In this document: positions 1 to 36,378 of the stretch, piece by piece
Layout: each line of letters opens with the position of its first letter
Numbering within the stretch: position 1 is the stretch's first letter
IMG/VR virus record: IMGVR_UViG_3300044691_000392
Span: 1 to 36,378 of that record
Reading direction: 5' to 3' (one strand)
DNA from: a virus
DNA: 36,378 nt
The notes under the pieces: model-generated
Database searches by the model: none
The model's input: the letters and a program-made list of their open reading frames with translations, nothing else
Told to the model about the DNA's origin: nothing
Made by a program: the position numbers and the translations under genes

Positions 1-69
1 CTCATCTCGGGAAATACCGTGGTGGTGATGTGCAAGCACATCTCACCCGGCCCACCGTTCGGGTCCTGA
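1..69 (+). CDS. C-terminal end of an upstream gene (partial)
   Basis: Frame 1 is open from the first base to a TGA at 67-69 and encodes the last 22 residues of a protein, ending HISPGPPFGS. Its stop overlaps the next start as TGATG, the junction type seen throughout the window, which supports it as a real gene end. Too little is present to assign a function. Confidence 0.55.
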   Translation, partial: LISGNTVVVMCKHISPGPPFGS

Positions 70-356
70 TGTTCCTCGCCCAGGGCGCCGACTCGGCCTC
101 AGTCTTGATCCAGTACGGCGCCGTGGGCGTGCTCGCCATTGCCTCCATGGCTATCGCCCGGGTCCTGTTCAAACGCTTCGAGGAGACCCTGAAGCTCGAG
201 CGTGAGGGTCGGTCCCGCGCGGAGGACGAAGTCCGCACCCTGAACGCCCTGATTCGTGATCAGCACGTCCCGGCGCTGCAGCAGGCTACCGCTGTGATAG
301 CGCAGTCCCTGCGAGCGGCGCGGAGGGACGGCCGTGACCATGACGATGCCGCCTGA
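69..356 (+). CDS. Small membrane protein with coiled-coil tail
   Basis: A 95-residue protein with one hydrophobic segment at about residues 10-32 (VLIQYGAVGVLAIASMAIA region), followed by a charged helical stretch rich in Glu and Arg that could form a coiled coil. I chose the ATG at 69 because it forms a TGATG junction with the preceding stop; a GTG at 30 in the same frame is the alternative. Its place among lysis-region genes and its shape suggest an inner-membrane accessory or holin-like protein, but it matches no holin family I recognise. Confidence 0.6.
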   Translation: MFLAQGADSASVLIQYGAVGVLAIASMAIARVLFKRFEETLKLEREGRSRAEDEVRTLNALIRDQHVPALQQATAVIAQSLRAARRDGRDHDDAA

Positions 357-495
357 GCTCAACTCGGAGGAGATTTATCGGGAGGCCAAGAAGATGAAGG
401 GGCAGCTCCTAGAAGCCGTGGACCAGTTGAACGAGTTCGCCCAGGCCTTAGCGAAGTTGAGCGTTGAACAAGAACCGGGGGAGGATTCAGAGTGA
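334..495 (+). CDS. Short acidic helical protein
   Basis: This encodes 53 residues starting at GTG 334, which is preceded by GGAGG at a 7-base spacing; in-frame ATGs at 340 and 346 are alternatives. The product is predicted helical, rich in Glu and Lys, and ends in an acidic tail (EQEPGEDSE). It overlaps the previous gene by 23 bases and the next by GTGA, so it sits inside a coupled operon. I recognise no domain; function unknown. Confidence 0.55.
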   Translation: MTMTMPPELNSEEIYREAKKMKGQLLEAVDQLNEFAQALAKLSVEQEPGEDSE

Positions 496-902
496 CCGAG
501 CCAGACCCCAGCAACCTGCCGGCGGTAGCTAAGGAACTGATCATCACGATTGCCGGGCTCACCTCGGCCATCCAGGATCTCCTTCGGCGTACGACCCGGT
601 CGGAACGGCTCATCGCGTTCACCGTCATGGGGTTGATCCTGGATCTGTGTCTGACGATCGTCGCTGGGTTCCTGGTCTACTCGCAGTACTCGACCAATGC
701 GGCGTTGGACGACACTCGCAGCGAAGTGCTATGTCCGCTCTACAGCGTCTTCCTGGGCTCGTACAACCCGAACACCAGGGCTGCTGGGCAAGACCGCAAG
801 ACCTACGAAGACACGTTCCAGGTGATCCGCGCCGGCTACGCGCATTTGGGGTGCACCTCGCCGCTCGTTCCGCCAGCCATTCCTCACGCCGCACCGAAAT
901 AA
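492..902 (+). CDS. Single-span membrane protein, unknown
   Basis: A 136-residue protein starting at GTG 492 with a four-base overlap to the gene before. An N-terminal amphipathic helix (residues 10-35) precedes one transmembrane segment at about 40-64 (FTVMGLILDLCLTIVAGFLV). The exported C-terminal part carries two Cys (LCPLYS and LGCTS) that could form a disulfide if it lies outside the membrane. Position and topology suggest a lysis-associated or host-envelope role, which is inference only. Confidence 0.65.
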   Translation: MTEPDPSNLPAVAKELIITIAGLTSAIQDLLRRTTRSERLIAFTVMGLILDLCLTIVAGFLVYSQYSTNAALDDTRSEVLCPLYSVFLGSYNPNTRAAGQDRKTYEDTFQVIRAGYAHLGCTSPLVPPAIPHAAPK

Positions 903-1498
903 TGGGGCGCCACGACCGGAGATCCGGGCGCGTGGGATTACTGCTTGTTCTTGTCGCCTTAGCGGTCGGCTCGGTCGCTTTGATCATTCTGTTGGCCACA
1001 CAGCGCCAAGACGACGCCAAGAAAGCCGCCGTGGCGCAGGCCAACACCATCGCTGACCCGATCTTGGGGCTGTGCGCCCAGGGCGGCGACGTGGCGCAAC
1101 GCCTATCCGACGCCGGACTGTGCAAAGCGGCAGCCGTGGTGAAGGTCGGACCGCCAGATGGGCAGTCGCCCGGACTGACCCAGGACCAGGTGCAGGCCCT
1201 CGTCAAGTCGGAGTTGGCGAAACGCCCGACTCCGCAACCCGTCGGCCCCACCTCCACGCAGCTGGCGGGGGCGGTGCAGGCGTTCATCACCGCGAACCCG
1301 ACGTTGTTCAAGGCCCCGGCGCCGACCGCCGAGCAAATCCAGTCAGCGGTGAACACCTACATGCGGCTGCATCCGGTGGTGGTGCCGCCGCCGGTGGTTC
1401 CGCAGTATCAGGTGCCGGGCCTAGGTGGCTTCTCCGGTGTGCCGTCGTACCAGCCCGCCCCGCAGTGGCCGCCGAGCCGCACGTTCCACCCGCGCTGA
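902..1498 (+). CDS. Membrane-anchored protein with Pro-rich extracellular tail
   Basis: A 198-residue protein. A short basic N-terminus (MGRHDRRSGR) leads into a membrane anchor at about residues 11-33. A helical region with a Cys pair (GLCAQGG and DAGLCKAA) follows, then a long tail rich in Pro, Val and Gln (VVVPPPVVPQYQVPGL) typical of surface-exposed spacers. The start overlaps the previous TAA (TAATG). The topology suggests a type II membrane protein with its bulk outside the cell. No family is recognised. Last gene of its coupled set; the next 112 bases hold two hairpins. Confidence 0.65.
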   Translation: MGRHDRRSGRVGLLLVLVALAVGSVALIILLATQRQDDAKKAAVAQANTIADPILGLCAQGGDVAQRLSDAGLCKAAAVVKVGPPDGQSPGLTQDQVQALVKSELAKRPTPQPVGPTSTQLAGAVQAFITANPTLFKAPAPTAEQIQSAVNTYMRLHPVVVPPPVVPQYQVPGLGGFSGVPSYQPAPQWPPSRTFHPR

Positions 1499-1535
1499 TA
1501 CAGCGCCCGCTCACAGCCCCCGTCACGGGCCTAAC

Positions 1536-1589
1536 TCTCCCGCCCCCTCACTGGGGGAGGGCCCCGGACACCCTCGATTTGAGGTGTCC
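1536..1589 (+). terminator. Two hairpins in the 1499-1610 intergenic gap
   Basis: The first is GC-rich: CCCCC at 1543-1547 pairs with GGGGG at 1553-1557, and flanking CCC/GGG extends it. The second pairs GGACACC (1566-1572) with GGTGTCC (1583-1589) around a 10-base loop. Neither is followed by a T run, so they may attenuate, process or protect the transcript rather than fully terminate it. The strong SD AGGAGG of the next gene follows at 1597-1602. Confidence 0.45.
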
Positions 1590-1610
1590 GCTCACAGGAG
1601 GTAAAAGATC

Positions 1611-2645
1611 ATGCGACGTCTGCTGGTGGCCGGCTTTGCCGCTCTGGCGGTAGTGCTAGGTCTCGTTGTATCTACGGGGGTGGCTTCGGCCGCTCCGAGC
1701 CGTTCCATCTCGTGCGTAGGCGCGGACGCCACTTCAACCAGCTGCGTTCCGACCACGCCGAATGGGCACAAGCTCCCGGCCTGCACCATCACGACCCCGG
1801 CGGCTGGCGCGACCTGTTCGGATACCCTCGGTGTTCACCTCGGCGCGGGGCTCGGCTTCGGCGACACGGTCGGTGGCCCGCAGATCGACTGCACCGTCGG
1901 ACACCACCGCGTCGGCAACCACTGCGTTCCCGACGGTGTCGGCTTCCCCCACGACGGCCACGGCTACCCCGGCACCTGGGGTGGCCCGCGCATCGACGGC
2001 CGCTACCTGTGGCTCGACCAGAACCTGTCCCTGGACGTCTGCTCGGACACCACCTACGGCGGTTGGTACAACCGGTACTCCTCGCACCGCGACGGGTTCC
2101 TGCGCCTCCTGGGTGGTAACCCGAACGCCCGCTGGATGCAGCTGCACAGCTCTTCCTGTGGTAGCGGCGTCTCGGTGAGCAACGACGGCCAGTGCGTCAC
2201 CTACCGTCAGGATGCGCTGCGCTACGGCAACGACCTCAACGCCAACCGGCGTGACTGGTCCGGGCTGCGTCTGCGGCTGCTGTCCTCGCATCACGGGTGG
2301 AACGGGTCTGACCTGTCGCTGCTGTCACTCGGTGAGCGCAACGACTGGAACCGGCTGTCCGGCCTCGACCGGCAGCGGTTCGACAACTACAACCGGGTCT
2401 ACAGCCAGCTCCGCACCGTGTGCAACGACCCCAACCCGCCCGTCGTGATCGTGCAGGCCCCCGCTGCGGTGACCTACTCGGCAGCACCGGCCGATCCCAG
2501 CACCACGGCTCCCAGCGCTGATGACGGTGCCTCGAAGCCGCTAGCTTCAGCTCCGCTGAACTCGGCCCTACCGGCTCCGGCCGTAGCGCCAAGCAACGGT
2601 GGCGACAGTCCCGCGTTCGTGCTGGCTCACGCGCGGGCTGTCTGA
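1611..2645 (+). CDS. Secreted Cys-rich protein, unknown function
   Basis: A 344-residue protein with a clear Sec signal peptide: basic MRR, a hydrophobic core (LLVAGFAALAVVLGLVV), and a probable signal peptidase I site after VASA at about residue 27. The mature part contains about ten Cys, many Gly, His, Asn, Trp and Tyr, and ends in an Ala/Pro/Ser-rich low-complexity tail (from about residue 280). This fits a disulfide-stabilised extracellular protein with a flexible C-terminus. There is no LPXTG motif or C-terminal membrane anchor, so it is not an obvious substrate of the sortase encoded downstream. The start has an excellent SD (AGGAGG, 8 bases upstream). Such a gene within a lysis/virion operon could alter the lysogen surface or be a secreted moron product. 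Confidence 0.75.
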   Translation: MRRLLVAGFAALAVVLGLVVSTGVASAAPSRSISCVGADATSTSCVPTTPNGHKLPACTITTPAAGATCSDTLGVHLGAGLGFGDTVGGPQIDCTVGHHRVGNHCVPDGVGFPHDGHGYPGTWGGPRIDGRYLWLDQNLSLDVCSDTTYGGWYNRYSSHRDGFLRLLGGNPNARWMQLHSSSCGSGVSVSNDGQCVTYRQDALRYGNDLNANRRDWSGLRLRLLSSHHGWNGSDLSLLSLGERNDWNRLSGLDRQRFDNYNRVYSQLRTVCNDPNPPVVIVQAPAAVTYSAAPADPSTTAPSADDGASKPLASAPLNSALPAPAVAPSNGGDSPAFVLAHARAV

Positions 2646-2648
2646 GCC

Positions 2649-3440
2649 GTGACCAATGCCGACCCGCGACGGCGGCAACGGTTCGATACACGTCGGGAGG
2701 GTGGGACGCGAGGTTACGCTCGTTTTCTGCCCTCCCGGCAGTATCGACGGCCCAACAGTTTCCTTCTCGGCGGAGTCCGTCCAAGAACTCATCGCCGCCC
2801 TCGTGAGCGCAAGACGCACGGCCTGCGGATCCCTCTGGGCCTCATCGCCGCCTTCATCGCCATAGGCGGCTGCTCGCACCCCTCGGCACAGCTATCCCCG
2901 CCGAAGCTCACCTCACCACCGAGCTCCGCCCCGGCGCAGAACGCGCCAGACGTGTTCCCCACCGGGATTCGCATCCCGTCGATCAAGGTGAACAACAACC
3001 AGTTCATGCAGGTAGGACTCGTGGGGCCACCGTCCAGCCCGGAACTCGAGGTCCCACCACTGAGCGCACCCATGCTCGTGGCCTGGTACCGGGTGTCAGC
3101 AGTCCCCGGCGATCCGGGGCCGAAGCCGTCGATCGTCGAGTCGCACATCAACGGCAACGAGATGCAGGGCGGGTTCGCCAAGCTGGACTCAGTGAAGGTC
3201 GGCGACACCATCCAGGTCGACCGCTCAGATCAGCAGACCGCCGTGTTCAAGGTGACCGCGACCAACCTTTACAAGAAAGCCGACTACGACAAGTGGAAGG
3301 CGAAGGTATTCGGCAATGTCGACCGCCCGACCCTGAAGCTGATCACCTGCTCCGGAGACTACGACAAGGTCCACCGCAACTACCTCTCCAACCGGGTCGT
3401 CTCCGCCGATCTTGTACGTCTGCAGCCGAAGAGCCCGTAG
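2649..3440 (+). CDS. Class E/F-like sortase (transpeptidase fold)
   Basis: The C-terminal ~160 residues match the sortase beta-barrel pattern of actinobacterial class E/F enzymes. They show RIPSIKV at the barrel start, VPGDPG, then ESHING with candidate catalytic His166, a F-x-x-L-x-x-V-K-V-G-D-T motif, LKLITCSG with candidate catalytic Cys234, and SNRVV with candidate Arg249 (numbering from GTG 2649). Sortases cleave a sorting signal and transfer it to an amine acceptor at the cell surface. A hydrophobic segment at residues 62-75 ending IGGC could be a signal anchor or lipobox. The start is uncertain: GTG 2649 is the only standard start upstream of that segment, has no SD, and reads across another convincing frame (2656-2865). 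The family call is firm; activity and substrate are unknown. Confidence 0.75.
   Translation: MTNADPRRRQRFDTRREGGTRGYARFLPSRQYRRPNSFLLGGVRPRTHRRPRERKTHGLRIPLGLIAAFIAIGGCSHPSAQLSPPKLTSPPSSAPAQNAPDVFPTGIRIPSIKVNNNQFMQVGLVGPPSSPELEVPPLSAPMLVAWYRVSAVPGDPGPKPSIVESHINGNEMQGGFAKLDSVKVGDTIQVDRSDQQTAVFKVTATNLYKKADYDKWKAKVFGNVDRPTLKLITCSGDYDKVHRNYLSNRVVSADLVRLQPKSP
2656..2865 (+). CDS. Small protein overlapping the sortase N-terminus
   Basis: This 69-residue frame starts at ATG 2656, 11 bases after the secreted-protein stop, and from 2656 to about 2810 has clearly better G/C third-position bias than the sortase frame. Its core (REVTLVFCPPG, then TVSFSAESVQELIAAL) reads like a small two-strand-plus-helix domain loosely reminiscent of DUF397-type proteins. 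The last ~20 residues overlap the sortase signal segment and look like read-through. Either this is a separate gene whose end overlaps the sortase start, or one frame carries an indel. No function is assigned. Confidence 0.45.
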   Translation: MPTRDGGNGSIHVGRVGREVTLVFCPPGSIDGPTVSFSAESVQELIAALVSARRTACGSLWASSPPSSP

Positions 3441-3442
3441 CT

Positions 3443-3664
3443 GTGACGCCGGGGGAGCGGGCTTCATCGGCTGTGATCGGCTTCCTGGCGAGAGACCTAG
3501 GCCGGGCGATCTACCTGCAGCAGAAACACCTCAAGGCGGATGACGGCTCCTGTTTGGGGTGTCTGACGCAGATGGCTCCCACGATCAGGCCGTGCGTGAT
3601 CCTTCGCCTCGCGGATGAGTGCATGGCTAGGCAAATCCCCATGCAGCGGAGGCAATCTCCATGA
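3443..3664 (+). CDS. Small Cys-containing protein
   Basis: A 73-residue protein beginning at GTG 3443, two bases after the sortase stop, and ending with ATGA overlap into the next gene. A helical first half is followed by DDGSCLGCL and a later IRPCVIL. This H/D-C-x2-C...C arrangement resembles small metal-binding proteins common in actinobacterial genomes and phages, in which a WPC-type motif follows the CxxC. The Trp is absent here. Function unknown. Confidence 0.6.
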   Translation: MTPGERASSAVIGFLARDLGRAIYLQQKHLKADDGSCLGCLTQMAPTIRPCVILRLADECMARQIPMQRRQSP

Positions 3665-4014
3665 CTGAACGCCCGCACCCGCCCCAACCGCAACCCACCA
3701 CTCGCTACGTCACCCGCGTCGAGTTCGACCGGCGCCTTTCAGACCTCTGGTCCTACGTCCTGGGCCAGACGGGACAGATCACAAGATTAGGAGAAGGACT
3801 CATGGCTCAGCAGGAAGACATCGACGCCCTGACCGCCGCACTGGCGCAGGAAGACTCCGACCTCAACACCGCCGTCACCGGAATCCAGGCGGAAATCGCG
3901 GCCCTGCAGAACGCCAACCCGGCCCTCGACCTCACCGCGCTGACCGCACAGGTCGACGCGACCGCAGCGGCCGTTGCCGCCGCCGCCGCGCTCGTTCCGC
4001 CGGTCGCTGGCTGA
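3661..4014 (+). CDS. Coiled-coil protein, possible dual start
   Basis: A 117-residue protein. Residues 1-14 are Pro/Gln-rich, residues 15-47 form a basic helix, and residues 48-110 form a heptad-like coiled coil (DIDALTAALAQEDSDLN) ending in an Ala-rich segment. A second in-frame ATG at 3802 has its own SD (AGGAG, about nine bases upstream), so a 71-residue coiled-coil-only form may also be made. Short coiled-coil proteins next to lysis or tail genes are common in actinophages, but their roles are mostly unknown. Confidence 0.65.
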   Translation: MTERPHPPQPQPTTRYVTRVEFDRRLSDLWSYVLGQTGQITRLGEGLMAQQEDIDALTAALAQEDSDLNTAVTGIQAEIAALQNANPALDLTALTAQVDATAAAVAAAAALVPPVAG

Positions 4015-4035
4015 CCTACCTCTTCACCCCCTCGA

Positions 4036-4110
4036 CCCCAGCCCTAGTCTCGAGCGCCGTTCGTCTCCTGTCGGTGGCTCGGGGCTGGGGCTGGCCCAGT
4101 TACAGGAGAC
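4036..4110 (+). promoter_or_regulatory. Interleaved stems (possible pseudoknot) over the SD of the peptidase gene
   Basis: CCCCAGCCC at 4036-4044 is the perfect complement of GGGCTGGGG at 4082-4090. GTCTCCTGT at 4063-4071 is the perfect complement of ACAGGAGAC at 4102-4110. The order 5'A-5'B-3'A-3'B is that of an H-type pseudoknot or of two competing hairpins. The 3' arm of stem B contains the AGGAG Shine-Dalgarno of the gene starting at 4115, so forming it would hide the ribosome binding site. A regulatory role is inferred from the complementarity alone. Confidence 0.5.
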
Positions 4111-4114
4111 TCGA

Positions 4115-5038
4115 ATGGCCAAGAAGGTCAGCAAGAAGCTCGGCCGGCTCCCCAGCGCTCCCCGCGACCTGGTCCGGAGCATCCCGCTGAAGAGCGTCCT
4201 CAAGGCCGGATACACCGGGACGGTGCCGGACGTGGTGGCGTACGTGCCGGACGCGGTGAACCTGCCCATGGATTCGAACGACCAGCTCGGCGACTGCACG
4301 GCCGCCGGCGCGGCCCACGTTGAGACCGCCCTGTCGCAGTTCGGCCAGGGAGCTCCGGTCGTGGTGTCGGACGCCGACGTGATCAAGTTCTACAGCGGCT
4401 CCACCGGCTACGTGCCGGGCAAGCCGAACACCGACCAGGGCGGCGACATGCAGACCGTCTTGAAGTACTGGAACGCGACCGGCATCGCCGGTCACAAGAT
4501 CGCTGCCTACTTCGCGGTCGACCCCAAAGACTTCGACGAGATGCGCGCCGCGCTGTATCTCTTCGGGAACCTCTACATCGGATTCAACTGCACCCAGGGC
4601 TTCGAGACCGCGTTCGACAAGGGCACCGTCTTCGATGTCGTCCGTCGGGACCGCGTGCTCGGTGGGCACTGCGTCGCCGTCCATCAGATCACCAAGGGCG
4701 GCACCATCAAGGGCTCCACGTGGGGCGGCTACTTCGAGATGACTGAGGCGGCGTGGACCGCGTGGGTGGACGAGCCGTACGCTGTCGCATCGCAGGAGTG
4801 GATCAAGAACAACCTCACCCCCGAAGGCCTGGACGTCAACGCGGCCAACGCGGCGTACCTGCAGGTCACCGGCAAGCCGGGGCCGTTCATCTTCACCGGG
4901 CCGGTCACCCCGCCGCCGGTCCCCACTCCGACTCCCGTGCCAGCTCCGTCAGGTGACGCGGTCGCACTGCTGACCAGCCTGGAGTCGCAGATCGGCGCGT
5001 TCCTGTCCGCGCAGGCTCCGCCGGTCCACGGTCACTAG
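4115..5038 (+). CDS. Papain/C39-like cysteine peptidase, likely lysin component
   Basis: A 307-residue protein. Residues ~35-235 carry the order of a papain-fold cysteine peptidase: Gln57 and Cys61 in DQLGDCTAAG, then His185 in GGHCVAVH, then STWGGYF at 201-207, where papains have NSWG. The third catalytic position is thus Ser/Thr rather than Asn. A Pro-rich linker (residues 263-279) leads to a short C-terminal helix. In many actinophages a peptidase domain is part of, or adjacent to, lysin A; here the next gene is a lysozyme-like endolysin, so together they may form a split lysin that cuts peptide and glycan bonds of the wall. There is no signal peptide. SD is AGGAG at 4104-4108. Confidence 0.7.
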   Translation: MAKKVSKKLGRLPSAPRDLVRSIPLKSVLKAGYTGTVPDVVAYVPDAVNLPMDSNDQLGDCTAAGAAHVETALSQFGQGAPVVVSDADVIKFYSGSTGYVPGKPNTDQGGDMQTVLKYWNATGIAGHKIAAYFAVDPKDFDEMRAALYLFGNLYIGFNCTQGFETAFDKGTVFDVVRRDRVLGGHCVAVHQITKGGTIKGSTWGGYFEMTEAAWTAWVDEPYAVASQEWIKNNLTPEGLDVNAANAAYLQVTGKPGPFIFTGPVTPPPVPTPTPVPAPSGDAVALLTSLESQIGAFLSAQAPPVHGH

Positions 5039-5040
5039 CC

Positions 5041-6171
5041 ATGGCCGACTGGAAGTGGCATCCGGAGCGTGCGGAAGGCGACAGGTGGGTTGAAGCCGGC
5101 GCACCCGAGCCGGAGACGACGCTCCTCGCCGCAGCCGGTCCGGTGGACATCCTCACCGCCGGCGGCATCCTGCGGGCCACCGAGGTTGTCGAGCTCGCGG
5201 CGGCGGCCAGGTTGGACCTGGCCGCCGCCGCTGTCGTCCTCCTGAAGGAGTCGGGCGGCGGACGGAACGTGTGGGGCCACGACGGTGTCATCGTCGCCCC
5301 CAACACCTACGTCAAGGGCGCCCCGGTCACTGAGCAGGCATACCGCGCCTACCTCCAGGCGGTAACCGCTGGACGAGCTGGGCGGCAGGGCTGCGGTCCG
5401 CTGCAGCTCACTTGGAGCGGCTACCAGGCCCAGGCGGACACCCTCGGCGGCTGCTGGGACTGGCGCAGCAACGTCACAGTCGGCTTCCAAGCCCTGGCTC
5501 AGCACATTCGTAACAGCGGCCTGCGCGGCGGCTTCAGGGATTACAACGGCTCGGGCCCTGCGGCCGAGAAGTACGCCGACGACGCCATGGCTCGCTACGA
5601 CGTGTGGCGCGTGCGACTGGGAACACCCGACCCAATAGGTGGCGGCGTGACAGATCAGCAGATCGACGAAATCCACCAGCAGCTGCTCGGTGTCATGCCG
5701 GCGTGGGGCGGCGGTGTCACCGACGACAAGGGCACTCCGTACAACGCGCTCCAGTTCGCCATGCGGACCAACGTCGAGATCCATCAGACCGCCCTGATGT
5801 GCCAGCAGCTGTTGAAGCGAGCGCAGGCGAAACCGCCGCAGATGTTGGCCGAAGACGTCAACCGGATCGCAGCCACGGTGGCTAAGCACCCGGAGATCGC
5901 GGCGTCGGCCGCCACGGTCGCGTCGTTGGCCGCCGCCGGGGAGATCACGACGGTCTCGTTCTGGAAGGACAGTGCCGAGCGCGCCGCGAAGGCGTTCGCG
6001 GGGGCTGCGATCACGTTGTTCGGCGCCGGGCCCCTGGACGTGCTGCATATCGACTGGCAGTCGACGTTGAGCCTGTCCGCCGGCGCGGCCGTGGTGTCGC
6101 TGTTGATGTCGGTGGCGTCGTCGCAGATCGGCACTCCCGGCAGCCCGTCGCTCGTGAAGGGGAAGCCGTGA
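5041..6171 (+). CDS. Lysozyme-like endolysin fused to an r1t-type holin domain
   Basis: A 376-residue protein in three parts. Residues ~35-195 are a lysozyme/transglycosylase-like domain with the candidate catalytic Glu70 in LLKESGGGRNVWG, the usual E-S-G-G-G-x-N-x-(F/W)-G motif, and CGPLQLTW. Residues ~200-300 are a helical linker. Residues 306-373 match an r1t-family phage holin: FWKDSAERAAKAFA, LHIDWQ, a hydrophobic segment (SAGAAVVSLLMSVASS) and the typical C-terminus GTPGSPSLV. Endolysin and holin are normally separate genes; here they share one uninterrupted frame. It begins two bases after the peptidase stop and ends with GTGA overlap into the SNase gene. No SD is visible, so translation is probably coupled. 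Confidence 0.8.
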   Translation: MADWKWHPERAEGDRWVEAGAPEPETTLLAAAGPVDILTAGGILRATEVVELAAAARLDLAAAAVVLLKESGGGRNVWGHDGVIVAPNTYVKGAPVTEQAYRAYLQAVTAGRAGRQGCGPLQLTWSGYQAQADTLGGCWDWRSNVTVGFQALAQHIRNSGLRGGFRDYNGSGPAAEKYADDAMARYDVWRVRLGTPDPIGGGVTDQQIDEIHQQLLGVMPAWGGGVTDDKGTPYNALQFAMRTNVEIHQTALMCQQLLKRAQAKPPQMLAEDVNRIAATVAKHPEIAASAATVASLAAAGEITTVSFWKDSAERAAKAFAGAAITLFGAGPLDVLHIDWQSTLSLSAGAAVVSLLMSVASSQIGTPGSPSLVKGKP

Positions 6172-6554
6172 GCGTGCGCGTCTATCCAGCCATGGTGGTG
6201 TCCGTGCACGACGGGGACACGGCGACCGTCTCCGTCGACCAAGGTTGGTCGAACTCCAGGCTGTGCGTCATCCGGCTGTGGGGGATGAACGCGATCGAGC
6301 TCGCGCAGCCGGGCGGCCCGGAAGCCCGCGACCACTTGATGGCGATGCTGCCGGTCGGGCTGCCGGTCACCCTGATCTCTCACGGTTGGGACAAGTACGG
6401 CGACCGGACCGACGGGCAGATCATCCTCCCGAACGGGGTCGACACCGGCATTCAGATGATCGCCGACGGATACGCCGCCGCCTGGACCGGCAAAGGCCCG
6501 CGCCCGGTACCGCCATGGCCCATTCCAGTGCCCGCTTCGAAGGAAGGAAAGTAG
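6168..6554 (+). CDS. Staphylococcal-nuclease-like (SNase/TNase) protein
   Basis: A 128-residue protein starting at GTG 6168 with a four-base overlap. It shows the SNase pattern: VVSVHDGDTATV (Asp15 and Asp17, metal site), RLCVIRLWGMNAIEL (Arg36 and Glu44 as catalytic candidates), GGPEARDHLMAML, and KYGDRTDGQI with an Arg at the third active-site position. The family cleaves DNA and RNA with Ca2+. It lacks a signal peptide. Between the endolysin-holin and virion genes it may act on nucleic acid during lysis, or be structural. Family call fairly firm; role inferred. Confidence 0.75.
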   Translation: MSVRVYPAMVVSVHDGDTATVSVDQGWSNSRLCVIRLWGMNAIELAQPGGPEARDHLMAMLPVGLPVTLISHGWDKYGDRTDGQIILPNGVDTGIQMIADGYAAAWTGKGPRPVPPWPIPVPASKEGK

Positions 6555-6556
6555 CC

Positions 6557-6679
6557 GTGCTCTCTGTGAACCGGATCCTGGCCATCCTCGCCCTGCTGCT
6601 CTTCATCGCCAGCATCTTCTATGGATCTGTGGTGGCCGCCGTGGCGGGGATCCTGCTGGCCATCGCCGTGATCGTCTAA
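6557..6679 (+). CDS. 40-residue hydrophobic membrane peptide
   Basis: GTG 6557 follows the SNase stop by two bases, with GGAAGGAAAG just upstream as SD. The product is almost entirely hydrophobic (ILAILALLLFIASIFYG, then VVAAVAGILLAIAVIV), giving two short or one long membrane segment with a tiny Gly/Ser turn. The stop TAA shares its last A with the next ATG. In a lysis cassette a two-span peptide could be a second holin or antiholin; this is inference. Confidence 0.65.
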   Translation: MLSVNRILAILALLLFIASIFYGSVVAAVAGILLAIAVIV

Positions 6680-7035
6680 TGCCCGCTGTGATTGCCCCGA
6701 TCAACATCGAGGCCGGCTCATACGAGCCCCGGTACTGGCTAATCACCGACCCGGTCACGCTGCAGCCGATCAACCTGACCGTGACCGGGTTCGTGGTGAC
6801 GGGTGAGGTGCAAACCCGCAGCAACGGTTCCGGGGCGGCCGTGTTGGCGTTGCCGGATGTGTTGTGGCGGCGCACCACCGACGGGCGCATCTACTTCCAA
6901 CCCGACTCCGCCACCACGGCGGCTTGGCCGAACGTCAACGCCTACTACCAGGCCGAAGTTTCGCATCCGTCGGGGGAGACCGTCCGGTTCTCCGAAGGCC
7001 CGTTCACCGTCGACACCGAGTTTGTGAAGGACTGA
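6679..7035 (+). CDS. Small beta-rich structural protein
   Basis: A 118-residue protein beginning at an ATG that overlaps the previous TAA. It looks like a small beta-sandwich: alternating hydrophobic strands (FVVTGEVQTRSNGSG, then YYQAEVSHPSGETVRFS, then GPFTVDTEFVKD). Its pattern recalls the LtfC-like/DUF7264 beta domain of actinophage virion or tail-accessory proteins, but this is a weak resemblance. It opens the run of four virion-type genes leading to the repeat protein, so a minor structural or adsorption role is likely. Confidence 0.6.
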   Translation: MPAVIAPINIEAGSYEPRYWLITDPVTLQPINLTVTGFVVTGEVQTRSNGSGAAVLALPDVLWRRTTDGRIYFQPDSATTAAWPNVNAYYQAEVSHPSGETVRFSEGPFTVDTEFVKD

Positions 7036-7037
7036 TC

Positions 7038-7664
7038 ATGGCGCAGTGGTACCGCAACGGGCTCGCCCAGTCGATGACGGCGAAGTCCGTGGACTGGGAC
7101 AGCGACACCCTGAAGTTGACACTTCACACTTCGACGTATACCCCGAACCTGGACACCCACGTTTTTGTCTCGGACTTGACCAACGAGCTCGCCTCGTCAG
7201 CCGGTTACACGACCGCCGGTGTCACCCTGACTTCTCCGACGGTGACGTACACGGCGGCGAACTCGTGGGGCACGTCGCGGGCGAACTCGACCGCGTACGC
7301 GCTGGGAGCGATCATCCGCCCGGCGTCCGCGAATGGCTTCCTGTACCAGGTCAGCGTCGCGGGCACGTCGGCTGCCGCTCCGCCGACCTTCCCGCTGTTC
7401 GTCGGCCTGACGGTCGTCGATGGTTCAGCCACCCTGACCTGCGTTGGTAAGGGCATCATCGTGCTGGACGCGGCGGACGTGTCCTGGTCGACGGCCACCT
7501 TCACTGGTGTCCGCTACGGCGTGATCTCCGATCGCACCCCCGGCACGGCCGCTACCCAGCCTCTCCTGGGCTTGATCGACTTCGTGACTGACCAGGCCGG
7601 GGGCGGGGGCGCGTTCACGATCGTCTTCGACACGCAGGGCATTCTGCAGCTGCTGATTCCCTGA
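7038..7664 (+). CDS. Putative minor virion/tail protein
   Basis: A 208-residue protein starting at ATG 7038, three bases after the previous stop. It opens AQWYRNGLAQSM and continues with LKLTLHTSTYTPNLDTHVF and a Thr/Ser/Ala/Gly-rich beta-strand body, with no signal peptide or membrane span. Proteins of this size and opening are common in actinophage tail or adsorption regions. Exact function unknown. ATG 7038 rather than an upstream start is chosen because the longer frame runs back over the preceding gene. Confidence 0.65.
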   Translation: MAQWYRNGLAQSMTAKSVDWDSDTLKLTLHTSTYTPNLDTHVFVSDLTNELASSAGYTTAGVTLTSPTVTYTAANSWGTSRANSTAYALGAIIRPASANGFLYQVSVAGTSAAAPPTFPLFVGLTVVDGSATLTCVGKGIIVLDAADVSWSTATFTGVRYGVISDRTPGTAATQPLLGLIDFVTDQAGGGGAFTIVFDTQGILQLLIP

Positions 7665-7711
7665 CGTTTGCCCCGGTCACTGTCTCTTGAGTTGGAAGGT
7701 GGCCGGGGTAG

Positions 7712-8389
7712 ATGGCTGTTGCATTCGACGCGGTCGGGCCGTCGTCGGCCGGGTATGCGCCCGGGTCGGTAACGTCCGGCTCTTGGTCGCACACCTGCTC
7801 AGGGTCGGATCGTGTCCTGGTCGTGGGTGTGGCGATCGGTCTGTCCGGGACGGGCACGACGACCGCCACTTACAACGGCGTTGCGATGACATCGCTGGGC
7901 ACGATCAACTCAAATAACTCGAACGCCGGGTTCGTAACCCTGTTCGGCTTGGTTAGCCCGCCGGCCGGTACGTTCTCCGTTGCTATAGCTACGACCCCGG
8001 CGGGGTTCGTTGAGGCTGGGTCGATCTCGTTCACTGGCGCCAGCGGTTTCGGGACGGCGGTGACGGCGGCCGGGACGGGCACCCCCACCGTCGCGGTGAC
8101 CGGCACAACCAGCGGGAACATGGTTGTCGACGCGGTGTGCAACGGGGACTCGATCACCTCGTCGAATCAGACGCAGCGTTGGCTGGCGAATGTGAACACC
8201 TTCAGCGCCGCGGGTAACGGCGCCGGTTCTACCGCCGCCGCTGGCGGTTCGGTGACGATGTCGTACGCGACCACCTCGGACTGGTTCGGCATCGTCGCGG
8301 TTGAGGTACTTGCCAGCGCGGGCGGCCCCTCGGTCGCGCCCGCCGATCCGGGCCTATTGGTGTCTCGTCTTCGCCCCTACTTCGGATAG
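7712..8389 (+). CDS. Putative minor virion protein, Ser/Thr/Gly-rich
   Basis: A 225-residue beta-rich protein with alternating short strands (GSDRVLVVGVAIGLSG, then AGFVTLFGLVSPPAGTF) and very high Thr, Ser, Gly and Ala. It resembles jelly-roll or carbohydrate-contact domains of tail appendage proteins. It is the only one of the four structural genes with its own spacer (7665-7711), which carries GGAAGGTGG as SD. No specific family is recognised. Confidence 0.65.
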   Translation: MAVAFDAVGPSSAGYAPGSVTSGSWSHTCSGSDRVLVVGVAIGLSGTGTTTATYNGVAMTSLGTINSNNSNAGFVTLFGLVSPPAGTFSVAIATTPAGFVEAGSISFTGASGFGTAVTAAGTGTPTVAVTGTTSGNMVVDAVCNGDSITSSNQTQRWLANVNTFSAAGNGAGSTAAAGGSVTMSYATTSDWFGIVAVEVLASAGGPSVAPADPGLLVSRLRPYFG

Positions 8390-8397
8390 GCACAAAC

Positions 8398-8862
8398 ATG
8401 GCTATGCAGACCGCGCAGTTCAACGGGGTTGCGATCACCGCGCAGCAGGATTTGTTTCAGCTGGTCCCGCCGTCCACGAAGTACGTGAAGATTTACATGG
8501 TGAAGCTGACGCAGACCACTGAGGTGGGGGATGCACAGGAGGAAAACCTGTCCATCCTGTTCAAAAGGGGTCAGACGACGACCGGTTCGGGTGGGTCGAC
8601 CCCGGCGATTGTGCCGCTGTCCGGTCAAGACGCTGTCGGTACGACCGTAGTCCTGGCTAATAACACGACGAAGGCGACCGCCGGGACGATCGTCACTTTT
8701 GACTCCGACGTCTGGTATGAGCGGTCGCCGTATCTGTGGCTGCCCGTTCCGGAGGCCCGTCCGATCATCAGCGCCAGCGTCCGCGTGACCATCGAGTTGG
8801 CGACCACACCGGCGGATTCGATCACCGCGAACGGATACATCCTGTTCGAAGAGTTGGGATAG
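8398..8862 (+). CDS. Putative minor virion protein
   Basis: A 154-residue protein without signal or membrane segment. The sequence alternates beta strands (KYVKIYMVKLTQTTEVG, then VWYERSPYLWLPVPEARP, then ASVRVTIELATTPA), typical of small decoration or tail-accessory beta domains. It lies eight bases after its neighbour and three before the long repeat protein, suggesting co-assembly with it. No named family recognised. Confidence 0.65.
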   Translation: MAMQTAQFNGVAITAQQDLFQLVPPSTKYVKIYMVKLTQTTEVGDAQEENLSILFKRGQTTTGSGGSTPAIVPLSGQDAVGTTVVLANNTTKATAGTIVTFDSDVWYERSPYLWLPVPEARPIISASVRVTIELATTPADSITANGYILFEELG

Positions 8863-8865
8863 TCG

Positions 8866-10308
8866 ATGCCGGGTACCTACACGCCGTACCCGTACTCGAA
8901 CATCCCGTACCAAACGGCGCTGCGGCAACGTCAGGTCGGGCCGTCGAATGTCGCGGGCACGGTCACCGTTACGGATGGCCCCCGTTCCGTGGTTGCCGGT
9001 GGCGGACACGAGACGCTGGTAACGGATCGCATCCTTGCGGACCGCCCCAGCGGGGGGGCCGCCAGCGGCGGGCATGAGACGCTGCAGGTCGGGCGTGTTC
9101 TCGTGGACGTGCCCGGTGTGGCGCTCCTGGCGAGCAACGGACAGACAGTCGCTGTCGGGGTGTCGGTCACCGACCGGCCCCGCTCGGCTGACGGGTACGG
9201 CCCAGGGCAGACGCTGGTCATTGACCGGATCATCCAAGTCACCGCGTCGGCCGCGCTCGCTTCGAGCTGTCCGACGACAGCCGTATTTGACCGGATCCTC
9301 ACCGAGCACCCGACGTCCGCTCAGGCTGGCGCACCGGGTACCGGCCTGGCGGTTGACCGGTTCGCAGTGGACCACGCCGGCGGTATCACGGCGTCCGGCT
9401 ATGGCCAGGTGCTGGCGGTGGGCCGAGCGCTGGCCGACCGCCCGACTTCGGTCTTGGCCACTTCACCGGCAACGACGCTGGTCACCGACCAGATCCGCGC
9501 GGACCGCCCCACGCTGGTCATCGCTGCAGGCCCACTGGGCGAGCAGATCTCCGCGCTCGCTTCAGTCACCCTCACGGACCGGCCACGGGCTGTCGTGGCG
9601 GCCTCGCCTGCGCAGTCGCTGATCGTGGATCGGCTCCTATCCGATGCGCCGAGGGCAGCCCTAGCGGCCTCTCCGGCTTCGACCTTGGCGATCGACCGGT
9701 CCGTCACCGACCATTCGTCTGCGGTCCTGGCCAGTGGCGGGTCGCAGCAGCTCAGCGCGACGGCTCCGGTCACGGTCACCGACCGGCCGGGCGCTGTGGT
9801 AACCGCTGACCCTGGCCAGTCGTTGGTGGTGGATCGGCTGCTGGCGGATCGCCCGACCGCTGTCGGTGGCGGTGCGCCGGCGCAGGTGGTGTTAGTCGAC
9901 GTCATCCGCTCGGATCGTCCGGGTGGCGTGACAAGCGGTTTCACGGTTGAGCGCATCGACCGGGGTACATCTGTTGTCGACCGGCCGGGAACCCTGGCGG
10001 CGTCCGGGCCGGGTCAGATCGTGGTGGTGGATGTCATCCGCCACGACCGACCCGGGCATGTTGCGGCGTCCGGCACCCCTTCCCGGTTGGCGCAGGACGT
10101 CACCCTGGCAGACCGGCCGTGGCAGGTGCTGGCCGCAGGCGGTGGGCAGCACATCAGTACGGTGTTGCCGACTCCCGCCGGTTGGCCGCCGCACATCGCG
10201 GGCCCGTACCTGGCTCCGCTTGTCCTGGTCAGTCCGCCGGTCCGCGCGCCACTCGTGCTGGTTGCGCCGCCGGTGTTGGCCCCGTTGATTGTGGTGACTA
10301 CTCGATGA
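8866..10308 (+). CDS. 480-residue protein of about eighteen 22-residue repeats (fibre-like)
   Basis: After a short N-terminus (MPGTYTPYPYSNIPYQ), residues ~33-435 are a near-continuous array of ~22-residue units. The approximate consensus is R-I/L-L-x-D-R-P-x-x-V-x-A-x-x-x-x-Q-x-L-V-V-D; examples are RLLSDAPRAALAASPAS, RALADRPTSVLATSPA and RLLADRPTAVGGGAPA. Each unit predicts two short strands separated by an A/G/S turn and a D-R-P corner, as expected for a beta-solenoid or stacked-hairpin rod. The last 45 residues hold a different short repeat (APLVLVSPPV, APLVLVAPPV, APLIVV). Its position as last large virion gene fits a tail fibre, spike or capsid fibre. No family is recognised. Ends with ATGA overlap. 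Confidence 0.75.
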   Translation: MPGTYTPYPYSNIPYQTALRQRQVGPSNVAGTVTVTDGPRSVVAGGGHETLVTDRILADRPSGGAASGGHETLQVGRVLVDVPGVALLASNGQTVAVGVSVTDRPRSADGYGPGQTLVIDRIIQVTASAALASSCPTTAVFDRILTEHPTSAQAGAPGTGLAVDRFAVDHAGGITASGYGQVLAVGRALADRPTSVLATSPATTLVTDQIRADRPTLVIAAGPLGEQISALASVTLTDRPRAVVAASPAQSLIVDRLLSDAPRAALAASPASTLAIDRSVTDHSSAVLASGGSQQLSATAPVTVTDRPGAVVTADPGQSLVVDRLLADRPTAVGGGAPAQVVLVDVIRSDRPGGVTSGFTVERIDRGTSVVDRPGTLAASGPGQIVVVDVIRHDRPGHVAASGTPSRLAQDVTLADRPWQVLAAGGGQHISTVLPTPAGWPPHIAGPYLAPLVLVSPPVRAPLVLVAPPVLAPLIVVTTR

Positions 10309-10481
10309 CCACCAGTCCCGACCCGGAGATGACCGGGAGCTACTTGATCTGTGCCTACATGCGGTTCGGCTGCACGTGGGTGGCCCGCTGGCTGCCCGGC
10401 GGGGAGATGCGCGCCCGCACCCAACGCATGGAGCACGAGAAGACCTGCCGGTTCCAGTACCTGCAAACCCGCCCCTCCTAG
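10305..10481 (+). CDS. Small zinc-finger-like protein
   Basis: This encodes 58 residues with ATGA overlap to the repeat protein. It contains LICAYMRFGCTW and later MEHEKTCRF, a C-x6-C...H-x3-C set that could bind zinc. Last gene of the left rightward operon; a strong hairpin follows 54 bases downstream. Function unknown. Confidence 0.6.
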   Translation: MTTSPDPEMTGSYLICAYMRFGCTWVARWLPGGEMRARTQRMEHEKTCRFQYLQTRPS

Positions 10482-10535
10482 CCCGTCCGGACCGCCTCGA
10501 CCGGCTCGTCACCGGGCGGTTCGGACGTGTAAAAG

Positions 10536-10583
10536 CCCCAGGTCAGCGCTTGAGTCGTCCCCGTGACTCGCGCTGACCTGGGG
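10536..10583 (+). terminator. Strong intrinsic terminator hairpin
   Basis: CCCCAGGTCAGCGC at 10536-10549 pairs perfectly with GCGCTGACCTGGGG at 10570-10583. Inside it GAGTC (10552-10556) pairs with GACTC (10565-10569), leaving a small loop. The downstream flank starts TTCATTCG, a weak T tract, and the upstream flank has AAAA at 10531-10534. It may therefore act in both directions, between the rightward virion operon and the leftward operon ending at 10725. Confidence 0.8.
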
Positions 10584-10617
10584 TTCATTCGTGTGTCCGG
10601 GGTAAACTGCGCAGCGC

Positions 10618-10716
10618 AGGGTGTAGCTCAGCGACTAGAGCAGCGGGATGACCCGTGGTGCCTCAAACGTCCCGGGCGACGTGAGGCTTGCGCCTGGTTC
10701 AAGTCCAGGCCACCCT
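10618..10716 (+). tRNA. tRNA-like cloverleaf, anticodon not assignable
   Basis: The outer parts read as a tRNA. AGGGTG (10618-10623) pairs with CACCCT (10711-10716), followed by TA, and a D arm GCTC...GAGC (10626-10641). The T arm is GCCTGG-TTCAAGT-CCAGGC (10692-10710) with a canonical T loop. The middle is not standard: CGGG-ATGA-CCCG (10644-10655) is a tetraloop where the anticodon arm should be. GCCTCA (10660-10665) pairs with TGAGGC (10682-10687) enclosing CGTC/GACG, like a long variable arm. At 99 bases it is longer than usual for class II tRNAs. A -10-like TAAACT lies at 10603-10608. It may be an unusual or decayed tRNA, or a tRNA mimic. Confidence 0.45.
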
Positions 10717-10724
10717 TGCTTACT

Positions 10725-10910
10725 TCAGCCCGCCGCCCCGCACTTCGCGCACACCGTGCTGGTCACACCGCTGCGGTTCGTGGTGGTCACCCACATGTGC
10801 GGGTTGTCCGCCGACCCGCACGACCCGGTGGCCATCAGCCGGCGGATCCACGCCCGGAGCTCGTCGAGCCGCTCCAGGTGCTCGGTGCGGCGGTACAGGT
10901 CCGGGTCCAC
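10725..10910 (-). CDS. Small CxxC protein, last gene of leftward operon
   Basis: This encodes 61 residues starting at GTG 10910. An N-terminal amphipathic helix (RRTEHLERLDELRAWI) is followed by GSCGSADNPHMW and a C-terminal CAKCGAAG, giving three Cys and a His that could hold one zinc. The preceding gene ends CGGAGGTAA, so the SD-like GGAGG overlaps that stop; CCGGAG (10913-10918) and CTCCGG (10926-10931) can fold over it. Function unknown. Confidence 0.6.
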   Translation of the reverse strand: MDPDLYRRTEHLERLDELRAWIRRLMATGSCGSADNPHMWVTTTNRSGVTSTVCAKCGAAG

Positions 10911-10921
10911 GGCCGGAGACT

Positions 10922-11359
10922 TTACCTCCGGTCAGACACAGCGGCCTGATTCGGGGTGGCCGCCGGCTTCCTAATCCGCCACGGGGTACGGCACCGCCGG
11001 CAACGCTCCCAGGTCCCCGACTTGCGGGCACGGGCCACCGCCTCTGCGCAGGGTGGGCAGGCCGCGACCTTCGCCCGCCGGTCTTCGACGGTGTTCTTCA
11101 CCGCGTCCGGGTGCCGGTACGCCTTCACTACGATGTAGCCGACGAACGCGACCACCCCGCCGAGCAGCCACGGCCACAGGTCTGCCCAGCTGTGCACCAC
11201 GGCCGCGACCAGCAACCCAGCCAGGACGATCAGCACCACATACCCGAGGGCGGTGTTGAACTCGGCGTTACCACCCGACGATCGGTACCGTCGGCCGCCG
11301 AACGACGTGCCCACCCGCAGCGGGGTGAACGGGATGCGCGCGGACACCCACAACCTCAT
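10922..11359 (-). CDS. Membrane protein with C-terminal zinc-finger-like domain
   Basis: A 145-residue protein. I choose ATG 11359 because it has GGAG at an 8-base spacing and an ATGA-type overlap with the upstream gene. A basic N-terminus is followed by a hydrophobic segment (YVVLIVLAGLLVAAVV), then WPWLLGGVVAFVGYIVV, so two membrane spans. The cytoplasmic tail carries ACPPCAEA and RCRRCRTPW, a C-x2-C...C-x2-C ribbon. The combination suggests a membrane-tethered nucleic-acid or protein-binding module. No family recognised. Confidence 0.65.
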   Translation of the reverse strand: MRLWVSARIPFTPLRVGTSFGGRRYRSSGGNAEFNTALGYVVLIVLAGLLVAAVVHSWADLWPWLLGGVVAFVGYIVVKAYRHPDAVKNTVEDRRAKVAACPPCAEAVARARKSGTWERCRRCRTPWRIRKPAATPNQAAVSDRR

Positions 11360-11508
11360 CGGGATAACTCCAGTTTCGGGCACGAGCTCGTGGTCTCGGT
11401 CAGGTAGCAGGCTAGGCGGCCGGACACGGACGGCGCCAGAGCCAGACCAGCGACGATGACCAGGATCAGGGCGGCGAGGAGGAGGGCGGTTTTCAACGCA
11501 CCACGCAC
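11356..11508 (-). CDS. Single-span membrane peptide
   Basis: About 50 residues if begun at GTG 11508 (an ATG at 11544 in frame is the alternative; neither has an SD). A transmembrane segment (ALLLAALILVIVAGLAL) is followed by a short tail with Cys in LACYL and SSCPK. It overlaps both neighbours, fitting the coupled leftward operon. Function unknown. Confidence 0.5.
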   Translation of the reverse strand: MRGALKTALLLAALILVIVAGLALAPSVSGRLACYLTETTSSCPKLELSR

Positions 11509-11792
11509 CGGTCGGTGACGTGCCAACCGTGCCCGTCGTTGCACACGCAGTACCGGCCCATCTGCCTGCGCTGCACTACGACGGTGTGGTTACCGCCGTC
11601 GACGATCGTCATGAGCACATCGGCCATCAGGAACTCGTCGAAGTCGCGGATGCCCACGAAGCGAACGTTGCGCCCGGCGGTGTCGGGGGTTCCGACGTAG
11701 CTAGTTTCGACAGGGAACCATGGGGTGATGCGGTTTTTGTCGGCGTCGTAGAGCGCCATGTCGGCGTGCAGGCCGAAGCCGCGATCAGACAT
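11493..11792 (-). CDS. Hypothetical protein
   Basis: A 99-residue soluble protein (start ATG 11792, SD GAGGAG five bases upstream). The sequence alternates strands: FGLHADMALYDADKNR, then DVLMTIVDGGNHTVVV, ending GRYCVCNDGHGWHV. The central part reads as a small beta barrel and the Cys/His end could bind metal. Not recognised. Confidence 0.6.
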   Translation of the reverse strand: MSDRGFGLHADMALYDADKNRITPWFPVETSYVGTPDTAGRNVRFVGIRDFDEFLMADVLMTIVDGGNHTVVVQRRQMGRYCVCNDGHGWHVTDRCVVR

Positions 11793-11825
11793 CCCCGCTC
11801 CTCGGCCTTTTCGTCCATCGTGTGA

Positions 11826-12044
11826 TCATGACGCCCCTCCAATGTGGACCACCTTCAGGTCCCCCCGACTCACCAACTCCGACCACGACCGTTCGTCACC
11901 GGCTGTTGACTTCCACGGCTCCTCGTCGCCGGGGCCGGGCCGGTTTTGCCACGCCAGGCCGTCGTCGTCGATCACCACGGACATTGGTTCGGGTTCGGGG
12001 GGCACGACGAAGGAAATCTTCGCCCCGACCTTGTAGTCGCTCAT
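11826..12044 (-). CDS. Small acidic hypothetical protein
   Basis: A 72-residue protein whose ATG at 12044 overlaps the previous TGA (ATGA). It begins MSDYKVGAKISFVVPPE, followed by a predicted strand-turn-strand with SVVIDDDGLAWQ and a C-terminal DLKVVHIGG. This looks like a compact beta protein, perhaps a small barrel. No known family. Confidence 0.6.
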   Translation of the reverse strand: MSDYKVGAKISFVVPPEPEPMSVVIDDDGLAWQNRPGPGDEEPWKSTAGDERSWSELVSRGDLKVVHIGGAS

Positions 12045-12337
12045 CCCCGCTCCTCAGTGCCGAAGTTGATGGTGTACACGTTGGAGGGGATCGGCACCAA
12101 CAGGTGGCCGTTCGGGCAGCGAATCACCCACACATACAAACCGTGGGTTGCGTCCCACGTCGACCCGATGATCAGCGTGTGAGAGCCGCACGTACCGCAC
12201 GTACCGAGACCGTCGATGGTCCCTCGTTCCCGCTGCACTTGCCGGATATCGCGCACCTCGCCGACAGTCAGCTCGGGGATGATCTCGCCGGGATCGACAA
12301 ACTCGACCCGCACAACATCTGGGCGTTCGTCGCTCAC
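12041..12337 (-). CDS. Hypothetical protein, paralogue of the gene at 19029-19337
   Basis: A 98-residue protein starting at GTG 12337 (GTGA overlap with the gene before). Residues 5-40 (PDVVRVEFVDPGEIIPEL then TVGEVRDIRQVQRER) are nearly identical to the start of the protein at 19029-19337. After that the two diverge: this one continues into a ribbon-like domain with TCGTCGSH and IRCPNGHLL, a C-x2-C...C-x2-G-H zinc site. The shared module is therefore a mobile or duplicated N-terminal segment. Function unknown. Confidence 0.65.
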   Translation of the reverse strand: MSDERPDVVRVEFVDPGEIIPELTVGEVRDIRQVQRERGTIDGLGTCGTCGSHTLIIGSTWDATHGLYVWVIRCPNGHLLVPIPSNVYTINFGTEERG

Positions 12338-12528
12338 GGTGTCTCCGTCCGTACCGCAGCAGCCAGAGCTCGGAGTGCGGGCGTCGCATGCTTGTTGCAG
12401 CAAAGACCGTCGTCCTCGTCCCACACGTCGACCAGTGCGGTGGCGGCCTGCTCCACCAGCCGCAACCTGTCGAACTCGGCCATGACCAGCCCTATGTCGC
12501 CTGGATAGGTCTTGGCAAGTCCCCGCAC
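12334..12528 (-). CDS. Small helical protein; start may lie upstream at an ATT codon
   Basis: From GTG 12528 this is 64 residues, mostly helix (FDRLRLVEQAATALVDVW) with a short LCCNKHATP loop. GTG 12528 has no SD. The frame stays open upstream with convincing protein-like sequence (TEQPSPDDLAEAELIVRG) to an ATT at 12574-12576, which has GGAG six bases before it and overlaps the preceding stop. A rare ATT start would give 80 residues. Function unknown. Confidence 0.6.
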   Translation of the reverse strand: MRGLAKTYPGDIGLVMAEFDRLRLVEQAATALVDVWDEDDGLCCNKHATPALRALAAAVRTETP

Positions 12529-12568
12529 GATTAGCTCGGCTTCGGCTAGGTCGTCGGGGGAGGGCTGC

Positions 12569-12760
12569 TCAGTAATCGTCGTCTCCGTACTTCGTCTTCT
12601 GGATCACCACGACGCGCTTCCCGCCCACCACCGACTGCCCAACATCCCGATACTCGAGCTCAATCCAGGTGCCGGGCTCCCAGTCGTGGTCCACGACCAC
12701 ATTCCGTGTGCCAGTGGGGTCGATATCCCGCAGCCGTTGGATCAACTCCTCCGTGGTCAC
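12569..12760 (-). CDS. Small hypothetical protein
   Basis: A 63-residue protein from GTG 12760 with a strong SD (GGGAGG, five bases upstream) and GTGA overlap. An N-terminal helix (TEELIQRLRDIDP) is followed by strands (RNVVVDHDWEPGTWIEL, then GGKRVVVIQ) and an acidic end YGDDDY. The helix-plus-meander layout with DIDPTG resembles a small family often seen in phage operons, but I cannot name it. Confidence 0.6.
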   Translation of the reverse strand: MTTEELIQRLRDIDPTGTRNVVVDHDWEPGTWIELEYRDVGQSVVGGKRVVVIQKTKYGDDDY

Positions 12761-13089
12761 CGTCGCCTCCCAACCAAGCCCACCAGCACGGCCGCCAGCA
12801 TCAACCCCATACATCCGGCGGCCTGAGCTGGGCCCGCTGTGCGTTCGTCGTGCACACGAGCGGTTAGCTTCCGGCCCTCCAACTGTGCTGCCCGGCCCCT
12901 GTGTTTTCCGTTCCACCCTCGCGCGACACCGTCTTTGCCCACGACGATGAAGGGGTCGCCATCGGTGGAGCGCTTGTTCGGGTTCCGTCGGTATTCGTCC
13001 ACTGCACGGGAGTTGACCTTGTGGTCGGCCCAGCGGACTTTGTTCGGGTCCACCTGCTGCCGCCGGGCCCGGTCATAACTAGACGCCAC
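12757..13089 (-). CDS. ParB-like domain protein with C-terminal membrane segment
   Basis: A 110-residue protein from GTG 13089 (SD GGAGG). Residues ~15-80 follow the ParB/Srx-like N-terminal pattern: VDPNKVRWADHKVN, then YRRNPNK, then PFIVVGKDGVARGWNGKHR and AAQLEGRKLTARV. The phosphate-binding G-H-H-R/G-R-H-R motif appears as GKHR. ParB-type domains bind or hydrolyse nucleotides and include nucleases. Unusually, a hydrophobic C-terminal segment (CMGLMLAAVLVGLVG) would anchor it in the membrane. Role unknown. Confidence 0.6.
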   Translation of the reverse strand: MASSYDRARRQQVDPNKVRWADHKVNSRAVDEYRRNPNKRSTDGDPFIVVGKDGVARGWNGKHRGRAAQLEGRKLTARVHDERTAGPAQAAGCMGLMLAAVLVGLVGRRR

Positions 13090-13273
13090 GGTCGGCCTCC
13101 TCGTCGAATTTGGACGCGAACAGGCGTGCTCGTCGTTCAGCACGGGTCCGGCTTCCCCACGACACCCACGAGAAACCGTCCCGCTCAATCCCACGGGCGG
13201 GTACATCACGAAAGACCGAGACGTGCCACTGCCATACACCGGCAGGGCTCACGGCCCTGCGCCAGGTGCTCAC
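13079..13273 (-). CDS. Small basic hypothetical protein
   Basis: A 64-residue protein from GTG 13273 (GTGA overlap). It reads WRRAVSPAGVWQWHVSVF, then FSWVSWGSRTRAERRARL, a Trp-rich two-strand start followed by a basic helix. This could be a nucleic-acid-binding beta-beta-alpha unit. Its stop (TAG 13079-13081) lies inside the start of the ParB-like gene. No family recognised. Confidence 0.55.
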   Translation of the reverse strand: MSTWRRAVSPAGVWQWHVSVFRDVPARGIERDGFSWVSWGSRTRAERRARLFASKFDEEADRGV

Positions 13274-13548
13274 GTCCGCTCCCTCACGAGCTTGATGATG
13301 TCGCGGGCGATCGCCTGACACACCTCGATCGGCAGGTCCGGGTTGGCCCGGTCGATCTGGTCGCACACCCGCCCGATCAGATCCCACTCCGGGTCGCCGA
13401 ACAGTTCCTCGGTGGTCTCCGGTCTGGGTGGCAGCGGCGGGTTCCATGTCTTGCCGCCGTCGGTGGAGGTCTGGCGGAACATGTCCTCTTCCGGGATCGG
13501 CGTTGCTGCCGGCTCCCAGGTGATGCGTACGCGGTCTTCGTTGTTCAC
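13270..13548 (-). CDS. Hypothetical protein
   Basis: A 92-residue acidic protein from GTG 13548. It starts VNNEDRVRITWEPAATP, has a Pro-rich middle (TWNPPLPPRPETTEE) and a C-terminal helix (IEVCQAIARDIIKLVRER). It ends with GTGA overlap. No domain recognised. Confidence 0.55.
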   Translation of the reverse strand: MNNEDRVRITWEPAATPIPEEDMFRQTSTDGGKTWNPPLPPRPETTEELFGDPEWDLIGRVCDQIDRANPDLPIEVCQAIARDIIKLVRERT

Positions 13549-13552
13549 GTCG

Positions 13553-13720
13553 TCAGTCCCACGTCGCGTCTTCAGCGGCTTCGGCGTTCCAATCGAATAC
13601 GTCATCCTCGTCGACCCAGTGGTTCTCGCCGATCGAGCAGTTGCACGGCAACCCACTACAGCCCGGCAAGCCCAGGAGGATGTGCGGCTCTCCTGGCGGC
13701 TTCATCTCAGGAATGATCAC
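13553..13720 (-). CDS. Small Cys-rich acidic protein
   Basis: A 55-residue frame from GTG 13720, which overlaps no neighbour but lies directly between coupled genes (1 base after the upstream stop, 4 before the next start). It contains LPGCSGLPCNCSIGENHW, a C-x4-C-x-C...H cluster that could bind zinc or iron, and an acidic tail (DEDDVFDWNAEAAEDA). Good codon bias and tight packing support it as real. Function unknown. Confidence 0.55.
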   Translation of the reverse strand: MIIPEMKPPGEPHILLGLPGCSGLPCNCSIGENHWVDEDDVFDWNAEAAEDATWD

Positions 13721-13721
13721 G

Positions 13722-13886
13722 TCAGCACGCCTTCCGGTTGTGGTAGTTGGCTATCCAACGAAGCCGTGCCGCCGCTCCCGACTCCCGCGCCGCATACGTC
13801 TGAACCCGCCGCCACACCAGGTCGGTGATCGTGTTCGCACCCACCGCACTGTCCAGGTAGGCGGGCCGCCACACAGTGAGAGTCAC
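13722..13886 (-). CDS. Small hypothetical protein
   Basis: A 54-residue protein from GTG 13886 (GTGA overlap). It begins VTLTVWRPAYLDSAVG and ends in a basic, aromatic helix (ARLRWIANYHNRKAC). Size and basic charge would allow nucleic-acid binding, but no motif supports a call. Confidence 0.5.
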   Translation of the reverse strand: MTLTVWRPAYLDSAVGANTITDLVWRRVQTYAARESGAAARLRWIANYHNRKAC

Positions 13887-14170
13887 GGGTCCTCCAACTC
13901 GTTGACTCGGGCTCGTAGGAGTTCCAACACGGTGGTTAAACCCGCCACCCGCCAATCCCCAGACGGCAGCCCCCGCAGGAGTCGCTTCACCCCATCCCGC
14001 GTCGCCCGCGCTTCCCGTAACCTGGCCAGCCGACCATCGGATGAGTTCACGTTAGCCAACACCGTCAACGCGTTCAGTGACTCCGGGTCCCGGTTGGAAA
14101 CCAGGCTGCTAAGGCGACTCAGCGCCACACTCAGATCGTCGGATTGGTCGGAGTGGATCAACCTGCTCAC
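13883..14170 (-). CDS. Leu/Arg-rich helical protein
   Basis: A 95-residue all-helical protein, ATG 14170 overlapping the previous stop as ATGA. Hydrophobic heptads (LSVALSRLSSLVS, then LARLREARATRDG, then VLELLRARVNELED) suggest a helical bundle or coiled coil. It may pair with the coiled-coil protein encoded immediately upstream. Function unknown. Confidence 0.6.
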   Translation of the reverse strand: MSRLIHSDQSDDLSVALSRLSSLVSNRDPESLNALTVLANVNSSDGRLARLREARATRDGVKRLLRGLPSGDWRVAGLTTVLELLRARVNELEDP

Positions 14171-14790
14171 GTTGCCTCGCTCTCGGTGGGGGTGGCAGAC
14201 AGCACCGCACGGGCGCGGTCCAGGGTCGCCTCTTGTCGGGTGGCGTTGAACCCGCGCCCGTCGAACTGGAGCACCATCTCGGTCAGCGCGGCGGTCAACT
14301 GCTCAACCCGGGCCTTGAGCTGGTCGCGCCGATCCCGGAGTCGCTCGTTCTGCTCCTTGAGCGCCTTGTTCTCGGCGCGCACTCCACCGTCTTCCTCAAG
14401 GTCTCGGTCGTCGATCAGCGCAGTGACTTCGTTCGGTTCGATCTCGATGATGACATCCATGTTCGGGTCTTCTAGGCATATGCCACCGTTCGCCGTCAGG
14501 CAGATGGAGAAGTCCGCACTCAGAGCCTTGAGCACCTTGCGTGCTCGCTCCTCCATGCCCGGTTGCAGTGGATCCGAGCCGTAGCTATCCCAGTTCTGCT
14601 CCAGGGTGCGCAGGTAGGCGAAACGCTTGTCGGCGCGATCCTGAAGTCGCTCCGGCTGTTCGGCGGCTAGTACCTCGGCTACCGCATCCACCACGGCGGT
14701 CCAGCGCGCTTCACCGACTCCAACCGAGGAGAACGCCTCGTACGCGGCTTCGACCGCGCGGTCCCGGACATCCGGATCAAGGTCAGGCAT
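14167..14790 (-). CDS. Coiled-coil protein
   Basis: A 207-residue protein from ATG 14790 (SD GGGAG). The N-terminal third is helical and acidic (PDVRDRAVEAAYEAFSS). The middle has NWDSYGSDPLQPGMEERA and a small alpha/beta unit (SICLTANGGICLEDPNMD then VIIEIEPNEVTALI). Residues ~135-180 form a strong bZIP-like coiled coil (AENKALKEQNERLRDRR). The N-W-D-S-Y-G motif followed by a short beta sheet recalls proteins of unknown function scattered among phages and bacteria. Role unknown. Confidence 0.65.
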   Translation of the reverse strand: MPDLDPDVRDRAVEAAYEAFSSVGVGEARWTAVVDAVAEVLAAEQPERLQDRADKRFAYLRTLEQNWDSYGSDPLQPGMEERARKVLKALSADFSICLTANGGICLEDPNMDVIIEIEPNEVTALIDDRDLEEDGGVRAENKALKEQNERLRDRRDQLKARVEQLTAALTEMVLQFDGRGFNATRQEATLDRARAVLSATPTESEAT

Positions 14791-14903
14791 CAGAACTCCC
14801 AACTGGTGATCACGTAGACCAAAGCCACGACGAACAGCAGCACGAACGCGAGCTCCAACGTCACGCCCAGGTGGATCAGCCATATGTGGCGAGTCTTCGT
14901 CAT
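14790..14903 (-). CDS. 37-residue single-span membrane peptide
   Basis: ATG 14903 to TGA 14790 encodes a basic, His-containing N-terminus (MTKTRHIWLIH) and one hydrophobic segment (LAFVLLFVVALVYVI), ending TSWEF. Start and stop overlap both neighbours (ATGA upstream, TGATG downstream), the signature of this operon. Function unknown. Confidence 0.6.
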   Translation of the reverse strand: MTKTRHIWLIHLGVTLELAFVLLFVVALVYVITSWEF

Positions 14904-14950
14904 CTCGTGTCCTTGTTGAGGTCGGTGCGGCGGCCCTGGTCAGCAGTCAT
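14900..14950 (-). CDS. 16-residue ORF, likely remnant of a duplicated gene end
   Basis: ATG 14950 opens MTADQGRRTDLNKDTR and stops in an ATGA overlap with the membrane peptide. QGRRTDL-x-K is the C-terminus of the protein at 15171-15359, and the bases around it are nearly identical. It therefore looks like a leftover gene tail kept as a coupling leader, rather than a functional protein. Confidence 0.35.
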   Translation of the reverse strand: MTADQGRRTDLNKDTR

Positions 14951-14957
14951 GACTAAC

Positions 14958-15140
14958 TCACCAGATCTTCTCGGCTGAGTAGGACTCCCACTCGTTGGCC
15001 TCGTCCATACCCCCGTTCGAGGAGTTGAGCGACGGGAGATCCCGCTTCTCCGCGATCCTGCGGGCCGCATCCTCGGACTCGGCTTCGACCTCTACGGAAG
15101 TCTGCACTCGCATCTCCAGCAGCACGCGGTACTTGCTCAT
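14958..15140 (-). CDS. Small hypothetical protein
   Basis: A 60-residue protein from ATG 15140 with GAGGG just upstream; an in-frame ATG at 15155 is the alternative. It opens with MSKYRVLLEMRVQTSVEVEA then SEDAARRIAEKRD, a beta-beta-alpha pattern in which two strands precede a helix. This resembles small DpnD/PcfM-like or SPOR-like units found in phages, a weak match. The acidic end reads NEWESYSAEKIW. Confidence 0.55.
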   Translation of the reverse strand: MSKYRVLLEMRVQTSVEVEAESEDAARRIAEKRDLPSLNSSNGGMDEANEWESYSAEKIW

Positions 15141-15170
15141 CGGGCCCTCATCCATCGGATCATGCTCATG

Positions 15171-15359
15171 TCAGTCCTTTTTGAGGTCGGTGCGGCGGCC
15201 CTGGGTGCGCTCAAGGGCCAACTCGCGCTCTAGTGCTCGGGTGGCGAACGCCAACATCGTTTCGTCGTTCTGCTCGGCCGCCGCCTTCACCGCCGCGACC
15301 AGGTCACCGGGTGGGCGCCACGTCACAGAGGCCTTGGACGGGTGAGGTTGGTTAGGCAC
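15171..15359 (-). CDS. Ribbon-helix-helix-like DNA-binding protein
   Basis: A 62-residue protein with one strand (KASVTWRPPG) followed by two helices (DLVAAVKAAAEQNDE and MLAFATRALERELAL), the order of a ribbon-helix-helix repressor; the basic tail ends QGRRTDLKKD. RHH proteins bind DNA as dimers through the strand. It lies just left of the divergent operator pair at 15579-15620 and is a candidate for binding it. The tail QGRR-T/S-DL-x-K recurs in two other small genes. Confidence 0.6.
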   Translation of the reverse strand: MPNQPHPSKASVTWRPPGDLVAAVKAAAEQNDETMLAFATRALERELALERTQGRRTDLKKD

Positions 15360-15362
15360 GGG

Positions 15363-15554
15363 TCAGGCAGCCGCGAATTGGAAGGCGTGCCGGACGACGC
15401 ACTTCGTGCCGCGCCGACTCTTGCGGTGGCTCTCGGCCCACGCGTACGCCTTGGACTTCGTGTCGAACGGTCCGAAGCTGTGGTTTCCGTTGACCTGGAC
15501 GTAGTAGCCCCAGTTAGCCGGATCGGGGATGGCGGGGCCGTTAGTCTCGACCAT
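15363..15554 (-). CDS. Small hypothetical protein transcribed from the divergent operator
   Basis: A 63-residue protein from ATG 15554 with a strong SD (GAGGAG, six bases upstream). It reads WGYYVQVNGNHSFGPF then DTKSKAYAWAESHRKS and GTKCVVRHAF, a beta-hairpin plus helix resembling a small sporulation-repeat-like or AP2-like fold; unassigned. It is the first gene of this leftward sub-block and is divergent from the endonuclease VII-like gene. Confidence 0.6.
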   Translation of the reverse strand: MVETNGPAIPDPANWGYYVQVNGNHSFGPFDTKSKAYAWAESHRKSRRGTKCVVRHAFQFAAA

Positions 15555-15578
15555 TTCGGTCTCCTCGGTGGCGGGTTG

Positions 15579-15620
15579 ATGTAGACGACTCTACACCTCA
15601 TCCTGTAGAGTTGTCTACAT
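15579..15620 (+). promoter_or_regulatory. Paired palindromic operators and divergent promoters
   Basis: TGTAGACGACTCTACA (15580-15595) and TGTAGAGTTGTCTACA (15604-15619) are each near-palindromes of the form TGTAGA-N4-TCTACA. They are also inverted copies of each other with one mismatch over 17 bases, 8 bases apart. Each contains an outward-facing TAGAGT, a plausible -10 (TANNNT). The right copy overlaps the ATG at 15619, so a bound repressor would cover both promoters and the start codon. Confidence 0.65.
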
Positions 15621-16188
15621 GGAAAACTCTCCCCGACAGCTCCGAGCGGACCGCTGGGCAACGCCCGCCTGCTGGGAGTGGCCGCTCCCCGTCGACCCCG
15701 ACGCGACAGACCCGGTGCGGCTGCTGTTCGAATGGCACGACGGGAGATGTGCTGTCTGCGGCGCCCCGGTGGGCGTGATACTCGAAGACCATGACCATGA
15801 GACGGGGCTCTCTCGAGGTTGGCTATGTAGGCCGTGCAATCAAACTGCGGACATCCAAGATGGCGTGTTCGCCCTGTACCGCGAACGACCACCTGCATTG
15901 ATCCTTGGCGTCAGCTTCCGCTACTCCGGCCGTCGGGACTGGCGCGGAGTAAAGCGGTTCACGCCGTGGCTTGGCAGTAGTGTCCGCTACATGCGAGCTG
16001 AAGGCGCCGAACTGGTTCGAATCGGCCGGCGACGGGCCAAGGCGAAGGCCGCCTTCGAGAAGGTCAACGACGAGGCTAAGGCGGCTGTGGTTGCCGCCGC
16101 CGAGGCAGGAGTCCCTGAGGCTGAGCTGGCGCGCGTACTGCAAGTGGACCGCATGACGGTCCGGTCGTGGCTCGGCAAACGCCGCTGA
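15619..16188 (+). CDS. Endonuclease VII-like nuclease fused to a helix-turn-helix
   Basis: A 189-residue protein, the only rightward gene inside the leftward block. Residues ~38-80 carry RCAVCGAP, then LEDHDHETGLSRGWLC and RPCNQT. This is the C-x2-C...D-H-D-H...G-x-L-C-x2-C-N pattern of recombination endonuclease VII, an HNH/beta-beta-alpha-metal nuclease that resolves branched DNA and debranches concatemers for packaging. Residues ~150-189 form a HTH (AAEAGVPEAELARVL then QVDRMTVRSWLG) linked by an Ala/Lys-rich helix, an unusual fusion. No SD precedes the ATG. A -10-like TAGAGT (15606-15611) would start transcription at the ATG, suggesting a leaderless message. Confidence 0.8.
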   Translation: MENSPRQLRADRWATPACWEWPLPVDPDATDPVRLLFEWHDGRCAVCGAPVGVILEDHDHETGLSRGWLCRPCNQTADIQDGVFALYRERPPALILGVSFRYSGRRDWRGVKRFTPWLGSSVRYMRAEGAELVRIGRRRAKAKAAFEKVNDEAKAAVVAAAEAGVPEAELARVLQVDRMTVRSWLGKRR

Positions 16189-16196
16189 GCTTCCCA

Positions 16197-17633
16197 TCAC
16201 GCCACTTTCCCCGCCGCCAGCGTCTTCATCGCCTCGTCGTATCCCGCCCGGTGTGCCGCAGTCGGTGCCACCTGCTCCACCTCGGACCCGGTCAGGTAGG
16301 CGCGCATCGCCGCATCCATGCGGGTGTGCCGGCGGGCGTACTCCGGGCCGGCCGCAGCCGCCGAACCCGCATCCAACGGACACGTGAAGTGGCGTCTGGA
16401 CCAGGCCACGTCGGACACGGTGAGCCCTTCGTGCAGGCGGGGCTGGTTCGGGTCCACCGACTGCAGGTAGGGCACTTTGAGCCGGACGGGGGCGGTGTCG
16501 GAGGACAGTAGGTATTCCCCGGCATGACGCGGGGCGAGCAGTTTGTGGTCGCCGGTCAGCCGCCCCACATCGTCGGGGTCGCGAGTGCGGAAGATGGCGG
16601 TGTAGCCGGCGTTGGCTCGGGCGTCGGCGCCTTGGTCGCCGAGGTGGTCGGACACCCCGCGTTGGGAGGCGAACTTGATCCACACCCGGGCACTACCAGC
16701 CCCCTGGGCGATCTTCGCCGCCAACTGCGACGCGGTGTGCTCCACCCCCATGTACTCACCCCGCGTCACCCTGTTCCGCAGCGGGTACGACGCTTCGTCC
16801 AGGTGGATGATGATGGTGGTGAACCCGTCGCGTTCCGCCATCGGCTGACATTGGCGCCACCTCGCAATACGCAACGCGGCGACCAACACGTCCACGGTGT
16901 CGCGCTGCCCCGACGCCACCCAATCCAGCGGCAACGGCAGACCGGTGTCCGCGTACGGCTCCACCCAGCCCGCCACCAGGTCGTACAACTTCCACGTACC
17001 CGCCACCCAGACGGCCAGGTTCCTAGTGCGGGTTTCCTCCGCGAGCTCCATGTTCAGGAACGCGGATTTGCCGGAAGTGGTGGCACCCGCGACGGTCGAG
17101 TGCCGAGACAGCGGCATCCGGTGCGGCTCCCCGTCAAGCCGGTACCCGTACACCCGGGGCTCGGACACGTCCGCCCACTCCGGCCGGTCCACGTACGGGA
17201 TGGTCCGGGCCATCACATCCTCACCCACCACCGTCAACTCATACGTGCCGGCGGCCGGGGTTTTCTCCAACTGCACCCAATCCGAACAGATGTCTTGACC
17301 GGTGACTTCGGCGAGGGCGACGGCGATCTTCTCCGCATCCCACCCGGACAAACCCTGCTGGGCGTTGCTGCGGCACATCACCTTGGACGGCACCCGCAAC
17401 GTCGCCCGCACCCCGGCCGGGATCGGCGACCAGGCCACCACCTGCAACTCACCGTGACCGACCCGCTTCAGGGCGCGGCGCAGCGGCTCCATCAGGTCCG
17501 GCCCGGCTGACTTCACCTGCGCGGGGCGACGGACCGGGACCCGCACGGGGGCGGGGCGGCGGGTCTCGAAGTAGATGACTACCGCGAGCAGGGCGGCCAC
17601 CGGCGCGCCCACCAGCCAGATCAACCAGTCCAT
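16197..17633 (-). CDS. FtsK/SpoIIIE/Tra-like membrane-anchored DNA translocase ATPase
   Basis: A 478-residue protein. The N-terminal membrane anchor (WLIWLVGAPVAALLAVVIYF, residues 3-22) is followed by a beta-rich region, then Walker A GATTSGKS at 183-190 (canonical GxxxxGKS) and Walker B IIIHLDE at 274-280. A later KFASQRGVSD block matches the sensor/Q-R region of FtsK-HerA translocases. It is single-domain, shorter than FtsK, and closest in layout to the TraB/TraSA-type transfer ATPases of actinomycete plasmids and integrative elements. No gamma winged-helix domain is obvious. Its presence in a phage operon is unusual; roles could include DNA transfer, partition or packaging assistance. The ATG overlaps the previous stop (TGATG). 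Confidence 0.8.
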   Translation of the reverse strand: MDWLIWLVGAPVAALLAVVIYFETRRPAPVRVPVRRPAQVKSAGPDLMEPLRRALKRVGHGELQVVAWSPIPAGVRATLRVPSKVMCRSNAQQGLSGWDAEKIAVALAEVTGQDICSDWVQLEKTPAAGTYELTVVGEDVMARTIPYVDRPEWADVSEPRVYGYRLDGEPHRMPLSRHSTVAGATTSGKSAFLNMELAEETRTRNLAVWVAGTWKLYDLVAGWVEPYADTGLPLPLDWVASGQRDTVDVLVAALRIARWRQCQPMAERDGFTTIIIHLDEASYPLRNRVTRGEYMGVEHTASQLAAKIAQGAGSARVWIKFASQRGVSDHLGDQGADARANAGYTAIFRTRDPDDVGRLTGDHKLLAPRHAGEYLLSSDTAPVRLKVPYLQSVDPNQPRLHEGLTVSDVAWSRRHFTCPLDAGSAAAAGPEYARRHTRMDAAMRAYLTGSEVEQVAPTAAHRAGYDEAMKTLAAGKVA

Positions 17634-17884
17634 CAGGGCCGCAACTCCAACGCCTTCAACACCTGCTGTTTCTTGTTCTTGTGCTCGAATCGGTGATGCA
17701 CAACCTGACCTGCATCAGTGCGCCTTGACCAAGCCGCTCCGTAGGTGACACCACCATGGCCGCGCGCGAACTCGACCTTGACCCGGTGGTCGCCTTTAAC
17801 GAACTGCAAGTCAACGCTGCCGTGGTACTCCACCGTCCAGCCATGGGCTTGAGCAGCAGCCATGATCTCGTCGCGGGCGCTCAC
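17633..17884 (-). CDS. Small hypothetical protein
   Basis: An 83-residue protein from GTG 17884 (GTGA overlap). An N-terminal helix (ARDEIMAAAQAHGW) is followed by three strands (TVEYHGSVDLQFVKG, HRVKVEFARGHGGV, YGAAWSRR) and a basic C-terminus. It is compact, with a fold like small dsRBD or Arc-like modules; no family named. Directly upstream of the FtsK-like ATPase and coupled to it, so it may be a partner. Confidence 0.6.
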   Translation of the reverse strand: MSARDEIMAAAQAHGWTVEYHGSVDLQFVKGDHRVKVEFARGHGGVTYGAAWSRRTDAGQVVHHRFEHKNKKQQVLKALELRP

Positions 17885-18270
17885 GTCTGCTCCTCCGTCC
17901 AGCCGTACGCCCAAGCGATGTTGCGCACCACTGACCGCAGCGTTCCCACGACCAGGTCGCCCCAGACGGGTTCAGGTGCCGCCTTCTCTTCCTCGGCCAG
18001 CTTGGCGAGAATCCCACGGTGTGCGGCGATCAGGCGGAGCACGTGAGCCGGGTCGTTGTCGGCGATGTGCGCGGCCTGGGGTTCGCTGGGCGCACCCTCG
18101 TCGAACGCGACGACACAACTGAACGGCCCATCCAGATCGCCGGTGATCAGGGCGTTGTCAATGGGACCCCGGTAGAACGTCCACTCACGGCCGTTCGCGG
18201 TAGAGGCATCAAGCGCGGTCCGCTCGGCCTCAACGAGCCTGGACGCCAGGAAGGCGGCGGGGTCGGTCAT
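17881..18270 (-). CDS. DUF6221-like protein
   Basis: A 129-residue protein from ATG 18270 (ATGA overlap). The pattern FLASRLVEAERTALDA near the start, then AAHIADNDPAHVLRLIAA and HRGILAKLAEEEKAAPEP, then a C-terminal RSVVRNIAWAYGWTEE, matches the DUF6221 family frequent in Streptomyces phages and genomes. The hallmark is H-I-A-x-x-D-P-A-x-V-L-R. The function of the family is unknown. Confidence 0.75.
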   Translation of the reverse strand: MTDPAAFLASRLVEAERTALDASTANGREWTFYRGPIDNALITGDLDGPFSCVVAFDEGAPSEPQAAHIADNDPAHVLRLIAAHRGILAKLAEEEKAAPEPVWGDLVVGTLRSVVRNIAWAYGWTEEQT

Positions 18271-18479
18271 CGCTGTGGCCAACCTTCGAAGTCGTCCTCA
18301 GTCCTGCCGTGTGACGAGCGAATGTGCTGCACCATGGCCTGCTCAAACACGGAGATGGCAGTGGTGGCGTCAAACTTTGATCCGACCTCTCCGCCGCAAC
18401 CGTGGCACACGGCTTGGTACCAGCCCACGTCGTCCTTGACTACGTCGAAATGGCGGAGCGGGTTGTAGGAGAAGCTCAC
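18267..18479 (-). CDS. C2H2-like small zinc-finger protein
   Basis: A 70-residue protein from GTG 18479 (GTGA overlap). It contains YQAVCHGCGGEVG and a helix VQHIRSSHG, giving C-x2-C...H-x4-H spacing as in a C2H2 finger. Probably a DNA- or protein-binding microprotein; target unknown. Confidence 0.6.
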   Translation of the reverse strand: MSFSYNPLRHFDVVKDDVGWYQAVCHGCGGEVGSKFDATTAISVFEQAMVQHIRSSHGRTEDDFEGWPQR

Positions 18480-18742
18480 TTCGTCTCCTCCGTCTCCGCC
18501 GCCTGCGCCGCGTCCAAGCCTCGTTGCATCTCCATCCCCAACGCCCTACCGCGCTCCGAGTCGGACGCCAGGAACATGCCGATCACATCCCGCTCGGTTA
18601 CGTCCGGGTACTTCCGCGCGGGCAGTGGCGGCGGGACGTAACGCTTCTCTTCGCGCCGATCCGCGATGAGCGCCGGGATGGCAAGGATCGACACCGCCCA
18701 TACCGGGGACGTGGCGACAAGGATCGCGGTCAGCTCGTTCAC
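18476..18742 (-). CDS. Membrane-anchored small protein
   Basis: An 88-residue protein from GTG 18742. One N-terminal transmembrane segment (AILVATSPVWAVSILAIPAL) with a charged cytoplasmic tail containing a Pro-rich stretch (YVPPPLPARKYPD) and a helix. GTGA overlap on both sides. Unknown function. Confidence 0.6.
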   Translation of the reverse strand: MNELTAILVATSPVWAVSILAIPALIADRREEKRYVPPPLPARKYPDVTERDVIGMFLASDSERGRALGMEMQRGLDAAQAAETEETK

Positions 18743-19032
18743 TTCCCCTCCTCTCCCTCAGCGTCCTGCGCCGCGTCCTCATACGCCGCCGCCGTCCCCA
18801 ACCGGCTCTGCGCCTTCTCCTCCCACATCGCCGCCTCCGCCAACAGCCCAGCGGCAGCATCGGCCAGGTCGGGTTTGTCGCCCATCGCCGCCGCCTGCGC
18901 CCGCAACGACTCCGCCCGGGCGGTGGCCACCGCCGCACCCTTACGGGCCGCCTCAGCCGTCTCCCGCAGGGCTTTGGCCAGGGTGTGCCCGGTCGCCGTG
19001 TCCGTGGTCAGTGTGGGTAGGTCGATGGTCAT
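18739..19032 (-). CDS. Ala/Glu-rich helical protein
   Basis: A 97-residue protein from ATG 19032 (ATGA overlap). Almost entirely Ala-rich helix (TLAKALRETAEAARKGAA, then ATARAESLRAQAAAMG) with an acidic end (DAAQDAEGEEGK). Likely a helical bundle or coiled-coil scaffold. Unknown. Confidence 0.6.
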   Translation of the reverse strand: MTIDLPTLTTDTATGHTLAKALRETAEAARKGAAVATARAESLRAQAAAMGDKPDLADAAAGLLAEAAMWEEKAQSRLGTAAAYEDAAQDAEGEEGK

Positions 19033-19337
19033 GGGGACTCCTGTTCCAGTTCGTTGGCCTTGTTCCACAGCAGGGTCCACGGCTCGTAACCCGTCGCGCT
19101 GTACTCGCCATGCGAGCGATCCACGTCGCGCGTCCTCAGCGTCTCCGCCATCTCCCGCAGGATTTGCACCTGCGCCGCACGGGCAATGACAGCGTCCCGC
19201 TCGCGCTGTACTTGCTTGATGTCGGCCAGGAGGCCCACGGTGAGTTCGGGGGTGATCTCGCCAGAGTCGACGAACTCGACCCGCACGACGTCCGGCACGG
19301 GCCCCCAGGGAGACTCGTCGGGAATGTCCACGCCCAT
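19029..19337 (-). CDS. Hypothetical protein, paralogue of the gene at 12041-12337
   Basis: A 102-residue protein; ATG 19337 shares the A of the previous TGA (TGATG). Residues 15-50 (PDVVRVEFVDSGEITPEL then TVGLLADIKQVQRER) match the N-terminus of the 12041-12337 protein almost residue for residue. The C-terminal half differs: here it is helical (AAQVQILREMAETL) and ends in EPWTLLWNKANELE. A shared head joined to different tails suggests a binding module used in two contexts. Confidence 0.65.
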   Translation of the reverse strand: MGVDIPDESPWGPVPDVVRVEFVDSGEITPELTVGLLADIKQVQRERDAVIARAAQVQILREMAETLRTRDVDRSHGEYSATGYEPWTLLWNKANELEQESP

Positions 19338-19738
19338 CACGAACACAGCTCCTTCACGCCCGCCAGAACCTCCACCAGATCACGGACCAACACCGGCCGG
19401 CGCCTGACCGGTCTCGGCAGCTCGCCCATGTCAAACCGGTACGCCACCTCGTCCAACACCGGGGTCAGCACCGCCCGATCCACCACACCTCCACCTCGCG
19501 GGTGCCGCGCCCACACCAACCCCGCCGAACCCGAAGCCGCCCCATACCGGGGCAACACCTGCACCACCTCATACGCGGTGACAGCCTTGAAAAACTCGGC
19601 CAGAACACAACTAGTCGACACACTCGGAGTTGCCCTGACACCCAGCGACACCAGCTCGTCGACTACGGCATCAACGGTGGGCAGGACGGCAAGGTAAGTC
19701 ACCGCCTCACCGAGAGTGGCAAACCGGGGGAGACCCAT
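19337..19738 (-). CDS. Hypothetical protein
   Basis: A 133-residue protein from ATG 19738, which overlaps the preceding TGA. It is mainly helical: FATLGEAVTYLAVLPTVD, VAYRFDMGELPRPVRRR and VLVRDLVEVLAGVKE. Two Cys (TSCVLA and the penultimate ELCS) are isolated. No membrane span and no recognised family. Confidence 0.6.
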   Translation of the reverse strand: MGLPRFATLGEAVTYLAVLPTVDAVVDELVSLGVRATPSVSTSCVLAEFFKAVTAYEVVQVLPRYGAASGSAGLVWARHPRGGGVVDRAVLTPVLDEVAYRFDMGELPRPVRRRPVLVRDLVEVLAGVKELCS

Positions 19739-19887
19739 CACGCTCTCCGCACCGACATGTGCCCCACCACAGCGGCCACCACAAACACCCCGGCCGCAAA
19801 CAACGCCGACCACAGGCCGGCCTGGTTGAACTCGTACGCCACGATCGACACCGCCCCAACAGCGGACAGCATGCGGAAGATGCGCAT
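19738..19887 (-). CDS. 49-residue membrane peptide
   Basis: ATG 19887 to TGA 19738 gives a small protein with two hydrophobic segments (MLSAVGAVSIVAYEF and LWSALFAAGVFVVAAVVG) and a basic end (MSVRRA). TGATG junctions on both sides. Unknown function. Confidence 0.6.
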   Translation of the reverse strand: MRIFRMLSAVGAVSIVAYEFNQAGLWSALFAAGVFVVAAVVGHMSVRRA

Positions 19888-19991
19888 CAGTCCTCCTCCT
19901 CTTCGAGCTCGTCCTCGTCGGATTCGTTGTCCAGGTATGGCGGGAGCTCGTTGTCGTAGTAGGCCTGCGCGGCCGTGAACCAGTCGCCCAT
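19887..19991 (-). CDS. 34-residue acidic peptide
   Basis: ATG 19991 to TGA 19887, coupled on both sides by TGATG. It begins MGDWFTAAQAYYDNELPP and ends in a run of Asp/Glu (DEDELEEEED). A highly acidic tail suggests a DNA-mimic or protein-binding peptide, but this is only composition. Confidence 0.55.
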   Translation of the reverse strand: MGDWFTAAQAYYDNELPPYLDNESDEDELEEEED

Positions 19992-20170
19992 CACGTCTCC
20001 TTCTCGAGGTCGGAACGGCGCCCTTGGCGCTTCTCGAGCGCCAGCACGTCGGCGCGGAGGTAGCCGCGCTTGCTCGGGATCTTGTGCCGGCGCATCAGGG
20101 AGCGCACGGATTCGGGCTGGATGCCGAAGTGGTCGGCGATCTCGTTGATGCTCATCACGGGGTCTTGCAT
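19991..20170 (-). CDS. Helix-turn-helix protein (MerR/excisionase-like)
   Basis: A 59-residue protein from ATG 20170. MSINEIADHFGIQPE then SVRSLMRRHKIPSKRG and YLRADVLALEKRQ is the pattern of a short winged-HTH of the MerR/AlpA/excisionase type, in which the recognition helix is followed by a wing and an R-x-D-V-L helix. It could be a recombination directionality factor for the serine integrase or a regulator. The C-terminus RQGRRSDLEKET is the third copy of the QGRR tail. An inverted repeat lies just upstream. Confidence 0.7.
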   Translation of the reverse strand: MQDPVMSINEIADHFGIQPESVRSLMRRHKIPSKRGYLRADVLALEKRQGRRSDLEKET

Positions 20171-20184
20171 GCCTTGAGTGTACC

Positions 20185-20203
20185 GCTACCGGAAGGAAGT
20201 AGC
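20185..20203 (-). promoter_or_regulatory. Inverted repeat upstream of the HTH gene
   Basis: GCTAC (20185-20189) and GTAGC (20199-20203) are separated by nine bases, in the 46-base gap between the TerL stop and the HTH start. This is the only gap in this part of the leftward operon. It may be an operator for the HTH protein or a small hairpin reducing read-through from the terminase genes. Confidence 0.35.
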
Positions 20204-20216
20204 AAGTTGGTGCAAG

Positions 20217-21740
20217 TCAGACGGGTAGCACCTTCGGTCGCAACCGGGCGCCCAGCAGTTCCTCGGCAGCACCGGCGACAGCGTCGAGTACGTCGTCATG
20301 CGAGCCCCGGGGGTACTCGAGCATCTGCTCCCGCAGCGTGGGGAAGTCCTCCGCCCACGCCATCCAGCCCATCTGACAGAAGTCGAGATGTTCGTCGAAC
20401 CGGCGCGGTTTCCCCTTGCTCAAGTGCCGGGTAACGAGCTTGACGCCCGGAGGCAACACCGGCTCGAGCTCGTTGCGGTAGGTATCCTCGCCGCCCATGG
20501 TGTCGTCGATGAACACTGTGTCGATCATCGGGTTGTCGTGAGTCAGGCGCCCGACCAGGTTCTTCCGCTCGTTCGGCTTCAGCTTGAAGCCCTCCGCGTA
20601 CAGCACCACCGCCCGGTTACCAGACAGTCCCACCACGGCCAGCCCGGTCGGATCCGACTTCGCATTGGTGGTCACGCCGGGGTCCACCCACAGCACCGCA
20701 CGAGTGCACCGCAGTCGGTCCAGGATCGGGGGCAGGTCACCCGGCGCCCACAGCCCGTCCTCCTGGCTGCATGGCATGTTCTGGAAGTGCAGCGCGAAGA
20801 GTCGGGTATGACGCTGGGATTGCAGGTACTCCAGTGGCCACTTGACCGGCCAGATGGACCGCTCCGAGCCGTCGGCCTCGGTGATAATCGCCGGGTAATG
20901 CCGGGGCTTGAACTGGTACTCGTCGACCCACTCGGCGCCTTCGCTGTACACCGAGCGCACCAGGTCGTGCGTCGCGCTGCCATACATCGTCGTGGTGCCA
21001 GTCCACTGGACCACCGCACGATCATTCATCGGCAAGATCGCGCCCACCGTGGCGAGGCGCTGCTTCTTCTTGTGCAGGCTGTAGTTGCCCTCGTCATCTT
21101 CGATGTCATCAAGCAAAATCAGATCCGGCCGCATGCCGTGCACGTTCGCGCCGAGCTGGTTCGAGTCGATCCCGTGCGCCATCACCACCGCACCGGAACT
21201 GGCTACGTACATGTGCCGGGCTTCGGCGACGGCCCGGCCGCCCACCTTCGCCGGCGTGCACAGATCCGGAAAGTCGTTGCGCAACAGCGGGTAGGTGTCC
21301 ATGCAGTGCCGCAGGTTTCCCATGATGCGCTCGGCGGCAATCTTGTTAGCGCCGAACATCATCACCATCCGGCGGTGCCCATGCGCAAGCGCCCACAGCG
21401 TTAAAAAGGTCTGCCAGGTTGACTTGGCGGCGCCGCGCGGAGCGATCCACGCCTGGCGGATCTGCGCCGGCGACAGGTCGCGGACCAGCCACGACTCGGC
21501 CTCGTACGCCATGTCGATATGGAACTGGGACAGGTGAATGTCCGGGGAAATGGCCGGATCAATCAAGCGCTGATCACAGTAGAGCAACGCGAACAGCAGC
21601 GGGAACGCACGCGTCACTGCCCGGCGGTACGTGGCGTGCTCCATCGCCGCCCTGTTCAGCTTCGCCAGGTGCCAGTCCAGATCAAAAGACTCCGGCGCAT
21701 AGATGCTGGGGACGTAATCAATCACCATCGGCGCGGGCAC
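20217..21740 (-). CDS. terL: Terminase large subunit
   Basis: A 507-residue packaging ATPase-nuclease that translocates DNA into the prohead and cuts it. The N-terminal ATPase half has Walker A-like APRGAAKST and Walker B LILLDDIEDDEG. The C-terminal RNase H-like nuclease half has WVDPGV (first Asp), VFIDDTMGGED (second acidic cluster) and SHDDVLDAVAG (last Asp pair). I start at GTG 21740 because GGAGGAG lies just upstream; ATG 21728 is possible. It overlaps TerS by 23 bases. Terminase genes usually lie beside portal and capsid genes on the same strand; here they sit in a leftward accessory operon. Confidence 0.9.
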   Translation of the reverse strand: MPAPMVIDYVPSIYAPESFDLDWHLAKLNRAAMEHATYRRAVTRAFPLLFALLYCDQRLIDPAISPDIHLSQFHIDMAYEAESWLVRDLSPAQIRQAWIAPRGAAKSTWQTFLTLWALAHGHRRMVMMFGANKIAAERIMGNLRHCMDTYPLLRNDFPDLCTPAKVGGRAVAEARHMYVASSGAVVMAHGIDSNQLGANVHGMRPDLILLDDIEDDEGNYSLHKKKQRLATVGAILPMNDRAVVQWTGTTTMYGSATHDLVRSVYSEGAEWVDEYQFKPRHYPAIITEADGSERSIWPVKWPLEYLQSQRHTRLFALHFQNMPCSQEDGLWAPGDLPPILDRLRCTRAVLWVDPGVTTNAKSDPTGLAVVGLSGNRAVVLYAEGFKLKPNERKNLVGRLTHDNPMIDTVFIDDTMGGEDTYRNELEPVLPPGVKLVTRHLSKGKPRRFDEHLDFCQMGWMAWAEDFPTLREQMLEYPRGSHDDVLDAVAGAAEELLGARLRPKVLPV

Positions 21741-22206
21741 GGATCTCCTCCTCGCGCTTCGCCAGGTCCGCCTCCGCACGCTCCACCGCAGCTCTCAGCC
21801 CTGGCGGGAGCTCCACCGCGACATCGCCGGACACCTGCAATTTGTCCGGCGCGAAGAGGCCCAGCAGCTTGGCCTCCTGCGCCCACAGCCCGACCTGAGT
21901 ACTGGTCAGCCGGGCGATCGCATCCGGGTTGTCGCCGACCTCGATGGCATCCTTCTCGGCGATGATGCGCTCTTCGGCCTGCGCAACCCGAGCCAGCTGT
22001 CGCTCACGCGCCTTGTCCGAGAGGGGGCCGATGCGCCGGATCCACTCATCGTCCAAGCGGTTCTGCACGGTGCCCTTGGACAGGCCCATCTCCCGGGCGA
22101 TCTCCCGGATGCACTTTCCCTGCTCCCGCAGTTCGTAGATCTTCTCCTGCTGCGCGATGATCTTGGCCTGGTTGGCGGCAAGATGCGGAGCGGTACCTGC
22201 GAACAC
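21718..22206 (-). CDS. terS: Terminase small subunit
   Basis: A 162-residue protein from GTG 22206 (SD AGGAAGG). Residues ~30-55 form a HTH (GKCIREIAREMGLSKG then TVQNRL), the DNA-recognition part, followed by a long helical oligomerisation region (RERQLARVAQAEERIIAE) and a C-terminal segment (ALRAAVERAEADLAK) that would contact TerL. TerS binds the packaging site and loads DNA onto TerL. Adjacent to and overlapping terL. Confidence 0.8.
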   Translation of the reverse strand: MFAGTAPHLAANQAKIIAQQEKIYELREQGKCIREIAREMGLSKGTVQNRLDDEWIRRIGPLSDKARERQLARVAQAEERIIAEKDAIEVGDNPDAIARLTSTQVGLWAQEAKLLGLFAPDKLQVSGDVAVELPPGLRAAVERAEADLAKREEEIRARADGD

Positions 22207-22224
22207 CTGGCCACCTTCCTTCGT

Positions 22225-22470
22225 TCAGTCCCGCCGAGGGGCATCAGGCTTGCGGAAACGGTCCGGCTCCGGGGCCTGTTCAGGGTCGGAAAGATGCATC
22301 TCGTGGGTATGGTGAGCACCGCCGCACGCCACCAAGAACAGGACGCCCGCGCCCAAGATGTTTAGCCATCCGGCCCGGGAGAAGATGCTTCCGGCGAACA
22401 GCACCCCGCAGCCCCACGCCAAGATGTACGTGGCCCACATGAGGCGTTCCTTGAACCGCGCGGCAGTCAC
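22225..22470 (-). CDS. Two-span membrane protein
   Basis: An 81-residue protein from GTG 22470. Two hydrophobic segments (WATYILAWGCGVLFAG and LNILGAGVLFLVACGG) are followed by a His-rich hydrophilic tail (GAHHTHEMHL). GTGA overlap with the microprotein upstream. Function unknown; 18 bases separate it from TerS. Confidence 0.6.
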   Translation of the reverse strand: MTAARFKERLMWATYILAWGCGVLFAGSIFSRAGWLNILGAGVLFLVACGGAHHTHEMHLSDPEQAPEPDRFRKPDAPRRD

Positions 22471-22547
22471 CGGCAGCCCTTGCCGTCACACAGCGGGCAA
22501 ACCGTCCACTCGCCGTCGCCGCCCCGGTACAGCCCGCCGTCGCACAT
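22467..22547 (-). CDS. 26-residue Zn-knuckle microprotein
   Basis: ATG 22547 to TGA 22467. The peptide has MCDGG at the start and CPLCDGKGC near the end, the C-P-x-C-x-G-x-G-C half-motif of DnaJ-type zinc centres. TGATG upstream and GTGA downstream couple it to its neighbours, so it is likely translated. Small as it is, it has enough Cys for one zinc. Confidence 0.5.
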   Translation of the reverse strand: MCDGGLYRGGDGEWTVCPLCDGKGCR

Positions 22548-22693
22548 CACGGGTTCCGCTTCTGCTTACCGCCGGTCAGCCTCGACCCGGTCACCAACTT
22601 GCCCTTGCCCCCGAAGCTGCCCATCGGCTTGGACTGCTGGGCCTTGACCTTGCGGGTCGTGGTGGTGCGCACGGTCTTCGTGAAGAATCCCAT
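22547..22693 (-). CDS. 48-residue basic protein
   Basis: ATG 22693 to TGA 22547, coupled by TGATG on both sides. It is very basic and low in hydrophobics (TVRTTTTRKVKAQQSKP then GSFGGKGKLVTGSRL, GGKQKRNP), likely disordered and able to bind nucleic acid. No family recognised. Confidence 0.55.
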   Translation of the reverse strand: MGFFTKTVRTTTTRKVKAQQSKPMGSFGGKGKLVTGSRLTGGKQKRNP

Positions 22694-22836
22694 CACTTAC
22701 CCCGCTTCTTGAACGGGTCCGAGCGGTCGATCAGCTCACGCCAGTCCCGCTGCGAGTGGGTGTGCGCATCGGTGCGGCTACACAGATCGCAGCCCTTGGT
22801 GAGGTGCACCTTGGCGTCGGGCTCGCGGCGGCCCAT
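22693..22836 (-). CDS. 47-residue protein with CxxC and HTH motif residues
   Basis: ATG 22836 to TGA 22693. It contains HLTKGCDLCSRTDAHTHS, giving C-x2-C with nearby His residues as a possible zinc site, then a basic helix (RDWRELIDRSDPFKKRGK). Coupled on both sides. Function unknown. Confidence 0.55.
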   Translation of the reverse strand: MGRREPDAKVHLTKGCDLCSRTDAHTHSQRDWRELIDRSDPFKKRGK

Positions 22837-23108
22837 CAGAGGTCACCATCGATGCCGTGGAACGCCTCAAGCTCGTTGAGGAACAGCTCCAACAGCCACG
22901 CCCGGTTGGCCAGCACCCGCTTGTTGGTGCCCGAAGCGGCGTCCCGCTGCTCCTGCAACGCCTCCAGGGCGATGCGGAGTTCGGTGGCCAGAACTGGCCC
23001 GTGGATGTCGTGCTCGTGCAGGCGCGGCTTGACGCGGCGCTGCGGGGTGGAGTGATCACCGTTGAGTGTCAAGGTAGCGCCCGCATGGGGGTCGCTGAGA
23101 GAATCCAT
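22836..23108 (-). CDS. First gene of the leftward operon, unknown
   Basis: A 90-residue protein from ATG 23108 with GGAG nine bases upstream. The first third is basic and His-rich (RRVKPRLHEHDIHGP); the rest is helical (ELRIALEALQEQRDAA and LANRAWLLELFLNELEAF). It is the promoter-proximal gene next to the integrase and so is expressed first; unknown function. Confidence 0.6.
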   Translation of the reverse strand: MDSLSDPHAGATLTLNGDHSTPQRRVKPRLHEHDIHGPVLATELRIALEALQEQRDAASGTNKRVLANRAWLLELFLNELEAFHGIDGDL

Positions 23109-23238
23109 GAGCCTCTGCTCCAGGTAGCTCTGGTGCGGGTGGAAGTCCTGGCTAGCAGTTCGAGCTGCTGGTCAGGGCGTTGCTGGCAACACACATGCGT
23201 TGGCCGGGATGACCAAGGTGAAGCTGTAGCATACACGC
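23109..23238. promoter_or_regulatory. Divergent promoter region with palindromes; candidate attP
   Basis: This 130-base gap separates the leftward operon from the integrase. It holds an imperfect palindrome at 23154-23169 (AGCAGTTCGAGCTGCT), an inverted repeat GTTGC-TG-GCAAC at 23179-23190, and the perfect palindrome ACACGCGTGT at 23233-23242 overlapping the integrase GTG. TAGCAT at 23227-23232 is a reasonable -10 that would start transcription at or near the GTG. Serine-integrase attP sites are often found next to the integrase gene, so this is one candidate. Confidence 0.45.
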
Positions 23239-24702
23239 GTGTCACCCTCCCCGGAACCCAATGACGCTGCGCTACGAGCCGGCCTTTACTGCCGGGTCAG
23301 CAATGACCCGAGTAAGCGCGGCGCATCTGTCGCTGACCAGGAGAAAGAGGGTAGGCGGTGGTGTGAGGATAACGGGTACACGATCGCGTGGGTGATCGTC
23401 GACAACGACCTGTCGGCCAGTAAGGGCTCGAAGGAACGTCCGGGGTACGAGCGAGTCAAGGTGAACCTGGCTGGCGCCGACCCGGTGGACGTGCTGGTGA
23501 CATGGGAGTCCTCGAGGCTCGGACGTGATCTTGACATGTACGTGGAGATGCGGAACCTGTTCGAGAACTCCAACACGCTGCTGTCCTACAACGGGCGCCT
23601 CTACGACATGTCCCGCATCGACGACCGGTTCACCACCGGCCTGGATGCGCTGATCGACGAACGCTACTCGGGTGAGATCAGGAAGCGGGTGCTGCGCTCA
23701 GTGCGGTCGCGCATAGCTAAAGGCCTACCGCACGGGCGGCTCCCGTTCGGCTATCAAGAGGTGTACGACCCCACCACCGGGGCACCGTTGAGTCGTGAGA
23801 TTGACCCGGCCAACGCCCGGATCGTCACGGAGATCGTTCGCCGGATGCTGGGCGGGGATGCCGCCTACGCGATCGCGCAAGATCTGAACGGCCGGGGGGT
23901 GCCGACGCCGAGCGATGTGGTCCGAGCTCGGCGCAATCAGCCGGCGGATCCGACATCACGATGGTCGATCGAGGCGGTGCGGCGGATCGCCTCGAACCCC
24001 ACCTACGCGGCGCTGCGGATGCACAAGACCAACTTCGCGGGGGAGGGCAACTGGCCGGCGATCATCTCCCAGACCGACCACCAGCGCATGTTGGCGATGC
24101 TGGCCGACCCGCGCCGGCGCACCTACCGGGAAGCGGCGGCGACGAAGCACCTGCTGTCCGGGATCGCGGAGTGTGGTGTGTGCGGGGCTCGGTGTCGCCT
24201 GGTGAAGACCCGGGGCATCGCCACTTACGGGTGTTCGAAGAACTTCTGTGTGGGCGCGGCGCAAACGTCCCTGGACGGGTACATCGCGTTCCGGACCGTG
24301 CGCCGGCTGGAGGATCCGGCGTACCGGGCGTCGCTGGAGCGCGAGGACGAGCCGGAGGTCCCCGCCGCTGTCGCCGAACTCGAGCAGTTGGAAGCCCGGA
24401 TGGAAGCCTTCTACTCCTCGGCGGAGGAACCGGACGGGATCTCCCCGGAGACCTTGGCTCGAATGGAAGCGAAGTATCTGCCGTTGATCGAGGACGCCCG
24501 TTCCCGGTCGGTTCCTTCGACGGTGCCGACGGTGTTGCGGGATGGGTTGACGGCGCCGGACGCCACCCAGTGGTGGCTGGGGCTGTCTCCGTCCGGTCGC
24601 CGTCGTGTGGTGAGGGCATTGATGGTGGTGCGGATCAATCGCTCGAGCAAGCCAGGGTCGAAGGTGTTTGACCCCGCGCGCATCGCCGTGGAGTGGCTCT
24701 AG
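23239..24702 (+). CDS. int: Large serine integrase
   Basis: A 487-residue site-specific recombinase that inserts the phage genome at attB. The N-terminal resolvase domain has the nucleophile Ser21 in YCRVSND and the S-R-L-G-R-D block (WESSRLGRDLDMY). A recombinase domain follows (GLPHGRLPFGYQEVYD then ALN-type QDLNGRGVPTP). The zinc ribbon is AECGVCGARCRL...YGCSKNFC, then a coiled coil and a C-terminal domain. It starts at GTG 23239 without an SD, with a -10-like TAGCAT ten bases upstream, so a leaderless message is likely. Its stop overlaps the stop of the convergent gene. Confidence 0.92.
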   Translation: MSPSPEPNDAALRAGLYCRVSNDPSKRGASVADQEKEGRRWCEDNGYTIAWVIVDNDLSASKGSKERPGYERVKVNLAGADPVDVLVTWESSRLGRDLDMYVEMRNLFENSNTLLSYNGRLYDMSRIDDRFTTGLDALIDERYSGEIRKRVLRSVRSRIAKGLPHGRLPFGYQEVYDPTTGAPLSREIDPANARIVTEIVRRMLGGDAAYAIAQDLNGRGVPTPSDVVRARRNQPADPTSRWSIEAVRRIASNPTYAALRMHKTNFAGEGNWPAIISQTDHQRMLAMLADPRRRTYREAAATKHLLSGIAECGVCGARCRLVKTRGIATYGCSKNFCVGAAQTSLDGYIAFRTVRRLEDPAYRASLEREDEPEVPAAVAELEQLEARMEAFYSSAEEPDGISPETLARMEAKYLPLIEDARSRSVPSTVPTVLRDGLTAPDATQWWLGLSPSGRRRVVRALMVVRINRSSKPGSKVFDPARIAVEWL

Positions 24703-25085
24703 CGCGCCAGCGGGGGCTGGGCCGGCGTCGCTGGGGGTTCTGATTTCCGCGACCGTGCCGCGAGCGGTTCGAGGGCCCGCTGGAACGGAATGATCAGTGC
24801 CATGGCGACCGCCCCGATTAGCGTAATCGGTGTAATGAACTCAGGTGCGGCATCCGAGCCGAATTGTAAGTACAGGATGGCACGTCCGGTTAACCAGTGG
24901 AACTCGTATAGAGGTAAGCCTGGCCTGACCCAAATTGCACGTAGTTCGCGGCTTGCCGCTATGGGGACGGTGAGACGTTCATCGACGTTGAACTCTATGT
25001 CGAGCGAGTTCTCGAAGCGGTCCCTGAGCCACTGAGCTGCCGGTTCTTCATAATATGGATCCTGTTCGGCTGGTACGCAGGACAT
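24699..25085 (-). CDS. Membrane protein convergent with integrase, possible superinfection factor
   Basis: A 128-residue protein from ATG 25085. A soluble N-terminal part with a beta/alpha character (DIEFNVDERLTVPIAASR, then FHWLTGRAILYLQFG) is followed by a transmembrane segment (FITPITLIGAVAMALIIPF) and a Pro/Ala-rich basic tail. It is less G/C-biased than neighbouring genes, suggesting recent acquisition. Its position downstream of the repressor and against the integrase is typical of lysogenically expressed genes such as superinfection exclusion, but no family is recognised. Confidence 0.6.
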   Translation of the reverse strand: MSCVPAEQDPYYEEPAAQWLRDRFENSLDIEFNVDERLTVPIAASRELRAIWVRPGLPLYEFHWLTGRAILYLQFGSDAAPEFITPITLIGAVAMALIIPFQRALEPLAARSRKSEPPATPAQPPLAR

Positions 25086-25256
25086 ATGTCAGCCTCTGGT
25101 CGGACTGTAGATGCACCGCGAGCCGATCAGGGTCCGGGATCAACTTGGTGCGCTTAACGACGGGTTAACACCCCGCTGTCGCGCATGTGGTCTAGAGCGT
25201 TACTGCGCCCGTTGGAACGGTATACAACGGTACCGGAGTGCAATGTGGACACGGTA
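25086..25256. other. Non-coding gap between repressor and membrane protein, second attP candidate
   Basis: This 171-base stretch has no plausible gene and is less G/C-rich than the rest. It contains repeated ACGGTA elements (around 25217-25258, e.g. ACGGTATAC, ACGGTACC, ACGGTACT) and an imperfect inverted arrangement centred near 25220. It could hold the promoter for the membrane protein, an operator array or attP. Confidence 0.3.
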
Positions 25257-25598
25257 CTACCCCGTATCGCTCGCACCCGTTCGTGGGCGGTAGTAGGCAG
25301 TATCAGTGGCCTGATCGGCATGCGGGGGAGAGCGGCGCTGTTTGGGCTTGCGTTGCTCGAGGCGCAGTGCGACCTCGGCGAGCAGTTCGGCGTCGGACGC
25401 GTCGGACAGGGCGGGCCCCTCTACTTGCTCGCCGAGGCCGAGGATGGATTCGATGGCGCCGACGGCTGACTTGGGGATGGTCTCCCCGCGTTCCCAGCGG
25501 CCGACGGATTTGGATGACACCTCTAGTAACGCGGCTAGTTTTTCCTGACTGAGCCGCCGACGTTCGCGTGCCCGTCGGATGTCTTGCCCGGTGACCAT
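25257..25598 (-). CDS. XRE-family immunity repressor
   Basis: A 113-residue protein. Residues ~5-58 are a Cro/C1-type HTH (GQDIRRARERRRLSQEKL, then LEVSSKSVGRWERGE, then PKSAVGAIESILG). The remainder is a charged helix and a disordered basic tail, with no peptidase-type cleavage domain. I use ATG 25598; the longer frame lacks an SD. A minus-strand -10 TACAAT (25612-25607) puts the transcript start at the ATG, so the message is probably leaderless. Divergent from the Cro-like gene across six GGACA half-sites. The likely maintainer of lysogeny. Confidence 0.8.
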   Translation of the reverse strand: MVTGQDIRRARERRRLSQEKLAALLEVSSKSVGRWERGETIPKSAVGAIESILGLGEQVEGPALSDASDAELLAEVALRLEQRKPKQRRSPPHADQATDTAYYRPRTGASDTG

Positions 25599-25768
25599 GA
25601 ACCCGGATTGTAGGGACACTAACGGCCATTGAAGGACACCTTTGATGCGCGTCACGGTATTCCCCGTTCACCCGGCGCTCCGCCCACTGTCCCTGCTCAG
25701 CTAGTGTCCGTCCAGCAACGGGTGAAGATGGGCTTGACAGTCCGGACATCAAGGGACACTCTGAGGTC
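25599..25768. promoter_or_regulatory. Immunity switch: divergent promoters and GGACA operators
   Basis: Six half-sites related to AGGGACACT occur: 25612-25621, 25633-25641, 25686-25694 (reverse), 25702-25710 (reverse), 25743-25750 and 25751-25760. The leftward promoter has -10 TACAAT at 25612-25607. The rightward one has -35 TTGACA at 25734-25739 and a weak -10 about 17 bases on (25757-25762). The outermost sites overlap or abut the two -10 elements, as expected for a repressor/Cro switch. Confidence 0.65.
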
Positions 25769-26002
25769 ATGCAGGGACGCCACGTGAACGGCAGAGACCT
25801 CCGGGACATCCGGGAGCAGCAGGGGATCAACCGCCCGAAGCTGTCACAACTCTCAGGCGTGTCGGTCAGCTGGATCAAGTACATCGAAATCAACGGACGC
25901 CAACCACGCGCCGGTGCCGCGTTCGCCCTCGCCAAGGCACTCAAGGTCGACATTGCAGCGTTCACCACAGACCTGGACGCACAGCAACGGCGCGCGGCAT
26001 GA
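25769..26002 (+). CDS. Cro-like XRE DNA-binding protein
   Basis: A 77-residue HTH protein (NGRDLRDIREQQGINRPK, then LSQLSGVSVSWIKYIEINGR, then GAAFALAKALKVDIAAF) with the normal five-helix XRE layout and nothing else. First gene of the rightward early operon, divergent from the repressor. GAGG lies only two bases from the ATG, too close for a good SD, and the inferred transcript start is at the ATG, so a leaderless message is likely. Probably represses the repressor or its own promoter early in lytic growth. Confidence 0.8.
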   Translation: MQGRHVNGRDLRDIREQQGINRPKLSQLSGVSVSWIKYIEINGRQPRAGAAFALAKALKVDIAAFTTDLDAQQRRAA

Positions 26003-26175
26003 ACGCGGCCGACGTCCTCGCGGACCTACCGGCCTACCTACGTGAACTGATCATCGCCGACGTCGAAGCACGGATCCCCAACGACCCACCACCCACCAGT
26101 CGCTCCATCGAAGCGGTCGGCCGGCTGGTGCAGCAGTTCGCGGTGCTCAACCCCAAGAAGGGGGAAGCCGCCTAG
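25999..26175 (+). CDS. Small early protein
   Basis: A 58-residue protein, ATG 25999 overlapping the Cro stop (ATGA). It is helical: LADLPAYLRELIIADVEA then RSIEAVGRLVQQFAVLN, with a basic end. It is co-transcribed with the Cro-like gene and followed by a terminator, so it belongs to the immunity operon. Function unknown. Confidence 0.6.
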   Translation: MNAADVLADLPAYLRELIIADVEARIPNDPPPTSRSIEAVGRLVQQFAVLNPKKGEAA

Positions 26176-26190
26176 TCCCACCGCACGAAA

Positions 26191-26224
26191 AAGGGCCGCC
26201 CGCCTGGCAGCAGAAACGGCCCTT
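26191..26224 (+). terminator. Intrinsic terminator after the Cro operon
   Basis: AAGGGCCG (26191-26198) pairs with CGGCCCTT (26217-26224) around an 18-base loop, preceded by AAA and followed by ATTTCCT. It lies 15 bases after the stop at 26175 and would end or attenuate early transcription before the rest of the early region. Confidence 0.7.
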
Positions 26225-26270
26225 ATTTCCTCGTAACGAGCGCACGACCAGAGAGGTACGGGAGCCCGCT

Positions 26271-26459
26271 GTGCAAACTCTAATGGCTCAGTCGCCGATC
26301 TATCTACGGATAGTGGCGCAGATCAACCGAACGGTGGCACACGGTCACCGGGGCGCTCACCAGTCGCGTCACGCTGGACACGTCGGCACCGGCAACACGT
26401 TGCTGGTCGCCCCAACGGCCCAGCGCCACGGCGGCAAGCACCGCGCGGTGTCGGCATGA
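26271..26459 (+). CDS. Small His-rich basic protein
   Basis: A 62-residue protein from GTG 26271 (SD GGGAG, six bases upstream), ending in ATGA overlap. N-terminal helix (QSPIYLRIVAQINRTVA), then a His/Arg/Gly-rich segment (HGHRGAHQSRHAGHVG). The composition is odd for a folded protein; a metal- or nucleic-acid-binding peptide is possible. Coding status is less certain than for its neighbours. Confidence 0.45.
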   Translation: MQTLMAQSPIYLRIVAQINRTVAHGHRGAHQSRHAGHVGTGNTLLVAPTAQRHGGKHRAVSA

Positions 26460-26647
26460 CCCGCCCGCGACCGACCCCGCGTCCCCGCCCCAAGCCGGCT
26501 GTCCCGCAGAAGTCCGAGGACAAGGGCAAGCCGAAGCAGGTCACCTGGCTCGGTAAGACATTCGTCGAGGCGACCGATCCGATCGGGTTCGCGGCAGCGC
26601 TGGCCTGCAAGACCGGCGAGGGAATGCTGTCCGGGAGCGAGTCGTGA
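26456..26647 (+). CDS. Pro/Arg-rich small protein
   Basis: A 63-residue protein with ATGA overlap. The N-terminus is a basic Pro repeat (TRPRPTPRPRPKPAVP) and a short folded part follows (VTWLGKTFVEATDPIGF). Likely a disordered, possibly DNA-binding tail fused to a small motif. Unknown. Confidence 0.55.
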   Translation: MTRPRPTPRPRPKPAVPQKSEDKGKPKQVTWLGKTFVEATDPIGFAAALACKTGEGMLSGSES

Positions 26648-26910
26648 CCGCCCCGGAGAAGCTGCACCGCTGCGTGTCGGTACACCCGGGCAGCGAGCTC
26701 GCCATCAAGGACGCCAACAAGGGCTGGTCGAAGATCCACCGGGTCAGCAGCGTCACGAAGCTGTCGGTCCGCGAGTCCAGCTACGTGGTCGCGTGCGGCC
26801 TCCACATCGAGACCGAGGATCAGGCGCACCCGCTGTCGTCGGGGCGACTGCTCGGCAAGTGCTGCGCGTTCTGCTGGGGCCACCTGGCTCACGAAGCAGG
26901 TGCGGCATGA
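26644..26910 (+). CDS. Small Cys-containing protein
   Basis: An 88-residue protein from GTG 26644 (GTGA overlap). Beta-rich (KLHRCVSVHPGSELAI then ESSYVVACGLHIETED), ending in KCCAFCWGHLAHEAG with C-x2-C and His residues, so a zinc ribbon is plausible. Coupled to the HNH gene by ATGA. Function unknown. Confidence 0.6.
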   Translation: MTAPEKLHRCVSVHPGSELAIKDANKGWSKIHRVSSVTKLSVRESSYVVACGLHIETEDQAHPLSSGRLLGKCCAFCWGHLAHEAGAA

Positions 26911-27389
26911 ACGGGCCAGAGCCTGCATGGGCGACCCGCTTCTGGGCAAAGGTTGATTTCAATGGCCCGATCCCCGCGCATCGACCGGACCTGGGTCCGT
27001 GCCACATCTGGACTGCATCCGTGACTGAGAAGCGTGGTGGATACGGACAGTTCAGGCTCGACGGTCGCATGCGTAAAGCGCATCAGATTGCTCTGGAATT
27101 GGCCGGAGTCGAGATCCCAAGTGGTCACGTGTCTGACCACCTGTGTCGTAACCCGCCATGTGTACGCCAAACGCATCTAGAGCCAGTTACGTACGGCGTG
27201 AACTTCCTTCGAAGCGAACACCCCACTGCGATCACCGTTCGCTCGAACATCTGCCGATCCGGACGTCATGAGTTAACCGAAGACAACACGATCATGAGAG
27301 ACCGCAACGGCAAGCCCAATCGAGAATGTCGCCTATGTGACAACGAGGGGCAGCGTCTTCGTCGTATCGCACGGAAGGCGGCGGCATGA
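26907..27389 (+). CDS. HNH endonuclease
   Basis: A 160-residue protein from ATG 26907. Residues ~30-110 follow the HNH_3-type pattern: GPCHIWTASVTEKRGGYG, then AHQIALELAG, then VSDHLCRNPPCVRQTHLEPV with the H...N...H metal and catalytic residues (DHLCRNPPCV...HL). The C-terminal CRSGRHELTEDN...CRLCDNEG looks like a second small zinc module, typical of phage homing-type or HNH host-cleaving nucleases. Start and stop overlap neighbours, so it is part of the operon rather than an intron product. Confidence 0.8.
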   Translation: MNGPEPAWATRFWAKVDFNGPIPAHRPDLGPCHIWTASVTEKRGGYGQFRLDGRMRKAHQIALELAGVEIPSGHVSDHLCRNPPCVRQTHLEPVTYGVNFLRSEHPTAITVRSNICRSGRHELTEDNTIMRDRNGKPNRECRLCDNEGQRLRRIARKAAA

Positions 27390-27577
27390 ACGGGCCCTCG
27401 CATTTTACAGCGTCTGAGGACTGCCTTCAGGCAGCGGACCGCGCCGACGGTCAAGCAGCCGCCACCGGGTACCTGCTGGCCGCCATCGCGCACGCAGTCC
27501 TGGCCGACGTTGGGCTCCAAGCGCAGCGACTCGGGGACGCGGCCCACGCCGATTCGTGGCGGGAGGCCCTGTCATGA
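27386..27577 (+). CDS. Small helical protein
   Basis: A 63-residue protein (ATGA at both ends). Helical and Ala-rich (EDCLQAADRADGQAAATG then YLLAAIAHAVLADVG), ending ADSWREALS. Resembles small actinophage proteins of unknown function with a Y-L-L-A-A-I-A-H-A-x-L-A motif. Confidence 0.6.
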   Translation: MNGPSHFTASEDCLQAADRADGQAAATGYLLAAIAHAVLADVGLQAQRLGDAAHADSWREALS

Positions 27578-27753
27578 AGCCCGTCGACCACTTCGACCTC
27601 GCCGAACAAACCATCGAGCGGGCGGCGGATCTGTATCAGAAGAACGGGCCGATTGATCACGTGAACATGTGGGTGCGGATCGCCGGCGTCCACGCCCAGC
27701 TCGCGCAAGTGCAGCAGTCCCAGATTTTGTGGACCGGAGAGATCGCGTCATGA
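27574..27753 (+). CDS. Small helical protein
   Basis: A 59-residue protein from ATG 27574 (ATGA overlap). It begins MKPVDHFDLAEQTIERA and continues with VNMWVRIAGVHAQLAQVQ, two helices with a Gln-rich second one. The first residues resemble those of tetratricopeptide-like small phage proteins; no firm match. Confidence 0.6.
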   Translation: MKPVDHFDLAEQTIERAADLYQKNGPIDHVNMWVRIAGVHAQLAQVQQSQILWTGEIAS

Positions 27754-27965
27754 CCGACACCGAAGCCGCCCGCCGGCTCACCCTGCTCTCCCTCCTCGAG
27801 ACCGCCGCCCGGCTGGAAGTGCGCACCGGGTTGGTCGCCGCCAAGTACTGCCGGGATTGCTGGTCTGTTTTGGCCGAGCTGGAGATGGGCTGCGATTGCC
27901 TGGACGCGGCGCAGGCCATGGTGCTGTCCGCCGAGCACTGGCTCGAAGGGCAGGTGGCGGCATGA
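27750..27965 (+). CDS. Helical protein with CxxC and CxC
   Basis: A 71-residue protein from ATG 27750. Helices (RRLTLLSLLETAARLEVR and AAQAMVLSAEHWLEGQ) flank a Cys cluster (KYCRDCWSV and MGCDCLDAA), suggesting a metal site. Coupled by ATGA on both sides. Unknown. Confidence 0.6.
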   Translation: MTDTEAARRLTLLSLLETAARLEVRTGLVAAKYCRDCWSVLAELEMGCDCLDAAQAMVLSAEHWLEGQVAA

Positions 27966-28147
27966 ATACCGCCTACCGCACCGCCCTGGTCAAGGCCCAG
28001 GACTTCCTCGCGTTCGACACGAGCATCGACGCCGCGATCCAGCGGGACCAGATCGCCAACGCGCTCACGGAGCTACGCAACGGCGTCACGTCACCGGCCG
28101 TTGAGGCGACCGTGTTGATGGCTGAGCTGATCGCCGGGGGTGCGTGA
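27962..28147 (+). CDS. Small helical protein
   Basis: A 61-residue protein from ATG 27962. All helix (RTALVKAQDFLAFDTSID then RDQIANALTELRNGV), ending VLMAELIAGGA. Unknown function; stop shares its A with the next ATG. Confidence 0.6.
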   Translation: MNTAYRTALVKAQDFLAFDTSIDAAIQRDQIANALTELRNGVTSPAVEATVLMAELIAGGA

Positions 28148-28299
28148 TGGTCGTTGTCATCGCCGCCTGGCTGATCGTCGGACTGTTGCGGCTCGGCACC
28201 GCCGCCGTGGTGTGGCTGGGAATCGACACGGTCTGGCGTGGTTGGCAGGCACTCGAGCAGCTGCGGCGGGACCGGGAAGACCGGGAGGCCGGCCGATGA
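28147..28299 (+). CDS. Single-span membrane peptide
   Basis: A 50-residue protein from ATG 28147 (TGATG). An N-terminal membrane segment (VVVIAAWLIVGLLRLG then TAAVVWLGID) is followed by a basic/acidic helix (LEQLRRDREDREAGR). First of a run of single-span peptides in 28147-29121. Function unknown. Confidence 0.6.
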   Translation: MVVVIAAWLIVGLLRLGTAAVVWLGIDTVWRGWQALEQLRRDREDREAGR

Positions 28300-28448
28300 T
28301 GTGGCTGTTCATCTTCTTCCTTTGGCTGTTCGCCGCCGCCCTGTTCTCTCTGGCTATCGGTAAGGCGATCGCCATCGCCGATCGCAAAGCACTGACCACC
28401 CAGACCCTCGAAGCGATGGAGCTGCAGTTCACCGGCGGTGCCCGGTGA
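28296..28448 (+). CDS. Single-span membrane peptide
   Basis: A 50-residue protein from ATG 28296 (a second ATG follows directly at 28299). Strongly hydrophobic N-terminus (MMWLFIFFLWLFAAALF) then a hydrophilic helix (RKALTTQTLEAMELQF). N-out or N-in orientation cannot be decided. Unknown. Confidence 0.6.
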   Translation: MMWLFIFFLWLFAAALFSLAIGKAIAIADRKALTTQTLEAMELQFTGGAR

Positions 28449-28630
28449 CCACCCGCGCGTACTACGCCAAACGCGGCGTGGCAACAGTCGGCGCCGCCGT
28501 CATCGGTTTCGTCTGCGCGGTGTTGTGGCTGGTCGGCGCCGTGATGGTCGGCTCCCGCGTTGGCGAGGCTTGGGCCGGCGGGCGGCAGGTACTGGTCAAC
28601 AACCACGGACGCGTCGAGGTGGCGAAGTGA
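28445..28630 (+). CDS. Single-span membrane peptide
   Basis: A 61-residue protein from GTG 28445 (GTGA overlap). A basic start (TTRAYYAKRG) leads to a membrane segment (VGAAVIGFVCAVLWLVGAV), then a short exported tail with GRQVLVNNHGRVEV. Function unknown. Confidence 0.6.
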   Translation: MTTRAYYAKRGVATVGAAVIGFVCAVLWLVGAVMVGSRVGEAWAGGRQVLVNNHGRVEVAK

Positions 28631-28827
28631 AGACCCGCGAGGAGCTACAGACCGAGAACAACGAGCTCAGGGCCGCGATGCGGGCGATCTTCGCGCGTGA
28701 CTCGAACAAGTCGACAAGCGCCCGCGAGGTGGTTATCCGCATCCGCGAGGAAGCCGGCCGCAGCGTGGTCCCCGACTACCGGGCCGGAATGTTGCTCGCC
28801 GCCGGAATGCTCGAGGGGAGCCTCTGA
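28627..28827 (+). CDS. Helical protein
   Basis: A 66-residue protein from GTG 28627 (GTGA overlap). A coiled-coil-like start (TREELQTENNELRAAMRA) is followed by REVVIRIREEAGRSV and a short hydrophobic end (AGMLLAAGMLEGSL). Unknown function. Confidence 0.6.
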   Translation: MKTREELQTENNELRAAMRAIFARDSNKSTSAREVVIRIREEAGRSVVPDYRAGMLLAAGMLEGSL

Positions 28828-29045
28828 TGGGCGATTTCATCTCCGAGTTCAAGGCGAACGTCCGCCATTTCATCGCCGACAACCCCATTGATCCGGACTA
28901 CCTGGATTACCCGCACGTGATGTACGTCGACGTGCTCCCGGTCCTGGCCTACATCGACCAGCTGGACCGCGATGGCGGCCTGACCAGCGCGGTGAGCGAC
29001 AAGTTGCGCTCCCTGATCAAAGGACTCCACCATGACTTGGCCTGA
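28827..29045 (+). CDS. Acidic helical protein
   Basis: A 72-residue protein from ATG 28827 (TGATG). It reads FISEFKANVRHFIADNPI, then YPHVMYVDVLPVLAYIDQ, then SDKLRSLIKGLHHDL. Aromatic-rich, no membrane span. Overlaps the next small gene by 14 bases. Unknown. Confidence 0.6.
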   Translation: MGDFISEFKANVRHFIADNPIDPDYLDYPHVMYVDVLPVLAYIDQLDRDGGLTSAVSDKLRSLIKGLHHDLA

Positions 29046-29121
29046 GACAACGCTCTGGATCGTGTTCTTCCTCTGTGGCACCGCGTCGTGGCTCGGGTTC
29101 GTTTGGCTGATGTCCAAATGA
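29032..29121 (+). CDS. 29-residue membrane peptide
   Basis: ATG 29032 to TGA 29119-29121. Almost the whole peptide is one transmembrane helix (TTLWIVFFLCGTASWLGF then VWLMSK). The stop overlaps the next ATG as ATGA. Its compactness recalls toxin-like or regulator peptides, but no evidence supports that. Confidence 0.5.
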   Translation: MTWPETTLWIVFFLCGTASWLGFVWLMSK

Positions 29122-29711
29122 GCCGGCACCGCATCACCCGCGACGGTCGCGGCGGGGCAGCGATCATCCTCACCGTCAACGCCGCCGTGTTCGGCGGACT
29201 CGGCGTGCTCGGCATGGCGCTCACCCCGCTGCCCACCACGCTGATCCGGGATCTCACCTCGCCGCCGGCCGCTTCGGCGTCAGTGCCGACCCGGCCGCTG
29301 TCCGTACTACCGGGGATGGGCGCCGGCCTGGAGTTGGTGCGGATCCCGCGTGGCCTGGACGTGCACACAGTTCCGTGGTCGGCCGGTGCTCATCGGCCCG
29401 TTCACTTACGTATCGAAGGGGGATATGTAAGTGAACGCCACTCCAAAGGAGGCGGCTATGTCGGACGGCACCGATCCGAAGGAAGCGTTCATCAACGTCG
29501 AGTCGCTGACTGTCGGGGAAACCATGGCGAAGGTCGCCGAACTGGAAGCGGCCGGGTTCACCGTGTTCATCCGGATGGGCACACATCAGATCACGGCCGT
29601 CACCACCGATCCGACCAGCACGTAGGCGGCCACCACCAGGGCTCGCACTCGCAGGGCGGTCACCACGCCGAGCACGGGGGCGAGCACGGGGGCGGACGGG
29701 CCGATGGCTGA
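29118..29711 (+). CDS. Membrane protein; 3' half of the frame doubtful
   Basis: ATG 29118 begins a frame with good codon bias to about 29400: a basic start (MSRHRITRDGRGG), a membrane segment (AAIILTVNAAVFGGLGVLG) and a Pro-rich stretch. The frame then has no stop until 29711. From 29455 to 29625 its codon bias collapses because another gene (29458-29625) is read in a different frame. Its final part is a Gly/His-rich tail (GGHHQGSHSQGGHHAEHGG) with good bias. Either the true gene is shorter but lacks a stop (an indel or frameshift), or the two frames overlap. The N-terminal half is likely real; the end is unresolved. Confidence 0.45.
   Translation: MSRHRITRDGRGGAAIILTVNAAVFGGLGVLGMALTPLPTTLIRDLTSPPAASASVPTRPLSVLPGMGAGLELVRIPRGLDVHTVPWSAGAHRPVHLRIEGGYVSERHSKGGGYVGRHRSEGSVHQRRVADCRGNHGEGRRTGSGRVHRVHPDGHTSDHGRHHRSDQHVGGHHQGSHSQGGHHAEHGGEHGGGRADG
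29400..29436 (+). repeat. Near-perfect 15-bp inverted repeat with 7-base loop
   Basis: GTTCACTTACGTATC (29400-29414) pairs with GATATGTAAGTGAAC (29422-29436), with one G-T wobble and loop GAAGGGG. The element is A/T-richer than its surroundings and ends 21 bases before the ATG at 29458. CTCCAAAGGAG (29441-29451) directly after it can fold back on the SD of that gene. It may be a translational switch, a protein-binding site or a recombination site. Confidence 0.75.
29458..29625 (+). CDS. Small hypothetical protein
   Basis: A 55-residue protein from ATG 29458 with an excellent SD (AAAGGAGG, five bases upstream); GTG 29431 in the inverted repeat is an in-frame but weaker start. It has an N-terminal helix and a strand (TVGETMAKVAELEAAGFT then VFIRMGTHQITAV), compact and acidic. 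Strong third-position bias supports it. Function unknown. Confidence 0.65.
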   Translation: MSDGTDPKEAFINVESLTVGETMAKVAELEAAGFTVFIRMGTHQITAVTTDPTST

Positions 29712-29877
29712 GCTGCGCTTACTCGACTGCCCCGAATGCGGTGAGCAGATCCCCGTCAAGGTCACCATCGGCGATGGCGACGAGACCGGATTCCCGATCA
29801 GCGTAATGCGCGCCGACTACCTGGCCGCGCAACTCGAACACGACCTGCGAATGGGACTTAGCCATGATCGACCGTAG
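29704..29877 (+). CDS. Small zinc-ribbon-like protein
   Basis: A 57-residue protein from ATG 29704. It opens LRLLDCPECGEQIPVKV, a C-x2-C half ribbon, then an alpha region (VMRADYLAAQLEHDLRMG) with His residues that might complete a zinc site. Overlaps the next gene by 14 bases. Unknown. Confidence 0.55.
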   Translation: MAELRLLDCPECGEQIPVKVTIGDGDETGFPISVMRADYLAAQLEHDLRMGLSHDRP

Positions 29878-30046
29878 CAAGCCCCCGATCTGCCCCGGCG
29901 CATGCGACCGGTGCGGACGCATCGCCCAGTACTGGTTCTGCGCACAGTGCCTCGCAGCGCCGATACACGTCGACCGCACACCGCGACCCAAGGTCGTGGT
30001 GCTTCCGCAGCGGCGGCACCGGTTCCTGCTCAGGGAAGCGTCATGA
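29864..30046 (+). CDS. Small zinc-finger protein
   Basis: A 60-residue protein from ATG 29864. PPICPGACDRCGRIAQYW then FCAQCLAAP gives four or five Cys (C-x3-C-x2-C...C-x2-C), a classic small zinc ribbon, followed by a basic tail (RTPRPKVVVLPQRRHRF) that could bind nucleic acid. Coupled by ATGA to the next gene. Confidence 0.6.
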   Translation: MIDRSKPPICPGACDRCGRIAQYWFCAQCLAAPIHVDRTPRPKVVVLPQRRHRFLLREAS

Positions 30047-30261
30047 CCGCCCCCAACGCCTTCGACGCGGCGTCGATCAAACTCCGCGCCGACCTCGACG
30101 AGGCCCGTGCCGTGGTCGGGTTCTTCCGGCCCACGATCCGGCCGCTGCTGCTGTCCGAACTGACCTGGCGGATGGCCGGGTGGAACGGGGAACGGCCGCT
30201 GCTCGAGGCGCTCGTCGCCGACATTCTGGCCGACGGGTTTGTGCTGAAGGCGGCGACGTGA
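30043..30261 (+). CDS. Small helical protein
   Basis: A 72-residue protein from ATG 30043 (ATGA). All helical: AASIKLRADLDEARAVVG, then RPLLLSELTWRMAGW, then LLEALVADILADGF. Looks like a small bundle. Unknown; couples to the HNH gene by GTGA. Confidence 0.6.
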   Translation: MTAPNAFDAASIKLRADLDEARAVVGFFRPTIRPLLLSELTWRMAGWNGERPLLEALVADILADGFVLKAAT

Positions 30262-30833
30262 ACGCGCCTGAAGAGTGGCGGCCCGTTGTGGACTGGCCCG
30301 AGTACCAGGTCAGCAGCCTTGGTCGCGTCCGGTCACTCGATCGTATTACCAGGGCCGGCACCGGCACGCGACTAATGCGCGGTCGGGTACTTCGGCAAGC
30401 CGCCGGCAAAGATGGCCGCCCCTACGTGAGCCTGTGTCGGCACCCCCAGCAGTACACAGCCAAGGTGTGTTGGCTAGTTGCGAGAGCCTGGCATGGCCCC
30501 TGTCCTCAGGGCCGACAAGCCCTACATGGGGACGGGAACCCAGCGAACAACACGCCCGGAAACCTTCGCTGGGGCACGCCCGCCGAGAATATGGCCGACT
30601 GCGTGGCTCACGGGAAACACCGCTATGCCAGCGCTATCAAGTGCCGCTGGGGACACCGGTTTGAAGGATCCAACCTATTCGTCCGACCACGCCCGAATCG
30701 GTCCAGTGAGCGCCGATGTGTGTCGTGCCACCTAGCTCGGGGGTACGTCCAGTGGCACCCGGACATGAAGTCGCGCTTCGCTGAAGTGGCAGATCGGTAT
30801 TACCAACAGGTAATGGCGGGTGAGTCGGCATGA
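30258..30833 (+). CDS. NUMOD4-HNH endonuclease
   Basis: A 191-residue protein from GTG 30258. Residues ~5-30 are a NUMOD4 DNA-binding motif (EEWRPVVDWPEYQVSSLG then RVRSLDR). Residues ~70-120 carry an HNH core: VCWLVARAWHG, ALHGDGNPANNTPGNLRW, GTPAENMADCV (H...N...N). The C-terminus holds IKCRWGHRFEGSN and CVSCHLARGY, a Cys pair set for zinc. Architecture as in phage homing-type endonucleases. Located as a free-standing gene within the operon. Confidence 0.8.
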   Translation: MNAPEEWRPVVDWPEYQVSSLGRVRSLDRITRAGTGTRLMRGRVLRQAAGKDGRPYVSLCRHPQQYTAKVCWLVARAWHGPCPQGRQALHGDGNPANNTPGNLRWGTPAENMADCVAHGKHRYASAIKCRWGHRFEGSNLFVRPRPNRSSERRCVSCHLARGYVQWHPDMKSRFAEVADRYYQQVMAGESA

Positions 30834-30976
30834 GCGCGCCCTGGCCGACCTGCCCCACATGCGGTGTTGATCTTTGGCAGGTGTGGGTGGGGTCGCCGCT
30901 GCGGCTGGCTCAGGGCTGCTCACAGTGCACTCCCCGCGAGGACGTCTACGCCCTGTTCGAGGAGGACACGACGTGA
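30830..30976 (+). CDS. 48-residue zinc-ribbon microprotein
   Basis: ATG 30830 (ATGA with the HNH stop) to TGA 30974-30976. CPTCGVDLWQVWVGS then LAQGCSQCTPRED is a C-x2-C...C-x2-C zinc ribbon, with an acidic tail. The next ATG shares the A of the stop. Unknown role. Confidence 0.6.
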   Translation: MSAPWPTCPTCGVDLWQVWVGSPLRLAQGCSQCTPREDVYALFEEDTT

Positions 30977-31245
30977 TGAGCAACGAGCGACTGTGCGGCC
31001 CGGACTGTCCAACCCCGGAGATGGTTCACCGCGACCCGGAACCGGACTGGATCGGTGATTGGCCGGTGATGCACGGCGAGTCCGACCATCAGGTCCCGGA
31101 CAGCCGCCACTTCAACGGGGTCTACATGGAGAACTCGGAGGCGTATTGCCTGTGTGGGCACCCCGTCTACTGCTCGTGCCCGGGTTGGTATGGCGGTGGC
31201 GGTTTGTCGGGCATGGAGATTCGCCGCGCCGAGGAGACACCGTGA
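30976..31245 (+). CDS. Cys/His-rich small protein
   Basis: An 89-residue protein from ATG 30976. LCGPDCPTPEMVHRDPEP, then VMHGESDHQVPDS, then YCLCGHPVYCSCPGWYGG give eight or more Cys/His and could form two metal centres. Coupled on both sides. Unknown. Confidence 0.6.
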   Translation: MSNERLCGPDCPTPEMVHRDPEPDWIGDWPVMHGESDHQVPDSRHFNGVYMENSEAYCLCGHPVYCSCPGWYGGGGLSGMEIRRAEETP

Positions 31246-31418
31246 CCTTCCTCGGCGCAATCACCGCGCAGCCGTGCCCCCGCTGCCACCGGCCCATGCG
31301 TCTCGTTGGGCAGGTTCGCGTCTGTCCGGATCAGATCCACTGCAGGGCGGCCACTCCACGGATGACATCCAGTCGGGACTTCTACGTGCAGGTCATGCGA
31401 CGGGGCGTGGCCGCGTGA
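31242..31418 (+). CDS. Small zinc-ribbon-like protein
   Basis: A 58-residue protein from GTG 31242 (GTGA). QPCPRCHRPMRLVGQVRV then CPDQIHCRAA follows a C-x2-C...C-x5-C ribbon. The tail is basic. Coupled to the LuxR-type gene by GTGA. Function unknown, possibly nucleic-acid binding. Confidence 0.6.
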   Translation: MTFLGAITAQPCPRCHRPMRLVGQVRVCPDQIHCRAATPRMTSSRDFYVQVMRRGVAA

Positions 31419-31624
31419 ACAACACCGACCCCACCATCAGCGAACGCCACATCCAAATCCTCGCCCTCGTCGCCGAAGGCATGACCAACGCCCAAATCGG
31501 CGCCGAACTCCACCTGTCCCACCACACCGTGAGCACATACCTGAAGGACTTCTACCGCCGCTTCGGGGCCAACGACCGGGCCCACGCCGTACTACTGGCC
31601 ATGCGGGCGGGGGTGCTGCGATGA
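31415..31624 (+). CDS. Solitary LuxR-type HTH protein
   Basis: A 69-residue protein from GTG 31415. ISERHIQILALVAEGMTN then AQIGAELHLSHHTVSTYLK and RRFGANDRAHAV is a complete GerE/LuxR C-terminal DNA-binding domain with no receiver or ligand domain. Such a free HTH might repress or activate phage or host genes constitutively. Its last codons (AMRAGVLR) are duplicated at 32510-32533. Coupled by ATGA to the methyltransferase. Confidence 0.8.
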   Translation: MNNTDPTISERHIQILALVAEGMTNAQIGAELHLSHHTVSTYLKDFYRRFGANDRAHAVLLAMRAGVLR

Positions 31625-32295
31625 GCCTCTACTACAGCGACGACTTCGTAACACTCCACCACGGCGACTGCCGGGAGATCGCCGACTGGCTCACCGCTGA
31701 TGTTTTGGTGACAGACCCGCCGTATGGGCGCTCCTGGAAGCAGGGGGAGTTGAAGAGGTCCAAGTCACCGAGCCACAAGGGCATCGCCAACGACCTAGAC
31801 GTATCTGTCCGCGACGACGCACTTCAACTGTGGGGAAACCGCCCCGCGATCGTTTTCGGAGATCTGATGCTCCCGCCGCCCGTGGGCGTGAAGCAAGTGA
31901 TGGTCTACCGCAAGCCAGTCGACGCCGGAGTACGCGGTGCCACTGGTGGGCGGCGGCGAGACATTGAAGCCGTGTACCTCCTCGGACCGTGGAAATCAGG
32001 CATTGGAGGCAAGACCAGCGTTATTTGCAGCGGCGCTAGGTCTCAGGGCAACCCGTCCAGTTGCGCCGGCCGATACGACCACCCGCATGCAAAGCCTCTA
32101 GATGTGATGGAGGAGTTGATCCTCATGGCTAAGCCGGGCGTGATCGCGGATCCGTTCGCCGGTTCCGGTTCAACGCTGTTCGCCGCGAAACTCCAAGGTC
32201 GCCGTGCGATTGGGGTGGAGCTGGAGGAGCGGTACTGCGAGATCGCCTCCCAGCGGTTGTCTCAAGATGCCCTCCCGTTTGGGGAGTCAGCATGA
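31621..32295 (+). CDS. DNA methyltransferase (N6-adenine or N4-cytosine)
   Basis: A 224-residue enzyme that would methylate an exocyclic amine of a target base using S-adenosylmethionine. Catalytic motif DPPY is at residues 32-35 (LVTDPPYGRSW) and the SAM-binding motif I is near the C-terminus (ADPFAGSGSTLFAA, residues 177-185). This is the beta-class order. A target-recognition region with RGATGGRRRDIEAVYLLG lies between. No partner endonuclease gene is visible, so it is an orphan phage methylase, probably masking restriction sites or host signals. Recognition site unknown. Confidence 0.85.
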   Translation: MSLYYSDDFVTLHHGDCREIADWLTADVLVTDPPYGRSWKQGELKRSKSPSHKGIANDLDVSVRDDALQLWGNRPAIVFGDLMLPPPVGVKQVMVYRKPVDAGVRGATGGRRRDIEAVYLLGPWKSGIGGKTSVICSGARSQGNPSSCAGRYDHPHAKPLDVMEELILMAKPGVIADPFAGSGSTLFAAKLQGRRAIGVELEERYCEIASQRLSQDALPFGESA

Positions 32296-32489
32296 CCCAG
32301 CCAAGGCGTCCGAGTATCTGGTGGAGCGACGTAATGGGTGAGTGCTACGTCCAGGCCGCTAACGGAACTTTTCGCGGAATCTGGGTCGGTACGTACGGAA
32401 CACCGGCCACGTCGTGGGAGCTTGACGTACCAACCAACACGCTGCCGCTGGATGCGGTGGAGATGTTGCCGTTCGGGGAGTCCGCATGA
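32292..32489 (+). CDS. Small hypothetical protein with MTase-like C-terminus
   Basis: A 65-residue protein from ATG 32292 (ATGA). It reads RPSIWWSDVMGECYVQAANG then IWVGTYGTPATSWELDVPT, a small beta protein, and ends MLPFGESA. The methyltransferase ends ALPFGESA, and the DNA around both ends is nearly identical. The shared tail is best explained by local duplication. Unknown function. Confidence 0.55.
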   Translation: MTQPRRPSIWWSDVMGECYVQAANGTFRGIWVGTYGTPATSWELDVPTNTLPLDAVEMLPFGESA

Positions 32490-32533
32490 ACGCCGATGTG
32501 CATCCGGCGATGCGGGCGGGGGTGCTGCGGTGA
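32486..32533 (+). CDS. 15-residue ORF, probable remnant
   Basis: ATG 32486 opens MNADVHPAMRAGVLR and stops at 32531-32533. The last eight residues equal the tail of the LuxR-type protein. It is coupled on both sides, but its length and identity suggest a remnant of a duplicated gene end that now links its neighbours. Confidence 0.35.
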   Translation: MNADVHPAMRAGVLR

Positions 32534-32727
32534 AGTGCGACGAATGCGGCGGAGCGCTGTCAGATCGCAGTCACGCAGTCTTCCTCGCCGACCTGGGCTA
32601 CTACCACCCCGACTGCCTACAGCGGTGCCCGTGCGGGATCGACTGGCCCGCATCAGCCCTGAAACACGCATTCGGCGACGTCCTACTGCTGTGCGCCGGC
32701 TGCGCGGAAGCCGCAGGTGCCGCATGA
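32530..32727 (+). CDS. LIM/zinc-finger-like small protein
   Basis: A 65-residue protein from GTG 32530 (GTGA). CDECGGALSDRSHAVFL, then YYHPDCLQRCPCGIDWP, then LCAGCAEAAG: a C-x2-C...H-x2-C-x2-C-x-C...C-x2-C array of at least eight Cys/His, enough for two zinc ions in LIM style. Probably protein- or DNA-binding; unknown partner. Confidence 0.65.
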   Translation: MKCDECGGALSDRSHAVFLADLGYYHPDCLQRCPCGIDWPASALKHAFGDVLLLCAGCAEAAGAA

Positions 32728-33011
32728 ACCTCACCTGGCAAAACCCGCCCGCGTCCCCGACCCCGCAAGCGATCGTCTACCGCGACGAATCCCTCGCATT
32801 GAAAACGCAACCCGGCCGGTGGGCGCTCCTGGTTTCAAAGAAAACACCACGCGCGGCCTGGTCAACCGCGTACGCCATCAACGTCGGCCAGCTCAAAGCG
32901 TTCCAACCCGCCGGGCACTACCAGGCCGCAACCCGAGGCAACAACGTATACGCCCGCTACCTCGGCGAAGGGCAACTCCCGGACGAAGACCTCGAGCAGG
33001 AGGCGTCGTGA
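32724..33011 (+). CDS. Hypothetical protein
   Basis: A 95-residue protein from ATG 32724 (ATGA). Basic, mixed alpha/beta: PQAIVYRDESLALKTQPG, then RWALLVSKKTPRAAWSTA, then NNVYARYLGEGQLPDE. The pattern of a G-R-W-A-x-L strand followed by a T-A-Y-x-I-N helix is seen in other actinophage early proteins near recombination genes, of unknown role. Confidence 0.65.
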   Translation: MNLTWQNPPASPTPQAIVYRDESLALKTQPGRWALLVSKKTPRAAWSTAYAINVGQLKAFQPAGHYQAATRGNNVYARYLGEGQLPDEDLEQEAS

Positions 33012-33013
33012 TG

Positions 33014-33241
33014 TCACTCCTCCGCGAGGAGATGTCTGTACCGGGTTTCGTATCTGACGAGGGCTCTGCGGATGACCTCGGACAGGGTTTCGCGTCGGAT
33101 CCGGGCGATACGCAGGCAGCGGTCCCAGAGGTAGTTGTCCATGGCCACGGTGTGTTGGGGAGTCACGCGCTTGATCGGGGGCACCTCCAGACGGTAGCGG
33201 CTGCCTATGCATTGCCTCAACCCGAGAGTTGTCGCTGTCAT
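33014..33241 (-). CDS. Ribbon-helix-helix repressor on the opposite strand
   Basis: A 75-residue protein transcribed leftward inside the rightward early block. The C-terminal half is RHH/CopG-like: a strand (QHTVAMDNYLWDRCLRIA) followed by helices (IRRETLSEVIRRALVRYE). I use ATG 33241; a shorter form could start nearer 33166. Its promoter region carries three TGCCTATGC repeats, likely its operator. It probably represses itself and perhaps the replication genes starting at 33308. Confidence 0.65.
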   Translation of the reverse strand: MTATTLGLRQCIGSRYRLEVPPIKRVTPQHTVAMDNYLWDRCLRIARIRRETLSEVIRRALVRYETRYRHLLAEE

Positions 33242-33279
33242 ACCCCAAGTGTACCGTGTTGCCTATGCAGTGCCTATGC
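33202..33279. promoter_or_regulatory. Three TGCCTATGC direct repeats (operator candidate)
   Basis: Identical 9-mers lie at 33202-33210, 33260-33268 and 33271-33279. The last two start 11 bases apart, one helical turn, as RHH dimers often require; a degraded fourth (TGCCTCTC) follows at 33284. They sit between the divergent RHH gene and the replication-module start at 33308. Confidence 0.6.
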
Positions 33280-33307
33280 GTGGTGCCTCTCACAGAAAGG
33301 AGCCGTG

Positions 33308-33655
33308 GTGCCTGACCTCAGCCCGGCCGCAGCCGCGACAGTCAACAAGCTCGTCGCCATAAACGCCCAGATCAAAGACCTAACCGAGGAAGCCGAAGCG
33401 CTCAAAGCGCAGCTCCGCAAAGCCCTCGACGTCGGCGAGTACACCGTCAACGGGAAACCCGCACTGTCCGTCTCCGAAACCCGCAAATTTGACGTGACCG
33501 TGGCCGCGCTCGTCATCCCCCCCGGGATGCTGCCCGGCGTCCAAATCAACACCATCAGCCGGACCATGGCCATGGAAATGCTACCCCCGGAGCTGTACGC
33601 CAAATGTCAAAGCGTCAGCCCCAAACACACCATCCGGATCCTGGGGGACGCGTGA
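33308..33655 (+). CDS. Coiled-coil protein preceding the recombination nuclease
   Basis: A 115-residue protein from GTG 33308 (SD AAAGGAG; an adjacent GTG at 33305 is possible). Residues 1-40 form a coiled coil (AAATVNKLVAINAQIKDL then TEEAEALKAQLRKA). Then strands (GEYTVNGKPALSVSETRK) and a small alpha/beta end follow (ISRTMAMEMLPPELYA). The layout, a coiled coil plus a small domain directly before a RecB-like exonuclease, is common in actinophage recombination cassettes. Function inferred only from position. Confidence 0.65.
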   Translation: MPDLSPAAAATVNKLVAINAQIKDLTEEAEALKAQLRKALDVGEYTVNGKPALSVSETRKFDVTVAALVIPPGMLPGVQINTISRTMAMEMLPPELYAKCQSVSPKHTIRILGDA

Positions 33656-34482
33656 ACCGCACCCCAGCCGACCTCACCTCCTGGGCGGGTGACGCCACCG
33701 AACGCGGCACCGACCCCGAAACGGTTGGTGAAGCCATCCTCGACGCGTTCGAGGAAGCCATCCTGGCGCACCCACGCTCAGCGCAAAAAGAAATCGGGCC
33801 CTCCGAAATCGGGCACCCCTGCTCCAGGTGGCTCGCCTACCGCCTCGCCGACGTCGCACCGACCGGCCTGGAAAAACCACCATGGCGTCAAGCGGTCGGC
33901 ACCGCCGTGCACTCCGCCTCCGAAGACTGGCTACAAGGGTGGAACGCCAACCACGGACAGCGGTACCTCACCGACATCCTCGTCGAAGTTGGCGAGCTCT
34001 ACCCCGGCCGCCCCATCACCGGGCACCTCGACATCCTCGACGTCCCCACCGCAACAATCATCGACCTCAAAGTCCCCGGGCCATCGGCGATGAAATCAAA
34101 CCGGGCCGGCACCCCAGAATCACCCCAGTACCGCATCCAAACCCACCTCTACGGGCGCGGAGCCTGCCGGGCCGGATACCCCGTCGACACCGTCGCCGTC
34201 CTACGGGTGCCCTCAGCCGGTGAACTCGCCGACGCCGTGTTCAAACACGAACCCTACGACGAAACGATCGCCGTCAACGCCCTCGAAAGGGCCGGGGCGA
34301 TCGCGCAACTCGTCAACGCCGCAGGCCCCGCCGCTGCGGCAGCTTTGCCCACGACAGACCACTACTGCCACCGGTGCACGTGGTTCTCGCCGGGCTCCAC
34401 AGATCTCACCCGGGGTTGTCCGGGTGATTCCGGTCGGATCGCCATGACCCGACCGGACCCTCTCAACCAACTCATCGCATGA
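33652..34482 (+). CDS. Cas4/RecB-like PD-(D/E)XK nuclease with Fe-S motif
   Basis: A 276-residue protein from GTG 33652. It has an H-containing helix (GTAVHSASEDW), the PD-(D/E)XK core GHLDIL (Asp127) and IIDLKV (Asp138, Lys140), and a Q-x3-Y motif (QTHLY). One N-terminal Cys57 (HPCSRW) and three C-terminal Cys (YCHRCTWF and GCPG; 239, 242, 256) match the iron-sulfur cluster of Cas4/AddB-type nucleases. Such enzymes resect DNA ends for phage recombination. It sits between the coiled-coil protein and the SSB. Confidence 0.85.
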   Translation: MNRTPADLTSWAGDATERGTDPETVGEAILDAFEEAILAHPRSAQKEIGPSEIGHPCSRWLAYRLADVAPTGLEKPPWRQAVGTAVHSASEDWLQGWNANHGQRYLTDILVEVGELYPGRPITGHLDILDVPTATIIDLKVPGPSAMKSNRAGTPESPQYRIQTHLYGRGACRAGYPVDTVAVLRVPSAGELADAVFKHEPYDETIAVNALERAGAIAQLVNAAGPAAAAALPTTDHYCHRCTWFSPGSTDLTRGCPGDSGRIAMTRPDPLNQLIA

Positions 34483-34504
34483 GTCCACGAAAAGGAAGAA
34501 CAGC

Positions 34505-35095
34505 ATGAGCATCACCCCAGAGCAGTTCCTCATGGGCGGCGGCGGAGCACCCGGAGCCAAGTTCAAAACCCTCGGCGACACCGTCACCGGCCAGGTTTTG
34601 GACTACGAGATGCGGCAGCAGACCGACCTCGAGACCAACTCCCTCAAGACGTGGGACGACGGCCGGCCGATGATGCAGCTGGTTGTCACCCTGCAGACCA
34701 CCGACCGTGACCCCAGCTTCGAAGACGACGACGGGAAGCGCCGCGTCTACATCAAGGGGCTCCTGCAGCAGGCCGTCCGCGACGCCATCAAGGCGGCCGG
34801 CGGTAAGAAGCTCGAGGTCGGCGGCACTCTCACCGTCCGCTACATCGGCGACGAAGCCCCGAAGCGGCGCGGGGTGTCCGGGGCGAAAATCTACCAGGCG
34901 CACTGGCAGCCAGGGGCGGACGTGTTCCTCAGCGGCCCCACCGCAGCGCCGGTGTCCGCGCCGGTAGCGGCTGCACCGGCCGCTCCTGTTGCGGCCGTGC
35001 CGGCGCAGGCGACACAGCCCGACCCGCAGGCCCTCGCGGCTGCGCTCGCCCAGCTCACCCCCGAGCAGCGCCAAATGATGGGGCTGCCCGTCTAA
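34505..35095 (+). CDS. Single-stranded DNA-binding protein (phage OB-fold type)
   Basis: A 196-residue protein from ATG 34505. Residues ~15-145 look like an OB fold: FKTLGDTVTGQVLDYEMR, WDDGRPMMQLVVTLQTTD, RRVYIKGLLQQAV, GGTLTVRYIGDEAP. An Ala/Pro/Val low-complexity linker and a helical end (LAQLTPEQRQMMGLPV) follow. It closely resembles SSB-like proteins next to Cas4-like nucleases and Prim-Pol genes in actinophages. Likely coats single-stranded DNA during replication and recombination. Confidence 0.75.
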   Translation: MSITPEQFLMGGGGAPGAKFKTLGDTVTGQVLDYEMRQQTDLETNSLKTWDDGRPMMQLVVTLQTTDRDPSFEDDDGKRRVYIKGLLQQAVRDAIKAAGGKKLEVGGTLTVRYIGDEAPKRRGVSGAKIYQAHWQPGADVFLSGPTAAPVSAPVAAAPAAPVAAVPAQATQPDPQALAAALAQLTPEQRQMMGLPV

Positions 35096-35107
35096 CAGCC
35101 CCAAGTA

Positions 35108-35150
35108 GCCCTGCGCTAGCGGCACCCGGGGTGCGAGCCCCCGGCAGGGC
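35108..35150 (+). repeat. Structured hairpin between SSB and Prim-Pol genes
   Basis: GCCCTGC (35108-35114) pairs with GCAGGGC (35144-35150), enclosing a second stem GCACC/GGTGC (35122-35126 with 35130-35134). There is no T run, so it may be an attenuator, processing site or protein-binding element rather than a terminator. The gap 35096-35202 contains nothing else recognisable. Confidence 0.45.
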
Positions 35151-35202
35151 ACTGCCCACCAAAACAGCAGCTCCCCACTGCGACCAACCGAGGCAGGCCG
35201 GC

Positions 35203-35280
35203 GTGAACGCGTACCCCACCCACCGCACCCCGACGGTGGGCATCCAAACGGCCAACCCCCCGGCCGGTGATGCCACATGA
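35203..35280 (+). CDS. 25-residue leader-like ORF
   Basis: GTG 35203 to TGA 35278-35280, overlapping the Prim-Pol ATG as ATGA. The peptide is low-complexity (VNAYPTHRTPTVGIQTA then NPPAGDAT). It may simply couple translation to the next gene. Coding status uncertain. Confidence 0.35.
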   Translation: MNAYPTHRTPTVGIQTANPPAGDAT

Positions 35281-36378
35281 ACGACGCAACCCCCTACCGC
35301 GACGCGTGGGAGGCCTACCGATCCGTCGGCTGGGTCGGGATCCTCCCACTCCCACCACGCAAAAAAATGCCACCCCCGGAGGGGTGGACCGGGCACAACG
35401 GGAAATGGCCGTCCTACCCCGACCTGCACGCCTGGGCCGAAGCCCGCGAAGGGCGCGGCAACATCGGGCTGCGCCTACCCCACGACGTCGTGGGGGTCGA
35501 CGTCGACAACTACGGCACCAAACACGGCGGTGACACCGTTGCCAAAGCGGAAGAACAGTGGGGGCCGCTGCCGGCGACGTGGCGGACGACCAGCCGCGAC
35601 GACGGCGTCTCCGGTATCCGCCTGTACACGGTGCCCGAGGGTTTGGCGTGGCCAGGGGAGCTGGGTGCCGACACCGAAATCATCCAGTACGGGCACCGGT
35701 ACGCCGTCGTCTGGCCCTCCGTGCACCCCGAAGGGCGCACCTACCGGTGGATCAACCCCGAAGGGGCCACCTCCACCGTCATCCCCCGGCTAGAAGACCT
35801 CGCCGAGCTCCCCGAAGCGTGGATCGTAGGGCTCACCGCCGGCGAGATGGAACAGCACCACCCCAAAGCGGAACTGTCCGTCGACCAAACCCAAGCGTGG
35901 CTACTGTCGGCGAACCGGGCCGGGACCTGCCGTCGCACCGACGCCGCACTCAACGCCGCACTCAACGGGTTCGCCGAACCGGGCAGCATCCACACCCTGG
36001 TCAACAAGCACATTCTGCGGTTGGTGCGGTTCGCGCAACAAGGACACCGGGGCCTGCTATCTGCCCTTGAGGAACTCCACAAACGGTTCATCCACACAGC
36101 CCTGAACCACCCCGACCCGACGCACCGCCGCGACCAGCGCGACGCCGAAGGGGAGTGGACCCGGGGACTCAGAGGTGCGGTGGGGCTCGTCGTCGCGCAA
36201 CCCGGAGTAGGTAGCCACGTCGATGGGTGCCCCTGCGAAGACGAACTCCTCGGCCTCGTCGCCAGCCCCACAGCCGTTGCGGGGAACAACGCCCTCGCCC
36301 CGGTCACCGTCAGCCTCCCAGCCCCCGACGACGACGAGCAGGACGACCGCACCTCCTGGTACCCCCGCGACCTCGGCC
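35277..36378 (+). CDS. Bifunctional DNA primase/polymerase (Prim-Pol), 3' truncated by the window
   Basis: ATG 35277 opens a frame that stays open to the last base (367 codons seen). The first ~200 residues match the phage/plasmid Prim-Pol domain: GWVGILPLPPRKKMPP, GNIGLRLPHDVVGVDVDNYG with the metal-binding Asp75-x-Asp77, a TTSRDDGVSGIRLYTVP block in the position of the catalytic S-G-x-x-x-x motif, and YGHRYAVVWPSVHPEGR. Family members synthesise primers and extend them. A helicase domain or gene would be expected next, beyond the window. A C-rich DGCPCEDE at ~320 is odd and unassigned. Confidence 0.85.
   Translation, partial: MNDATPYRDAWEAYRSVGWVGILPLPPRKKMPPPEGWTGHNGKWPSYPDLHAWAEAREGRGNIGLRLPHDVVGVDVDNYGTKHGGDTVAKAEEQWGPLPATWRTTSRDDGVSGIRLYTVPEGLAWPGELGADTEIIQYGHRYAVVWPSVHPEGRTYRWINPEGATSTVIPRLEDLAELPEAWIVGLTAGEMEQHHPKAELSVDQTQAWLLSANRAGTCRRTDAALNAALNGFAEPGSIHTLVNKHILRLVRFAQQGHRGLLSALEELHKRFIHTALNHPDPTHRRDQRDAEGEWTRGLRGAVGLVVAQPGVGSHVDGCPCEDELLGLVASPTAVAGNNALAPVTVSLPAPDDDEQDDRTSWYPRDLG

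Follow-up and report, generated by a model that had tools for sequence, protein, structure and literature searches.

A conserved endolysin–r1t holin fusion gene of a small phage group, with exchangeable modules and a probable internal start

Organization of the fusion locus

An open reading frame of 376 codons (5041–6171), running from ATG to TGA without any internal stop, was identified in the window, the whole stretch of 36,378 nucleotides of viral DNA analysed here. A preliminary description of this DNA had read the frame as an endolysin and an r1t-type holin joined with no stop between the two domains; the uninterrupted frame was confirmed upon checking, and the joining of the two was backed by profile matches, structure prediction and six homologous fusions. 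The features of the locus are listed below.

5041–6171, plus strand: endolysin–linker–r1t holin fusion gene, 376 aa (open frame; full-length homologues in L002, L016, L043 and L126, and homologues with other catalytic domains in L044 and L047)
5041–5130, plus strand: N-terminal segment, residues 1–30 (W-W...EPET), common by alignment to all seven fused members regardless of the catalytic domain
5140–5619, plus strand: lysozyme-like catalytic domain, residues 34–193, with Glu70 at 5248–5250 (AlphaFold model, fold matches and alignment)
5637–5642, plus strand: AGGTGG, a Shine-Dalgarno-like (SD) sequence located 4 bases before GTG 5647 (from the sequence; duplex –5.8 kcal/mol)
5647–6171, plus strand: candidate internal in-frame gene for a 174-aa linker–holin, GTG 5647 being residue 203 at the catalytic/linker boundary
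5650–5952, plus strand: helical linker, residues 204–304, about 100 aa (alignments and model of the 174-aa product; also found in the unfused L017 and L127)
5944–5946, plus strand: ATC at the former holin start, where L016, L043 and L044 have ATG
5953–6159, plus strand: r1t holin domain, residues 305–373 (PF16945 and phrog_443; two predicted helices at about residues 305–328 and 339–363)
6168–6554, plus strand: SNase-like/endonuclease gene (phrog_452 endonuclease, 3.5e-11), overlapping the fusion stop by four bases (GTGA) and conserved as a neighbour in L002
6557–6679, plus strand: 40-aa protein with two predicted transmembrane (TM) helices (SD –8.4; L016, L044, L047 and L126 have a homologue after the fusion)

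The C-terminal domain belongs by profile to the r1t holin family PF16945, which it matched over residues 305–373 (profile positions 2–70 of 72, E = 5.2e-21) with a score of 74.9 bits against the curated cut-off of 26.9, and it also matched the PHROG holin family phrog_443 at 5.6e-19. The placement of the holin at residues 306–373 in the preliminary description agrees closely with the profile search, and the concern that the C-terminal segment might be an unrelated tail found in homologous endolysins did not hold. The domain departs from the usual form of r1t holins as small separate proteins, since it ends a frame of 376 aa and even the product of the internal start would have 174 aa. The holin part was poorly resolved in the first AlphaFold model and was modelled with moderate confidence (mean pLDDT 70) in the second, that of the 174-aa product, in which two helices are predicted; the hydropathy of this part is moderate. 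Positive charges precede helix 1 and follow helix 2, with acidic residues in between, and this charge pattern, taken together with the modelled helices, suggests that both ends of the hairpin lie inside. The dN/dS ratio of the holin part was 0.13–0.25 for pairs sharing a holin type, and by this sequence-based measure the holin part is under purifying selection.

The N-terminal domain showed no significant match in Pfam, PHROG or NCBIfam, and a sequence search of the 376-aa fusion protein against solved structures gave no match. The AlphaFold model of residues 34–193 was, however, of high confidence (pLDDT 83–97 in blocks of 10 residues), and aligned with lytic transglycosylases at Z up to 11.9, with a GH23 chitinase at 10.2 and with goose-type lysozymes at 8.7–9.1. 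Glu70 is unchanged across 14 relatives in the alignment, and was placed opposite the SRES glutamate of goose lysozyme by a weak profile alignment. With both the fold and the conserved catalytic glutamate of the lysozyme superfamily (GH23/goose-type), residues 34–193 are assigned on the basis of this model to the GH23/goose-lysozyme fold as a putative peptidoglycan hydrolase. The earlier proposal of a lysozyme-like region at about residues 35–195 with Glu70 was thus substantiated by model-based fold matches and by the invariance of Glu70, while the suggested comparison of residues 30–200 with lysozyme and transglycosylase families succeeded for the modelled fold and failed for the Pfam, PHROG and NCBIfam profiles.

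The gene located just upstream of the fusion (4115–5038) matched phrog_19005, a family of unknown function, at 3.4e-34; its identity to the L044 counterpart is about 90%, though the catalytic domain encoded by the next gene differs. Further upstream, a class F sortase-like protein (2649–3440) matched NF033748 at 1.7e-36, below the curated cut-off. Downstream, small two-TM proteins of 40–46 aa follow the fusion at five of its seven loci (for instance L016 8133–8258 and L126 7478–7618); the two-TM protein gave no family match, and that of the window is possibly a second holin or an antiholin.

The contig of L016 (G001:C361, 69,366 bases; L128–L131) was binned as a Nocardioides metagenome-assembled genome (MAG), and because its 127-base ends are identical, it seems to be a phage genome of about 69.2 kb that is complete and was assembled as a circle. 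The window carries an integrase (23239–24702) and a large terminase (20220–21779, minus strand), and because it is colinear with the L016 contig over much of its length, it probably represents part of a related temperate phage. The binning, taken by itself, suggests a Nocardioides host.

Fused and unfused relatives

The same fusion was identified in six further contigs of related phages. The first relative, L002, was found by a relative search and is fused along the whole length, and L016, L043, L044, L047 and L126 were added by profile searches with the catalytic, holin and linker–holin parts. All the fused members are metagenomic in source, and the frame is open in all seven genes. In two of them the catalytic slot is occupied by another enzyme in frame with the r1t holin, an M15_4 peptidase in L044 (6e-11; phrog_1512 endolysin, 2e-30) and an Amidase_2 domain in L047 (1.9e-11; phrog_12609 endolysin, 3.8e-31), so that PHROG endolysin and holin matches lie within a single protein.

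The holin domain is also exchanged in some fused members. Identities in the catalytic, linker and holin parts were 92, 81 and 55% between the window and L016, and 92, 85 and 46% between L043 and L126, and the pattern was reversed between the window and L047 (26, 68 and 89%) and between L016 and L044 (24, 67 and 94%). At the DNA level, the window is 90% identical to L044 up to 5046, just past the ATG, after which the similarity is lost until 5656, just past the candidate internal start. As judged from these alignments, the three modules (catalytic, linker and holin) are reassorted independently of one another within a single frame. Module swapping with retention of the open frame, together with the dN/dS of the holin part, forms the strongest argument that the fused state has been selected and is not an accident of one genome.

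Split forms, for which a survey of relatives had been proposed at the outset, were found in more distant relatives. In L017 the same lysozyme and linker end in a stop, and a separate r1t holin is located two genes on; in L127 this linker carries a Rv2525c-like glycoside hydrolase, and the r1t holin is separate and lies past the stop; and in L004 a lysozyme with PG_binding_1 is followed directly by a separate r1t holin. Three fused genes retain ATG where the holin formerly started (M-T/G-T-V/I-SFWK), and from this retention and the unfused relatives we infer that two neighbouring genes were probably fused when the stop between them was lost. A possible precursor of a fusion was noted in L143 (G626:C63, about 5466), where an r1t-like holin match and an amidase-like sequence upstream of it share a frame, separated by a single TGA. 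As a separate observation, L035 (1291–1812) and L146 (about 1500) carry single frames seemingly with two tandem r1t-like holin units.

The fused state is rare. Among 80 r1t holin loci on viral contigs, four were fused, and nearly all other r1t holins surveyed were stand-alone; in all but a few of the unfused loci among these 80, an ATG or GTG lies no more than 15 codons from the domain, in most cases together with an SD. In the genomes surveyed from the class (395) and from the order (392), an endolysin–holin fusion was found only in the known MAG, a few matches close to contig ends being left unjudged, and the lysozyme family was likewise found only in the known MAG among the 395 genomes of the class. 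In the MAG bin of the L016 contig, the fused r1t holin is the only r1t holin present. A tblastn search among phages gave no match for the 376-aa fusion protein or for its holin part, while another r1t holin found 463 records; the absence is weak evidence because the fusion query may suffer from compositional filtering. With the linker–holin of L047 as query, tblastn in isolated phages detected only the holin part, never covering 80% of the query.

Candidate internal start

The preliminary description had found no internal SD between the two domains. This point did not hold, as AGGTGG precedes the in-frame GTG 5647. The codon at this boundary is ATG or GTG in all 13 genes examined, seven fused and six unfused; among the fused genes it is GTG in the window, L002, L044 and L047 and ATG in L016, L043 and L126, and the internal products predicted across the seven range from 162 to 174 aa. 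All of the five boundary valines are encoded by GTG. In L002 (GGAGGacgacGTG), L044 and L047, the boundary SD is the best among the in-frame ATG and GTG codons of the gene, and in the unfused L018, AGGAGGT is located before the boundary start codon; the boundary SD of L126 is almost nil (–3.3).

A rank test of SD strength in the fused genes gave p = 0.006. Shuffling of synonymous codons with the protein fixed gave p = 0.29 when the SD was scored and 0.054 when SD and start codon were combined in these genes, and because these shuffles were not significant, the SD signal may in part be dictated by the codons for Gly, Asp and Glu; the tests are moreover not independent, because the genes are related. 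Altogether, translation from GTG 5647 to give a free 174-aa linker–holin is likely, with moderate support from these sequence comparisons. Two other candidate starts were rejected. For Met268, proposed in the preliminary description as the start of a separate holin, the SD is weak (–2.9 kcal/mol), and L002, L043 and L126 do not conserve this residue. A start at the edge of the holin domain has ATG in three of the seven fused genes (SD –4.5, –1.5 and –4.8), and is not general because the window has ATC there.

Interpretation and comparison with known systems

The best explanation of these observations, which we consider probable, is a natural endolysin–holin fusion that would be mounted on the membrane and probably made together with a free linker–holin. 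In this protein, a putative N-terminal hydrolase is followed by the helical linker and a complete r1t-type holin hairpin. With the hairpin ends predicted inside, the enzyme would stay on the cytoplasmic face of the membrane until the membrane opens. The internal start at GTG 5647 probably adds the enzyme-free 174-aa linker–holin, and enzyme-bearing and enzyme-free holin subunits may co-assemble. The r1t domain of the fusion, we infer, still permeabilises the membrane; the holin part would open it at a set time, whereupon the enzyme tethered at the lesion would meet the wall at once. The fusion may also alter the timing of lysis, as the preliminary description proposed. A stronger form of the proposal, that one gene encodes a two-part lysis device in which the fusion and the internal-start linker–holin co-assemble, the hydrolase is built into the lesion, and enzymes and holins serve as exchangeable plug-ins, is put forward tentatively, at somewhat less than even chances.

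One alternative is that only the 376-aa fusion is made, without a holin made on its own, and that the hairpin serves as a membrane anchor for delivery of the enzyme, in the manner of M4Lys/Enc34-type endolysins. M4Lys lyses a cell alone when overproduced, and requires its C-terminal transmembrane domain for this (PMC7143992; PMC8943055), and the moderate internal SD of the window (–5.8) and the non-significant synonymous shuffles are in line with such a product. The boundary start codon is nevertheless kept in all the seven fused genes with ATG and GTG alternating, and its SD is the best one in L002, L044 and L047; this alternative is regarded as unlikely, at about one chance in a few. The small two-TM protein near five of the seven fused loci could be the working holin, in which case the r1t domain would act as an anchor without holin action and the protein encoded at 6557–6679 would be the real holin. 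The conservation of this protein downstream in L016, L044, L047 and L126 and its good SD speak for this arrangement; it is, however, without a family match and was not found in L002 and L043, while the r1t domain covers 69 of the 72 profile positions with a high score, is under purifying selection, and has been exchanged for other intact r1t domains, not for other anchors. We consider a passive r1t domain of this kind quite improbable. The adjacent or close location of both genes in unfused relatives could also recall a stop erased by sequencing or assembly error, a danger already raised in the preliminary description, but seven contigs carry the fusion in diverged sequences with the frame intact, and the six homologous fusions rule such an error out for practical purposes.

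In the usual picture of phage lysis, two separate proteins take part, an enzyme that cuts the wall and a membrane protein that releases it. The persistence of a fusion in a small group of actinobacterial phages challenges this picture. Three enzyme classes on one holin platform offer a test of whether an endolysin needs to diffuse freely or may be tethered, and the fusion allows one to ask how a holin keeps time while bearing an enzyme of 200 residues. Such fusions may also be viewed as natural designs for membrane-mounted lytic enzymes.

Among the open-access papers searched, none was found that describes an r1t holin joined to an endolysin, or an endolysin-then-r1t fusion of actinobacterial phages in which the enzyme and holin modules are exchangeable and an internal start is likely. 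The nearest likeness in having holin and endolysin in one protein is in Clostridium sporogenes, where a TpeE-family holin and an endolysin are translated together (WP_163247266.1; PMC9527704). In that protein a one-TM TpeE holin is N-terminal and the endolysin C-terminal, whereas the 376-aa fusion has the reversed order, a two-helix r1t domain and a likely internal start, and thus lacks the TpeE-type layout with the holin first. The M4Lys/Enc34-type endolysins resemble the fusion in carrying an N-terminal catalytic domain and a C-terminal two-helix membrane domain, and provide a model of how a membrane part at the C-terminus may deliver an enzyme at the N-terminus; they differ in that the membrane domain is described as transmembrane without assignment to a holin family, the holin gene is separate, and the hosts are Gram-negative. 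Their catalytic domain is of family PHA02564. Phages of Gram-positive bacteria commonly make endolysins as two polypeptides, with a start at such a boundary (PMC9430671). Ms6 LysA, Lys170, CTP1L and others (PMC9430671; PMC4777826) have an internal start between the catalytic and C-terminal parts, as is likely here, but their short product is a wall-binding or second catalytic domain, while here it would be a linker–holin. The r1t holins (PF16945) that stand alone in mycobacteriophages and other actinophages have the same domain over nearly the whole profile, but are normally encoded by a small separate gene with its own start and SD, whereas here the domain forms the C-terminal part of a fusion with an endolysin.
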